Assembly: GCA_010279815.1 (NCBI GenBank)
Contig: QEOQ01000522.1
Coordinates: forward strand, 220,420-284,419
Length of the DNA: 64,000 bases
Origin: Brachionus plicatilis
Lineage: Eukaryota; Rotifera; Eurotatoria; Ploima; Brachionidae
Reading direction: 5' to 3'
Shown piece by piece: positions 1 to 64,000 of the stretch. Within the stretch, counting starts at the first letter, position 1; each line of letters starts with the position of its first letter. Both the position numbers and the translations under genes were made by a program. The notes under the pieces were generated by a model. The model saw only the letters and a list, made by a program, of their open reading frames with translations, was not told where the DNA came from and searched no databases.

Positions 1-289
1 AATTTTCTTTAATAAATCTTACTATTTCTTTTTTATAATTAAATAAAATTTTCATAGAAGATCAAAAATTAGATTTTTTTTCTAATAAAACTTACTAAAA
101 CATATTTGGTATTTCTAAATAATTTCTTGGTACTTGATAAAATATAATTAGGTAATTGATTAAAATATAATTTAGAAAAATTTAACTAAAAAAAAATTTT
201 TCTTAATTAATGCTCTGTTGTTTTCAACTTAGTTAATTTAATTTAAAAATTTTCTAAAAATATATTTGGCTATTTTGACACTTGCTGTT

Positions 290-3200
290 TTAACATTCCA
301 AAAGTTTTATTCTACCATTAGTTATTTGATTAGTGTTTGAATTGAAATTGCTCATTGGAGATGCATGATGATGATGATGATGATGCTGATTGTAATTATT
401 ATTGTGATAATTTTTGTTCTGAAGTTCAAACTTGAGTCCATGTAGACCTGGCATATGATGCAAATCACTCTGGGGTATTTGGTAATTAGTCTTGATCAGG
501 GTCATGTAGGCCTCATTGTTCAACAACTGAATCTGCTCACAAAAGTAGCCAAACTGCATTGATTTAGCAGCTCGGTCCAATTTTAACTCTTTGACCAACT
601 TGCGCACAGCATATCCGCGCCAATAGCTCTGAATTAGACGCACACATGACAAAAATTTCTCCGAACTGAATCTAATTTTGGTATTCATGATATTCTGATG
701 CGATTGCTTGAGCTTTCTGAATCGTTGCCGGGCCAGATAGCCTCGAATCTGTGCCTGGAGAAGACATGCCGCCTTGGACTTGTATTCTTTTAGTTCTTTG
801 TTCAATCTGCGCACCCGGTAACCACGATAGTAGCGTTGGATTACCAGTGCGGCATTTTTTTTCACCTCTAGTTCTTTTAGGAATTTTTTTCTGGCTAGCC
901 AGCCTCTAATGGCACTCTGGATCAGCACTATTTTGTGGTTCATGTCGTCGTGCATGCGGGTCAAATGTTCAATGTGGTAGTATTTGAGGAAAACTTTGGT
1001 CTTGCCAATTTTCCAGTTTTTTAGACCAATTTTCTGCAATATTTCCGCACAGCTCTCTTTGGTCGGGTTGTAGCTGTCCAAATTGAACGGGTCTGCAAGC
1101 ACCGAGTAGCGCTTCACAAAATCATGGTAGGAAACTCGATTGGAGTAGCCTAAGCGGCGTATTTTGGTAGTTTCCAAAACACCAGTATACTTAAGCTGAA
1201 CGCTGACAGTCTCCGAGTCGAAATAGCCCTGGATTTTGTCTTTGTTGGGTCGGATGCAGCGCACAAAATGAGGCGCACCGGCCACCATTTTTGACAACAA
1301 GTCCATCAGTGAATATCTGAAGTATGTGGCCACAGTTGCTTGAGCTCGGCTTTGACTAGTCGATGCTGTCTTGCTTCCACCTGCAGGACGCGCGTATTTT
1401 ACATTCGAGTTACTAGCGCTCTCGTAGCTTTCGAACGAACCACTTGTTTTAAATGTGCCATAAGCTAAATTGCCTTTGGATAAGAAAAAAATTGAAAAAA
1501 AATTATCAAAATTTTATTTTTAAATTTAAAATGTGATCAACTAAGTGTTTCATAGCATTCGGTTTAAATTTGTTGGCTATGCTATTTGTACCTTTAAATA
1601 GTTTATTTTGAAACTTTTATTTAAACAAAAAATTTTTAAAAGTATTTTTTTGTACTAAGCTTTCGATTTTAGTTGAAGATGAAATTAATAAATTTGAGAT
1701 TAATATTAAAATTCAAGTTGTCTCTGGGTTAATCCGTGTTAACTGTCGAGACTAATAAAATCTCTCAAATTATTTTTTAGATAAAGATATGTGTTTTATC
1801 ATTCAACATAACTAATTGTTCAGCTAGTTTAAAATAATGACTTTCAAAGCAAATTTTAATTAGTGAAAATTATTTGGTCAAAAAAAATTAAATTGAAAAA
1901 TAAAAAAGATTAAATACAATGACTAATATTAAATTAATTGTTTTAAAATACAATGCATGGTTGTTTCTTTTATTAAAATGGTTGTAAAGAAAAATTAATG
2001 GGAGAATTTTTTTAATTTAATAAAATTTTCTCAAATCTTTTCTTACTTAAAAAATCCAATAAAAATTTTATTAAATTTTTAAAATGATCGATTTTGAAAT
2101 CAAACTCAAATATAAAAATAAAAGATGAACATGAACTCACAAATATTTGTTCTGAAAACACTAAAGAAAATTTAAATTAAAAAAAAATTTGTCAAATCGA
2201 TCAAATGTTTCTTTTAATAAATTACATATTTTTCAGAAATTTTTATGAATCGATTATAGCAAATTCTTTTGTTGATATTTTTTTAATAGTGAATGACGAC
2301 TTTATGCACATCAAAACAAGTCATTCCAAAATTTAGAAACTATTTACAGAAAGTTTATGAAATTATGTGAAATTTGGTTCAAAAGAGCAAAAAAAATCCT
2401 AAAAAAAAGACTTGTCAAAAATCTTGCAAAATTTTAACCTTTCAAAATGTTTTTTTTTTCTCAATAATTATAAAATTTTTTAGAATCTGTTTCAAAAAAC
2501 GGTCTAAATTTTTCATCTTATCTTCTGTTTTACACTTTCTAAATCTGAGAGCAAGCATTTAAAAAAATTAAAAAATACTTATAAAGCTACGCAAATTATT
2601 TTTGCTGAACCAATTCCCCTATCCATTTATTTAATAAAAAATATATTTTGATGAATACTTTTTTTGGATTTCTGTAATAAAGTTAATTGGAAATCCCGAA
2701 GCATGATTTCTCTAAAAAAAAAAGCGTCATTTAATCTAACAACAAAAATCAAAATTTTCTTTTATTTTAAATAAGCGATTAACAAAAAAGAAATTTGAAA
2801 AAAATAGAATAATTTTAATTGAATTTTTTAATTTAAAATGAAAGATTAAAGATTAAATTCAGGGTTGCTTAAAAGTCCCAAAAAAAGTCCAAGTCCAGAC
2901 ATTTTTTTGAAAAAAAAAATTTAAAGGCTTTGCTCGGACTTTGAAAAAATAAAAAGTCCGGACTTGGACTTGACTTGAGACTTGTGACTTTTAAATATCT
3001 CTGATTAAATTGCATCTTCGGAAACTATTTAAATTATTAATTTAATTTAATTTATTAAAAGTGTATGCCAAGTAACTGAGTTGGCTGTGTTAACACATGA
3101 AAAGGTGCTTGGGTAAATATTTAGCCCTATTTGTCTATGAAACTCGAAAAAAAGAGTGATTAATTTTAAGAAATATGTCGGGACTTACAAATAGATAGAA

Positions 3201-6200
3201 TATTAGGTGGATGCTCACCAGTTTTGGTCAATGGATTGCGAAACAATGATCTAATAAGCGAAATTTCGGATTGTCTAAGCAAACAAATTATTTCTGGTGG
3301 GACATAGTCGCAATTTTTTTCCAAAAACCCGGACACATCGTACTGCACTTGGCCAGCATAGTGTTGTATGGTAAATGTGAGCTCGTTGGACTTGGGCTTA
3401 AAATAGCAGTAAGCTTTGATGTTTCTGTGAAATTTTTCTACCAAAGTAGAATCGCTTGCTTTTGGAAAGCGCGACTCTTCGTCCAGTAGGGCGAGCAGAC
3501 CCATCGGTTTGGCCAAAAACATGTCCAAAACTGGCCGATTGTCCACAAATGTTATTTCCGATCCATCTATTCCTTCATTCATGTATTCTTGCATTTCCCA
3601 TGCGAACACGTGCTGGTTGAAGTAGTACTGAATTTGTTCATTGGCAATGTTTATACACAGTTGTTCGAATGAGTTACGCGGAAAATTCTCGAAGCCAAAA
3701 ATGTCCAGCAAACTAATTGAAATGTTGTCATCAGTTCTTTGAATTAAAAAAAATAAAAATAATTTTTTTTTTCTCTTTTATTTCTATTTTACTCATGCAG
3801 ACTAGGTTGTAGAAGCAGGTTCATTTTGTTAACTATCCAGCTGAAGAGTCGGCCATACAAGCCCTTGGACATGGAATCTCTGGCCGCTTGGCATTCCTGG
3901 AGAGAATTTTGTCTGATAACTGTTTCACCCCTGGTCACAATGCTGCACTGAGTAATAGCACCCTGTAGTTCTTTTTCATCTACGCCCAACAGCTGGGAAA
4001 TGATTATCAGGGAATTTTTGTTGACCACATGGCATTTGCCGTCGATGTGGACACCTTCGTCATGCACAAATGTCAAATTTCCCAGGTGTAAAACTCCAGC
4101 TAGCAAACTGTATATTGAGTTAACCTCCTGGGATTTGAAGCCTATTGTTTCAAAGCATTGATGAATAGCGTAGAATTTAGAGCGATTTGAAGCACTTTGA
4201 GTTGTATCAATGTCGCTTAGGTATTTGTATTTGGTATCATAGCTGAGATGGTACTTTAGTTTTTGGGTTTCACTTGCTAGGCCATCGTACATGTAGTAAA
4301 AAATGTGAAAATTTCTCTCACCTCTTTAATTTGAATTATTAAATTAATGTGAAATTAATGTGAAAAAAGTCGATGTTTAACTTACGGGGCCTGGGAGACC
4401 ACTCGAGATTTTTCAAGAAGGTATTCATGCAATTGGGCGCCAATAACTCGACCATTTTTTGTGAATATCATGTCTAAATATTTGCCGAAACGTGACGAGT
4501 TGTCGTTTATAACAGTTTTTGCGTTGCCAAACGCTTCCATCAATGGGTTCACTTGTAAAATTTTCTCTTCTAAACATTTTGTCGGTGCCTTTAATTTTTT
4601 TTAATTTTTTTATTTTTTGTTCAAATTAGAAAATAAAAGCTTTAATAAAAAAAAAAAAAAAAAAAAAAATTTAAGCTGTGCGACCAAAACTGGTCATTTT
4701 TTTGAATAGTTTTATTTTTTAATCCTTGTCATTTATTAAGTTGAACTTTTAATTTATCGAATTTTTCTTAATAATATTATCTCTCGTAATTTTTTATAGC
4801 TAAAAAATTAAATAAATGTTTTAATTTTCCCAAAATTTACCAAAGGTGAAAATTGTATTTAAAAAAAATTAATTCTTTTTAACTTTTTAACGAAAATTAA
4901 CTTTTTTGCCTTAATTCAAATTGTTAGTTATTATTATTGCAAATAAATTTAAAATTTTCTATAAAAAACATCTTTAAATTAATAAAAATTTTTTTTTATT
5001 TTCATTTACAGAGTTAAAGTTAATTTATAAAAGTAAATAAAAAAAATTTTCAATTCATATAAAATTTGTAAAAAAATGTCCGAACAATTTAAGAGCTCTG
5101 GTGTCTTTTTTGTTTCTTTGGTAGTTTATTTAATTAAAAGAAAAATTTTTTTTAATTTACAAAAATCTTAGCCATAAAAGAAATCAAAGCGAATTCATTA
5201 AATTTACATTTTATAATTAACTAACTCAAAAGAGAACAGGGCTTTTTTATTTTTTGGACATTTTATTTTTACAGCAAGTTTCGTAAAATGTTGAAATTTA
5301 TTTACATCTCTGTAAATTTGTTCTTTTCATTTTCTATCAAAAAATTCTAAAAACTGTTTCTTATTAAAACATTTTTCTATGAGCTTTGCTTCATTTCATT
5401 AATTTTCCATTAATTGATAAATCATTCTTAATTAGATATGACATAAACAATTTAATTGATCATTTTAAATAACTTAAAAAAAGACAACCAAAGTCAAAAA
5501 TAACAAAAATCCTACAAAATGAGGATAAAAATAATGATAAATATTTATATTGAAAGAAAAAATTAAAAATTATAAACAATTTTATAATTTTATCTAAAAA
5601 AATCTAAAAAAAAATTTCAAAATTTCAAAGAAATGACAAGGTATATTTGAAAGGATAAAAAAATTTAAATCTGTCTTTTAAAATAACTTTTATTATTTAT
5701 TTTTGACTAAATTTTAAAGCCTTTATCTAATCTTGATGCTAGAATTTTTAAAGATTAGAACTTAAATAAAATAAAAGAATAAATAATTTGATTTAACTTT
5801 AAAAAAATCTAACAAAATTCTTTTAATATAAAATTTAAAATAAAGATGATTTTTTTTGGAAGCTAAATTAAAGTTTTCTAAACACATAGTTTTGATCGCT
5901 AAATTAACTTATATCTAAAAAGAAGATTATTAATTTGAAAAAAAAAATTCAGATTTTTTTCATTAATCTTATAAATGATAATAAAAAATTAAATAAAATA
6001 AAATTTAATTAATTAAAAAATTTTTCTGAAAAAGTTAAAAAAAAAATTGTGACTTACGCGACCCAAGACAGTAAGCTGTTGAAGAAGTAAATTGGCCGAC
6101 TCGGTTTTACCTGAACCAGACTCACCACTAATTATAATACACTGATTGGTATTGTTATGCATCATGGCCTGGTAAGTAAAATCAGCCATGGCAAAAATGT

Positions 6201-7467
6201 GCGGCGGATTTTCATTTTTCAGGCTATTTTGGTACTTTTTCGACCATTCTTCGGTATAAATGCCTAGTTGAGTGAAAGGATTTACGGCCAAGAGAATATC
6301 ACCAATGTAAGTATAAATTTGTCCCTGCATGAACCTATTGAACAATTGTGTCACAATCGAGTCCTCGTCAAAATTTTCCAATGTCGCCAAGTCGTCGACT
6401 GTGTATGGCGAGTGTCGCTTGGACTTTCGCTTTGACTTAAACTTGCCGTGTTTGGTGGTCACTTCGGGCAGCTTATTTAGCTCGAGCATGTACTTTTTTT
6501 GCTCCAAAACCAAATTTTTCAGCTGTTCCTTGAGCTCGTCAATCTTGTGAGCGTGCTTGGTCAAAAATGGATGCTTGAGCAAATGGTCGACTGTGGGCCT
6601 GCGCTCAAAGTCCTTTACCAGACACTTTTTGACAAAATCATTGTACTCTGGCGACCAGTCCTTGGGATTTTTGAGAGTGGGTGCCGGATTGCGAGGTATC
6701 TTGAACAAAGCCCGCATTGGATGCAGCTCGGACAAGGGCGGCTCACCATCGGCAAGCTCAATAGCAGTGATTCCAAGTGACCATATGTCAGCGCGGCAGT
6801 CGTACTCATACTCCATTTGCTGCTCGCACGCAATCACTTCCGGTGCCATCCAAAATGGCGTTCCCACCGACGTGTTCCGCCGGCTGATTGTCGTTCTCAG
6901 ATGGGCACTAACACCGAAATCCACCAGCTTGATGGTTCCATTTTCGGTGATCAAAATATTGTGGCCTTTGACGTCACGATGCATCACGTGGTTCTTGTGC
7001 AAGTGGTCCAGGGCAGCCAAGGTCTGTGACAAAATGTAGGAGATAATTGCTTCGTCTAGCTTTAGGCCAATTTTTATCAAAGATTTTGCCAGCTCAGTCA
7101 CCGAGCCATTGCTGCATAGCTCAAGCACAAGCCACAGCTGGTCCTCTTCATTGTACTTTTTCATAAAGATGCCGTAGAAATTGGGCAAGTTGGCGTGATG
7201 GCACAAGTCGCGCAGAACAATGTATTCCTCCTCGATTTCTTCGATCACCTCGTTCACAGATTCCATGATCTTGACCGCGGCGTACTCGCCACTCTGGCCA
7301 TGCCGGGCTTTGAACACTTCGCCATAGGTGCCCTCGCCAATGCTCTCCAGCAATTCCCATTGACCATCGGGCGACTCCAGCTCGTCGAACTTTATTATCT
7401 GACTGTATTGGGAATAGGGTTTGTAAACCATGACTAAATTCCCAAGTTGATCTATGATTTTGGACAA
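290..7467 (-). CDS. MYO3: Class III myosin (kinase-myosin fusion, NINAC/MYO3-like)
   Basis: Five exons rebuilt by hand: 7467-6058, 4588-4386, 4323-3793, 3736-3189, 1473-290. All introns are GT-AG and the phases fit, giving 3876 nt and 1291 aa. An N-terminal Ste20-type kinase spans about residues 39-302 (GEGTYGEV loop, Lys66 in [14 protein letters not shown] with Asp165, DFG at 183-185, APE at 208-210). The myosin motor follows from about 355: P-loop GESGSGKT at 448-455, switch [10 protein letters not shown] in exon 2, switch [10 protein letters not shown] in exon 4, VRCIRPN in exon 5. Four IQ-like calmodulin or light-chain sites lie at roughly 1077-1191, then a short tail with a seven-histidine run near 1260. 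In known animals class III myosins act in actin protrusions of photoreceptors and hair cells. Human MYO3B is close in length. The kinase catalytic residues are intact, so an active kinase is expected. Intron 4 carries a hAT MITE. Confidence 0.93.
2860..3003. mobile_element. hAT-type MITE (copy A), 144 bp
   Basis: The ends read CAGGGTTGCTTAAAAGTCCC and, inverted, CAGAGATATTTAAAAGTCAC, so they form diverged terminal inverted repeats. The element is flanked by a perfect 8-bp direct repeat ATTAAATT at 2852-2859 and 3004-3011. CAGRG ends with an 8-bp duplication are the mark of hAT transposons. Most of the body is a palindrome of AAGTCCAAGTCCGGACTT-like units. It lies in intron 4 of the myosin III gene. 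Confidence 0.8.
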
Positions 7468-10400
7468 ATTTTTATTTTTTCATATAAAGATAAAAAATGA
7501 TGCTCAGGCAAAGTTTGGTTGAAATATAAAAACGTAAAAGGATGTGTGTGGCGAAACGCCTTAGTTTGCACAAATAGGGCTTAATTAGGGTTAATATTAT
7601 GTGACTGATAGACGGTAAATATTTGCGCTTCTTTGGGAGTTTGATGAGCTTAGAAGAGGCGGAAGTCAATTAAGACTGGGCGTTATTGTTGTGACCAAGT
7701 GACATTTTTAGTATTTGTTTGAAAGCAATTAAAAGTTTTAGATCAATTGATACTTCAATAAAAACATTTTCCCAAACTCCTCTAATTTAAAGAAAGTTTT
7801 TTTTCAATTAAGTTTTTGTTTGACGGTAATTTTACGATATATTACGTAAATTTTATTGTTTTTTTTTTAAGCATTTTTCATTAAAAAATTCACATCCTTT
7901 ACAGTAAAAAATGGAAAAACAAAAGAATTTTAAAATTCATCAAGAAAATGATTCGAAGAGCACCTTAGACTATTTAAAAAATTAAAAAATTTTAATTTTT
8001 GCCTCATTTTTTTTTATCTTCTTTTACCATTTAGACTGTAAAAATTTTGAATTTACCAAAATTTACAAAATTTTTTTTATAGAAAAAATCTTTAAAATAT
8101 CAAAATCTACAAAATTCAACTAAAAGCGCTTAAAAGAGATTATTTTTTGCCCTTTTACAATTGGCAAATAAAGGAGTAAAATTACGTAAATTTACGTAAA
8201 ATTAACATTTTAAAGTAAAATTTTTATTCATTGTAAATATTTTTCTAAAAAATTTTATCTAATTACTTTTTAAATGGATAAATTTAAAATAAAATAAATT
8301 TTAATTTATTTTGAAAACTTTGATTTTGAACGAGGTTTTGTATTTAACCATGCATTTTTTTCCACATCACAAAGAGTTGTACATTTATTCCTACAAACTT
8401 ACTTAAAAAGAATTATCAAAACAGTAATAACTTTTAGATTAAAAAACAATTTAATTCAATTAACAATTTAAACCAAATTAAAAATTTTTTTTTATTCTTT
8501 TTTTTTTTAAATTATAGTTCATTTCTAAAATAATAATTTGCGTCAAAATAAGTCGGGATTTTATAATAGTCGATAAAATTACTAAATAAAAGCAAGATCT
8601 AGATTTGGTTTTTTGAAAATTAAAAAAACTATTATTCCACATTAAAAAAGTTGTTTTCACCATCTCATAAATTTTCTCTTAACTAAAAAGTATTTATATT
8701 GTTAAATACAAATGGTTAATCAAATGAAAATATATTCGTAAATGGCGCTTTTATGAAAATAACATCAAAAAATATATTTATTTTGTATTTTTGTGGACAT
8801 TTTTTATATAAATCGTTCAAAATAAAAGTTTTTACTAAATATTACATGCCCGTCTTAAAAAAACAAAAAAATAAATTAATTTAAAGGATGTGGGGCAATT
8901 CGGATAGAAATCCTAAAAATGAATAAATTTTATTTAAGTAACAATTGGTTTCAGGAGATATGATGTCTTAAAGTCTCAAAAAGTCAAATGCTTTGAAATG
9001 TCATATCTAGACACTTCATATTTTCACCAAATTACCCAAAATTGAATGAAATAATTTTTTTCATATGTCTGGTAAAGTTCTAAAATTCATATTCACCTCA
9101 TTAAATCCTTTTTGTTTAGATTGTGACCTGGATGAATTAAGATAATAAGAATTCATTTTTAACAGAAAATGCACTGTCCAATATTGAATAATTTTTTTCT
9201 CCTTTTGAAAATAAAAAATCAATGAAAAAAAATTTTTTAAATTATTTTATAGTTTTCAATTCATAATTTTAAAGGTTTTTTCCAGGATCTGATTTTATAA
9301 TATGTTTAGCTTAAAGATCAAGTCGAATCTATTTTAAAGCCTTTTCATAATTTCCTAATAATCATCAAATTATTTCTTTAAAATTATTTAATATTCTTTG
9401 AAAAGAATAGACAAAAAACGATAAAAACTTTTTCCTAATAGTTTTAATTATAAGATCTTAGATGCTCTTGAATATTTTTTTTGTTACATTCCTAAACAAA
9501 ATCTAAACAAAATTTTAAAAATCACAATAATTTACTATTTAGTATCATAAATAATTATATAAGAATCTCCGAAGATTTCTATGAAGAATTTAATTTAGGT
9601 AGTCTCAAGAAAAAGGAGGCTTAAATTTATCATTACCAGCGAAACAAATGGAACTTGGTCAATTATTAACATAATAAAAGACTTCACTTAACTTTATTTT
9701 ATTTTGTATCGAGTAGAATCAGATTAAATTAAAAAACTTAAAAAATGAAGTAAAATTAAATTTAAATTTTAAATAGAATAAATCAATGAAGCAAAGTAAG
9801 TAAATTTAAAAATGGAATGGCATGTGTCAAAGCTTTGAAGTAAATAACCTTTATACATCGTCTAAATCAATAATTAAAAATGTTGGCTTAGTGTTAGATT
9901 TGTTGTTTGATTAAAATAAATCACCGTTTGGCTACATTTTAACAGATTTAGTCAAATTTCTTTGTTCTCTAACTTGATAAAAATAAATATTTATTTTTAA
10001 ATCTTTAATAACTGATACTCGATAAATAGCTAAAAATAAATAATAATCTATTGTTAAAATAAAAAACTATCATTCAAAGTTAGTCATATTTTTTAGATGG
10101 GAAATTTATTAATACAAACTTAAAACAATAACATTTTAGAACATAATTTACAAAGTATTTTTTTTTTTTTTAAATATTAAAAAAATGAAGTTAAAAAAAA
10201 AAAAGTTATGCGGAAAGTCTGAGCCTGAAAAATTTAAAAATTTAGTTTTTAGGATCAAAAGGTTATTTTTATGGTAACTGAAAAGAGAAGAGATTGGTAT
10301 TATATGTAAACAATGAGTTTTTTAATATATTATTCCTCACTTTTAATCGGATTGTTGTTTCAAATAAATCCTCAGTTGACATTAAAAACACAACAACATG

Positions 10401-13400
10401 CCCCAATTCTTTTGAAATAACTTTATACATTAAGAAGAGACCAAATTATGGGATTTTTTATCATTTAAAGAGTCTGATAGCAGTTAATTAATGACATTTT
10501 CTCATATAAGATGATAGCTGCTTCAAACTCATTCTATTGTTTGCATGAATTTTTTTGAACTTTATTACAAAAATTTCAAATTAATAAATTTCCGCAAATT
10601 TTGTATATAATATGCGGATGCAAGATTATATGAATAAGAAACTAGAAAAAAAATATTGACCAAGGAACTCGTAATCTTGATAAGATTTAATAAGATCCAA
10701 AGTTTTTAGATATACCCTAACAATTTAAGGTAAATAAAGAATTTTGGTCCGGAAGCTACTTGGAGAGTTGCAGTCCTAATTGTCGTGATCTTCCACAATA
10801 ATGTCACCCCCAGTTATCTCATTTCAAATTTTTTATACTTAAATTTATTAATTTGATTTTATTTTTACTTCTAAAATGATGTCTATAAAGAAAATCATTT
10901 ACTTTTATAAAGCATGGATGAAATAAGCCAAACCCACTAAATAAATAAATAAATGGTTTTTAGAAATTTTTGAAAATCTCTCAAAAGTTTTTATTCGTGA
11001 TTGAAAAAGTTAAACAAGAATAATTTCATATTTTGCTTAATTTTGAAAAGAGAAAAAAATAATTTCATTCCTTATAGAATAAAATTGAAAGTCCATTTGG
11101 CCAAAGTTTGAACTAAGATTTCTACACTATTTATGTAATTGGAAAATTTATTTATCTAAAAAAAAAATACTAAATTGAAAGTTAAAATGTCCATCTGTTA
11201 AAAAATAAAATAAAATTGAATTGAAAATAAAATTGAAAAATTAAATAAATACCTTAGTTGAATGGTCGATTTTAAAAAATCATTTAAACACAAATCAAAA
11301 AGAAAAAATCGTTTGGTTTTTTATGCTAAAAATTAAATTAAATTATAAAATAACATTAATAACAAATTATAAATATTTGCTATCAAATAAAGCTTAAAAT
11401 AAAATATTACATATTAATTTAATCTTAGTCTATGACGGATGCAGAAATCGATAGGTAAACGATATTCAGAATTTATCTAATGTTAAGGTACACCTAGATA
11501 CCAATAAATTATTGGGCGAGGTATTTTGACAAAAAATTTTTTTTATAGAATATAAATGATTTTAATAGAAAATGTAAAACTTTTTTAGAATAAGCATTAA
11601 TTTCTTTTTAAAGAACAAAATGCGTGAACATTGAATATAAAAATTTTGCTTTGAAAGTATAAATTATACATTTTAAAGTTACCGATCAATATATATATCA
11701 TATTGATATATCAAACAGGTGGAAATTTAGATAATATGTAGAGAATTGACTTAAGTGAACGCGATATTATTTTTATAATCTTTAAGAATAATTTTTTTAT
11801 CCTAATAAAATTTATTTTATTTATATTCTATATAAAATAATCATTTATTCTTCGTACATTTTTTTTATTTGTCAAAATATTTTTCCCTAAATTATTTTAT
11901 CTTCATTAGGATTCTTCGTTAATAATTCCTTATAAACCACTCATCTTTTAATATTAATCAATTTATTATAATGTAAAAAAAGTATTTATGTTAAAATTAG
12001 TCGATTTTTTTTAAAAACATGATATCAATTAAATTAAATATTTATCTTGATTTTGAAAAATAATTTATTTATTTTTAATTTTCTAGAAATAATTATGCAA
12101 TTTTAAAATATAATTTCCTAATGTGAGACTCAGATCAAAATTGAAAAATTCCAGTAATTTCTAATAACTGTTATATAAAATAAAAATTTAAATAATTTTT
12201 GATTTATTGTTTCATATTTTTCCTTTAAATTTTTTTAAATTTTTTAAATTAATAATGAAAATTTTAAAATTATAGTTTAAGATATTTTTACATCCTAAAA
12301 TTAGAAAAAGTACATTAAAATTGTTTTAAATAAATTAAATTTTTATTATAAATTTTAAAATATAATATTAATATTTTGATACAAAATCTAATTTATTTAA
12401 ATCAACATTTCTTTCTTTAAATCTAATATTTTAATTTCAAAAAATTTGGTTAGAATTTTTTTAATTTCTCTATAAACTATAATGCTGCAATCAAATAGCT
12501 TAATATAATTTGAAGAAATGATTAGTCTTTTTTCCTTAAATTTATCGACAAAAATTAATTTTAAAAATTAGTTCAAAAGACTGCGAGAAATTTTAATATT
12601 TTATACAGATTAAATTTTTTTCGTAATATCTACTCAAGACTTTGATCTAAAACAAGCATGTAATATTTGATTGATTGTTCGAGGACGAATCTTAAAAAAT
12701 CAAAATACCATAAACAAAACTAATTTTACTCGAACTTACTTCATTTTGAGGCAACTTGAAGTTCATGATCATAATCAAATGATCAAAATTTAATTGATTC
12801 AAATCTTAATAAAAATGATGAAATTAGATTTTTTAAAATTTTTTTAAAATTAAACATAAGATGTTTATTATTTTAATTTATAAAAAAAAAAAATCTTTTT
12901 TTTCTAATTGACCTTTAATTGATTCTTCTAAAATCTTTATTTGAAAAATTTAAAGACAAATTTAAAATCGACATTAAGGAATCCAAATTATGACTTTAAG
13001 TGATATTTTAATATTAATTAAAATATATTACGGCGAAACAAAGTTAAATTTTGTATTGCAAAATTTCAAAATATTGATTAAAAATTTTTTTGACTTCAGA
13101 TAAAAATTCATATAATTTTTTTATCTTATTATAGATTAAACAAATAATGTTTAATAAAGTATAGTCATTTATTTTTAAAAAATTGATGCAAATTACCATT
13201 TTATTTGAATCAAAAACTAAAAATTTTGATTTGAAATTTACAATTGATCATGAACTTCAATTTGCCTCATTTTGATTATGTTTGTCAAGATAGGTCAATT
13301 AACAGGAAAGACTCCCAAGTATTATTAAAACAAATTAAAAAAAAATTAGAAAAAATTGATTTAAACTATTAATCAACATTTTCTTTTGGAATATTGTAGA

Positions 13401-14454
13401 GAAAAATTATGAAAATTAATAGTAAAATTTTTTATAATCGGAAAAATTTTACCTTATTGAGCAGAAAAATTGACTAGAAAAAAAAATCAAACCTATGTCA
13501 ATTTGGAGTTTCTTCGCTTTAATTGATAATTTTTAAAAACAAATGAAATTTTTAATTTACTAATGTGTGATGTAGTAGCTTTTCAGCTGCCAATCACAAT
13601 GTTAAGTTGGAATGGTTCTGCAAGCACCTTCAGCTTATCAGCTGACTAAACCTCCCTCTCTAAAATCAAATTTTATAAACTTTTAAATTTTAACTTTTGT
13701 CTATTTTTCTTCTTCTATTCTAATTTCTTCTTTTTATGATTTATAGCGTCCTTTCTTTTACATTTTAGTTTAAGTCGTTTGGCTTAGCTCTATTTTATTC
13801 TCTCTCTTTTTTCATCTTTTCTTCTTTCTTATTAGTAAAATATTAGTAATATTTTACTAATATTTATGTTTGGCTCAGAACGGCCGTTTTCTATCAAATA
13901 GATTTTAAATAAACCATTTTAGCTTAATAAAATAAATCTTTTATTTTGCACCAACTCAAAAACACTTTATAATGGATTAAAGTTCATCTAGTATTTAATT
14001 TAGTTTATTCTAGTATCTATACTACTTTTTTCAAACATCAAATAGGAAATATTGAAAATGTTTTATTCCACACCTAATTAATTTTTAAAAGTAACAAATA
14101 AAAAAAATAGCATGGTAACCTATTCTAACCGGGTGACCATATTTTTATTATTGATTATTTCGCACCCATTTTGTTCAAAAACTTCAAAAATGGTCACCCA
14201 ATTTTCCCGAAATTTTTGAATAACCCCTTTAGCTCCGCGGTTAATTATGTGAGGCTCAAAAGGGTCAAAAGGGTTAACCCTGTTACTGTGAAGTTTACAT
14301 TAATTGTTCATTAAACTGATTAATTTTTAATTAACCTTTCGGAAATTAATTCACCTTGGATAAAAATAAAATTGTTTTTCTAATGATTTTACTATCTTAC
14401 TCAAAACTTTATCAAATAACATCAACGCATAATCTGGAGTCTCAGGTCTGTAAA
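7468..14454. other. Gene-free AT-rich DNA
   Basis: I see no coding signal here beyond short chance ORFs. The part next to the myosin III start (7468-7680) is slightly less AT-rich and may hold its 5' UTR and promoter, but no clear core element stands out. Between 7829 and 8215 there are several copies of a TTACGTAAA palindrome, also found near 36.85-37.05 kb and 53.04-53.96 kb. A small perfect palindrome of ATTAGTAAAATATTAG type sits near 13833-13862. Confidence 0.5.
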
Positions 14455-14505
14455 AACCCACAAGATTGATAGATTGGTATAGATGAGTCTTGTTAACCTT
14501 TTTTT

Positions 14506-15149
14506 AAAACATGTATGATCGTAAACATAAAGTGTACAATAGTAAACAAGCTAACTGATATTATAAAAGTATACATGATTATACAAAAAAATTATTAATT
14601 CTACATTTTTGTATACGATAATACACTTTATCTAAATATTTAAAAATACAGCGATTTTTTTTTCCAATTGTTTTACATTATGTGAAAAAGTTAGCTAACT
14701 GTAAAGGAAAAAAAATTCCTGAGGTAAAATAACTGACGGTAAATATTAACTTAAAAACAAAAATTTGATACATATTTTGACAAAATAGGTAACAATGATA
14801 AATTAATTGCTTGTTTTTCTTTACTTCACTTAAACATAAATTAAATTTTATTTTGATTTTTTTTAATATTTTATTCTGAAATAGCTTTATCTCGGTAAGA
14901 CAACAAATAAATAACTATATAATTTGAAGAATTCCTTAAAAAAATATAAAATTTCTTAAGGGTTAATATTAAAGGCAATGTTTATTTATGAAAATTAATC
15001 ATTCAAAAATTTTAAACTTAATTAATAAAAAGACATTAAAAATTGTTTAACAGGCATTGTCTTTATTGTTAATATAATAGAATTCATATTTTAATGTCAG
15101 TTATGTTGTATACGATTAAACATATTATGTATACGAGTATACATGTTTT
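14506..15149. repeat. Fold-back element, 644 bp
   Basis: The left end AAAACATGTATGATCGTA is matched in inverted form by the right end (AAAACATGTATACTCGTA on the other strand), and similarity continues for about 10 more bases (ACATAA). Inside are further copies of a GTATACGATTAAAC-like motif (for example near 14620 and 15110). No target duplication and no coding sequence were found. It is probably a non-autonomous DNA transposon of unknown superfamily. Confidence 0.45.
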
Positions 15150-15169
15150 GAAAATAGGTTCGGAGCAAG

Positions 15170-15213
15170 AATCTTTCTCACAGATCTATACCGATAGATC
15201 TGTCAGAAAGATT
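15170..15213. repeat. Near-perfect 20-bp-arm hairpin
   Basis: The left arm AATCTTTCTCACAGATCTAT pairs with the right arm ATAGATCTGTCAGAAAGATT with a single mismatch and a 4-nt loop (ACCG). A diverged relative with the shared core GGTATAGAT lies at about 14467-14490, on the outer side of the left end of the 14506-15149 fold-back. The hairpins may therefore be outer parts of one larger element. Confidence 0.6.
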
Positions 15214-16396
15214 ATCTTCTAGTTTGAACGAAATAACTTGCAGCAACTTAAAATAAGCAACAAAAATAAAGAATAAAATTTTATTTAATAATGGAAATTC
15301 ATGTCTCAAATGCATTTACACTTACACAACCTCATTGGTCAACAAATGGGATGAATTTAACTCCCTAGTTCCAGCAAACCACTTCCCATATATCATAATG
15401 GTCACAGAAATTTGAACGGATATTCATCTTACTGCATAGGACTGATTTTAGTATTACTCTTTATCGAGAAGATCAAGAACATGCTCATGAAGACGAAGAA
15501 AATGGTATTCCAACAAAAATAAAAAAAACTTGTAAAGACAATGTACTTTGATAAAGTAAAAAAAACAAAAATGATTAAAAATGAATTAAATTTATGTATT
15601 TTTTAAAACTGAATTAGGTATTAAAAATAAATAAAAAAAGTATTTTTTTACATTTTTTTTAATAATTAAACTAGGTATTAATAAAATCAATTATAATAAA
15701 CTATAGGCCCTTACTAATGAATTTTATTTTTTCTAGACGCAATTTAAAATTTAAAATCGCTTAAATGTTTCAAAGAATGTCCTTTACAACAAAAAATCCT
15801 TAAAAATAATTAATGGAATAAAGCTTCAAATTGAAGTTAAATTTGATATTTTGTTTTGATAAATTTAAATAAAAGTTAAAAGTAAAAAGTCTTCTCATAA
15901 TAAAACAAGATATTCCAAGTTTTAAGTAATTTTCTAAATATAATTTATATTTTTAGGTTTTTGAATAATTTTTTGATCGACATTTTTTTCAACTAATAAT
16001 AAAAGTATTTATTTCGGGAATCTTGAAGCATCTTTCAAAATAAACTCTCGGTCAAAATAAAAGGATAACTCATCTGCTATAGAAATAAAGTCATAAAAAA
16101 TTAGAAGAAATTCTAATCAAATAAATATTTAAATATTTAAAATATTCAATAATATTTTTAGTTGATTTTTTGAAATTCAATACAAAAGAACAGATCAAAA
16201 TGATATACAATTGAATAATTTTTTTTCCATAATTACAAAATTAGTTTAAAAAATTATACATGGTGCATCATTCATAGTTGCATCAACTGTCAAAGTCTGC
16301 TAAACTCTGCAAATTTAGTAGAAATTAAATTTTAATATATATTTATCATTTTATCATTTGTTCGTTTGAATAATAAAAAGAGTGTTTTTAAATATA
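15214..16396. other. Gene-free DNA with a possible decayed coding patch
   Basis: The segment 15290-15545 is clearly less AT-rich than its surroundings and reads as broken ORF pieces in more than one frame (for example an acidic YREDQEHAHEDEENG stretch near 15465-15505). I could not identify a family. The rest shows nothing. Confidence 0.3.
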
Positions 16397-16523
16397 CAGT
16401 ACAAACTGACTTGTAAATTTCTTTTCCTCGACTTTTCCTTTCCCCACTGGAATAGTTGAAGAAGAGTTGAGGAAAGGAAGAGTCGGAGAACAAAATGTGT
16501 TCAAGTTACATTAATTTGTACTG
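16397..16523. mobile_element. Tc1/mariner-type MITE, 127 bp
   Basis: The ends are CAGTACAAA and TTTGTACTG, with TA on both sides (16395-16396 and 16524-16525), as left by Tc1/mariner insertion. The arms are about 50 bp, almost the whole element, and share TTTTCCTCGACTTTTCC-like sequence. It has no coding capacity. A second copy lies at about 52430-52549. Confidence 0.7.
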
Positions 16524-17616
16524 TAAAATTTTTATTAGATTATCTTCTACTGATTCTCCTAAAGAATCTTATCCAAATCTTGACTAAAATCTTATTCAGT
16601 TCAAGATTGTTTATTGATAAAGTTTAGTGGCGGATCCTGCAAGTCTTAAACAGGAAAAATTAGATTTTTCAAAAAGAGTTTAGATTTTTTTTATAGGATC
16701 ATTTATTTTCTAAAAATAAATAATAAATAAAAAATGATTTTAATACGATTATGAAATTAACAAAAGAAAAAAGCTATATTTAAAATTAAATTAAAATTTA
16801 GGCGAATTTAGTTGTGATACCTCAATTATTGAATAAAATACCCAAATTTTTAAAAAATAACCTCAAAATATTAAATAAAATATCTCAAAAATAACAATTA
16901 TACATAAAAAACACTATTATCACTTTGACACTATTTTTATTAAAAGAAGATCAAATATTAAAACAAAATTATAATTTAAAAAACAATATAAAAGAGGTAA
17001 ATTATGGTTAAGAAAGAAGTGTCGGTTCAATTAAAAAATTCGAAATTTTTTCTTTTATTTATTTTTTTTAATAGAAATTTAAATAAAATTTATTTTTAAA
17101 TCTATTTATTAATTTCTATGGAATATGAGGCTCCCTTATTTGTATAAAGTTTTGTATTTAAAGTTTACTTAGAAAAGATCCTAATAAGAATCTATTTTTA
17201 ACATTTTCGCAAACTTCAATATAATTTATTAAATAATTTCTAATAAGTTCTTTACGATTCCTGATACAAGATCTTACAAAACAATTCTTTAGGTGTATTA
17301 TCTTAGATCTGAAATATTCTTAAAATATTTTCAGAATTAAGATTACTTACATTAGCAATTTAGATAATTTTAAAAGACCCTAAAAGAATATTATTAGAAT
17401 CCCAAAAAATGCATTTTCCCAAAGACTCCTCAAGATTCCTAATAAGAATTTTTACATGTGGTTGTATTTAAAAAAGACAGTCAATAATGCTGATTAACTA
17501 GAGCTTAACTAAATTTTTACTCTTAAAAAAATAATTAGTTTTAAATTTTTTATTTAATTTATCTTAATATTTTCCTGTAAAATTCAAAACAAAACTGTTT
17601 TAAAAAAAAAAAAAAT
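16524..17616. other. Gene-free AT-rich DNA
   Basis: I see no ORF of note, no splice-linked exons and no clear repeat structure in this stretch. Confidence 0.5.
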
Positions 17617-17624
17617 ATGTATTG

Positions 17625-17931
17625 CAGAGTTGTTTAAAGGTCACAAGTCTCATGTCAAGTCCAAGTCCGGACTTTTTTTTTTTTTTTTCAAAATTCCGAT
17701 CAAAGATTTTAATATTTTTTTTCAAAAAAAAAATTCCAAGTCCAGGCTTTAAAATTTTGAATACTGAAGAAGAAATTTATGCTAAAATTGCAACAAAATT
17801 CTGATATATGGCAAATATAATGCATTAGACAACCCAAGAGTGTATAAATTTTTTGACATGAAGCCTGATCTAGCAAATTTTAAAAAAAAATTCTGGACTT
17901 GGACTTTTTTTTGGGACTTTAAACAACTCTG
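17625..17931. mobile_element. hAT-type MITE (copy B), 307 bp, complete
   Basis: The terminal repeats CAGAGTTGTTTAAAGGTC and its inverse GACTTTAAACAACTCTG are flanked by a perfect 8-bp target duplication ATGTATTG at 17617-17624 and 17932-17939. The centre (about 17735-17890) also occurs at about 53462-53612. It reads in two adjacent frames as NTEEEIYAKIATKF and NALDNPRVYKFFDMKPDL, so it may be a relic of a parent transposase coding region. Confidence 0.82.
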
Positions 17932-17939
17932 ATGTATTG

Positions 17940-18606
17940 TATGGTTTTCTATTTGAATATTTTCTCAAAAAAAAAAATTAAACAACTCCGAAAATTTATT
18001 TCTACATATTTAAAATTAAAAAAAAAAACTTTTTGTGAAAAAACAAATTTGAATAAAAAACCTATTTAGTGAATTTTTATATTCGAAATTATTAATTTTG
18101 TCGAGCAAAAGCTTTTGCTCAAAATATCACATGTTAGAATTATTTAAAGATGATTTATCAATAAATCGTCTACTTGGCTGTTCACATATTGTGATCTTTA
18201 ATAAAACTTCGATTAATCCTGAATTAAATTGACCAAAAGATGCTTAATAATGGACTCTTAATTGCTCTCTAAATCGAAGCTTTTTGTTTAGTTAAGGCTT
18301 ACTAAAAAAATAAATATTTAACTTTATTTTGCTAAAAAAAATTCTCAACAATTGAATGAGTCTTTGCTATTCGCCTTTTGTTTGCCTTCCTTCACAGTGG
18401 CCACATCAAACTTCCCTCAGACCAGAATTTTTGATAACGCTTCTAAAACTAGGTAAAAATTTACATTATATTGCAACACAGAGGCAAAAACACGCATAAA
18501 AATTTTACTATTAAAACACATGTATTCAGTGGCAAAACGAAAATAAACCAATTTCTAATTTAAAACCGAATTCCGAGGAATTTTAAGAAATTTTCATGAA
18601 GCAAAC
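17940..18606. other. Upstream region of the FASTKD4-like gene
   Basis: This stretch contains no coding sequence. Base composition becomes more balanced from about 18370, which may mark the promoter and 5' UTR of the gene starting at 18607. No clear TATA box is visible. Confidence 0.35.
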
Positions 18607-20780
18607 ATGTTAAGTCGGATCAACCAAATTCCCAGATACAATGCCATTATTAGACAAATAAGCACCAATCTAATCCTATCCAAGCAGTATCAGGTGAAAA
18701 CAGAGCCGAGTTCGGAGCGGGACAAAGGTGCCGCGTTCAGGACCGACTTGAAAAAACAATTCAAAAATTTCGACTCTCAATCAATGAAAAAAAATGATTT
18801 TAAAATTAAAAATTTGTATGAGAAAAAATCAGAGGAACAGAAAACGGAGCCCATCGATGCAAAAGAAAGTCTTAAAAAAATCATCGATCAGTTAAGTCAA
18901 AATAAAAATTCTTTTCAAAATTTAATTCAACCTTGTCAAGTAAAAAATTTTTATTTAAATTTTTTTTTTTTTTTTTATCAATTTTTTTTTCAGCAAATGA
19001 ATGAGCTTTTTGAACAAGACCAAGTGTTGACAGAGAGTTTTCTGTCGGACCCATTGAAAAATCCCATCATCAATCAATTAGTCCTCAATGTAACAAAAAA
19101 ATTAAAAAAAAAAAATTAAAATTAATTTATTTTAAAGCTTGATAAAATGAGCATTGGTGATTTTTTTACAGCATCTCAGTTTATACTTAGATTTGACCCG
19201 AACAAGTATGACCGAGTACAGCCCTTTTTGAATTCTCAAATGAACAACATGTCCTTAGATCAAGTATTATTTTTTAAATAAATATTTAGAAAAAAATAAA
19301 TTTATTTTTAATTAGTTGATAAAAACTTTGTTTTTGTTGCGTACACCCCAGCTGTACAAAATGCAGCTGCTGGACACAGTGCGCAGCTACACCAACTCGA
19401 TCAGGAACCGACTGGAAGAGATCGAAAACTACGCTCAGCTGAAGCTGGCGACAAAAATTTTTTACGCTGAGCCCACCACAACCAAGAGACTGGATCAAAA
19501 GCTGCTGAAATTGGCAGAACACTTGAAGGCGTCGGACTGGGTCGACTTGCTGAATTCCAGGTCAATTTATCGCCTTCGGGACATGGCCATTCTGGACCTG
19601 TGCTCCTACAATTTGATAAAACTAAAAAAAATTGATCTAGATTCGATTCAAAAATGTCTTTTATCCTGTGGAATATTGAGCTATCATGACCAGCAATTCT
19701 ACAAATTTCTCTTGGAGTCGCTGCATGACCAGCTAAAGCGCAACGATTCCAAGGACTGGCTGAAAAAAAATGAAAAAAATCTACTATCTATTCTATCTTC
19801 GATTGGCATGCTGCAACTAAGAGACGACAAGCTTCTTGACATGTTTCAATACAAGCTAGAGAAAGACTCGGATGTGTCCAAGTTAATTGTTACTTTTGTC
19901 ACTAGCTGTGGAAATCTGAACTACAAAGTGAAAAATTTGAATAAATTAAAATCGAAAATTGATCTTAAAAGCTTTGATTTGACTGACCGAAAGGAAAAGG
20001 TGTCCTTATTGAACTATGTTTGGTCCTTGTGTTCATTGGACTCGCCAGATTCAAAGCTTATTGATCATGTATTGGGCGAACAATTCTGGCAAGATTTGCT
20101 GGTCGATAAGCCAGAAGAGAAAAAAATTGCCAAAGTTGTTCTTTTAAAAATTTTGAATATCAATTTATACTCCATTCTATGCATGGACTCGTACCAAGGT
20201 GCCAATCTGCCCGAAGATTTTTCAATATCAAACTATCCTGAGGTTTTTGGAAAGATTTTTTTAATTAAATTTTTTTTAATATTTTTTTTTTTAATTTAAA
20301 AAAAAATTTTTAAGCTGATGGATAAAAAGCCCTACCAAAATGACTCATTTGTATCGACACTATCAAGTTTCAGGTCGATTGATAAATACTACAAGCTAAA
20401 TATGTTGACTCCATTTGGTATTTTCATAGATGCTTTGATGGTCGTGGATAAAAATGGTGTTCCTTGTCAATTGGAAAATTTCTTGAAAGAAAACTTGTCG
20501 CTAGAGACCTCCGATGATGAGTTCAAGGTGGCTTTTAAGCTGATCGGTCCAAGAGACACGACTTTAATGAACCAAAAGTTAAATGGTGTTGTGAGGTTCC
20601 AATTGAAAATGTTGAAAGAACTCGGTTATCATACTATTTTGGTAAAATATTTTCAATATTTTCAAATTTTTCAATTATTATTTTTTCTCTTAGATTAATC
20701 AGGAAGAGCTCAAAACAGCAAATTTGATCGATAGAGTAAATATTATTCAGAATAAACTTAAAGATATTGTCAAAAAATAA
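18607..20780 (+). CDS. TBRG4: FASTK-family mitochondrial RNA-binding protein, FASTKD4/TBRG4-like
   Basis: Six exons, all in phase 0: 18607-18939, 18994-19089, 19138-19263, 19316-20242, 20315-20641, 20694-20780, giving 631 aa. The introns are only about 50-70 bp and end AG after T-rich tracts. The N-terminus is basic and free of acids (MLSRINQIPRYNAIIRQIST), as expected of a mitochondrial targeting peptide. The long middle part is helical-repeat-like with FAST motifs (for example VWSLCSLDSPDSKLIDHVL). The last two exons hold the C-terminal RAP domain (LGYHTILINQEEL). FASTK proteins bind and stabilise mitochondrial mRNAs. The LIDHVL and KILNIN region resembles FASTKD4 most, and human FASTKD4 has about the same length, but another FASTKD paralog is possible. 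An AATAAA poly(A) signal lies at 20785-20790, right after the stop. Confidence 0.82.
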
Positions 20781-21149
20781 ACTCAATAAATTGATATATT
20801 TTAGTTATGTTATTTTAAATATTTTTTTTTCGTAATGATTATAATAATAGAATAAATCTGTTCGAAAAGTTTTGATTAAAAATTAAACATGAATATTTAA
20901 TTTCAAGTCATATCTGAAAATATACCTATTTTTCGGATTATTTCAATGTTTTAATTTTGGTAAAGAACTTGAGGGTCAGTTAAATTACGTCTTTCATATT
21001 TTAGATTGAAATTAAGAAGTAAACGAGATTAAGACATTTAATTGAAAAAGATATGGCACCAACAAATTTGTAATCTTTTTCAATTGTTTTAATATCACGG
21101 TTTGAAACTATATTACTTAACACATGGATAAAATATTCATCAATTTCAA

Positions 21150-21350
21150 CAATGGATACAATTAAAGAATGGTATTGTGATTGTAGAATTTTTGGAACAA
21201 GTGTAAATATTACAAGTGGTATATGGTATCTTGGATATTAAATTCAAAATAAAGAGAAATTTACATACAAAAAAAGTGAAACATTTTACGATTTTTGCAT
21301 TAGACTGTGACAAAGATGATTTAACTGAAAATGAAACTTCAAAGCTTTAA
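21150..21350 (+). pseudogene. Relic of a SWIM-finger transposase (C-terminal scrap)
   Basis: Starting from ATG at about 21154 the frame reads MDTIKEWYCDCRIFGTSVN and then GIWYLGY before a stop. The WYCDC...IWYLGY pattern is that of the SWIM zinc finger seen near the C-terminus of MULE-type and related transposases, but the second Cys-x-His pair is missing. After a frame change the acidic segment LDCDKDDLTENETSKL follows. The piece is too short and broken to be functional. Confidence 0.4.
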
Positions 21351-21813
21351 AGCTTTTAGGCTTTCAGAAGCAGTTTTTTAAACTTTAAATAAAAATATCT
21401 TTAGAAACGAAATAAGGCGATGCTAGCATTTTTAATATGTTTTAGACCATTAAAAAAGGTTGAGGAAGTTTTTTTTTCTAGTCGAGGTACCGATGACATG
21501 AGGGTATTTGGGGGTCTCAAACAGTAGCAACCCCTGAATTTTTGTTTTTAAGAGCTATAAAATTAATCAAATAGTTCAATGATCAAACTTACATTTTTTT
21601 TGAACTGACTGTTTTAAAAAAAATTTAAAAATGTGACCAAGAAATTACCATTTTAAGGAATTTAAAGATTATAACTTTAAGCTTATTTATTTAAATTAGG
21701 AAAGTTCCGATGTTAAAATTATTGAATTTTTTTAGATTCAATTCTTATTATTTTCAACTAAAATTTAATTTTTGAAATTTTCAATTTTTTTTCAAAATTT
21801 TTTAAATTGAGCA

Positions 21814-22240
21814 TTACTCTCTGAATTTTTTTCCCCTCAAAAAACAAATGGTATTTTTGAACTCAGCTAATTTTTCTGGGCTAGAAAAGATCAAATTTAT
21901 TTTGTTCTTAGAGTTAATTTCATAAATTTTTGATAGAAAATCACTCACAGCCTTCAACTGATAAATCATCTGAAAACACATGTCACCAGGACAAATAAAA
22001 AAACATTTTAGAAAACTAAGCATATCAACAGATTCCAAAGAAAAGACAGTTAAGTCAAGGTCCTTTAAAAAATATCCTTAAATTCAAAATTTTGATTTTT
22101 TTCCATATTGCCCCATATCCTTTGATATGAAGAAAATTGTAACGGAGTCAATGGTGATGTAAAAAGACAGATTGGAAGACTAAAAGTGCCAAATGAGTAA
22201 ATTTTTTTGCAACAGATTTGATTTGTTTGATAACAGATTT
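21814..22240 (-). pseudogene. Unidentified coding remnant with a frameshift
   Basis: Two adjacent minus-strand frames run together: from about 22240 to 22065 (ending LTPLQFSSYQRIWG...NFEFKDIF) and from about 22060 to 21814 (from LKDLDLTVFSLESVDML to ...CFLRGKKFRE and a stop). They join if one base is gained or lost in the T run at about 22067. The same site also reads TTTTTTAAAG, like this genome's splice acceptors, so an exon start at about 22060 is an alternative. I do not recognise the family. The upstream end runs into a partial hAT MITE. Confidence 0.3.
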
Positions 22241-22290
22241 GATTAAAAGTCACAAGTCTCAAGTCCAAGTCCAAGTGTGAACTTTTTTTT
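22215..22290. mobile_element. Partial hAT MITE
   Basis: The half-element reads GTCACAAGTCTCAAGTCCAA and continues into a poly-T stretch, matching the terminal part of copies A and B. The opposite arm is missing. Confidence 0.5.
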
Positions 22291-22562
22291 CTTTTAAAAA
22301 TTTTTTTTTCTTTCTATCTGACTGTCGCTTTCGATAATTTTTAAAATAATAATAATAAAATAATATAATAAATAAATAACTACCCTCAAACTATATCCAA
22401 TTTAACTCATATTCTAACCAATTCATCCTTTCTATTCCTTGATTAAAGTCATAATCAATTCCTCTGATTCGGACTGCCCAATCTGACAAATCCAATTCTG
22501 GCGAAAAACTTAAGCAAAAAGACAGCCCCAAGTAAGACAGCGACAATGAAACTCCATCTTTT

Positions 22563-23319
22563 TTAATTCCAATCCAAATGCCTTCGTTCTGCATTAGTAG
22601 CCCGAATCATAGGATTGATATTTGCCTTATCCACCTGTAATGAAAGAAAAAAATGAATCAGATCTTTTAAAAAATTCATTTTTTAAAAGGAAGAAAAAAC
22701 TTCCTATTAATTTAGGCATGTTGAAAATGATGATCAATTCAAAGAGTTTATCCTTAGATATTAAACTTAATCTTTGATTCAATTTAAATAATTGTGATGT
22801 AACATGCTTTACGTGTGTTGTAGATTTATATATTAAAAAAAAAAGATTTGATAAAATCGATTTTTATATTTAAATTAATTAACTGATTTTTTGTAAAGTT
22901 TACTTGAAATTTTTTAATTCAAAAGAATTTGTATCTAGCACTCAAAATAAAATTTAAAAAAGAAATTCAAATAATTTATTTCAAATAAGTAATAAAATGA
23001 AAATAAAACTTTAAATAAAACAAAAAATCAGTTAAATAAATTAAGAATCGATTTGATCAATGGATTGAGAAAATTTTTTTCAATTTTTTTTTATAAAATG
23101 TTAATCATTTAACATTAAAATTATTTAAATTAAATCAAAGATTTAATTTAATATCTAAAAATAAGCTTTTTGAATTGATCATCAACTTCAAGATTCCTTA
23201 ATTAATTCATTTATTAAAATGATAAGTTATCTTATCATCAAAAATAAGGAACATTTGGCTGCCACAATAACTACCTGGAATGGCAAAAAATTCATGTTGT
23301 TCGGACGATAAACGTTCAT
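22563..23319 (-). CDS. Candidate two-exon microprotein, 38 aa
   Basis: Exon 1 (23319-23275) starts at an ATG and ends CAG before a GTAGTT donor. An in-frame TGA lies shortly upstream of the ATG. Exon 2 (22634-22563) follows a good acceptor (TTTCATTACAG) and ends TGGAATTAA. Both are phase 0. The product begins MNVYRPNNMNFLPFQ and ends NAERRHLDWN, with no signal peptide and no membrane segment. The two exons stand out for their balanced codon content in a very AT-rich stretch, which is the main reason to believe them. I do not recognise the protein. A longer gene with further upstream exons, or a non-coding transcript, cannot be excluded. Exon 2 overlaps a longer chance ORF (22594-22391) in another frame. 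Confidence 0.35.
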
Positions 23320-23639
23320 AATAGAGAAAAAAATAGCGACAAAAATTAATCAATTAGCAAAGCCACGAATAAATAAATCTAAATTGTATTTATTATAATC
23401 CAAAACTTGTCGTTTTATCTTTTCTTCTTCTTTTTTTTTTAGCTTTTAATGTCATTGACTTTCATAGATTGCCAGCAAACAACAACATTAAAATGATTCA
23501 TCTAGCTTGAATTTATTAGAATTTATAAATTTAAACTATTGATTAATGAAATTGAAGTTGAAACTTTGTTGATTTATCTCTATTTTAATTTTTCTCTATT
23601 TTTTTTTCTCTATTTTAATTTTTCTCTATTTTGATAGTT

Positions 23640-23768
23640 CATCTGTTCGGACTTTTTTTTTAAAAAAAAAATTAAAGTCTTTGGCTCGGACTTTTGAAGA
23701 AAATAAAAGTCTTTTCTAAGTTTTTTTTAATGACTTGGACTTTAATTTGGACATTTAAACAACTCTGA
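23640..23768. mobile_element. Partial hAT MITE
   Basis: It contains CGGACTTTT and GACTTGGACTT units and ends with the full right terminus AAACAACTCTG at 23758-23768. The left end is worn away. Confidence 0.55.
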
Positions 23769-23774
23769 TTTTGC

Positions 23775-24112
23775 CTTTACTCTTGCTCCTGCAAATGTCA
23801 TATCCATTTCGATGGTCCCTTGAATGATTGTTGATGTGTCCATTGAAGGGCTCTGTTTGGTATTAGTGTCTTTCTAAGTACATACTTTAGGCACCGCAGC
23901 CTTTTAATCCTGATGAATTGACTCATCTATATTATCCAGCATTTGACAATGTTTCTGGCAAGTGTATTCGAAGTATCCTAATCCTCCCTAGACTTCCCGT
24001 GTGGAAAGTGCTCAGACTTTTTTCTTTTTTTGTCAATTTCAGATTATCCTCAAAATTCATTTCCGAACATCAGTGTTGATTTTACTACAGTGTTGTACAG
24101 ACTTTATTATTA
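23775..24112 (-). pseudogene. RTE-type LINE relic (C-terminal part of reverse transcriptase ORF)
   Basis: Read on the minus strand, about 24095 onward gives LYNTVVKSTLMFGNEF followed by a stop where most relatives have Trp. Further on comes RIKRLRCLKYVLRK and then RALQWT. This matches the well-known pattern of RTE/BovB-like LINE C-termini (LYxTxVxPxLLYG ... RRLRWLGHVLR ... ALxW). Several stops and frame changes show that it is dead. Confidence 0.55.
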
Positions 24113-24440
24113 ATGTCTCCTATTAGACTTCATTTTTTCGTAGAATAAATAAAATTTGAGTTTAAAATCAAAAGAAAATAAATATCTTAATCCAAAACTA
24201 TAAATCACAGATTCAGCTTTTTCACTGTATATCATTAATTTATATACAAATATTTGTAATTAATTGAGAATGTTTGCATTAAATTAAAAGAAATTAAGGG
24301 CGTTTTTTTACACGCAGTCCTTTTAGTCAAAGAAAAAATCATCTTCACATCAAGTTTATTTCAACCAAGGTTATAAAGGCAAAATCATTTAAAAAACAAG
24401 GATAAAACAAAAATTTAAAATTTTTTTATTAATAAAAAAA

Positions 24441-25455
24441 TTAATAATTCAAGCTCCGTATTAAATTTGTCAATTGTTCATAAAAAAAGAACGTAAGACC
24501 ACTGGACAAGGCGGCCTTCAAAACACTCGGTAAATAGCCCTTGTAAATTCCAAGTAAACCTTCATTTTTTACACTTATATACAAACAATTCCACAAACCC
24601 GAAAATTTAACCACCTCAAAATAAAAATTAAAAATACTTTTTCTTAATAAATAGTCAAATTACTACCTTTCCGAACTTTTTTCTAGCATCTTCAAATCCT
24701 TGAATTTGAAGCCTCTTTTTGCTTAAATCAAACGGATAAGCAATTGTTTTAGATATGATCCCAGCAATGGAGCCATTTATGCTCGACTGAAAGGCAGATA
24801 TATTTTTTGTTCGCTCAGAGCTATCAATCCGCTTGGCATAGTCCCACAGCGAGTTTAGGAGCTGATAAAAACCCAGCTTGAACGCTGTTTCAGGCGTAAT
24901 TAGCATTAGATTGGGAACAGTGCCTCGGTAAAACCCCCTCAAGCCTTCATTGGTATAAACCTTTTTTACTGCATCTAAAATTCCATTGTATACCCTGGGC
25001 TCTCCTTGAGTTACCAACCGGGTCCGGATTGTGTCAATTGGTTGATTAGTTACAAGGGTCAGACTAGCTCCGATACCACCACATGCAAAATGTGCCAAAA
25101 ATTTCTTGTTCTCGGTCTCGGCCAGACTGGGCCGTAGGGTGAATGCGTAGCGGGTCAGAACCTCAAACCAAAGCAAATGCGCTGAGAATGAGATCGACAG
25201 CAGTTGACCAGTCAAGTGGCCCTTCCACAGCGCCAGCACTCCTTCTTCTTTTATTATGGTACTCAGAGATTGTCCCAGAGATTTGTACTTGGAAAGTTGA
25301 GATTTTTTAGATATTGGCTCATATTGAACTTGATAGCGAATTTTCAACACATCGAAAGGCTGAATTAGGGCTCTGGTCAGAACAGCGCTACCAGTAGTGG
25401 CACATGCTTGTTCTCTTGTGCTAAGATTTATTTTTTTAGGGTCATAGCCGACCAT
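24441..25455 (-). CDS. SLC25A19: Mitochondrial thiamine pyrophosphate carrier
   Basis: Two exons, 25455-24667 and 24614-24441, joined in phase 0, give 320 aa, the same length as the human protein. It has three mitochondrial-carrier repeats with their signatures: PFDVLKIR, PIDTIRTR and PFDLSKKR. The start MVGYDP, the VTRAL-like second block (LTRALIQPFD) and the QGEPRVYN segment are shared with SLC25A19. Exon 2 encodes the last repeat half (KNEGLLGIYKGYLPSVLKAA). The product should move thiamine pyrophosphate across the inner mitochondrial membrane. The intron is about 50 bp. No odd features were seen. Confidence 0.93.
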
Positions 25456-28400
25456 TTTTGATTAAATAAATTTCAAAAATCATTTATTAAAAATAAATAG
25501 TTTTATTTATTCAAAAATAAAATTAACTTCACCGCAGACTTCACAGCTAAGGCAATTGTCTGAATTTTTGATTATAATAAAAATTGATGGATTTGTGTCT
25601 ACGGGGCTTTAATTAAGCCTTTTTATTTGTAGACACCATTGAAAGCAGGTCTTCGCGACAAAATCGATTTTTCAACAAAAAAAAAATATAAAAAATTCAT
25701 TCATTTTTGGGTCAAGAATATGTTATTTGTGAAAAAAATTTAAATTTTGCAATGGGACTTGAAATCTAGAGATTTTAATAAGGTTTGCTTTGTTTTTTTT
25801 TGTTGTCCCAAGTTTGAAAAGCTTGTTAGAAAAAAACAAGATTATAAAACCGAGTTTTTGTTTGCACTAGGTTTCATTAGTCTGTACATACTATAAATAA
25901 ATCAACTAGAGATGATTAGATTTTGCTAAGCAATGAAAATATTTTTAAAATTGTTCTTTTCAAAAAATTAAGTTTTTCTTTGATATATATTTTTTTTTGA
26001 TTTAGAGTCATTTTAATTCCGAATTAGATCATAAATTTTCAAGAACATATCAAATCAAAAGAATATTTACTTTTAAATATCTTTTAAATAAATTTACTCA
26101 ATATTATACAATGGGTCAGTTAAGATTTAAAAAAGCTGACCCAATTTTTCAAACGAAATTTCTTTTTTTTATAAATATTGGGTATAAATTTACAATTTAT
26201 TGGAAAGAAATTTAATTTTTTTCTACAAAATTTATTCAAAAAAAATTTTTTTAAACTATCTCTGCATCTTTTGAAATGCATAAGATGAGAAAAAAGTAAA
26301 TTTTTTATTTTAAAATAAAAGTAAAATTAAATTCCTGTACTTTACTGAACAATTTTTTTTTTAATTTTTTTTTAAATCATTATATTGCTGATAATTAAAA
26401 TAAATAATAATATAATTAACTAGAAGAAGCCAAATTCATAATCAATAGAGCTAAACGCAACATTGATTTCTATGCCTCTAATAGTTTATTAATTCAGTTT
26501 TTTTCAGAGGGAAGTCAGGCGATAGGACAAATTAACTTCATCAGTGATTGAAATGAATACTATGAACAAATTATGTTGAAAAGTCACTTAGATAATTTTT
26601 TAAATTTATTTTAGATTTTTTTTAAGACATGTTTTTCCATTTATTTTAATTAAATATTTAGGGCCTTACCATTGACACTAAGAAACTTTGAAAGATATCA
26701 AGAAAGTTCAGATTGCAGCAGTTCTTCGATGGCCGGATAACTTATGGCTTAAACCATGCAGTATTACTTTTACTGCTATGCATGAAAAATTCAATAATAA
26801 AAAAAATAAAAAATCATAATATTTAGTATTTATTGATTACTTGTTTGAATATTAGAATTTTGAGAATAGTGAATTTTAAAATTTTTTTATTAAAAATGAT
26901 CGGGAGTTCAAATTTCTTATCGATAAAATAAGAAATTTTATTTAAAAAAATAAAAGTTCTTATTTTTTTGCATCCCAAAGCAATAAATTAGGTTATTTGA
27001 GACCGAATGTACTAAAAGCATATATTTGTGTACCAAAAGTATTAAGAGAAAAACAAAATACTTTGACTTCATTCATTATTTAAGTCAATCATTAGATTTA
27101 AATAAAACTTTCCATAAAAATACAAAATCAGTCACGTTTTTAATTAAATAAATTTAAGTCAAACAAATTTTTTAGGACCAATTTTTAAATATTCAGACAA
27201 TTCATGTTCCATAATTTTTTCTTTGCTTTTTATTTTTCCTTTTTAAAATTAATTTTTTTATGTGAAAAAGTAAATTCGGATGAATAAAAGAATAAACAAA
27301 AGATTAATACAAAAATTAGATTTTTAATTTTTAATAACCCGAATTTTTAAGGAAGAAATTTTTAATATTGTAAAGAAAGCAGATTTTAAACAGGAAATTT
27401 TGTGAAAAACTTAAATATTTTTATTAAATATTTTTAATTATTTTTTAAAAAAAAGAGTAAATTTATTTTCCAAAAAAATTTACAGGCATAAATTGAATTA
27501 AAAAAATTTAAAAAAAAATTATCTAGAAATTTAATTGATTAAAAGCGTTTTTATCATTCTAAACGCTCTTGATTAATACTAATATTCAAAACATTTTCAA
27601 CCATATATTTATTTGATTTAATTTTTGTTCAAACTAATTTGTGAACAAAAGTTTTGGTCACAATTTTAATACGAGAAAAGGTTTAATCAATAGTTTTTTA
27701 ATTCGTTTTTTTTTGTATACTCAAATCTCAAATCTTTATAATTTTTTTTTGCAATTAGGAGGAATATGGATTAATCTTTATCAATAGAGTTTCAAATTTT
27801 TAGAAATTAACTAAAAACCTTCGCCCTCTGAAACAATATTTTAAAAGGCATTCATTGATAAAATCTATAATTAATAAAACTAAAAAAATAATTTCTAAAA
27901 TTATATTAAATAAAATTACAGAAAATTATTTTTAAAAAAATGAGGTTATCTCTGTGAGGTCAAAGTTTTTAGTTTTGGATGAAGTCATTTTGGCCATCAG
28001 AATCACTTAATTAAAAAAAGACTTCTAAAAATGAATTGTTTAATCCGGTTGAGTTGTTTTCAATAAATGTCAATCTTAATTGTTATTAATGTTTTATTTT
28101 AAATAATAAACTTGTGAGTATTTTTCAACTCTTTCATAAATTTTTTCTTCTTCATCTTCATTAGACTTTAATGATTTCTTTTAATTTTAAATTTAACTTT
28201 AAATAGTAAATATATTTGAAAATTATTTACTGAGAAGATATTTAATTTTTTTCAGTCAGATTTTTAAATATTTTTTTTTCTCTTTATTTATTTAAGAGAA
28301 GTAGAACTAAAATTAAAAATTTATGTTCATGTTTAAAAAAAACTAGATCAAAGCTAAATTTAGCAGAAATAGTTCTTTTTTTTTTAAATTAAAAAAATTA

Positions 28401-29998
28401 TTGCACCTTTTCTAACCTAAAATAAATTTTAAATAAATCTTAAAAAAACTTAAATAGGATTTTAATTTGATGTTTTATTTGAATGATTTTAAAAAGAAAT
28501 TAAAGATTTTTTTAGCTAGGGAAGTTGAAACAAAGTATGTTACGCTCTGTGGAATTTTTTTTAATAATTTTTTTTTTAAAAACAAAGAAAATTTTTTTTG
28601 TTCAATTTGTACTGAATTTCACAATGCTCTAGATCAAATCGTGTAAGAATTAATTCAGAATAAAATTCTTATTATTCAAAAATAAAGCTTCAAATAACTA
28701 AACTTACTTTTTCTAATAGAAATGACCTCAATTGTTGGGGTAGGCTAAAACGTTTGAAATTTGAGCATTTTCAAAGATTTTATTTCGCTCTTTAAATAAA
28801 GAAAGTATTCAGGAAACTTTAGCAAATTTTTCTTTAATATTTAATTCTTAATTAAATTTTTTGTAACGAAATTATTTTAAAATAAAACGCAGGTTTTTAA
28901 TAATTTTATTTTCTAAATTTTAAATTTGAAAAAAAGGGATAAAATTAACACAGTTTCGGATTAATTGATCAAAATTTGAAACAAAATAAATAAACATTGT
29001 AGATCAGCATTTAAAGAAGCCGAAATTTAAATCTACCTTTCTTTTTTAAGTAATTTAGTTCTTCACAATCAAAATTTTCTATATCTAGTTGCTTTTACTC
29101 ACAGATTAATGAAAATTTTTAAATTAAAAATATTGATCACTATTTATTTTAAAAATTTCCATTTAATCTTTCGTAAAATTATTTTCTATTTAAAAAGTAT
29201 TAAATTAAATAATAATTAATCGATTTTTCAAGTTTATATTGGTCTAAAATCCATCTGTCTCAAAAAAATTTCTTAATCCTTATTCAATTTTGAAATTTCA
29301 TAAAAAATAATTCAAGATTTTTGATTAAAGATTCAAGATTCACACATTTTTGAAAAATTTGCAAGATAATGCCGCATCTTTCGATGCAATTTTTTTACCA
29401 GAGATTCACTTTATTTCGGGCCATAAAGATATTTTTTTAGGTTAAAAAAGTTTACCAATATTTCAAATTTTTTCAATTTGTGCTGAATTTCACAACGCCT
29501 TTAAGATTAAATAAAATAAACACAAATGGATATTTCTTTGAGAAGCCGTATTTAGGTTATTCATTTAATGTGATAACTGATCAATTTTATTTAAAAAAAA
29601 ATATTTAATTTTCTATGTGATTTTTTTTTAAATCCACAATGCCTTTTTAAAAATGAAAATAATTTTAAAATAAAATGAATTCTTATTTTTTAAGATCTAT
29701 CTTTTCATTGTTTGAATAATTAAATCAATTCCTTGAAATAAATTTAAAATAATTTCAAAAATAATCAAAAAATTTGTCTATTAAATTTTTATTTAATTAA
29801 TATAAAATGAGGTCTTGGCTACAATCAATTGTAGAAGATTTAGTACTGAACATGTTTTTAGATGTATTCGAACACCAATTGTTCGATTTCAAAAGATCAA
29901 ATTTTAACAAATGTCACATCTCCTCATTAATTTATAGGTCATAGACCGTACCATCACAAAACGCACTCTATTAAATTTTTATTAATTTAGACAAAAAA
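25456..29998. other. Gene-free AT-rich DNA, 4.5 kb
   Basis: I found no supportable coding sequence. Two stretches (about 28598-28629 and 29466-29495) read GTACTGAATTTCACAATGC-like and resemble decayed ends of the MULE-type MITE found at 48979-49319. The remainder is A/T runs. Confidence 0.45.
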
Positions 29999-30979
29999 AT
30001 GAAAATAAAATTTTTCATATTTATTTTTTTGGTCAGACAAATTTTGGCATCAGGTCCAATCGACGTCGGAATCATATTCACCAAAGCAGGAGGAAACGAA
30101 AACCTAATCGAAAAATTCAAAACATGCGTATCCTCAATCCTCAAATACTCGTCCATTGATCTCAATTTGTACATAATTGGCGACACCGAAAGCCAGTACA
30201 TAGCCAAAAATGTGATAGACAAAATAAAAAAGCCAAACATAAATTTCAATCTGAAGTCAATAGATGCAGATTCTCTGGCCAAAAAGATGCATGAATTGGT
30301 GTCAAAAATGCAGAATCACTTTTCCCATAGTCCTACGTCATACTACGGCGATTCACTGTTCTTTTTGTCCATTGGACTCCATAAAGTTTTCAATCAAAAC
30401 ATTGACAAAATGATCCTTTTGGACTCAGACCTTAAGTTCAAAAGAGACATTGGCGATTTGCATGCGCTTTTTTCCAATTTTAGCAGTACCAATCTGATCG
30501 GTATAGCGCGAGACGGTCAACCTGTGTACCGGCACTTGTTTTGGCAGTTTAGAAAGGAGAACCTAGACACACGGGTTGGCAATCCTCCGCCAGACGGCTT
30601 GACCGGATTTAATAGTGGAGTATTGCTTCTGGACTTGGCTAAAATGAGAAGATCCCAGTTGTACAACCAACTTTTGACTAATGAAAAAGTTGATTATCTG
30701 ACCAAAAAATATTATTTTAAAGGTCATTTGGGAGATCAGGATTTTTTTTCTTTAGTTGGAATGGAACATGAAGAATTGTTTTATGTGCTTCCGTGCCAAT
30801 GGAACAGACAATTGTGTCGATGGTGGGGTGAGCACGGATATGGGGATGTAATAGATGAGTATTATAAATGTGATGGAGAAATTTTTGTTTATCATGGTAA
30901 TTGTAACACGCCAATACCAAGGGATTCTGATGATGATGAATACCAGTCTTATTTTGTCCGTATCAAAAACGATCTTTGA
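29999..30979 (+). CDS. XXYLT1: Xyloside xylosyltransferase 1-like glycosyltransferase
   Basis: Intronless ORF of 326 aa. A hydrophobic N-terminus (residues 3-16) should act as signal anchor, placing the enzyme in the ER or Golgi lumen. The GT8-type fold is visible: IGDTESQ, a DSD metal-binding motif at 142-144 (LLDSDLKF), GFNSGVLLLDL and GDQDFFSL, ending with HGNCNTPIP. The C-terminal block and overall order fit XXYLT1, which adds the second xylose to O-glucose glycans on EGF repeats (Notch pathway). The related GXYLT enzymes are the main alternative. The gene is slightly shorter than human XXYLT1 in the stem region. Lack of introns could point to an old retrocopy, but the frame is intact. 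A poly-T stretch follows the stop. Confidence 0.82.
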   Translation: MKIKFFIFIFLVRQILASGPIDVGIIFTKAGGNENLIEKFKTCVSSILKYSSIDLNLYIIGDTESQYIAKNVIDKIKKPNINFNLKSIDADSLAKKMHELVSKMQNHFSHSPTSYYGDSLFFLSIGLHKVFNQNIDKMILLDSDLKFKRDIGDLHALFSNFSSTNLIGIARDGQPVYRHLFWQFRKENLDTRVGNPPPDGLTGFNSGVLLLDLAKMRRSQLYNQLLTNEKVDYLTKKYYFKGHLGDQDFFSLVGMEHEELFYVLPCQWNRQLCRWWGEHGYGDVIDEYYKCDGEIFVYHGNCNTPIPRDSDDDEYQSYFVRIKNDL

Positions 30980-31570
30980 ATTTATTTATTAAAATTTTTT
31001 TTTCTTTTAAATCCATATTTTTTTAATTTTAGTCACTTTTTCAAAGCTTAATTGAGTTAAAATAAAAATTCTACTATACTTTTATTTTAATACACAAATT
31101 TAATTATTTGCTTCAATAATAAAACAAATACAAAAAAATATTTTTACAGCATTTTTTCAAAGAATTGTTGATTAGTATTTAATAACAAATTTTATATTAC
31201 CGTATACCCTTGCAAAGAGATGCATGCACCAAAAACCAAAACTCAGGTTTTAGCCCATGCATCACGTTACATCTCGCCCATGTTAAACTTTCCCTCCTTT
31301 TAATGCGTGCATTAAAATGCAGATTTTTGGTGTATTTGGTGTAAATTCTAACGTGTATCTAATATGACTTGGTTAAATTCCGACTGGTGCTTCACCGGTA
31401 TCTGAACTTTCAGTTAAACTATCAGTCCTAGATACAAATTCACTTTGACTAGAATTGTTCATTTTTTATATCTTAAAACTTTTGTGAATATAAGCCAAGA
31501 AAAATGGATAAAGAAAAATGCTTAAGAAAAAGAGAAAGCGTGTATATTTCTTTTGAGTTTTAGCTTTATT
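30980..31570. other. Intergenic DNA
   Basis: 31200-31340 contains ATGCATGCACCAAAAACC and a loosely inverted partner (TGCGTGCATTAAAATGCAG), suggesting an old fold-back. A short minus-strand ORF starting near 31460 (MNNSSQSEFVSRTDSL...) is preceded by TATAAAAAATG, but it has only 29 codons and no recognisable partner exons. Confidence 0.3.
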
Positions 31571-31575
31571 ACAAC

Positions 31576-31600
31576 TAGTGTTGGGGGCCGGTCGAGAGGC
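31576..31600. mobile_element. Possible terminal repeat of a hAT-like element
   Basis: GTGTTGGGGGCCGGTC closely resembles the start of the repeat at 35240 (TAGTGTTGGGTAGCAGTC). No matching right end was located, so the element limits are unknown. Confidence 0.3.
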
Positions 31601-31651
31601 CACGTGGCCAAAATTAAAAAACAAAATTTTCTAAATTTTTAAAATTTTTGA

Positions 31652-32231
31652 AAAAATGAATACTATAATGATTCTACATCAATACATAATGAATATGATA
31701 GGAAGCTAAATGAAAGAGGTGAATATATAAATGACTTAAAGAAAAAACTAGAAAACAAGGAAAGGGTAAACAAAGAATTGATAGAAAAAATAAATACATA
31801 TAAACAATTGACAGGTAAATTTTAATTTTTCAAATTTTATTATTTTTTTATCACATTTAAAATTTAAGATCCTTCATTCATACAAAGTATTGTACCATTG
31901 TGTGTGCAAAAATTAAAATATATTGGTTCTGAAAAAAAGTTTGAAGAGATAAGAAAATTTGGTACGAACACTACAGAAATACTTATTCACAACAGCTACG
32001 AAGGAATTTATATGCACAAAAACTTGTTTAATCGGATTAAAATAATGATTGAACAGAAACAAAGTGGCACATCAATATTTCGAGTAATGGCCAAAGCGCT
32101 TGTTCCTGATGCTGATGTTTAGGCTAAAAGTACAGAATCAAAAATGGACCAGAACAAACCAGCTCTCAGGGCTGCAAAAGGTAAGAATATCAAAGTTTGT
32201 TCGGAATGCAAGACTGAAACAGAAAAGAAAT
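31652..32231 (+). pseudogene. Broken two-exon gene fragment, unknown (weakly BEN-like)
   Basis: Exon A (about 31652-31814) is open but has no start codon. It encodes a charged coiled-coil-like stretch (NDLKKKLENKERVNKELIEK) ending ACAG before GTAAAT. Exon B begins after TTTAAG at about 31870 (DPSFIQSIVPLCVQ) and runs to a TAG at 32120-32122 (ending ALVPDADV). After the TAG the same frame stays open for 36 codons (to KVCSECKTETEKK) and a TAA at 32229-32231, so the TAG looks like a nonsense mutation. A run such as TSIFRVMAKALV followed by KPALRAAK faintly recalls BEN domains, but this is a guess. It lies just inside the hAT-like end at 31576. Confidence 0.4.
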
Positions 32232-32499
32232 AAATTTTATTTTTATTTAAATATTAATATTTTTTTATAAAAAAATTTCAAAATTTTCAATTAATGATTT
32301 AAATTTTAATAAATATTTTTTTCATATATAATTTTTAAATTTATCTAATGATTAAAATAATTAAGTTTATAATGAAATTTTTAAGTTACACTACAAATAA
32401 TATACGAGAAAAATTTTCGAAATATTTGGCCATCTTTGATTTTTTTTCGAAAATTTTTCTTTATATTTTCAGTATTTGATTTTACTAGGATCACTTGGA

Positions 32500-32745
32500 C
32501 ACTAGATCTTAATGTTTGAAAATGTTTTGTAATGCACATCGGCCCAAGAAACGAGGGTTTAAATTACACTATTTTCTATAAGTATAATGCAGGGAACGTG
32601 TCTATAGAGAAAGACAAGTCTCGAAAAGGATTTGGGAATTTACGTACAAAGTGATTTGAAATGGAGAATTCAGATCAGGTACTGTGCAAATCGTGCAAAT
32701 CGGATTTTGGATATGATAGTCAAAACCTTTAAAAATCTTAATCTA
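32500..32745 (+). pseudogene. LINE reverse-transcriptase relic (thumb region)
   Basis: Plus-strand frames give HIGPRNEGLNYTIF, then (after a one-base shift) a SLEKDLGIYVQSDLKW-like segment and NRANRILDMIVKTF. These are the standard blocks after the RT palm in CR1/Jockey-type LINEs. Frame changes show decay. A (AAT)n tract at 32742-32759 and a small hairpin with TTCGAAGTCGAAG follow. Confidence 0.6.
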
Positions 32746-32893
32746 ATAATAATAATAATAAGGGTCCTATTTCTTCGAAGTCGAAGTTAGGGACGAGATT
32801 GCGTCGCGCCACACGGTCCTTTCCATTAAAGTTTTAGACCAATTTTCAAGATCAAAATGATCATTTAAAAATTTGATACATTAAAAATTTTTC

Positions 32894-33090
32894 TTGATAG
32901 ATCCTTTGTTACTCTTACTTCAACTTTTTCACAATGGTTTTGATAATAATTCTATGAGCCTCATTACTAACTTTTTTGATGACAGATCCCATTTTGTGAA
33001 GCTAAAAAACTCGACTTCTAAATTCGCTAAGTTGAAACTTAGTGTTCCACAGGGTTCTGTACTTGATCCAAAAGGAACATTAATTCTTTT
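32894..33090 (+). pseudogene. LINE reverse-transcriptase relic (palm region)
   Basis: The frame reads SLITNFFDDRSHFVKL and, further on, VPQGSVLDP, matching RT motif 4 (GVPQGSxLGP) with its preceding WxxxYLxxR block. It precedes in protein order the piece at 32500-32745, so the two come from rearranged or separate insertions. Confidence 0.6.
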
Positions 33091-33127
33091 AAATTTTCAA
33101 CAAAATATGAAATTAATATTTTTTTAA

Positions 33128-35239
33128 CATTAATATTATTTAATTAATTTTTTGAATTAACAAGTATTGGTGTAGCAAATTTAAAAAAGAAAAATCTTCT
33201 ATTAAAAAAGTGATTAGATTCATTGATTAATACTTTATTTTCTTATTTAGAAACCAAAAAACAAATCGAACAAAATAATTAAAATACATTGAACTTTATT
33301 TGTTTAACAATTTAAGAAAATCTGTTCGACAATTCTCTAAAAATTGTTCTCAAAATTTTGACTGAAAAAAAAACGCCGATTCATTCTTTTTGTAACTAAT
33401 TTCTGATTGCATTGCTAAAAATTCTGAACCAAAAAATTATTTTTCTATATTTTTCTAACAAATTTTATTTGTGTGTGATTTTCAATTGCGTGATAAATTC
33501 TCTAATCACTTTATATTTTTCTTGAGTTTGAGTAAACCAGACCGTAGTTTCTAGTAATTTTTTGCAAAATGTTCAAGGAAAAAGAAAGTAAACTAACTGC
33601 ACTAATCACGAAAATTTTAGTAAAAAGTTAAAATTGCAAAAAAAATTCTTATTTTTTGGAAAATTATGTAATATTGATAAGTTATTAATATTTTGACTTT
33701 TGTTTAATGTTTAAAGTAAATTTTTTTAAGTAGTTTTAGTAATTTAATTGAAAAATTTTAACAAAGGAAGAAAAAGTAAACAAATTTTTCTTATAATTTT
33801 TCCAAAGAAAATAATTTATTTGATTAAATTCATTTTTTGTCATTTTTAAAGGTTTTTAATGATTCAATCGTCTCAATTTTTGAATAAATCTTTTTACCAC
33901 CAAGACTTTATTAGAATTTTAAATTTTTTTACAATTTTTCCATGTTCAGTAACACAGACCGATATACCGTAACACAAAATTTTTTAATTCATTAAAAATT
34001 AAAAATTTTAAAACAAAGAAAAAATCAAATGTCAACTATTATTTTGATATTTGAAATTTAGTAATTTTTACTAACTTGCAATTTTTTGAATTTTTTTACC
34101 TAACATTACTAGGAAAACTTACTGAATACACTTAATTTATCAGTTCAATTTACAAATCTAGTTTCAGGCTTGAGCTATAATATTTTTATTTTTTTTTCAT
34201 ATTTTTACGACTTTTCCTTTTTTGTCTTCAATTTAATTTTTAATCAGCTCAGAAGATTTACTTTAATTTTAATATTATTTGCTCTAATAGCTGATTATCA
34301 AAAAAAATATTTTAGTCGATTGCAATAAGAAATAGGTTGAAAAATTCCAATTTTCAAATAATCATGCAACAGATTTTATTGATTTTTTTATCTATCTAAG
34401 AAAGCTTTTAAATTTATAATTTTTATCTAACCATTAATTTATTAGAATTTTTTTACTAAATTTTTTACCAAAATTAAAAGAGTTTGAAATTTGATTTTGT
34501 TATTTTTTCCATCATTATTTTATAAGCTTAAATTAAAAACAATTTTTATATTTTCAAATTCTGTAAAATAAAATAAATTAAAATTTTGAATTACAGTAAT
34601 ATTTTTTATTTTCCTTTGCTAGCTATGGGCTCTCTTTTTATTTTTAATCTTATTTAGATTATGCGTCAACATTAATGAAAATTTTTATTGACAAGAAAAA
34701 CAAAAATTGTGTCAGTCAAATAGTTAGAAATATTTATTGCCATTTTTATGTTGTTAAATTAAAATTTGATGTCAGTAATGGAAAATTTTTCAAATCAAAA
34801 ATGTCAAATGTTTCTAAAAAAATCTCAAGATCACTTATTATGGTTAACTAAATATGAAATTTAATTTAGAAAAGATTTACGCCAATAATTTAAATTTTAT
34901 CTTTGAATTGTTAATTTTAAGATGGAAATTTTTAAAATTAATTATTTAAAACTGAATATAAATTTTAATTTTAAGAGTAGTATGTTATTTACAGGAAAAT
35001 ATTTAACTAACTAAATTAAATGCTTATTATAAACATTCAATTAATAAAGGGTGGAAATAAAAATCAATAAAGTCGATTATTTCTAGAAGAAAAGTAAACA
35101 AATAAATGAATAAATTATTTTTAAATTCCTTAAAAGCTAATGTCAAAGTAAGATGAAAAATTTTTTTTTTTTTCTCACTCTAGGAATAAGAATTTGGATT
35201 TAATTTTTGAAAATTTTTGTCAATTTACAAATTTTATAT
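33128..35239. other. Gene-free AT-rich DNA
   Basis: I see no ORF, exon pair or repeat that can be supported in this stretch. Confidence 0.5.
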
Positions 35240-35813
35240 TAGTGTTGGGTAGCAGTCATTTTCGGAGCAAGACGGACGGTCAAGACATTCTAAAAGACCG
35301 GTCTTTTGGACCATTCGTTTGAAAATGACCGGTCCTTTTCAAACGGACTGTCTAAAAAAGAAAACAAGAAAAGAGATTTAAGTATGACATGCATTGTATT
35401 ATAATTTAAAGAAATAATTAAAATTATTTGTTTATGATTTTATTAAACACAATTTTTTTTTAATTTAATAATAACTCAATTTTTTATTTTTTTTTAACAT
35501 TATTTTTTCTACTTTTTCTGAGGAAATTTTATTTCTTCTATTCTAAATTTGATAGCCTGTTGATGAAAAAATCGGAAATTGATAACATGTCTTTCTGATG
35601 GTATACTAGTATTAAATAAAGAGTTTAAAGCTTTTCTACTTAAATAAAATCATATAAAATAAATAAATACATGTACAGGCCAATTTGTTATTTTAAATAT
35701 TTTTTTTTGATCCAAATAAATACAAGACCGTTTATAAGATCGGTCCAAGACTTATGGTCAGGACCGTTTTACTAGACCGTCTGACTAGGCCTAAATAGAC
35801 CGCTCTTACACTG
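35240..35813. repeat. Possible fold-back element with GACCGGTC-type ends
   Basis: The left part (35240-35350) is rich in GACCGGTC and GGACGGTC units. The right part (35728-35813) has the complementary GACCG and CGGTC motifs and ends TCTTACACTG, which in inverted form (CAGTGTAAGAGCGGTC) resembles the left end TAGTGTTGGGTAGCAGTC. The middle is AT-rich. No target duplication is clear. Confidence 0.4.
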
Positions 35814-36400
35814 AACAAAAATTTATAAATTCAAAATTTTATAAATTAATTAAATTAAAATTAAAATCTGGTTTGAAAAATAATCAAAATTTTTTAAAAA
35901 GTAAAAAATAATTTAATGTAAATTATTTAATTTAATTTTTTTAATTTTCAATAGTTTCAAAAAAATTTAATATCATATTTTTCTAATTTAGATTTGGTCT
36001 AATCTAATGATCAATTTTTTCTAAACTTAGACATTTGAAACATTCCGAGAGTACCTTTAATAGTGATATGTGTACACGTGTAAATTTTTCAAGCAGAGTT
36101 CGAAATTGTGAGTATCAGTTTGCAGAATCAATTTTGGACTTTGAGAAAATAAGTTATTGAATTTTTTTTACTATTGTTTCTTATTTCCGGGTCTGTTTGG
36201 CCCGGGTTGAATTAGGTTCTAAAGAAAAAAAAAATATATATATATCATGATAAATTGATATTTTACATAATGCTAAATAATAAGAAAAGATGACGTAGTC
36301 ATTTAGAGAACTAGAAAACTAAGTCAAAATTAGTTTCTCTTTAATTTCATTAATTTTTCTAGAGGGTTCACAGAATACTCTTTTATTTTAGAAACATAGA
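35814..36400. other. Gene-free AT-rich DNA
   Basis: No coding or repeat structure is visible apart from a short TA-rich tract near 36233-36246. Confidence 0.45.
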
Positions 36401-36469
36401 CTTCTATTTCTCACTTCGATATTCTTGGAACATACTCCATACTAATTTTTCTTCAGCAGACTTATTCTA

Positions 36470-36800
36470 CTCCATTTCCATTGATTTTTGAAACATAATG
36501 CGCTTCCAGGGTTTCTGTCTGCTGACATTCCAAATCACATGCTAAGGCCTTTCGAGTTGTCTTGTGTAACTTTTAAGCAAATTGGCTAAGTTCTTGTTTT
36601 CCTGAACAGCTTTTTATTTGAGATCAATTTTGGAGAAAAGATTCTCAATATTTTACCACGATGTCCATTATGAAATGCTTCTTCTCTTTGAAAGAGCCAT
36701 CAACTTTCTTCTGATCTCGAACATCAACTTGATCTTCAAAAATCAATGATGAAATTTTCAAAAGCAGTGATACAGTGCTTCTATAAAAGGCTCAGAATAG
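36470..36800 (-). pseudogene. Decayed coding segment, unidentified
   Basis: The composition is clearly richer than the surroundings. On the minus strand one frame reads KISSLIFEDQVDVRDQKKV through HFIMDIVVKY, and a neighbouring frame continues with IENLFSKIDLK, KAVQENKNLANLLKSYTRQ and HVIWNVSRQKPWKR. Stops and at least one frameshift interrupt it. The helical, charged pattern suggests a coiled-coil protein or a transposon protein, but I cannot name it. Confidence 0.35.
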
Positions 36801-38925
36801 GCTAAACTAAGTATGCTTACGTTTATATTAATCGGTAAGGATAGGTAATTTTACGTAAAATTACGAAAGCTTATATTAAAATACGTAACTTTAAGTGAAA
36901 TCGTTCGTAAATACAAACGACCAAAAAAATGAGGATTTTGGGACAAAAAATAAAGATTTCTTTTTCAAAATTTTTAATTTATTTTTTTATGAAAAAATAA
37001 AAAAAAATTTAGCATTCCTTACCTTTTCTTATTAATTTTACGTAAAATTACACAATCTTTGGTAAATTTTTGTAAATTTCATCAAATTAAATTCGGGGAT
37101 CTATCAAAACATAAAAAAAAAATTATAGAATGAAAAATTTAGAATTTTATTTAATATAGAAATGTCAAAATGTAGAAAAATAAAAAAGAGAATTTTAAAA
37201 ATATTTAAATGATAATTATTTCGAAAATTAAAATGTAGAATAGTATATTTTAAACTATAAATCTTACTCTTAAATTAATATAATTAATTAATTATCTAAA
37301 AATAAACAATCAATACCATTAATATGCAATTCAATTGTTTTTGATTCGTATTTTGAAACAATTTTTTTGATTTTTTGATTTTTATCTGATTGAGCTTAAT
37401 ATTTTTATTGTTTTTAATCAATTCTTGAAAAAAAAATTTTTTTAGAAATAAAGATGCGAGTGCTTTGAAAAATTTTTTTTATTTTTTCCTCATTTCCTAA
37501 ATTATTTATTTTTTCTATATTATTTTGATTTTTCTATGTTTTGATTATTTAACATATTTTTTTTTTAGCAATTCTATATTTTTTTTTCTTTGTTTTAATA
37601 TACCTCCAGTAAATTCAAAATTATTTAAATAGACTTAAAATCAAAAAATTTTTTAGAGACATGGTTTTTGTAAACTGATTTTCTCACAAAGCATTTTGTA
37701 TCATGTTCAAGCATCTATATAGAAAAAAAAGTCTAACTACGAATAAATATTTATTAATTTTAAAAATTTATTAATAATGATAATTTTTCTAAAATATTTT
37801 ATGATTTTTTCACTGTAGTTTTTTTTAAGATGTGCGCATTGCAATTTACATTCTTTACGTCCTTTAAACAACGAACATGTCAAAATAATTTATTGAAAAT
37901 AAGAAATTTACTTGTTTTGTAGATTTGAGTTTAATTTTTGGTATACGCCTCTAACCTTTTTAAATTTTTTACTTCCTTCCTACAATTTTTACTTCGCCTC
38001 AGACTCAATTGTTTCATGTTTTTCCCTTTAATTTACAAAATTATTTAAAAAAAAAAACAATAAAGAAAAAGAATAAACAATTTTAAATCGTTAATTCTGA
38101 CATTTCTGCAAGATTATTATCTTGAATTTAAGACTTGACATATTTTTCAAAAGAGTATTTTGGTTCATTTGATTTTCAATAGATGATTTATCAAAAGATT
38201 ATATTCATATCTTTAATTTTTTTAAATTAAATTTGAAAGCAATTCTCTAAACCTGATTTAATGTTTGAAAGAAAAAACTAAACATTAATTTTACTAGAAA
38301 TCATCGTTTAAATAGCGGTGGTCCAAGCTCTAAGAAGTCTTATGTTTTAAAATTAAGTTAAAAAATAGCGTAAATTTTTTCAAAGTATCACGAGACAGGT
38401 CAGAATTAGGATTTTTGACATCTTTATTTATCTATTTGTAAATCAATATCAAGCTGTAACTCATTTAGGTATATGTTAAAAATGGTTTAAATAAAATAAA
38501 GTTTATTTGTAAAAAACATTTCCAAAATTTACTAATTCACTAATTTTTCTTTTTATTTATGAAAAATTATTTTAGAGGGCCAAATAATTAGTTTAAATTA
38601 CCAATTAATCATTTATAGAGACAAAGATATTAAATTGTGCGACCAGATCAAAAATCATCAATGATATTTAATCATCACTCATTTTGGAGATCATTAGTAG
38701 ATGATTAATTTTATTTTTGCACATCAATTGAGATTCATCTCTTTCTATAACAAAATATAAATTATTTTTTAAAAATTTTATTTTACAAAATTAAAATATT
38801 TCAAAGTAAAATTCTTTAGTTTGTTTTTTATTCAAAGGATAAAAAAAGTAAGTTGATTTCATACAAGTTTATAATTATTGATTTAAATTTGTCACCTTTT
38901 TATTAAACATTTAAGCTTTACCTCT
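36801..38925. other. Gene-free AT-rich DNA
   Basis: The stretch holds TTTTACGTAAAATTAC palindromes at about 36850 and 37038, the same motif as near 8.2 kb and 53.1 kb. No genes are visible. Confidence 0.45.
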
Positions 38926-39256
38926 TGGTACAAAAATTAGTTTTAATCAAAAACAAAATATTAAAAATATTAACAAAAACAAAATATTAAAAAATTCCAA
39001 AGCTTAAGTTCTGAAGGACCAAAACATGTTCTATAAATTGTAGCAATTGATACATCCTCTGCACCATCCATTCTGTAAAATTCTGAAAATTGTGAATTTT
39101 GAATATTACATTATTATTAATCCAACTCAACTTTAAGAAGAAGTACAGAGGATGTATCAGTTGGTACAATTTACAGAAAATGTTTTAGTTTGTACTGATT
39201 AAAACTCAGGCGTTTTTAATTTTTTTTTGTTTTTTGTACTAAAATTGACAATTCCC
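38926..39256. mobile_element. MULE-type MITE, diverged copy
   Basis: Two inverted arms share the sequence of the complete element at 48979-49319. The left arm carries AAAGCTTAAGTTCTGAAGGA at about 38999 and TGATACATCCTCTGCACC. The right arm carries GGATGTATCAGTTGGTAC and ends TTGACAATTCCC. The outermost left end is worn, so no target duplication can be read. Confidence 0.6.
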
Positions 39257-39675
39257 GAATAAACCATTCAAATTTTTTAATTTTTACCAAAAAAAGCACA
39301 ATATCCAAAGTAATGGGGTAAGATATTGAGGTACCTAGGTTAATTTCTGAAGAATAGCTGACAAAAGATAGGTTAATGATCTTAATTCCATTTAATCATT
39401 GTACAAAATGATGCAAACCTTGGAACAGAAGGGATTAAATTTTGGGTTTTTGTGCCTTATTTAAAAAGCTCGCCCAGCTAGACCATCTTACAATGTACAA
39501 AAAAAATTTAAGAAAATTATTTAATTAGATTTATTTTTTGGTTATAAAAATAGGTCCAAAATTTTATTTTTTTATCTAAAATTTTTTAATGTTATACACA
39601 AAAATACGAAGTTTTACAAAAATTTTCAATTTTTTGATGCTATAAATTATTTTTAAGGTTTCAAAAAAATGGTAA

Positions 39676-39800
39676 TAGTTTTTAAAGTCTTAGCCCGGAC
39701 TTAAAATTAATTTTAAAAAAATTTAAGTTTTGGACTTGGATTTAAAAAAAAAAAATTTAAAGTCTGGATTTGGACTCGAGACTTGTAACCAACTCCGATT
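39676..39800. mobile_element. Diverged hAT MITE
   Basis: It carries AGCCCGGACTT, TTGGACTTGG and GGACTCGAGACTTG units in the order of the hAT MITE family and ends CAACTCCG. The left terminus is not clear. Confidence 0.5.
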
Positions 39801-40599
39801 TTTATCTTTATATTGATGAACTCTCTCCATAAATCCAATCTTCAATCATCTTTTAAATCTTTAATTTTCTAATAATTATCTAAACCCTCAATTATATGTT
39901 CAAATATCTGCTTTGACTTATAAAATCTGTCTAAAATTCTTATAATTAATAATTTCGTCCTTTTTATTTTTTTAAATCATCTAGATATTTTAGAAATTTT
40001 TATTTTTTACTAAATGACTCATAGCTCAATTATAATATAACTTCTTTTTTTTTTCTTTTAATTCCCTTTGTTGTTCAGTAGAAAACAAACCGATAATTTC
40101 GTTTATGCTGAAATCTAGAGACAATTCTTTTCTAAAAAATCAAAGATTTGACAAGGTTTTTTATTCAATTTTAGTTCTCTAATATAATAATTTGGCATAG
40201 TAAAGCAAAAACTAATTAAAACTAAGAGGAAATTGTTTTTAAAAAGTACAGTTGTCACTCTAATTAAATTTTCCTAATTAAAAATCAAAAATGGCAATAA
40301 AGAATCAGACAAGATATCAAATTAATTTTCTGCAAGACTAAACAAATTTTGAAAAAAGCAAATCGAAGCCTTTTTGAATACCCAAAATAAATTATAATTT
40401 AGAGTAAATAAAATTTTATCGATTTTATGTGAAAAAAAAAATTAAAATGAAAAAAAAAAAGCAGAATACAGTCACAATTTTTAACTTTATTTTTACAATA
40501 AAACATTTAACTTAATTAGAATTTTTGTTGAAATTTAATTTAAAAATAGAATAATTTATGAGTGTCTCCTAAATCGTATGAAAAACATTCAAAGACAAG
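39801..40599. other. Upstream region of the SLC17 gene
   Basis: AT-rich, with no coding sequence. No convincing TATA box is seen close to the start at 40600. Confidence 0.4.
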
Positions 40600-42295
40600 A
40601 TGGAAAATAAGCCTATACTGACAAGCAGCGCTTCTGGATCCATAGCGTCAAGTTCAAACCTTGGCATAATATGCTGCTGGATCAACGCAATCAAAAAGCG
40701 CCACATCCTCACCATTTATTCATTTTTTGGCTTTTTTTTTGCCTACATTTTTCGCGCCAACTTGAGCGTTGCCATTCTTGAAATGTCAAAACAAAACAAA
40801 CCAGTGGCCAATTTGACCCAACAGGAAAACAACACACTCGATTTGCCACAGAGCGAATGGTCACCACTGCTACAAGGCTACATCTTGTCGTCTTTTTTCT
40901 ACGGCTATATACTCACACAAATTCCGGCCGCCTACTTAACTAGCCGGTACGGTGGACGCAACCTGTTTGGTGCGGGGGTGGGTCTGAGCGCTCTGCTTTG
41001 TCTGGCCATGCCTCTGGCGGCCTACATTGGACCCAGTTATCTCATGGCCATCCGAATTCTGCAAGGTCTTTGCCAAGGATTCATATACCCGGCCATGCAC
41101 TGTCTTTGGTCCAAGTGGTGTCCGCCCAATGAGCGCTCCAGACTGGCCACTTTCGCTCTGTCCGGCTCCTACATCGGCTCCGTGACCGCCCTCAGCTCTG
41201 GCGGACTCATCACCATCTACCTAAACTGGCAATCAATTTTCTACATTTTTGGTAGCTGGATTTTTTTTCTTCCCAATTAAAAAATTTTAACCCTTGTCTC
41301 AAAGGTGTTCTGGGCTTAATATGGTCAGTCTTTTGGTTTTTGAACGTGTACGAATCGCCCTCTGAACACCAGCATATTTCATGCGAGGAAAAAAATTGCA
41401 TCGAGTCAACTCTAAATTTTGTAATAATAAATAAATTAAAAATTTTTTTTTTTTTTTAATTTTAAATTTTATTTTTAGACTGATTACAGTTGTATACCAT
41501 GGTCAAAAATTTTGCGCTCAGCGCCCGTCTGGGCCATAGTGATAGCTCATTTTGGTAATTGATTAATTTAGTGAGTTGGAAAAAGGAATTGATTTAAAAA
41601 AAAAATTTTTTTTTTCTCAAGCTGAAAATTGGGGATTTTATACCATGTTGACAGAGATGCCCACATTTTTGTCAGATGTTTTAAATTTTCAAATAGATGA
41701 GGCAGGCGTATTGTCCGCATTGCCATACTTGATAATGGCCAAGGTGTTGTACTTTTCCGGATGCGTTTCGGACAAACTAGTGGACCAAAAATTGGACTAT
41801 ACTCAGGTGAGGAAGATTTTTTGCTGTGCTGGTTTTGTGCTCCAAGCGTTATTCATGTTTGCCATGACACTGACCATCAATCGGACATTGCTGATCATTT
41901 TTTTGACTTTGTCAATTGGTTTCGGGGGGATGCCGTGGTCGGCATTTGGCGTAAATCACCTAGACATTGGTGCCGGCTACGCCAATGTTCTGATGTCCAT
42001 TACAAACACATTTGCCACTCTGGCTGGGATTATCAGTCCAACTCTGACCGGTCATTTGATCGAGGACAAGACTAAGGCCGAATGGAATGATGTCTTCAAT
42101 ATCTCGGCGGTGATCTTTCTGATAGGAGCCATATTTTACTATTTTCTGGGAACCGGTGAGGTACAGCACTGGGCGATTGGCACCAAAGAATTTGAGAATC
42201 CTGCATCAAGCAATTACAATGATTTTTCCAGAAACAGCACCTTTTCTGTAAGTGAAGTCAACAATGATCAAGAAAATTCCAAAGTAAATAAATGA
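40600..42295 (+). CDS. SLC17A5: SLC17-family anion/sialic acid transporter (sialin-like)
   Basis: Four exons, 40600-41251, 41305-41420, 41479-41554 and 41622-42295, with matching phases (1, 0, 1), give 505 aa. Twelve membrane segments are expected for this MFS family. Typical SLC17 blocks are RANLSVAILEM after the first segment, GYILTQIPAAYLTSRYGGR, RILQGLCQGFIYPAMHCLW, NWQSIFYIFG, then WGFYTMLTEMPTFL and NTFATLAGIISPTLTGHL. Members move sialic acid, acidic amino acids or phosphate from lysosomes or into vesicles, coupled to H+ or Na+. Sialin-like is the best general call, but the substrate cannot be told from sequence. Introns 1-3 are 53-67 bp. A poly(A)-like AATAAA at about 42440 sits inside the first tandem repeat unit, so the 3' UTR probably runs into that repeat. 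Confidence 0.88.
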
Positions 42296-42390
42296 CAATC
42301 TTCTCAATTTTTTCTAGTCAGACTTTTTTGTCAAAAATTATCTATCTATTTTTCTAAGCATAAAAATGTGTTTTTTATTTTTAACTTAAA

Positions 42391-43066
42391 AATGTCTTTT
42401 TTATTTCAATTGTTTTAAATGTAACACCAATTAAGAGTTAAATAAAAAAATTTATTAAGAATTTAAGTTTTTGAAATTTTATTTTCTAAATTCAAATTTT
42501 GATCTTTGAAAAAAAATTTTAAGCTTAGATAATTATGACTAGAAAAGACATGCGCAGAATGTCTTTTTTATCTAATTTGTTTAAAATGTAACTTTAATTA
42601 AGAGTCAAATAGAAAAATTTATTAAAAATTTAAGTCTTTGAAATTTTTTTTAATCAAATCTTTGAAAAAAAATATTCAAAAATGTTTAGGCTTTGATAAT
42701 TATGACTAGCAAAGACATGCGCAGAATGTCTTTTTTATTTAAATTGTTTTAAATGTAACTATAATTAAGAATTAAATAGAAAAATTTATTAAAAATTTAA
42801 GTCTTTGTAAATTTTTTTAAAATTCAAATCATTGAAAAAAATTTTCCAAAAAATTTTTGAAATCTTGATAATTATGGCTAGCAAAGACAAGCGCAGAATA
42901 TCTTTTTTATTTCAATTGATTTAAATGTAACACCAATTTAGAGTTAAATAGAAAAATTTATTAAAAATTTAAGTCTTTGAAAATTTTTTTAAAATTCAAA
43001 TCATTGAAAAAAAAATATTCAAAAATGTTTAAGCTTTGATAATTATGACTAGCAAATCCATGCGCA
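42391..43066. repeat. Four tandem repeats of about 168 bp
   Basis: Units start at 42391, 42558, 42725 and 42897 and measure 167, 167, 172 and 170 bp. Each begins near AATGTCTTTTTTAT and ends with GATAATTATGACTAG...AAGACATGCGCAG. The units differ by scattered substitutions and small indels, so the array is not brand new. It fills the space between the SLC17 stop and the promoter of the secreted Tyr-rich gene. Confidence 0.88.
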
Positions 43067-43139
43067 ATACTTTTCATTTTGATTTATCAAGGCTCATGTT
43101 CAAAACCACTGCAGTCTAAAGCACGAAGCCCACACAGGG

Positions 43140-43146
43140 TATAAAT
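43140..43146 (+). promoter_or_regulatory. TATA box of the Tyr-rich secreted protein gene
   Basis: TATAAAT lies 42 bp before the ATG at 43182, so transcription would start near 43170 and leave a 5' UTR of only about 10-15 nt. It is one of few clear TATA boxes next to a gene here and fits a strongly or tissue-specifically expressed gene. Confidence 0.6.
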
Positions 43147-43181
43147 CAAGCTGAATAGTTTCGAATAGAAATCATTTGAAA

Positions 43182-43679
43182 ATGAAATTTTTAGTGATAG
43201 TTTTGGCTTTAGGATTTGTTTTAGCTTCAGCTTATCCATATGGCAACATGGGTTATGGTTCTGGTAATGGTATGCTCGGCTCAGGACTCAATATGATGAA
43301 TCAATATGGCGGAATGGGAGTCAACAGACGCAGGTATAACAGGCGACCGGCAAATCGCTATTACATGGCTGATTATGATGACAATTATTATGACGACGAT
43401 GAATACTACTACGACAGCTATGAAGATTATGAATGGAGACCGATGCATAGAAGGAGAAATGGTGGTGCCATGTATGGAAGACAGAGAGGCCACTATGGAT
43501 CAGACAGTTATGAACCTTACACAGAGGCTAGTCGACCAATGTACGACAAGACAAGCAGACAACACTCAAGCTCGTATAATGACAAAAGCTACAAACACAA
43601 AAAAGACTCTTATAAATCTGAGCCTTATGCCAGTACCTATAAAAGCAGTCAAGACTACAACAAATATCAACCGTACTAA
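43182..43679 (+). CDS. Small secreted Tyr/Asp/Gly-rich protein
   Basis: Single-exon ORF of 165 aa starting at the ATG at 43182. The first 17 residues (MKFLVIVLALGFVLASA) form a clear signal peptide before YPYGNMGYG. The mature chain is low-complexity in blocks: Gly/Met/Tyr-rich, then Arg-rich (NRRRYNRRPANR), then an acidic Tyr block (DDNYYDDDEYYYDSYEDYEW), a basic Gly/Arg block, and a Lys/Ser/Tyr tail. There are no cysteines. I know no specific family. Such Tyr-rich secreted proteins occur in cuticle, shell matrix, silk and underwater adhesives, where Tyr may be crosslinked, oxidised or sulfated. That role is inference. A TATA box and the tandem repeat array lie just upstream, and an AATAAA follows at about 43712. 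Confidence 0.75.
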   Translation: MKFLVIVLALGFVLASAYPYGNMGYGSGNGMLGSGLNMMNQYGGMGVNRRRYNRRPANRYYMADYDDNYYDDDEYYYDSYEDYEWRPMHRRRNGGAMYGRQRGHYGSDSYEPYTEASRPMYDKTSRQHSSSYNDKSYKHKKDSYKSEPYASTYKSSQDYNKYQPY

Positions 43680-43739
43680 GATTTTTTAGTTTTAATTTGT
43701 TTTGCTGAGAGAATAAATATTTTAGTTTATTTTTTTTTA

Positions 43740-44629
43740 ATGTTGAATTTTATTTGACCACCTCTTTAGCTTGGTTTTGATTTAATTGTTTATTCTAAAC
43801 TTTTATCTAAATTTTCTTCTGAAAAATTTCGACTGCTTTTTTTGGGTACCTACATTAAGTCAAGCCAAAAAATTTTTTTTTTAAAAATTCACCAAGTTAG
43901 TGGGAATTTTTTTTTCACTAAAATTTTGAATACAACTCTTTGGCTCATAAAATCAATAAATCTTTTAGCCTATTCAAAAAACTTGGAAAATTTTACATTG
44001 AAATCCAAAATTATTTAAATTATTCAAAATTTTTGACTTAAGCAAATTTGAAATTTATGTTCAAACACTTTTAGAACTTGATTTTTTTATTAAAATATTT
44101 TTTAAAATATATTGGAAAAAAATATTTTTTTGAAATTTAGTTTAAACTAATTTCGATTTGTCTGCATCAGATAATTAAAAATTTAGAATCTAAATTTTAG
44201 TTCAATTATCATAATAAGAGGAATAAATTATAGTTAACATTATCAAAAAAATTCAAGCTGAAAAATAATTAAAATTAAAAAAATTTTTTAAATTTTAAAA
44301 TTTTTACAAAAAATAAACCAAACTGAACCAATTTTGAGTGCACATTCTAAAGACAGATATTTATATAAAAATATGATGGTTCTAAGATGTATTAAGCAGA
44401 AACAGCCTATCTATGACACCTTTATCTATTAGTGAAACCTTTCTTCCAAGGGGTTGTCCCTAAAATGCGGAATCGGAACGAAATAACTTACAATGCGGAA
44501 GCGAAACACAAAATTCTTTTCTATTTTTTATTTATTTAAAAAAATTTAATTGCGAGTTTTCGTTTGAAAAAAATATTTCTTATTTAAGTCTTAATAAAAC
44601 CATAGAATAACTTGAATCAGTTGTTGTCT
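43740..44629. other. Gene-free AT-rich DNA
   Basis: No coding sequence or repeat structure is apparent in this stretch. Confidence 0.45.
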
Positions 44630-44716
44630 GGCATTGGAATTTTGGCACAAAAAACAAAAATAAAAAATTTGAAAATTGGAAATACCAAAGCTTAAGTTCT
44701 GACGGACCGATACAAA
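44630..44716. mobile_element. Single arm of the MULE-type MITE
   Basis: It starts GGCATTGGAATTTTGGCAC and runs to AAAGCTTAAGTTCTGACGGA, matching the left arm of the element at 48979-49319. No right arm follows. Confidence 0.55.
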
Positions 44717-46199
44717 GTAAATTGTTCCCATTTTCTTTTATTCTCCATATTTACTTTGATATGAATTAATTCCCTTTTATTTTAATTTATTCCCTTTTGA
44801 AATCGTTCCCGAATTAGAAAAAAAAATTTTATTAAGACAGATTAAAGTCAACAGGATTTTATTCCCTTTTTTTTTATTTCCGAAAAAAGTAGAACGTTTA
44901 GGTTTAGGATTAGGGCAATAGCCTGTATGAGTCTGTTGTAGAGCCCTGGTTCAAGAAAGAAAGAAAAATTGAAGTTAGACTTTTTAAATCATATTTGTGA
45001 GACTAAGCCCGGGTGGAGCTCTGGTTTAGGGACCCGGGTATGTAGGAGTAAAGAGAGCTTTTAATATATAATTATCAATAAAAATCAAAATGAATTTGTT
45101 CCCGAAGTTTTTTATTTATTTTTCTTTCCTTTTTTTGATTTAACATTTACAAAATAACAATTTTAAGGGATATTTCTTGCGATGAAATCAAATTAGTTTT
45201 TTGGACACAAATTGAAATCTGAATAAATAGAAAATTTGAAAAGACGATTGAAAAAGTTGTATATTCGAATAAAATCTTGAATATAAGATCAATTTGAATT
45301 TACATTTGATTTATTTTTATTTTTGAAATTAAATTCGAAAATTTTCTATTTTTTAAACTAAAATTCGAACTTTATTTTAAAAAACAACTTGAATTTTAGT
45401 AAATTCAACTGATTATTTAAAAATATTGAAATTTGAATAAAAAATTTGAATAGTTAGTTTTTTGGTACTCTTGTAGCGTTGGTTTAATCAGAATAACTAT
45501 TTTCTGGTGGCGGGTTAGGTGGATGGGACTTTCGTAATCCAAAAAATGTTAGAATTGTGTTGACTTGTGAAAATCTGGCAAACTTTTGGTATCCGAATTC
45601 AAATTCAATTTATTTTAATTTAAATTTTTTTTCAATTATTAAATTGAATATTTTTTATATTTATTTTTTGATCCAAAAATTTTTTATTTTCAAATTTTAA
45701 TATGAATATTTTAGAAATTATATTTTCAATTAAAATTAATTAATTTTCAAGTATATTATTCAAAATTATTTATATTCAAAAATTAAATTCAAACCTTATT
45801 TTCATTCAAAATGCTACTTAAAGATCTTAAAGATCGGTTCGAATATGCATATTCGTTTCTGTCATTAGATATTTAACAACACTTGGAACTAGTTGAGATA
45901 ATCGTTCCAATATTGTGCAGCATAACCAGAGAGAAAAAAAAATGCGCGAGTAATTATTGGAGAATTAGGAACATTAAAAAAGGATTCAATTAAAATCTTG
46001 AAATACTTCCTGGTCACCCATCAGCTAGTATAGTGCAAAAGATCACACTTATGGGCACTGACAATATCCTTTGAAAGGTGCCTAGTTTAAACCACTTTGA
46101 TCTCAGGTTAAGATCTAGTTTAATATTTAACGGTATTGTGAAATTCAAATACAAATTGAAAAAAAATTCTTCCTTTTTTGATGAATTAAAATTAAAGTT
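44717..46199. other. Intergenic DNA, no gene
   Basis: It includes a slightly GC-richer patch (44890-45060) with the paired phrases AGAGCCCTGGTTCAAG and GGAGCTCTGGTTTAGG, whose meaning is unclear. A segment near 45995-46060 shares a short stretch with the 5S rRNA box C on the minus strand (see rejected items). Confidence 0.35.
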
Positions 46200-46279
46200 A
46201 ATAAAATATACTTAAAAGATACTGTGTAACATACTTTGGTGCACCTTTTTTACCTAAAATATTCACCATTACATTAGAA

Positions 46280-46870
46280 CATTCACCTACTGGAATGTCA
46301 ATACATTCAGAACACTGTACACAACATATGTGAGACCTCATCTTGAATACGCGGCACCAGTCTGGAACCCGTACAAGTAAATATGATCGAAAAGGTACAA
46401 CGAAGGGCAACAAAATTGGTGCCGGGCTTGAAAAAATTTGATTATGAGACACGACTTGGGAAAATTGGTTTGACAACACTAGAGAAAAGAAGAGAAAGGG
46501 GTGATCTGATTCAATTTTACAAGATAAACAATGGTATCAACAAAATTAACTGGTTTCATTCAGTCAAGTCGATTATTTCAATTAATACAACTGGTCCTGC
46601 ATCGAATATTAGAGGACACAAACAAAGACTTGAGAGACAATTAACAAGAAACTGTGAACAAAGGCATAATTTCTTTGTAAATCGTATTGTACCAAATTGG
46701 AACAACATATAAAGTCAAACAGTTGAAGCAAAGACGACAAATCATTTTAAAAATCTTTTGGACTCTAACGGGACATAAATTTAAAGACAGCTGATAAAGT
46801 GTGGTCGTGCGACTCATACTACAACAAGTTAAAACTTGTAGCAGCTCATTATTATTATTATTATTAAAAT
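46280..46870 (+). pseudogene. LINE 3' fragment (C-terminal RT ORF, hairpin and ATT tail)
   Basis: Plus-strand reading gives FTYWNVNTFRTLYTTYVRPH and then YAAPVWNPY, followed by a stop and frame change. It continues from 46383 as IEKVQRRATKLVPGLKKFDY, RRERGDLIQFYKI and NFFVNRIVPNWNNI. These are the usual blocks at the C-terminus of CR1/Jockey-like LINEs. The fragment ends with a hairpin (CTACAACAAG...CTTGTAGC) and an (ATT)n tract at 46847-46866, a typical 3' end. It is truncated at the 5' side. Confidence 0.75.
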
Positions 46871-46984
46871 AAAATAATTGTTTTCTTTTTTTTAAATAAA
46901 TTAAACCAATTATCAATTCGAATCTTATTGATAGTCAACCATTATCGAAAGAGAGCATTTTAGAGGACCACAATTATTCACAAT

Positions 46985-47730
46985 AAAATGGCAAGCAAAA
47001 AATAGTTTTTTAAAGAATGGATCGACAAAAATAATGGATGGTATGAAGGTTTTGTTGAGGGTATTTGTTATCCATCTACAAGCAATGGTCTCGAATCAAG
47101 TCATGACAAGACCAAAGATACAATCAACAGAAAAAGACTAGGCCTTATTGAGTTTCTAAACGAATGTCGAATAAATTATTAATTATTACGAAAGAATTAC
47201 AACGATTAATCAAGAAACAAATGAACAAATAGAAATCGATAATGTCAATATCAAAAAATTCCATAAAGAACCTGTTATTGAAAATAAAGAACTTTTAGAT
47301 GCTTATGACTGGAACAAACTCGGAAAAAAGATTCAAAAGGTTCGAAGTGGTAATGAAACAAATCTTTCAAGAGAAGAATGCAAACAATTTTTACAACGCC
47401 TTGAAACAACACCATGGAATTATTTCGACGTTATGATCGAAGACATAAAAAGCATCTATTTGATCAAGTTTAACAACGATGATTGGAAAAACAGCATTTG
47501 TGCATGTAGTTTTTGGCTAAAGGTTTACAAATGTTGGAACATAATAGCAATCGCTTATAGTTTGAAAATTTTAAATTTAAATCATTTATTTATGGATCTC
47601 CCATTTAGCAACAAACGTAAAAAAGGTGCTAAAAAAAAACTGCCAAAAGTTTACAACATCAGCCGTCTGATTTAGTTTCTGATGAAGAACTAGGAATCGA
47701 AGATGATGTTCCTCTTCCAAGCTAAAGTGC
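46985..47730 (+). pseudogene. MULE (Mutator-like) transposase relic
   Basis: About 47011-47180 reads FVEGICYPSTSNGLESSHDK and then RLGLIEFLNECRINY, the W-Y-E-G...P-T-N-N-G-L-E block typical of MULE transposases. About 47235-47560 continues with ELLDAYDWNKLGKKIQKV and a SWIM-like finger (ICACSFWLKVYKCWN). The finger keeps C-x-C and the third Cys, but the final His is replaced (CWN), so it is degenerate. A basic KRKKGAKKK tail follows. Frame breaks occur near 47180 and 47590-47650. A MULE-type MITE lies 1.2 kb away. Confidence 0.65.
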
Positions 47731-47844
47731 TTTTGTTTTGCTGACAACCAGTTCTAAATCTCAGGCAAGTAATATCAATCAAAATACTTGAAAAACTTGC
47801 GGTAATCAATTAAAAAAAATTAAATGCTTTTATTTTAGTAGATG

Positions 47845-48978
47845 TAGTAGTAATAAATGTATGGGCAGCTTCTGCCTAGTGTTACACTTTACAGCCCTGA
47901 AACTAATAAATGATAAATAATTATATCCACTTGTCCAATCTTGTTTCAAAAACGTTTTAGCTTCGTGATTCAACTATCATCCTTGGTAGCTGATTCCAAG
48001 TTTTGGACACTCTATTCATAAAGAAATGATGTATATTTGAGTTGCTAGTGATCTCTCGCACTATCTTTTGATTGTGGCTTCTCAAATTCAATGTACTTGA
48101 CGGTGTGTTGTCAAAGAAGGGCCAATTTATTTGTTCTGATCCGCGGGACAGCTTAAATTGTTGAGTTAAATCACCTCTCGTTCTGCGCGTTACTAGATCT
48201 GAAAATCCAGCTCTGTGCATTCGCTCGTCGTAGCCAAGGTGTCTTAGGCCGTTTATTGATCTTAGAGCTCTTTTTTGAACCTTTTCAATTTGCCTAATCG
48301 ATTTCTTGAAGCGAGGATTCCATACTGGTGCTGCAAACTCCAAATGCGGTCATATAAAGGTTGGATATATAATTTTTGCTATGTGACTGTCAAAATTATT
48401 GAAGGTATTTAACATCATACCGAGAATACGATTTGCTTTTGAAGCTATTTTTTCTGAGTGTATATTGAATTTTCCATTTGATGATATTATAACCCCAAGG
48501 TCTCTTTCATCAGTCGTCTCTTCAACATTTACAGTTTCGCCGGTGTTTTGATCAGTGAGAAAATACTTTTGTTTACCTTTTCCTAAATGCATTATTTTAC
48601 ATTTCTTGCAATTTAGGCTCATTTTCCATAATCTGCGCCATTCTTGCAATGCGTTTATTTCACCTTGAAGTGAGTAATCAAATGCATCTCTCAGAATCTT
48701 AAAAATCTTTGTGTCATCCGCGTACAGAAGACAATCTCTCAATTTATCTGGCAAGTCATTTATAAATATGATGAAAAGAATTGGTCCTAAAACAGAACCT
48801 TGATGTACGCCGCTAGTGACTGGCTTAAATTATGATTTAATGTCCCCCATGACTACTCTCTGTGATCTCCCAATCAACAAGTCTAACAACCAATCGAGCA
48901 ATTTCCTACTTATGCCGATCTCTTTAAGCTTAAAGAGCAGCTTTGGATGGGAAACTCTATCAAAGGTTTGTATTAACA
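47845..48978 (-). pseudogene. LINE RT fragment, 5'-truncated, degenerate
   Basis: Minus-strand order: TFDRVSHPKLLFKLKEIGIS (about 48965), LLDWLLDLLIGRSQRVVMGD, SGVHQGSVLGP, then CLLYADDTKIFKIL (48754-48350, catalytic YADD present), EERDLGVIISS-like block, and from 48343 EFAAPVWNPRFKKSI to SKTWNQLPRM. The order is that of a CR1/Jockey-type RT. At least one frame change near 48346 and one around 48790-48830 break it. The 3' end lies near 47845. The 5' end is where a MULE MITE has inserted. Confidence 0.75.
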
Positions 48979-49319
48979 GGCATTGTGAATTTTGGTACAA
49001 AAAACAAAAACAAAATATTAAAAATTCAAAAGCTTAAGTTCTGAAGGACCAAAACATGTTCTGCAAATTGTAGCAGCTGATACATCCTTTGTACCACCAT
49101 TTAAAGTTGAATTGGATTTTTAATATAATATAATATCCCAAATTCAACATTTTCTGAGTTCTGCTGATTTATTGCAGAGTTTTGCAGAATCAGTATATTG
49201 GTGGTACAAAAGATGTATCAGCTGCTACAATTTACAGAACATGTTTTGGTCGTTCAGAACTTAATCTTTGGTACTTTTAATATTTTGTTTTTGTTTTTTG
49301 TACCAAATTTCACAATGCC
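48979..49319. mobile_element. MULE-type MITE, complete, 341 bp
   Basis: Long inverted arms of about 130 bp begin GGCATTGTGAATTTTGGTAC and end GTACCAAATTTCACAATGCC. The element is flanked by a perfect 9-bp target duplication GTATTAACA at 48970-48978 and 49320-49328. Long arms with a 9-bp duplication are the mark of Mutator-like elements. The arms share AAAGCTTAAGTTCTGAAGGA-like and TGTATCAGCTGCTACAA sequence with the copies near 39 kb, 44.6 kb and 58.9 kb. It has no coding capacity. Confidence 0.85.
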
Positions 49320-49328
49320 GTATTAACA

Positions 49329-49998
49329 AATGCAAACAAATTTAAATTCAAATTTTGTTTAAATACTCTTTCTGTTTTATTTTTATTATCTTTTTTTGCT
49401 AGCCTAATAAAATTATGGTGTAACAATTAATTTTGTTGATAAAAAACAGAAATTAAAAAAAAATACTCGATTTAATAAATAATTACTCAATTAGCTATAT
49501 TTTATTATATTTGTGGTAAAAAATACTATTTTTGTTAATTTTTTTACTTTTCTTATGGTATGAAAATATTAAGGCTCTTTTATTTTTTGTCTTATTAAAA
49601 GATGAGAAAAATTATTTAAAGTAAAAAAGGTGCAACAAAGTATATTGCACTTTGTTTCAGTACATTTTATTAACTTCAATTTAATTTTTGTTCAATTTGT
49701 ATTTATATTTTCCCAATACCCTATTTAACTAAAATGAAAATTTAGAGAGGAAGAAAATGGTAAACTAGATAAAATGATAATTTTTTTATTTTTTTCAAAT
49801 AAAAAAATTAAATTAATTTATCAATTTTTTTTATTTTTTTTTCAAGTCCAAGTCAAAGACTTTAGTTTTAGTGATTTTGATTTTAATTTGGGACTTTTAA
49901 CCATCGACAATAAATTTCAGACAGTTTTTTCAGTTGAGCAATGGAAAATTTTAAAGAAACTGTAACTATTAAGTTTTGTTAATTTTTTTATTAACATA
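49329..49998. other. Spacer with a partial hAT MITE
   Basis: It is AT-rich, with no gene. About 49838-49905 carries a partial hAT MITE (TCAAGTCCAAGTCAAAGAC ... TTGGGACTTTTAACC). Confidence 0.45.
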
Positions 49999-50271
49999 CT
50001 AAATGACTTTAATACTGATACCACCCGGCATTCTTTGCACGCACATAATTAAAGACAAATTCTCAATCTTGTAATAGCTCAAACATTTGTCATCATCCAT
50101 CTGTTTTCCAAATGCCAACAAACGATAGTTCTCCACTCTAATTTTACAGTTTAGGTTAATTTTATTTCTCAGATCTTTAACTGTCATTGATTTAAAAACG
50201 GTTTCATCATCAGCCACATCAATAGTTGAACGCATGTTATTTTGAGAGTAGATTTTTACTTGAAAGGACAT
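49999..50271 (-). CDS. Divergent ubiquitin-like modifier precursor
   Basis: Single-exon ORF of 90 aa. It aligns along ubiquitin: MSFQVKIYSQNN matches the first strand, TVKDLRNKI the helix start, and YRLLAFGKQMDDDKCLSYY matches the RLIFAGKQLEDGRTLSDY block, including the Lys48 position. It ends with QRMPGG followed by ISIKVI. Ubiquitin ends RLRGG, so the Gly-Gly is kept but the two residues before it differ. The six-residue extension means that the protein must be cut after Gly-Gly to become conjugatable. Its ATG lies 96 bp beyond the stop of the ubiquitin-specific protease on the same strand, so that protease is the natural candidate for processing. Conjugation is inferred. A stand-alone non-conjugated UBL is possible. 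Confidence 0.8.
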   Translation of the reverse strand: MSFQVKIYSQNNMRSTIDVADDETVFKSMTVKDLRNKINLNCKIRVENYRLLAFGKQMDDDKCLSYYKIENLSLIMCVQRMPGGISIKVI

Positions 50272-50367
50272 TCTTTCTCAAAGTGGTTAAAATAAAAATT
50301 TCAACTTTTTTTTTTTTCTAGAGATTTTTATGCCTCTTTGGATCAAAATAAGCTGAGATAAAATTTT

Positions 50368-50389
50368 TTATAAAAAATATAATAATAGC

Positions 50390-50426
<37 letters not shown>

Positions 50427-53400
50427 TACAAAGCAATGCAAGTGAAAAATTAAATCGTCTTTTTTTTTTTCGTTTACAAAAATCATATTCATGCAAACTT
50501 GATTCCGGGTTCAAACAATCTTTGCCATCACTAGATGTAGTAGATACAGTAGTGTCGCTTTTGCCATCAAGGATATATACTAAAAAAAAGGCGTTTTTCT
50601 AAAATTATTTTTTTTCAAATATAAAAGCATTTTTTTAAAAATCATTTAAATTTACAGTAACAATTGATCCGCCAATGTTGGTCACATTTTCATCGTTAAA
50701 ATTGAACCATTGCTCAGACTTGTCATTTTTTGCATGAGTAGTATCTTTTTTTTCTATTTAATAAAAATTTTCAAATTATAAAAAAAGTACAGTGGCCATT
50801 GTAAAGACTTCCAAAATGGTTTGAAACTGCCACTAGTTCATACTTTGAATATTTTTTTCTATCATTAGTGTACTTGTTCAAATCAATACTAAAATAAAAT
50901 AAAAAACATCAATTTTGATTTTAATTTATTTTTTACTTTTCAAAAAATTCAATGAACTGGTCATTTTTTGTCTTGTTGAAAAAATTGTCACATTGGAACC
51001 GATTTAGCTGAATGATGAAAATTTTCGGCAAGTTGAACAATTGAAATTGTTCTTGTGATTTGGTTTTTCTACAGCAATTTCTACAATAACTATTTATTTA
51101 TTTAAAAAAAAAAATAAAAAAAAATTAATATAATTCAAAATGATAAAACTTTTCAGGTGTATTTGTATGTATGATTTTAAAGTGTTCATTCAGGCAATCA
51201 TGCAAAGTAAGAAAGCAATCGGCATATTTTCTTTTTTTTGAAATTTGATTTTGCACCTCAGGTAAAGGCAGAACTAGGCCGTTGGATAGATCAAATTTAA
51301 CTGATACTTGATTACATTCTAGACATTGTATTTTTTCATAAGTTAATGAGTGAAAAAGTTCAGCAATGAAGCTTTGGTGAGAATTCAAGTAGCATTTCCA
51401 CAAATTTGATCCATGATTCTTTAAAAAAGTTTATTTTCATGATCAAAGATATTTTTTGGTTACCAAAATTTCATTTTGTAAATCTTTGTAATCTATATAA
51501 ACCGCTTTTAAGCTTAAAGTATCTTCAATTTTTTTGTTTTTTAATTCTTCGTGTAAAATATTGAGCACTCGGTCTAAGAATTCGTGCGAATCATTCTGGT
51601 CACAATTTGCGTACATTTCCTCATATGAAATAACACATTCCTTTATTTAAAATTAAAAAGAATGTTTTAAAAATAAAAATTTTATTTTAAAATATTTTAA
51701 GTTAAAATTTAATAAGCTTATTTTTTTGCCTGCAAGCTTTTCTTAATGGAATAAAAAATTTCAATAAAGAATATTTTTTTTAATTTTTTGACGAAAATTT
51801 TTCGTCATTTGTTAATTATTCCCATTTTTTTTTATTCCAGTAGCAATTTTTTCGAAGAATAAATTAAATACCTTTTAAAAAAAACAAATTTAAAAAATAA
51901 ATCAACCCCAATTATTTTTGATCAAATTTGCCGTTTTTACTTAAAATTGAGGAAAAAAAGCAAATTAAAGTTAAATAACAAAAATTTTCAGATAAAATAA
52001 TAATTCATCATTTTAGCAAAACGTCCCAATATAAACAGTAGTATTAAAAACGTCAATTTTTTTACATTTTTAAATATTTATCTGAGAAAATAACTATTGA
52101 GTATTAAAATGAAAGCAATAAATCGCAGAGAAATTCACTTGAATTCAAAAAACAGGTTAAATTTTTCAGTTCTAAATTTTTTAAATATCCGATAATGTTC
52201 ATTGTTTTCAGATAATAAAAATTTAATTAAAAATTTATTTTTAAAATTTGATAAATTCCTAACAAATATTCCAGAATTCAATAGACAAAATATAATTAGT
52301 TTTTAATGTCGACAAATCATTTTGATCAGTAAGGGATATCGATATCAGGCAATAAGAATTTATTTATTTTTAGCGTCATGTCAAAGTCTTTAGAAAATTT
52401 TTTAAATGAAACAGGAAATTGATCATGTAAATATTAAAATTTAAAACTAACTTGTTCATTTCTTTTCCTCGACTTTTCCTTTCCTCACTGGAAGAGTTGG
52501 AGAAGAGTCCAGGAACAAAATACGTACAAGTTAGTTTTAATTTGTACTGTATCTTTAAGCCAATGCATGTTTTTTGTTTTAAATAAATAATCGAAAGGTC
52601 TTTTTTTTCAGATTTAAATAAATTAGTTTGAGCATAATTGAAAATTTATTTTTTAAAACAAAAGTTTTGGTGTTTTTCTGTAGATAAAATTATAGTAAAT
52701 GGCTAAGGAAATATTTCTGGGATTGCTGAATCATTGACTCTTAACAAGACCATTATCATGACAAATCAGAAAAAAAAAACCGACCAAGGCTTTAATTTTT
52801 TTTTGAAAAAAAAAGTCCGGACCTAGACTTTTTTTTTTTTTTAAAGTCCAAGTTTTTTTTTTTTTAGAATATAAAAATAAAAAATCCATTTTTCCTTTTT
52901 TTACAAAAATTAAAATTTACGTTCATTTTCGTCAAAAAATTCAATCAAATTTTAATTTTTTTCCTTTTTCAAAAATTCTAAAAATAATTTTTTTCATTAA
53001 AATCCGTTTTTCTTCGAGAAATTTTGGAATTTTTTTTTAATTGAATTTTACAAGAATTATCGATAATTTACGAAAATTATCGTTATTTTACGAAAAATAC
53101 CCTTTTTTAGATACCATACCATATTTTACGGTAAATATGGTAAAATATCGTGAAATTACCATAATTTACGTAAAATATGGTGAATTCAAGGTATCGTAGC
53201 AGCACTGAAATAAAAAAATAATTTCAGAAGAGTACTAATTTTTCTCTGATATTGAATAGAAGAGATTTTTTCACAGATCAGAGGAAGGCTATTTGGGTCT
53301 TGTACCATTCGTGTCTGATTGGTGGACAATGACCATTATCATGAAAAATCAGAGAGAAAAAACCGACCAAAGACTTTAATTTTTTTTCAAAAATAAAGTC

Positions 53401-54537
53401 CGGACTTAGACTTTTTTTTTTTTAAGTCCAAGTTTTTTTTTTTTAATTTTCATTCAAAGTCCAAAACCTGGCTTTAAAATTTTGAATACTGAAGAAGAAA
53501 TTTATGCAAAAATTGCAAGAAAATTCTGATATATGGCAAATCTTTTGCATTAGACACCCCAAGAGTATATAAATTTTTTGATATGAAGCCTGATCTAGCA
53601 AATTTTAAAACTTGGACTCGGACTTTTTTTCAAAAAAAAAATTTTAAATCAGGATTTGGATTTTTTTTGGGACTTTTAAACAACTCTGCTTAATAATAAA
53701 TAGAATATAATAATAAAAAATCGATTTTTCCTTTTTTCATCTTTTTTTACAAAAATTTACCGAAATTTACGTTCATTTTCGTCAAAAAATTCAATCAAAT
53801 TTTAATTTTTTTCCTTTTTCAAAAATTCTAAAAAAAATTTTTTTCATGAAAATCGTTTTTTTTCGAGAAATTTTGGAATTTTTTTATCACTGAATTTTAC
53901 AATAATTATCTTTATTTTATGAAAAATACCCTTTTTTAGATTACCATATTTTACGTAAAATATGGTGAATTCAAGGTATCGCAGCAGCACTGTAATAAAA
54001 AAATAATTTCAGAAGAGTGCTAATTTTTCTCTGATATTGAATAGAAGAGATTTTTTCACAGATCAGAGGAAGGCTATTTTTTTTATATCAAATTTTAAAT
54101 TTAAAAAGTTTTCAATTATTTTACCCTTAAAAGAGAAGGTGTAATGGCTAATGAATTCTTTGACCATAAATTTTTGAACAAATCACTTAAATGTTTTGAT
54201 AAACTATTGTCATAATTAGCTACAGAGCTAAAATCGGCTGCAATAAAATGGTCTCTAAACTCGGGAATATTGCTTAAGCACTAAAAAAGAATTAAAAAAT
54301 TTTGTTTAAAAAAATATATTAAAAGTAATTTACTTGAAGTGCTGAATTCATAAAACACGTGTTTCCAAGATTAGCCAAACCATTTGTGCCAGGAATTTTA
54401 TTTTTTTCAAATTCCAATACACTCCGATCAATATCACTTAATTCATTTTTTTTAGGCAAAATTTAATTTTTTTCTAAATCATACATTTTGCCATAGATTG
54501 GATTATTTCTATTTGCTTTTGAGCGTTTTCTCTTCAT
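50368..54537 (-). CDS. Ubiquitin-specific protease (C19) with poly-Leu tail anchor
   Basis: Nine exons rebuilt by hand: 54537-54485, 54436-54334, 54280-54125, 51640-51464, 51418-51150, 51089-50937, 50888-50791, 50744-50656, 50598-50368. The sum is 1329 nt, 442 aa, with every phase consistent. USP boxes in order: Cys box GLANLGNTCFMNSALQ, CDQNDSHEFLDRVLN (QQDxHEFL equivalent), finger pair CLEC and later CRNC, FIIQLNRF (LKRF equivalent), SNHFGSLYNGHYTTHAKN (His box), WFNFND, and a closing NAFFLVYIL. A C-terminal extension ends in a basic stretch (CKRKKKRR), then FNFSLALLCN plus 15 leucines and YFL, a likely tail anchor. Intron 3 (about 2.5 kb) holds repeats. Intron 1 is only 48 nt and contains a TAA. 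If it is not spliced, the gene would be broken. The start is 131 bp from the divergent RBR gene. Confidence 0.82.
50381..50424. repeat. (TTA)n microsatellite coding for leucines
   Basis: On the minus strand there are eleven TTA codons in a row followed by TTG, CTA, TTA and TTA. All are in frame with the last USP exon and encode 15 leucines. The repeat is likely to vary in length between individuals, always in steps of whole codons. Confidence 0.85.
52430..52549. mobile_element. Tc1/mariner-type MITE, second copy
   Basis: It shares TTCTTTTCCTCGACTTTTCC and the GGAAGAGTTGGAGAAGAG centre with the copy at 16397-16523 and ends TTTGTACTG before TA. The left tip has diverged. It lies in intron 3 of the USP gene. 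Confidence 0.6.
52748..54080. repeat. Tandem segmental duplication inside USP intron 3
   Basis: Unit 1 (52748-53294) and unit 2 (53331-54080) share GACCATTATCATGA, AACCGACCAA, TTCATTTTCGTCAAAAAATT, GGTGAATTCAAGGTATCG, and the closing ACAGATCAGAGGAAGGCTAT. Unit 2 is longer because it keeps the centre of a hAT MITE (53380-53688) that is reduced in unit 1 (52782-52865). Confidence 0.75.
53380..53688. mobile_element. hAT MITE with full centre (copy C)
   Basis: The centre matches copy B at 17735-17890 closely (GAATACTGAAGAAGAAATTT ... GATATGAAGCCTGATC) and the right end AAACAACTCTG is intact. The left end is altered, so no target duplication is readable. Confidence 0.65.
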
Positions 54538-54668
54538 TTCTAAAAAATTCAAAATAAATTTCACTCCAATTCTAAGCATTCAATTTTATATTTATTGACT
54601 AAGGATAAGTCGAATATGTAAAAATAGATTTTTGAATTTATATGAATTTATTTTTGGAAAAATTTAAA
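54538..54668. promoter_or_regulatory. Shared divergent promoter of the USP and RBR genes
   Basis: Only 131 bp separate the USP start (minus) from the RBR start (plus), so both promoters and 5' UTRs must lie here. The stretch is AT-rich, with ATTGACTAAGGATAAGTCG near its middle. No defined regulatory motif can be assigned. Confidence 0.5.
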
Positions 54669-55427
54669 ATGGCTGAAAAATTTTATGATCCAAAAATCCA
54701 CAAAAATTTGAATTTGTCTAAAAAAAGCGATGAAATAGCTCATTTAGACATTGGCGAATATACAGCTCTACTTTCATGTGGACATGCTTGTGATCCAAAT
54801 TCTCTCACTGGATGGTGTGAATCAATTCTAAATGATGGAAGGACAAACTTTACATGTCCAGTTAAAGACTGTAATCAAGAGTGGTCCTATGATGAAGTAA
54901 GACGAGTTGCCTTGTTGACCCAGGACGAAAGACTTGATTTTGAAACTAAATTGTACAACAACTTTGCCAATAGTGGTTGTATCAAGCCATGTCCAAAGTG
55001 TGAAAAATTTATTCTAAGAGAAGATAGTAATAATAAAATTCAATGTTTAAATTGTAGCAATAAGCGTCAAATTTTCCATTTTTGTTGGCAATGTGAACAG
55101 AAATGGTTGGACATGGGTTCAAATGTAAGATGTGGAAATAATGTTTGCCATAGTTATGAAGAAGAAGCTTTGAAAAATTGTGAATTCATTTATTTGGCTA
55201 GTTGTCCAAAATTGGGGAAGATTCCGAGTGTTAGAGCTTGTCCATCATGTGATAAACTTTTGGAACACGATGGACATGGTTGTAAGAACATAACTTGTAA
55301 CAAATGCCAAGTCGAGTTTTGTTTTGCATGTTTAGAAACAACAAAAGTATGTCAAAGGTTAAAAAATGGATACTATGATGAATGTTTAAAGCCAATAGCT
55401 CCTATCCAGACCAGAAGTCTTAATTAA
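54669..55427 (+). CDS. RBR-type E3 ubiquitin/UBL ligase
   Basis: Single-exon gene. I chose the ATG at 54669 (AAAATGG context, MAEKFYDP), giving 252 aa; an in-frame ATG at 54642 would add nine residues. A RING1-like region keeps LSCGHACDPNSLTGWC and CPVKDCNQEWSY but lacks the first Cys pair of a classical RING. An IBR zinc region follows (KPCPKCEKFI, CLNCSN, FHFCWQCEQKW, CGNNVCH). RING2 is complete: RACPSCDKLLEHDGHGCKNI then CNKCQVEFCFACLE. The Cys of HGC aligns with the catalytic Cys of RBR ligases such as Parkin, so the enzyme should form a thioester with its modifier. No UBA, Ariadne or other targeting domain is present. Its head-to-head USP neighbour and the nearby UBL suggest that it may act with that UBL. 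Confidence 0.83.
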   Translation: MAEKFYDPKIHKNLNLSKKSDEIAHLDIGEYTALLSCGHACDPNSLTGWCESILNDGRTNFTCPVKDCNQEWSYDEVRRVALLTQDERLDFETKLYNNFANSGCIKPCPKCEKFILREDSNNKIQCLNCSNKRQIFHFCWQCEQKWLDMGSNVRCGNNVCHSYEEEALKNCEFIYLASCPKLGKIPSVRACPSCDKLLEHDGHGCKNITCNKCQVEFCFACLETTKVCQRLKNGYYDECLKPIAPIQTRSLN

Positions 55428-57085
55428 ATGAAGAAAAAGTTTCAATTTTTTAAATAAAATAAAATTGTTCTAAAAAATTTTTTTTTTTTTTTTTTTAAAT
55501 TAATTTTAGACACTAACGAGAAGTCTCATTTATCAACCTAGCAAGAATATGTTTATTAGTGCATGCAATCACTTTTTAAAGCTCGAATTTCATTTTTATG
55601 TAGATTTGCGTATTTTTAGTGAATTCTAATAATTTTTCCAAGACTATCCCTAAAATACGGACTCAAAACATTTGTAATTTTAGATTATTTTTGCAGCAAA
55701 TTTCAAAAAAAAATATTTCTAAAAATTATTTTTTAATCGAAAAAAAAATCTCTGCAAATAAAAATATCATTAAAAAAGAATGATCTAACGCTAATAACAG
55801 ATTGTATAAAACATAAATGAAATTTTAATTTATAAAGGGAAAACTAAAAAATGGACTAAATTCAAATTAATTGACTTAAAAAAAATAAAATTTTAATTGA
55901 CTTAATTTGAATTTATGATAAAATATTAAAGATTTAAAAATACTTTTTAAAGATATTCTAGCTTGCAGGCAAGTTATGGTCAATTTGGAGCATAGCTACA
56001 GATAAATTTTTAATCATTCTTTTTATTTCAGTTTTAATGTTTAAGAGTATTTCTTGGAAAAGATCTTTTATTTGTTTTTCATTTTTAATTTTGTTTTAAA
56101 TTTTCAAAAGTCAATTATTTTATTAAAGAAAAATCACGAGATTATACATACAGAACCAGAGTTGTTTTAAAAGTCACAAGTCTCAAGTCAAGTCCAAGTC
56201 ATGACTTTAAAAAAAACAAATTTGGGGCTTTTAAAAAACAAACATAACACATAATAAATTTTAGCTTCCATTTGAATTTGTTAACTTGTACGCAAACTTA
56301 TCTTTTAAATTTGTGAAAATAAATGTAATTTTCAAAAAAGCAATTTTATCAAAATACTTTTATCAATCAAAGATAAAATTACTGTTTAAAATTTTATTTT
56401 AACTTTATAGCTATATTTATGGTGTGATCTTTTTCAGTAGTTTAACAAAAGTTTTTGAAATTTTGTCATAATGTCAAGGCTATTATAAAATGTATTTTTT
56501 CAAGTGTTTCTAGATTAAATAAAAAAAAAACCTTTTTAGCTCAAACAATATTTCGAAAAATACCTTTTTACAATATCTAGGCGATAGTTGATAAAACCTT
56601 TTGTTTCTATTCACGAATAAAACAAATCATCACTCTGAGCCATTGTATTAATTCTTTAGATAAAATAAAATATTTTTGCATTGCAAACTGAGTATTTATC
56701 TAAACTATTATTCACTTTGTGATAAACTAATTTAAAAAAATCAAAAGAAAAATACATTTAAATAATGCATTTTTCTTTAAAGCAAAATTAAATGCGCAAT
56801 TTTTAAAATAAATTAGTTGAATTTTAATGATTTTTTTCCCGCTAATAATCAGATGTTTAACTAAAGGCTCAACCAAAATAAGATTTTTTAAATTTTACAT
56901 ATTAATAGTAGTAACTTGAGGTTCAATGACTTTTCTGAAATTTAAAAAAATTAAATTGAACTGTATAATTTTTAATAATTGTTACTTTACTCCCAATCAT
57001 CAAACGAATTTGACAGTTTTAAGAAATTAATTGCTTTTTTCTTGGTTTGGTTGTAGTGTTGATAATCGACTCCAATCGATTGATA
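55428..57085. other. Gene-free DNA with a partial hAT MITE
   Basis: A left-end hAT MITE fragment starts CAGAGTTGTTTTAAAAGTC at 56159 and runs to about 56232. Nothing else can be supported in this AT-rich stretch. Confidence 0.45.
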
Positions 57086-57089
57086 AAAT

Positions 57090-58035
57090 AATAATGATAA
57101 ATAAAGATACAATAATAACAAAGAGTAACTACAGTAAATGACCCACGTCTGGTCATTTACGAAGCTTAGAGACAGTAGACTCCAAGCTATGGTAGCTTAT
57201 ATTGTTTGCGCTTTGTCAAACTTGTTTTTAAAAGCATTAACTGTTCTGGATTCACAAATTTGTGTTGGCAGTTTGTTCCATCCTTTCACTACTCTATTTG
57301 TGAAAATGAGTTTGCAGGCATGTTTGGATGAAACCAATTTATTTTATTGTAGCCCCTGACGAATTTGAACATCTGTATCATGTCTCCTCTTTCTCTCCTA
57401 TAAGACAATTTTTGCAGCCTAAGTTTTCTTAGTCTCTCTTCATACGTCATATGTCTGAGATGATGTATTGACTTCGTGGCCCTTCTTTGTAACATTTCAA
57501 GACACTTGATATCCTTGCTATTGTAAGGACACCACGTTTGTACAGCGGTCTTACATAAGGTCTTACATAAGTCTTGTACAGTGAGGTGAGCATTTTAATA
57601 TTCATTGATTTAAATGTTTTGTGGACTGTAGCAAGTGCTGTGTTGCCCCTCATTGCTGTTATTCTACATTGATCGTCTCACTTAAGATTGGACTTCATTT
57701 GGACTCCGAGATTTCTTTCCGAAATTGATTCATCAAGAATATGCACAATTCCAGATACTGGGTCGCTCATGTTGTATGAGTCGACTTGAGCATTATTTTT
57801 TTTTTTTAATAATCAGCTTTTCGCATTACCTTGCATTTATCAAAATTGAAGACCATCCGCCACTCAGTTGTCCATTCGATCAATTAATTCAAGTCATCTT
57901 GCAGCATCTTTCTATCAAGATTGTTCTTGATAATTGCTATTAGTTTGCTATCATCGGCGAACAGCTTGCATAAGTGATGAAGCTTTTCTGGCATATCATT
58001 AATATATATTAAGAAAAGTAGTGGTCCCAAAGTAT
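57090..58035 (-). pseudogene. LINE RT fragment, 5'-truncated
   Basis: Minus-strand order: GPLLFLIYINDMPEKLHHLC and LFADDSKLIAIIKNN (about 58030-57920), MVFNFDKCKVMR, SERNLGVQMKSNL-like block, MRGNTALATVHKTFKSMNIK, LYKTYVRPYV, QRRATKSIHHLRHMTYEERL, YRRERGDMIQMFKFV and NKINWFHPN. It is the same CR1/Jockey-like type as the pieces at 46.3 and 48 kb, but a different copy. Stops (for example in the YVRP...PLYKRG part, where a duplication of YVRP occurs) show decay. The abrupt left limit near 58040 is a normal 5' truncation. Confidence 0.75.
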
Positions 58036-58039
58036 ATAA

Positions 58040-58928
58040 TAATATAATAATCGATTAAAAAAAATTAGTCGATTTAAAGTTAGTCGATTTTTGAATCGAT
58101 TTTTGATAATCGATTGCCAACTTTATTTGCTTGTTATCTAATAAATCATTAATAATTCTGAAACAAAATCTAAATTTGAATTACAAGTAAGCCTTTTAAC
58201 TTTTATCAGTTAATTAAAAATATTGTACAGTGAAAATTATTTTATCCTGATTAAAATGAGCTATAGTTTATTTTCATTAGAGATTTTTTGTTGGAAGGGT
58301 AAAACTTAATGCTGTTCGAAGACCCTTAATCATTGAATCCATATGATCATTTCATATGATAAGAGTGAGTAGCAAATATGCGACCAAAATTGTTTGAAAA
58401 CATTGTGAATCTAATTCAAGAAGTAAATATGGATGCTAAGCGAATTCTGCTGGAAAAATATTCAAAAAGCTGTCAATAGCTAACAAAAAGATTTAGTGAA
58501 AATTCAAATTTGGTGGAAAGAAGAAAAAGAGGTGATCCAATTCAATTATACAAGTTCATGCATGAATTTGAATTCTTTTATATTTTTTTTAAAGAAAAAA
58601 ATATGAAATAAAAAAATTTTCTAAAATTTTTATTTAAATTTTCAAAGTGGCTAAAAACTAAATAAAAACTTAGATTCGATTTAATGAGTGTGCAAAATTT
58701 CAAGTCATTATATTAACATCATCAAGTGATATTTAAAAAATGACGAATTTTTTCACTTCCAATTTTTTTACAAAAAGTTTTCGAGGTTTTTTCAGCATAA
58801 ATTCTGCAAAAATTATCTGAAAAAAATAATAATGATGAAAATCAATTTAATCTTGTTTTGATCATGATAAAAATTATCTATAAAAATATTCATCGAAATA
58901 GCATTCTAAATTCAATAACCGCTGAGGA
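58040..58928. other. Intergenic DNA
   Basis: AT-rich. About 58520-58560 (ERRKRGDPIQLYKF in one frame) is one more tiny LINE scrap. There is no gene. Confidence 0.4.
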
Positions 58929-59030
58929 GGCATTGTGAAATTTCATGCAAATCTTCCAATACAAAAATAAAAAAATTTTATAACTTTTGTTCTAAGAGTC
59001 AAAAACTTGTTCTGTAAATGGAAAATAGTG
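58929..59030. mobile_element. Decayed arm of the MULE-type MITE
   Basis: It starts GGCATTGTGAAATTTCATGC and later reads TTGTTCTGTAAATGG, parallel to the left arm of the element at 48979-49319 but strongly diverged. Confidence 0.4.
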
Positions 59031-59797
59031 AAGCAACTTTTGTTTAGCCAACTGCAGAAGCCTACAAAATTACACACAATTAAAAAATATAAATTAATAC
59101 TAAATAAAAGCAATTAATTTTCACAATTTTGCAGACTTTCAAACTAACTTTTCTTGTTGTTTACAATTTTTCCATTTTTTTGATTATTAATTTTTTCTAT
59201 TTTTTAAAAACCATCTATTTATAAAGATTATTTTTTTCTAAATTTTTATCTTCATTTTTTTATGGAGGCTGATCAAAATAGCTAAAATTTTACTAAAATA
59301 ATAGGGTAATATTATTATTATTATTATTATTTATTCATAAAATTACGCCAGATTCGGCGATGTAAAAAATAACATAAAATTGAAGACAAAGGAAGGTAGT
59401 TATGTACTGTTTGTTTTCCCTTTTTTAAATTGACAATTATGTTTAAGAAATTAAAATATTAAAATAGATTTTCATTTTTTACATAAATACCACAAAAGAT
59501 TTAATTTTAAATTAAATATTCAAAGATTTAGATTAACACAAAAATAAATGAAACCTTGTTCAAATGTCTTAGGTAAGTATTTTTTTAAAATTTTATTTAT
59601 CTTTTTGAGATAGGGTTGAGCAATCAAACACGATCACAGCACAATTTAACAGTCAAACAGTTGAACGGAAGAACAGTTGAGCAGCGTTTTATTCAGCATA
59701 AATCCGAGTTGTTCCAATTTTTAAACGAATTCTGCATTTGGTTCAGTTCGAGGTAAGTACGCCTTTACTAAAAGTTTAAGCTCTTCTTTTCTTTCTT

Positions 59798-62700
59798 TTA
59801 AGTTCTGAAGGCAATATTTAATGGAATCGCAAATTCCATTTTTACTCTTTTCAAAATCTTCTTTTTTAATTCTCTTTCTTTTTTTATAAGATTTTCTTTG
59901 GTAATTTGGTCACTTGATCCAAGAATTTCTCTAAGCTCTTTGATGAACGCGCTTTCATCATTTACCTTTAGTTCTTTCTTTCGAAAAACTTTTTCCGTAT
60001 AATCATTTTCAATTATTCTTTTCCCAAAGTTAAGTTTCAATTTCTGTATTTTTGAGTCAACGGGTTCTATGTTTAATTCATACAATAGGTTAGTAGTTCG
60101 AGATCTCTTTTCGAGTGACAGGGTTTGTTTAATCATTAAGCCTTCCATAGTTTGTAGTTTCCTCATTTTGCATTTGCTAATTTTGCAGTTTTCTAGGCCG
60201 TAATAGGTTATAGGTCTAATATAAGTTTTAAAAAGGTGTGCTTTTAAAAACGGGCTAATTTGGTTACTATACATGTCTAGATTATTTTTTAGGAGGTAAA
60301 AAGCTCTCCATGTGCTCAGTCTTCTTTCTCTTAGATGTTCTTTACTGTAACATTTTGAATCAATCAAGACTCCTAAGTATTTCATTTTTTTTACCCACTC
60401 AATTTCCTCACCACATAGTTCAAGCTTTACTTCGTCTTTCTTTGAGCCATTTATTCGCATAATTTGAGTTTTAGATGGGTTAAATTTAATTTCGGTTCTT
60501 AGCCCATAGTCCTCGCACAATCTAAGGATTTTTTTCATTTTTTTAGTACAGTCAGTCATGATTAATAGGTCGTCTGCGTACATTAATACACCAGTTTTTA
60601 TACCATCAATTTCTGATATTAAATTTGTGTTCATTATTTCTTCTATTAGTTCTTCCACATAAATTGAGAATAGCTTTGGCGAGAGTGGGCCACCTTGCTT
60701 CACTCCTACCGTGGTTTTAAACATTGAAGATATTTCATCTTTTTTTTGAACAAACACTAATGAGTTTTGATAATAATTTTTGAGTATTCTCCATATTTCT
60801 GGTTCTACTTTACCTATTAATTTTTCCATCATAATTTCTCGTGTGACTTTATCAAACGCTTTGCTAGCATCAATTGCACAAATAAATAATTTCTTTTTTC
60901 TAGTTTTATAGTGTTGAATAGTTTCTGATAAAGTGTAAATACCATGGTTAGTCGAACTCTTTGTTTTAAAGCCAAATTGTGTTTGTGGATCATGATGAGT
61001 TTCATTCAATCTATGCAGGATGTACTTTTCAAACACATTGCTAATTGTATCTGATATTGTTATTGGTCTGAGGTTGTTGATATCATTTGTAGGACCTTCA
61101 TCCTTCTTCAATATCGGGACTATTTTACCTACATTAAAAAAAAAAGGGATTTCGTTAAACTTAATCATTGTTTCAAGGACTATAGCTAGTATTTCAGTCA
61201 ATTCGTCTAAACATCCATATTTAAACAACTCATTGTACAAGTCTCCAAATCCAACTGATTTGCCGTTTGGGAGCTCTTCTAGAATCCGTCTAATTGTCTG
61301 TCTCTCAACTTTAATGAGGTCTGTCTTTAGCGATTCATTAATTTCTCTTTCATATTTTCGGACTTTATTTAATACATCATTTATATTGTTATTTCTACTT
61401 TCAAGATTCCTTTCGTTAAATAGTTTTTCAAAATTTTCTTTAAGCTCATTTATGCTGACATTTATATTTCCATTCTGTTTTTTTCTTCTTCTCATTTCTT
61501 TCCAAAAACTGTCTCTATTCGCATGAAAGAGCGCGTCAATTCGTTTTAAGGTACTGTTTTCTACTAACTTTGCTTTATCTCTTTGTTTTGATCTAAATTT
61601 ATTCTTGGTTATTCTAAGTTGATTTTCTAATTCTACAGATTCGTAGTTTGTTGCCTTCCAATTAAGGTACGATTTATTCACGTTTTTCTTCAGAATTTCC
61701 ATTTCATCATCCCACCATTTTTTCTTTTTTATATGCTTGTTAAGATTTTTTTGTTTTTTTTGTCCATGAGTTAATAATTCATCAATTGTTTCTCTCATGG
61801 CGCTGCCTAATTCATTTATTATAACAGTGCTATTCAACTTAGGGTTTGTTTCATTTATTAAATTAAGATTCGAGAAGATTTCTTTTTTCCTCAATTTTTG
61901 TTTTAATAGGTTAGCGTATTCCATCTGAGTCATGACGTCAAGCCAATTGATTTTCGTTTTAGGTCTATTTTTTTTAATCCTATCTTCAATTTTATTACCG
62001 ATTTTAACATTTTTAAGGTCGATTTTGATTGCGTAATGGTCACTGGTATTTGACTGATGCTCAAGTCCGCTCAGAATGTTAATTTGTTCAACTTTATCAG
62101 TTAAGAATTCATTTGCCAGCACATGATCAATTCTACTTTTTCCAAGAGTTTCCGGTTGAGTTATTTCATTTGGATTTTTGTCTAGTTCAGTTTTATTTTT
62201 CTTTTTCTGTTTGAAGGTATGGTCAGTGCTTTGACAAAAAATATGATCAGTAGCGATGAGGTTCTCAGACTCAATAAAAGCGTTTAGTATTTCAGTAAAG
62301 TTTGATTTACGATTGAGATCGGTATTAAAATCACCTAAAATACATATATTCGCCTCTGTTTTTTCGCGGTAGATTTTATCAATGAGGTTTGTGATTTGAC
62401 CTATGAGTGCTTCAAACTTTACAACCGAATCAGCCGGACCTTCGAAATTCATGTATACACCTATAAGGTAAGTGTTGTTTATTTGGCAGAGTGATATTCG
62501 GTCTGATACAAATTCTATATTTGCGATTTTATGTATTTCTTTTTTTATCGGCCAGCCAGTGCCACCATGTGGACGTCCAACTGAATACTCAGGGGCCATT
62601 GAAGATTTGTGTATGAATTTGAAATCTTTGTTTAGTAATTGGTTCCCTTGTTTAGACGTTTTTAACCAAGTTTCTTGTAAAAAAATGATATCTGTGTGAT

Positions 62701-63052
62701 TTGTGAGTTCGTTAACGAAATTAAAGTTTCCTAATAAGTTTTTACAATTAAGTGTACATATGCTAAGCGTATAATTTTGTTTTTCTTCTTGGTTAGTTAT
62801 TAATGGTTGTTGTGTGAATGGGATCATTTCTGGCAATGGTGTCGATTGGGAGTAATTAGGATTATTGGGAGTTGGTTGTGGTTGTTTTGGTTCTAATATA
62901 GTTTCTGATGATTGAATGATATATTGAGATTTTAGTTGCTGGTAACTGTTTGGTATTTGGTTTAATCTTTTTGTTTGATTTTTAGGATTAATTTCTATTA
63001 GAATGCTATCATTTCTTGGAATTTTGCTCTCTTCAAATGGGGGGTATTCCAG
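59798..63052 (-). CDS. LINE ORF2: AP-like endonuclease plus reverse transcriptase
   Basis: The frame is open from directly after the ORF1 stop (63052) to the stop at 59800-59798. The first ATG in frame is at about 62827, giving about 1009 aa; counted from the ORF1 stop it is 1084 codons. The EEP endonuclease has LSICTLNCKNL, FLQETW, ILGDFNTDLN, SRIDHVLANE and TSDHYAIKID. The reverse transcriptase has IVPILKKDEG, NNLRPITI, FICAIDASKAFDKV, GVKQGGPLSP and MYADDLLIM with the catalytic Asp pair. A C-terminal thumb region and a small C-x-x-x-C patch (ENCKISKCK) follow. No RNase H is present. The clade cannot be fixed by eye; a CR1/L2-like affinity is likely. The product would nick DNA and prime reverse transcription of the element RNA. 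Confidence 0.9.
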   Translation of the reverse strand: MEYPPFEESKIPRNDSILIEINPKNQTKRLNQIPNSYQQLKSQYIIQSSETILEPKQPQPTPNNPNYSQSTPLPEMIPFTQQPLITNQEEKQNYTLSICTLNCKNLLGNFNFVNELTNHTDIIFLQETWLKTSKQGNQLLNKDFKFIHKSSMAPEYSVGRPHGGTGWPIKKEIHKIANIEFVSDRISLCQINNTYLIGVYMNFEGPADSVVKFEALIGQITNLIDKIYREKTEANICILGDFNTDLNRKSNFTEILNAFIESENLIATDHIFCQSTDHTFKQKKKNKTELDKNPNEITQPETLGKSRIDHVLANEFLTDKVEQINILSGLEHQSNTSDHYAIKIDLKNVKIGNKIEDRIKKNRPKTKINWLDVMTQMEYANLLKQKLRKKEIFSNLNLINETNPKLNSTVIINELGSAMRETIDELLTHGQKKQKNLNKHIKKKKWWDDEMEILKKNVNKSYLNWKATNYESVELENQLRITKNKFRSKQRDKAKLVENSTLKRIDALFHANRDSFWKEMRRRKKQNGNINVSINELKENFEKLFNERNLESRNNNINDVLNKVRKYEREINESLKTDLIKVERQTIRRILEELPNGKSVGFGDLYNELFKYGCLDELTEILAIVLETMIKFNEIPFFFNVGKIVPILKKDEGPTNDINNLRPITISDTISNVFEKYILHRLNETHHDPQTQFGFKTKSSTNHGIYTLSETIQHYKTRKKKLFICAIDASKAFDKVTREIMMEKLIGKVEPEIWRILKNYYQNSLVFVQKKDEISSMFKTTVGVKQGGPLSPKLFSIYVEELIEEIMNTNLISEIDGIKTGVLMYADDLLIMTDCTKKMKKILRLCEDYGLRTEIKFNPSKTQIMRINGSKKDEVKLELCGEEIEWVKKMKYLGVLIDSKCYSKEHLRERRLSTWRAFYLLKNNLDMYSNQISPFLKAHLFKTYIRPITYYGLENCKISKCKMRKLQTMEGLMIKQTLSLEKRSRTTNLLYELNIEPVDSKIQKLKLNFGKRIIENDYTEKVFRKKELKVNDESAFIKELREILGSSDQITKENLIKKERELKKKILKRVKMEFAIPLNIAFRT

Positions 63053-63928
63053 TCAATGATGCAAAGCAGCTTGAGGATCAGGTTTTTTTATTCTCTTAAC
63101 TGTGTTGTTTCTTATTGCCCAACGAAATTCACTTTTTTCTCCTTCTTGTTCGTTTTTTGTCCTTCTTTCATCTCTTAATATTTTTTGTTCGAGTCTTTCA
63201 GCTGGAGTTAGATCTTGATTGACAAAAACGTTTTTAAAATTTTCTTTTTTTCTTAATTCTTTTGATTGCTTAAGCATCTGGAACTTAGTTTGTTCTGAGT
63301 CCATTTTGATTAGGATTGGTGCTGGTTTTGCATTTTCATGCTTTGATTTTAGACGGGTGACATTTTTTACCTTGCTTTTGTCTATTTTCATTAAGTCTAA
63401 AATTTCTAAAATTTTATCATCGTCGTATTTCTTTTTATCTTTTTCTTCCGTTTGCTTTGACTCTTCTATCCCTACTATTACAATATTATTTTTTCTTTTT
63501 TCTCGTTCATTTAGTTCGTTGGAAAAAGCGGAAATGGCTTCAGCTGCTTCGATTTTTTGCAAAGTTTTTTCTTTTGGTTCTATTGTTGCATCGTTTTCTG
63601 CTTGTTTTTTAAACAAGGATGACCAATTCATTTTTGGTCTTTCTGTTCGATCAATTTTCTGGTTAAGCATTTGCACCAATTCTCTTAGTTTTTTATTTTC
63701 ATCAACTAGTCCTTCAATTAACTTATCTTGTTCATCTTGATGTTCAAGAATGACCATCAGTAGATCATAAGGATCTTTTTTTTGAGACTTGTTTTTTCCG
63801 ATCAGTTCTTCTTCAATTTTTCTTTTATTGTTCTTGCTTCTTTGGTATTTGTCTGTTTCAATCTTTTTTAGTTGGGAAAGACCGTTTTCGATGTTGGATT
63901 GGTCAATTTCCATTTGGTTTCCACTCAT
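63053..63928 (-). CDS. LINE ORF1: coiled-coil RNA-binding protein
   Basis: Protein of 291 aa. The N-terminal half is charged and rich in heptad-like leucines (LVDENKKLRELVQMLNQKID), a probable trimerising coiled coil. The C-terminal half contains KNNIVIVGIEES, KVKNVTRLKSKH and KNVFVNQDLTPAERLEQKIL, the pattern seen in ORF1 proteins of several LINE clades that use an RRM-like nucleic-acid-binding fold. It ends PDPQAALHH at a TGA (63055-63053). The ORF2 frame continues directly in the same phase. It should coat the element RNA. Confidence 0.8.
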   Translation of the reverse strand: MSGNQMEIDQSNIENGLSQLKKIETDKYQRSKNNKRKIEEELIGKNKSQKKDPYDLLMVILEHQDEQDKLIEGLVDENKKLRELVQMLNQKIDRTERPKMNWSSLFKKQAENDATIEPKEKTLQKIEAAEAISAFSNELNEREKRKNNIVIVGIEESKQTEEKDKKKYDDDKILEILDLMKIDKSKVKNVTRLKSKHENAKPAPILIKMDSEQTKFQMLKQSKELRKKENFKNVFVNQDLTPAERLEQKILRDERRTKNEQEGEKSEFRWAIRNNTVKRIKKPDPQAALHH

Positions 63929-64000
63929 TATTTATCTGCGAGAGTTTTTTCTTTAGAGTTGAGACTGCGTGCTTTTTGACGTTTCAAATTAATTTTCAAA

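Follow-up and report, generated by a model that had tools for sequence, protein, structure and literature searches.

Three genes of the ubiquitin system adjoin in the rotifer Brachionus plicatilis, encoding a small ubiquitin-like protein (UBL), a USP-class protease and an RBR-type E3 ligase, and the question they raise is whether this order reflects a common pathway or chance. All three lie inside 5.4 kb of the window (the whole 64,000-nucleotide stretch analysed here, part of contig C69 in an AT-rich genome of 103 Mb and 173 contigs), with the RBR on the plus strand and both USP and UBL on the minus strand. The initial annotation had placed modifier, protease and ligase side by side, the USP and RBR head to head with 131 bp between starts and the UBL 96 bp behind the USP on the same strand. 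We found each gene at its claimed position and confirmed the families by Pfam (ubiquitin, UCH, IBR_1 and IBR); the 96-bp spacing is exact, and the 131 bp hold with the RBR start at its second methionine (54669), shrinking to 104 bp if counted from the first ATG. Since other organisms often make the tag and the attaching enzyme as a single fusion protein, the pairing of these two genes is probably functional and not chance. The features are:

49999..50271, minus strand: stand-alone UBL, 90 residues, beta-grasp, one open reading frame (Pfam ubiquitin, 37.9 bits)
50002..50019, minus strand: six-residue tail ISIKVI behind the Gly-Gly, read from the sequence
50272..50367, minus strand: 96-bp spacer from USP stop to UBL start
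54537-50368, minus strand: USP protease, nine exons, catalytic boxes intact
54485..54537, minus strand: USP exon 1, start codon
54334..54436, minus strand: USP exon 2, Cys box GLANLGNTCFMNSALQ
54125..54280, minus strand: USP exon 3
51641..54124, minus strand: USP intron 3, 2,484 nt, containing two dispersed-repeat copies
51464..51640, minus strand: USP exon 4, QNDSHEFL box
51150..51418, minus strand: USP exon 5, CLEC zinc pair
50937..51089, minus strand: USP exon 6, YCRNC zinc pair
50791..50888, minus strand: USP exon 7
50656..50744, minus strand: USP exon 8, which joined to exon 7 completes the His box NHFGSLYNGHYTTHAKND
50368..50598, minus strand: USP exon 9, closing part of the catalytic domain, followed by KRKKKRRF and a hydrophobic poly-Leu tail
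54538..54668, no strand: 131-bp divergent interval from USP start to conserved RBR start
54669..55427, plus strand: RBR-type E3, single exon, 252 residues from the second methionine, start conserved

Elsewhere the window holds kinase-myosin, FAST-kinase-like, mitochondrial carrier, glycosyltransferase 8 and MFS genes, and its GC content per kilobase ranges from 16 to 45%.

The spliced USP reads through 442 codons without a stop across eight GT-AG introns, seven of 45-60 nt and one of 2,484 nt; splice sites were chosen by eye, that of the 48-nt intron 1 being the least certain. The protein carries GNTCFMNS and NHFGSLYNGHYT and matches Pfam UCH at 204 bits, with positions 2-254 of the 254-position profile covered; the domain is complete. 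Its C-terminus (50368-50475) consists of a basic patch and a long hydrophobic stretch that derives from a TTA microsatellite; the 19-residue hydropathy reaches 3.35 there and nowhere exceeds 1.16 ahead of residue 400. This poly-Leu tail behind KRKKKRRF would suit a tail anchor, but being a TTA repeat translated as leucine it may be accidental.

The UBL ends in RMPGG followed by ISIKVI, and its AlphaFold model (mean pLDDT 86.7) matches NEDD8 and ubiquitin in Foldseek (best E 2.7e-7), giving it both the predicted beta-grasp fold and the C-terminal Gly-Gly of a type I modifier. If it matures as such a modifier does, ISIKVI would be cut off, and the UBL may then be conjugated. Nine other UBL matches in the genome, whose reading frames we inspected, include ubiquitins and a Rad23-type protein, but nothing resembling another copy of the window UBL. 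Two diverged ubiquitin copies (L011, C79:110650; L015, C79:127009) share a contig at a distance of about 16 kb, and in one of them the matched stretch contains a stop. Because a protein search with the UBL as query returned no candidate, the evidence for its kinship comes from the fused proteins described below.

By its sequence the ligase is RBR-type, in diverged form. The reading frame is open over 54642-55427 (plus strand) with a first ATG at 54642, and we placed the start at 54669 because several short relatives start at the second methionine. Pfam IBR_1 (36.7 bits) and IBR (28.1 bits) both score above cut-off, and the AlphaFold model (mean pLDDT 91.9) finds ARIH2 (1.9e-8), parkin (5.0e-8) and HHARI in Foldseek, with TM scores of only 0.14-0.41 among the first 43 matches, as expected if the RBR domains are arranged differently. 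RING2 reads C200-x2-C203-x10-C214-x4-C219-x2-C222-x4-C227-x2-C230, numbered (C214 included) from the ATG at 54642. A protein search with the RBR gave 14 matches, and their alignment gave 242, of which the best 120 were taken (7,996 candidates scored), yielding a set of 123 relatives among the matches listed. The nearest include P0004 of Brachionus calyciflorus (54% identity over 84%). The first CxxC pair of RING1, sought within 45 residues upstream of CGH, is absent in 120 of the 123 relatives listed, and the CxxC matches of the other three fall in the last strand of a UBL. RING1 keeps one zinc site where two complete ones would be usual, and C46, H48, C72 and C77 are invariant in a 51-row alignment.

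The active site is odd throughout the family. Among the relatives listed, 120 have a readable RING2, and none of these carries the usual His two positions past the catalytic Cys; the site holds Asn (80), Tyr (26), Phe (13) or Thr (1), and a His lies a few residues before the Cys in 119, with Arg in the last. The pattern is unmatched in P0014, which ends before RING2, and in P0105 and P0119, which by eye show His before and Asn after the RING2 Cys. The genome's Ariadne-like L020 has the usual RING2 His, as a single control. According to an excerpt of PMC9527308, most RBRs carry this His and HOIL-1 uniquely has Trp; HOIL-1 thus resembles the window family in lacking the common catalytic His, but the latter has Asn, Tyr or Phe in nearly all members listed and a His 4-5 residues before the Cys. 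An RBR family of this kind bears on how RBRs choose between lysine and hydroxyl targets.

The link between UBL and RBR comes from fusions. A UBL lies N-terminal to the RBR in 34 of the 123 relatives listed, with 36 UBL segments in total. P0015 and P0016 have two segments ahead of the RBR, the second in P0015 lacking a stretch, and the long N-termini of P0045 and P0105 were excluded as not UBL. Pfam ubiquitin is listed for 19 of the 34 (among the matches listed); of the other 15, ten have matches below the cut-off (E <=0.1), nine to Pfam ubiquitin and one to a different UBL profile, and for P0010, P0012, P0025, P0029 and P0101, which match no profile, the UBL was judged by alignment alone. P0017 and P0019 are near-copies. 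Eleven of the 34 fused relatives listed have GG and a linker before the RBR, the layout of a cleavable precursor, the ends being RLPGG, RMPGG, RVPGG, RVHGG, RMKGG, RLLGG, RLHGG and QLRGG. The remaining 23 lack GG, and in every one the last UBL strand runs into an xK-x-Y/F motif, a loose pattern, that opens the RBR part. The window RBR starts at the point where a fused UBL ends. Fusions such as P0104, P0110 and P0111 share the UBL subfamily and RBR family of the window, but they form one polypeptide, whereas the window has separate UBL and RBR genes on opposite strands with the USP in between. Taken together, these comparisons make the UBL-RBR linkage well supported.

To place the window UBL, we built family HMMs without it from all fused segments, from the no-GG forms and from the GG forms (a shuffle control reached about 6 bits as the best of 200). 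It fits the fused-UBL subfamily clearly by the no-GG model (54.0 bits, against 34.4 for genome ubiquitin, 28.6 for the genome's Rad23-type UBL and 22.2 for NEDD8) and slightly by the all-segment model (60.8 against 56.5 for genome ubiquitin, a lead of only 4 bits), but not by the GG model, where genome ubiquitin (57.3) stands above it (40.5). By these scores its nearest kin are fused UBLs of the no-GG kind, although it bears GG itself. BLASTP with the window UBL was weak (P0009, E 2e-4; the UBL part of P0010, E 0.86), and the top P0010 match (E 0.75) fell outside its UBL part. In its predicted fold the window UBL shares the family's Phe-bearing extra helix (residues 23-28, ahead of the main helix), at a site where family members have a nearly invariant Phe (15 rows aligned); of the 36 fused segments, 29 agree with a rough Phe/Leu pattern for this helix, and genome ubiquitin does not. 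P0110 likewise has RMPGG at the end of its fused UBL. The Arg that ubiquitin has at position 72, a UBA1 determinant, is kept in 10 of the 11 GG forms and in the window UBL.

A quick-method tree of 60 RBR domains (61 chosen from the 123, P0041 dropped for want of a CGH match) groups the window RBR with P0002 and P0004 (support 98). Around it stands a group of nine rows (99), of which P0091 and P0101 are fused, both without GG, within a 32-row group (98) in which 22 members are UBL-fused. Since the window RBR sits in a fused-dominated group, the split genes are most simply read as fission of a fused gene; some of the short environmental relatives could be incomplete. For the root we used the GG forms, which no single branch separates from the rest, and the exact branching order is tentative, with weak support for the root and several forks (84 for the fork nesting the nine-row group deeper, 92-94 for basal forks).

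The reading we favour, and hold tentatively, is that the locus is a small UBL-conjugation cassette that arose when a UBL-RBR fusion gene underwent fission. The UBL would be made as a precursor and ISIKVI trimmed to expose RMPGG, most likely by the neighbouring USP; an E1 of UBA1 type and an E2, with genes elsewhere, would load the mature UBL; the RBR would take the UBL, or ubiquitin under UBL control, onto its RING2 Cys and pass it to a target; and the USP would reverse the conjugation. Fission, UBL conjugation, the E1 and E2, USP specificity and co-expression are the parts of this cassette that we infer. We claim no dedicated E1, because E1_UFD (PF09358) has one strong match in the genome and one weaker match that bears stops. 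The weaker one (G000:C4:599216-599551, two stops inside) may belong to a second UBA1-like E1 with an intron, or be a remnant. Against this reading, 23 of the 34 fused relatives listed lack GG, both fused members of the nine-row group among them, so that much of the family cannot conjugate its UBL through GG; the window UBL would have retained or regained a GG that was lost elsewhere.

A longer history is a more doubtful proposition: an ancestral cleavable UBL-GG-RBR precursor may have been locked as a fusion in some lineages and split here as UBL-USP-RBR, with the His-less RBR perhaps using the upstream His or non-lysine targets. No UBL-GG-RBR precursor family was found in the excerpts of open-licence literature searched; an excerpt of PMC11354881 describes fusions of ubiquitin with ribosomal and other proteins as well as clustered bacterial systems, and one of PMC4327156 the wider ubiquitin toolkit. 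The bacterial BilABCD operons likewise cluster UBL and deconjugating-protease genes, but as excerpted in PMC11354881 they carry homologues of E1 and E2, and their protease is of the JAB/JAMM kind, where the window has an RBR and a USP. Vertebrate RBRs named 'DDB_G0292642-like' (si:ch211-212k18.15 in fish) belong to the same RBR family with a like RING2 motif (13 named rows aligned, 38-46% identity to the window RBR); these entries show no Pfam ubiquitin among the matches listed, whereas the window has its UBL as a neighbouring gene. A full-text search of open-licence literature for DDB_G0292642 returned no paper. If the favoured cassette is real, the few UBL systems of eukaryotes would gain a dedicated modifier-ligase pair, which would hint at the original purpose of this widespread vertebrate RBR.

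Parkin, built as UBL-RING0-RBR, suggests an unlikely but serious alternative, in which the UBL is a regulator in trans that docks on the RBR and switches it while staying unconjugated, the RBR using ordinary ubiquitin. Parkin too pairs a UBL with an RBR ligase and is a Foldseek match, and the no-GG fused majority, running straight into xK-x-Y/F, has the parkin-type layout. Against this, the window UBL ends in R-x-x-GG with a short tail, and the GG and linker of the other 11 fused relatives listed would be needless in a pure docking domain. The window genes differ from parkin further in their separate UBL ending in GG, in a 252-residue ligase without room for RING0, in a RING1 without the first Cys pair and in a RING2 without the His two after the Cys. 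With cleavable, permanently fused and split layouts in one family, the choice between modifier and regulator is directly testable.

It is distinctly unlikely, in our estimate, that UBL and RBR are partners and the USP a chance neighbour acting as a general ubiquitin protease. The USP family is large in this genome (48 exon-level matches), the best PDB matches of this member are USP4 (5.5e-53), USP15 and USP11, no UCH domain occurs in the Pfam annotation of the 120 RBR relatives listed (proteins of limited length), and we found no fusion or second neighbourhood tying in a USP. Its position between both partners, at 96 and 131 bp, nevertheless speaks against chance at roughly 1e-4 trios; the rough expectation of about 3e-5 to 1.3e-4, uncorrected for looking, assumes 30 USPs, 20 UBLs and 10,000-20,000 genes and uses 11 RBR matches. 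That the USP processes the window UBL stays a conjecture drawn from the locus. ISG15, USP18 and HERC5 form a dedicated trio of modifier, USP-class protease and E3, ISG15 having two UBL domains and HERC5 being a HECT ligase; for the window trio no immune link was found. The initial annotation had proposed shared function for all three genes. This held up for the UBL and RBR, through fused homologues of which 11 of 34 listed have a GG junction, and did not for the USP, whose tie is adjacency and the residues behind the UBL's GG.

That three ubiquitin-system genes merely coincide without a common pathway is very improbable. B. plicatilis UTRs average 52 and 94 nt in an excerpt of PMC1925144, and compact spacing is ordinary if UTRs are this short, which makes close spacing alone weak evidence; the fused homologues, however, unite this UBL subfamily with this RBR subfamily. 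The family assignments and the tight packing noted at the outset were right. An operon with a spliced leader was set aside, as the literature speaks against it: excerpts report no trans-spliced leader seen in B. plicatilis ESTs (PMC1925144) and no operons reported in rotifers (PMC7986045).

A mobile, selfish or virus-derived module is barely credible, and the earlier idea of ISG15-like immunity or a selfish element went unsupported: although reverse-transcriptase ORFs flank both sides and USP intron 3 holds a high-copy repeat, the USP gene is interrupted by eight introns, a search of the 103-Mb genome gave no further close copy of the UBL or of this RBR subfamily, a repeat listing for 46-60 kb showed, at its settings, no terminal repeats around the cluster, and viral origin was rejected after one scan of viral contigs for RBR relatives confirmed none of 379 pattern matches. 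The intron copies (52748-53294 and 53331-54079) belong to a dispersed repeat with at least 74 matches (40 of 1,518 first-look candidates scored). At 59801-63931 (minus strand) runs a long retroelement ORF with reverse transcriptase and endonuclease domains, accompanied by an upstream ORF. Past the UBL end, 48979-49319 forms a foldback element, a 121-nt inverted repeat that is 93% complementary with 99 nt between its arms.
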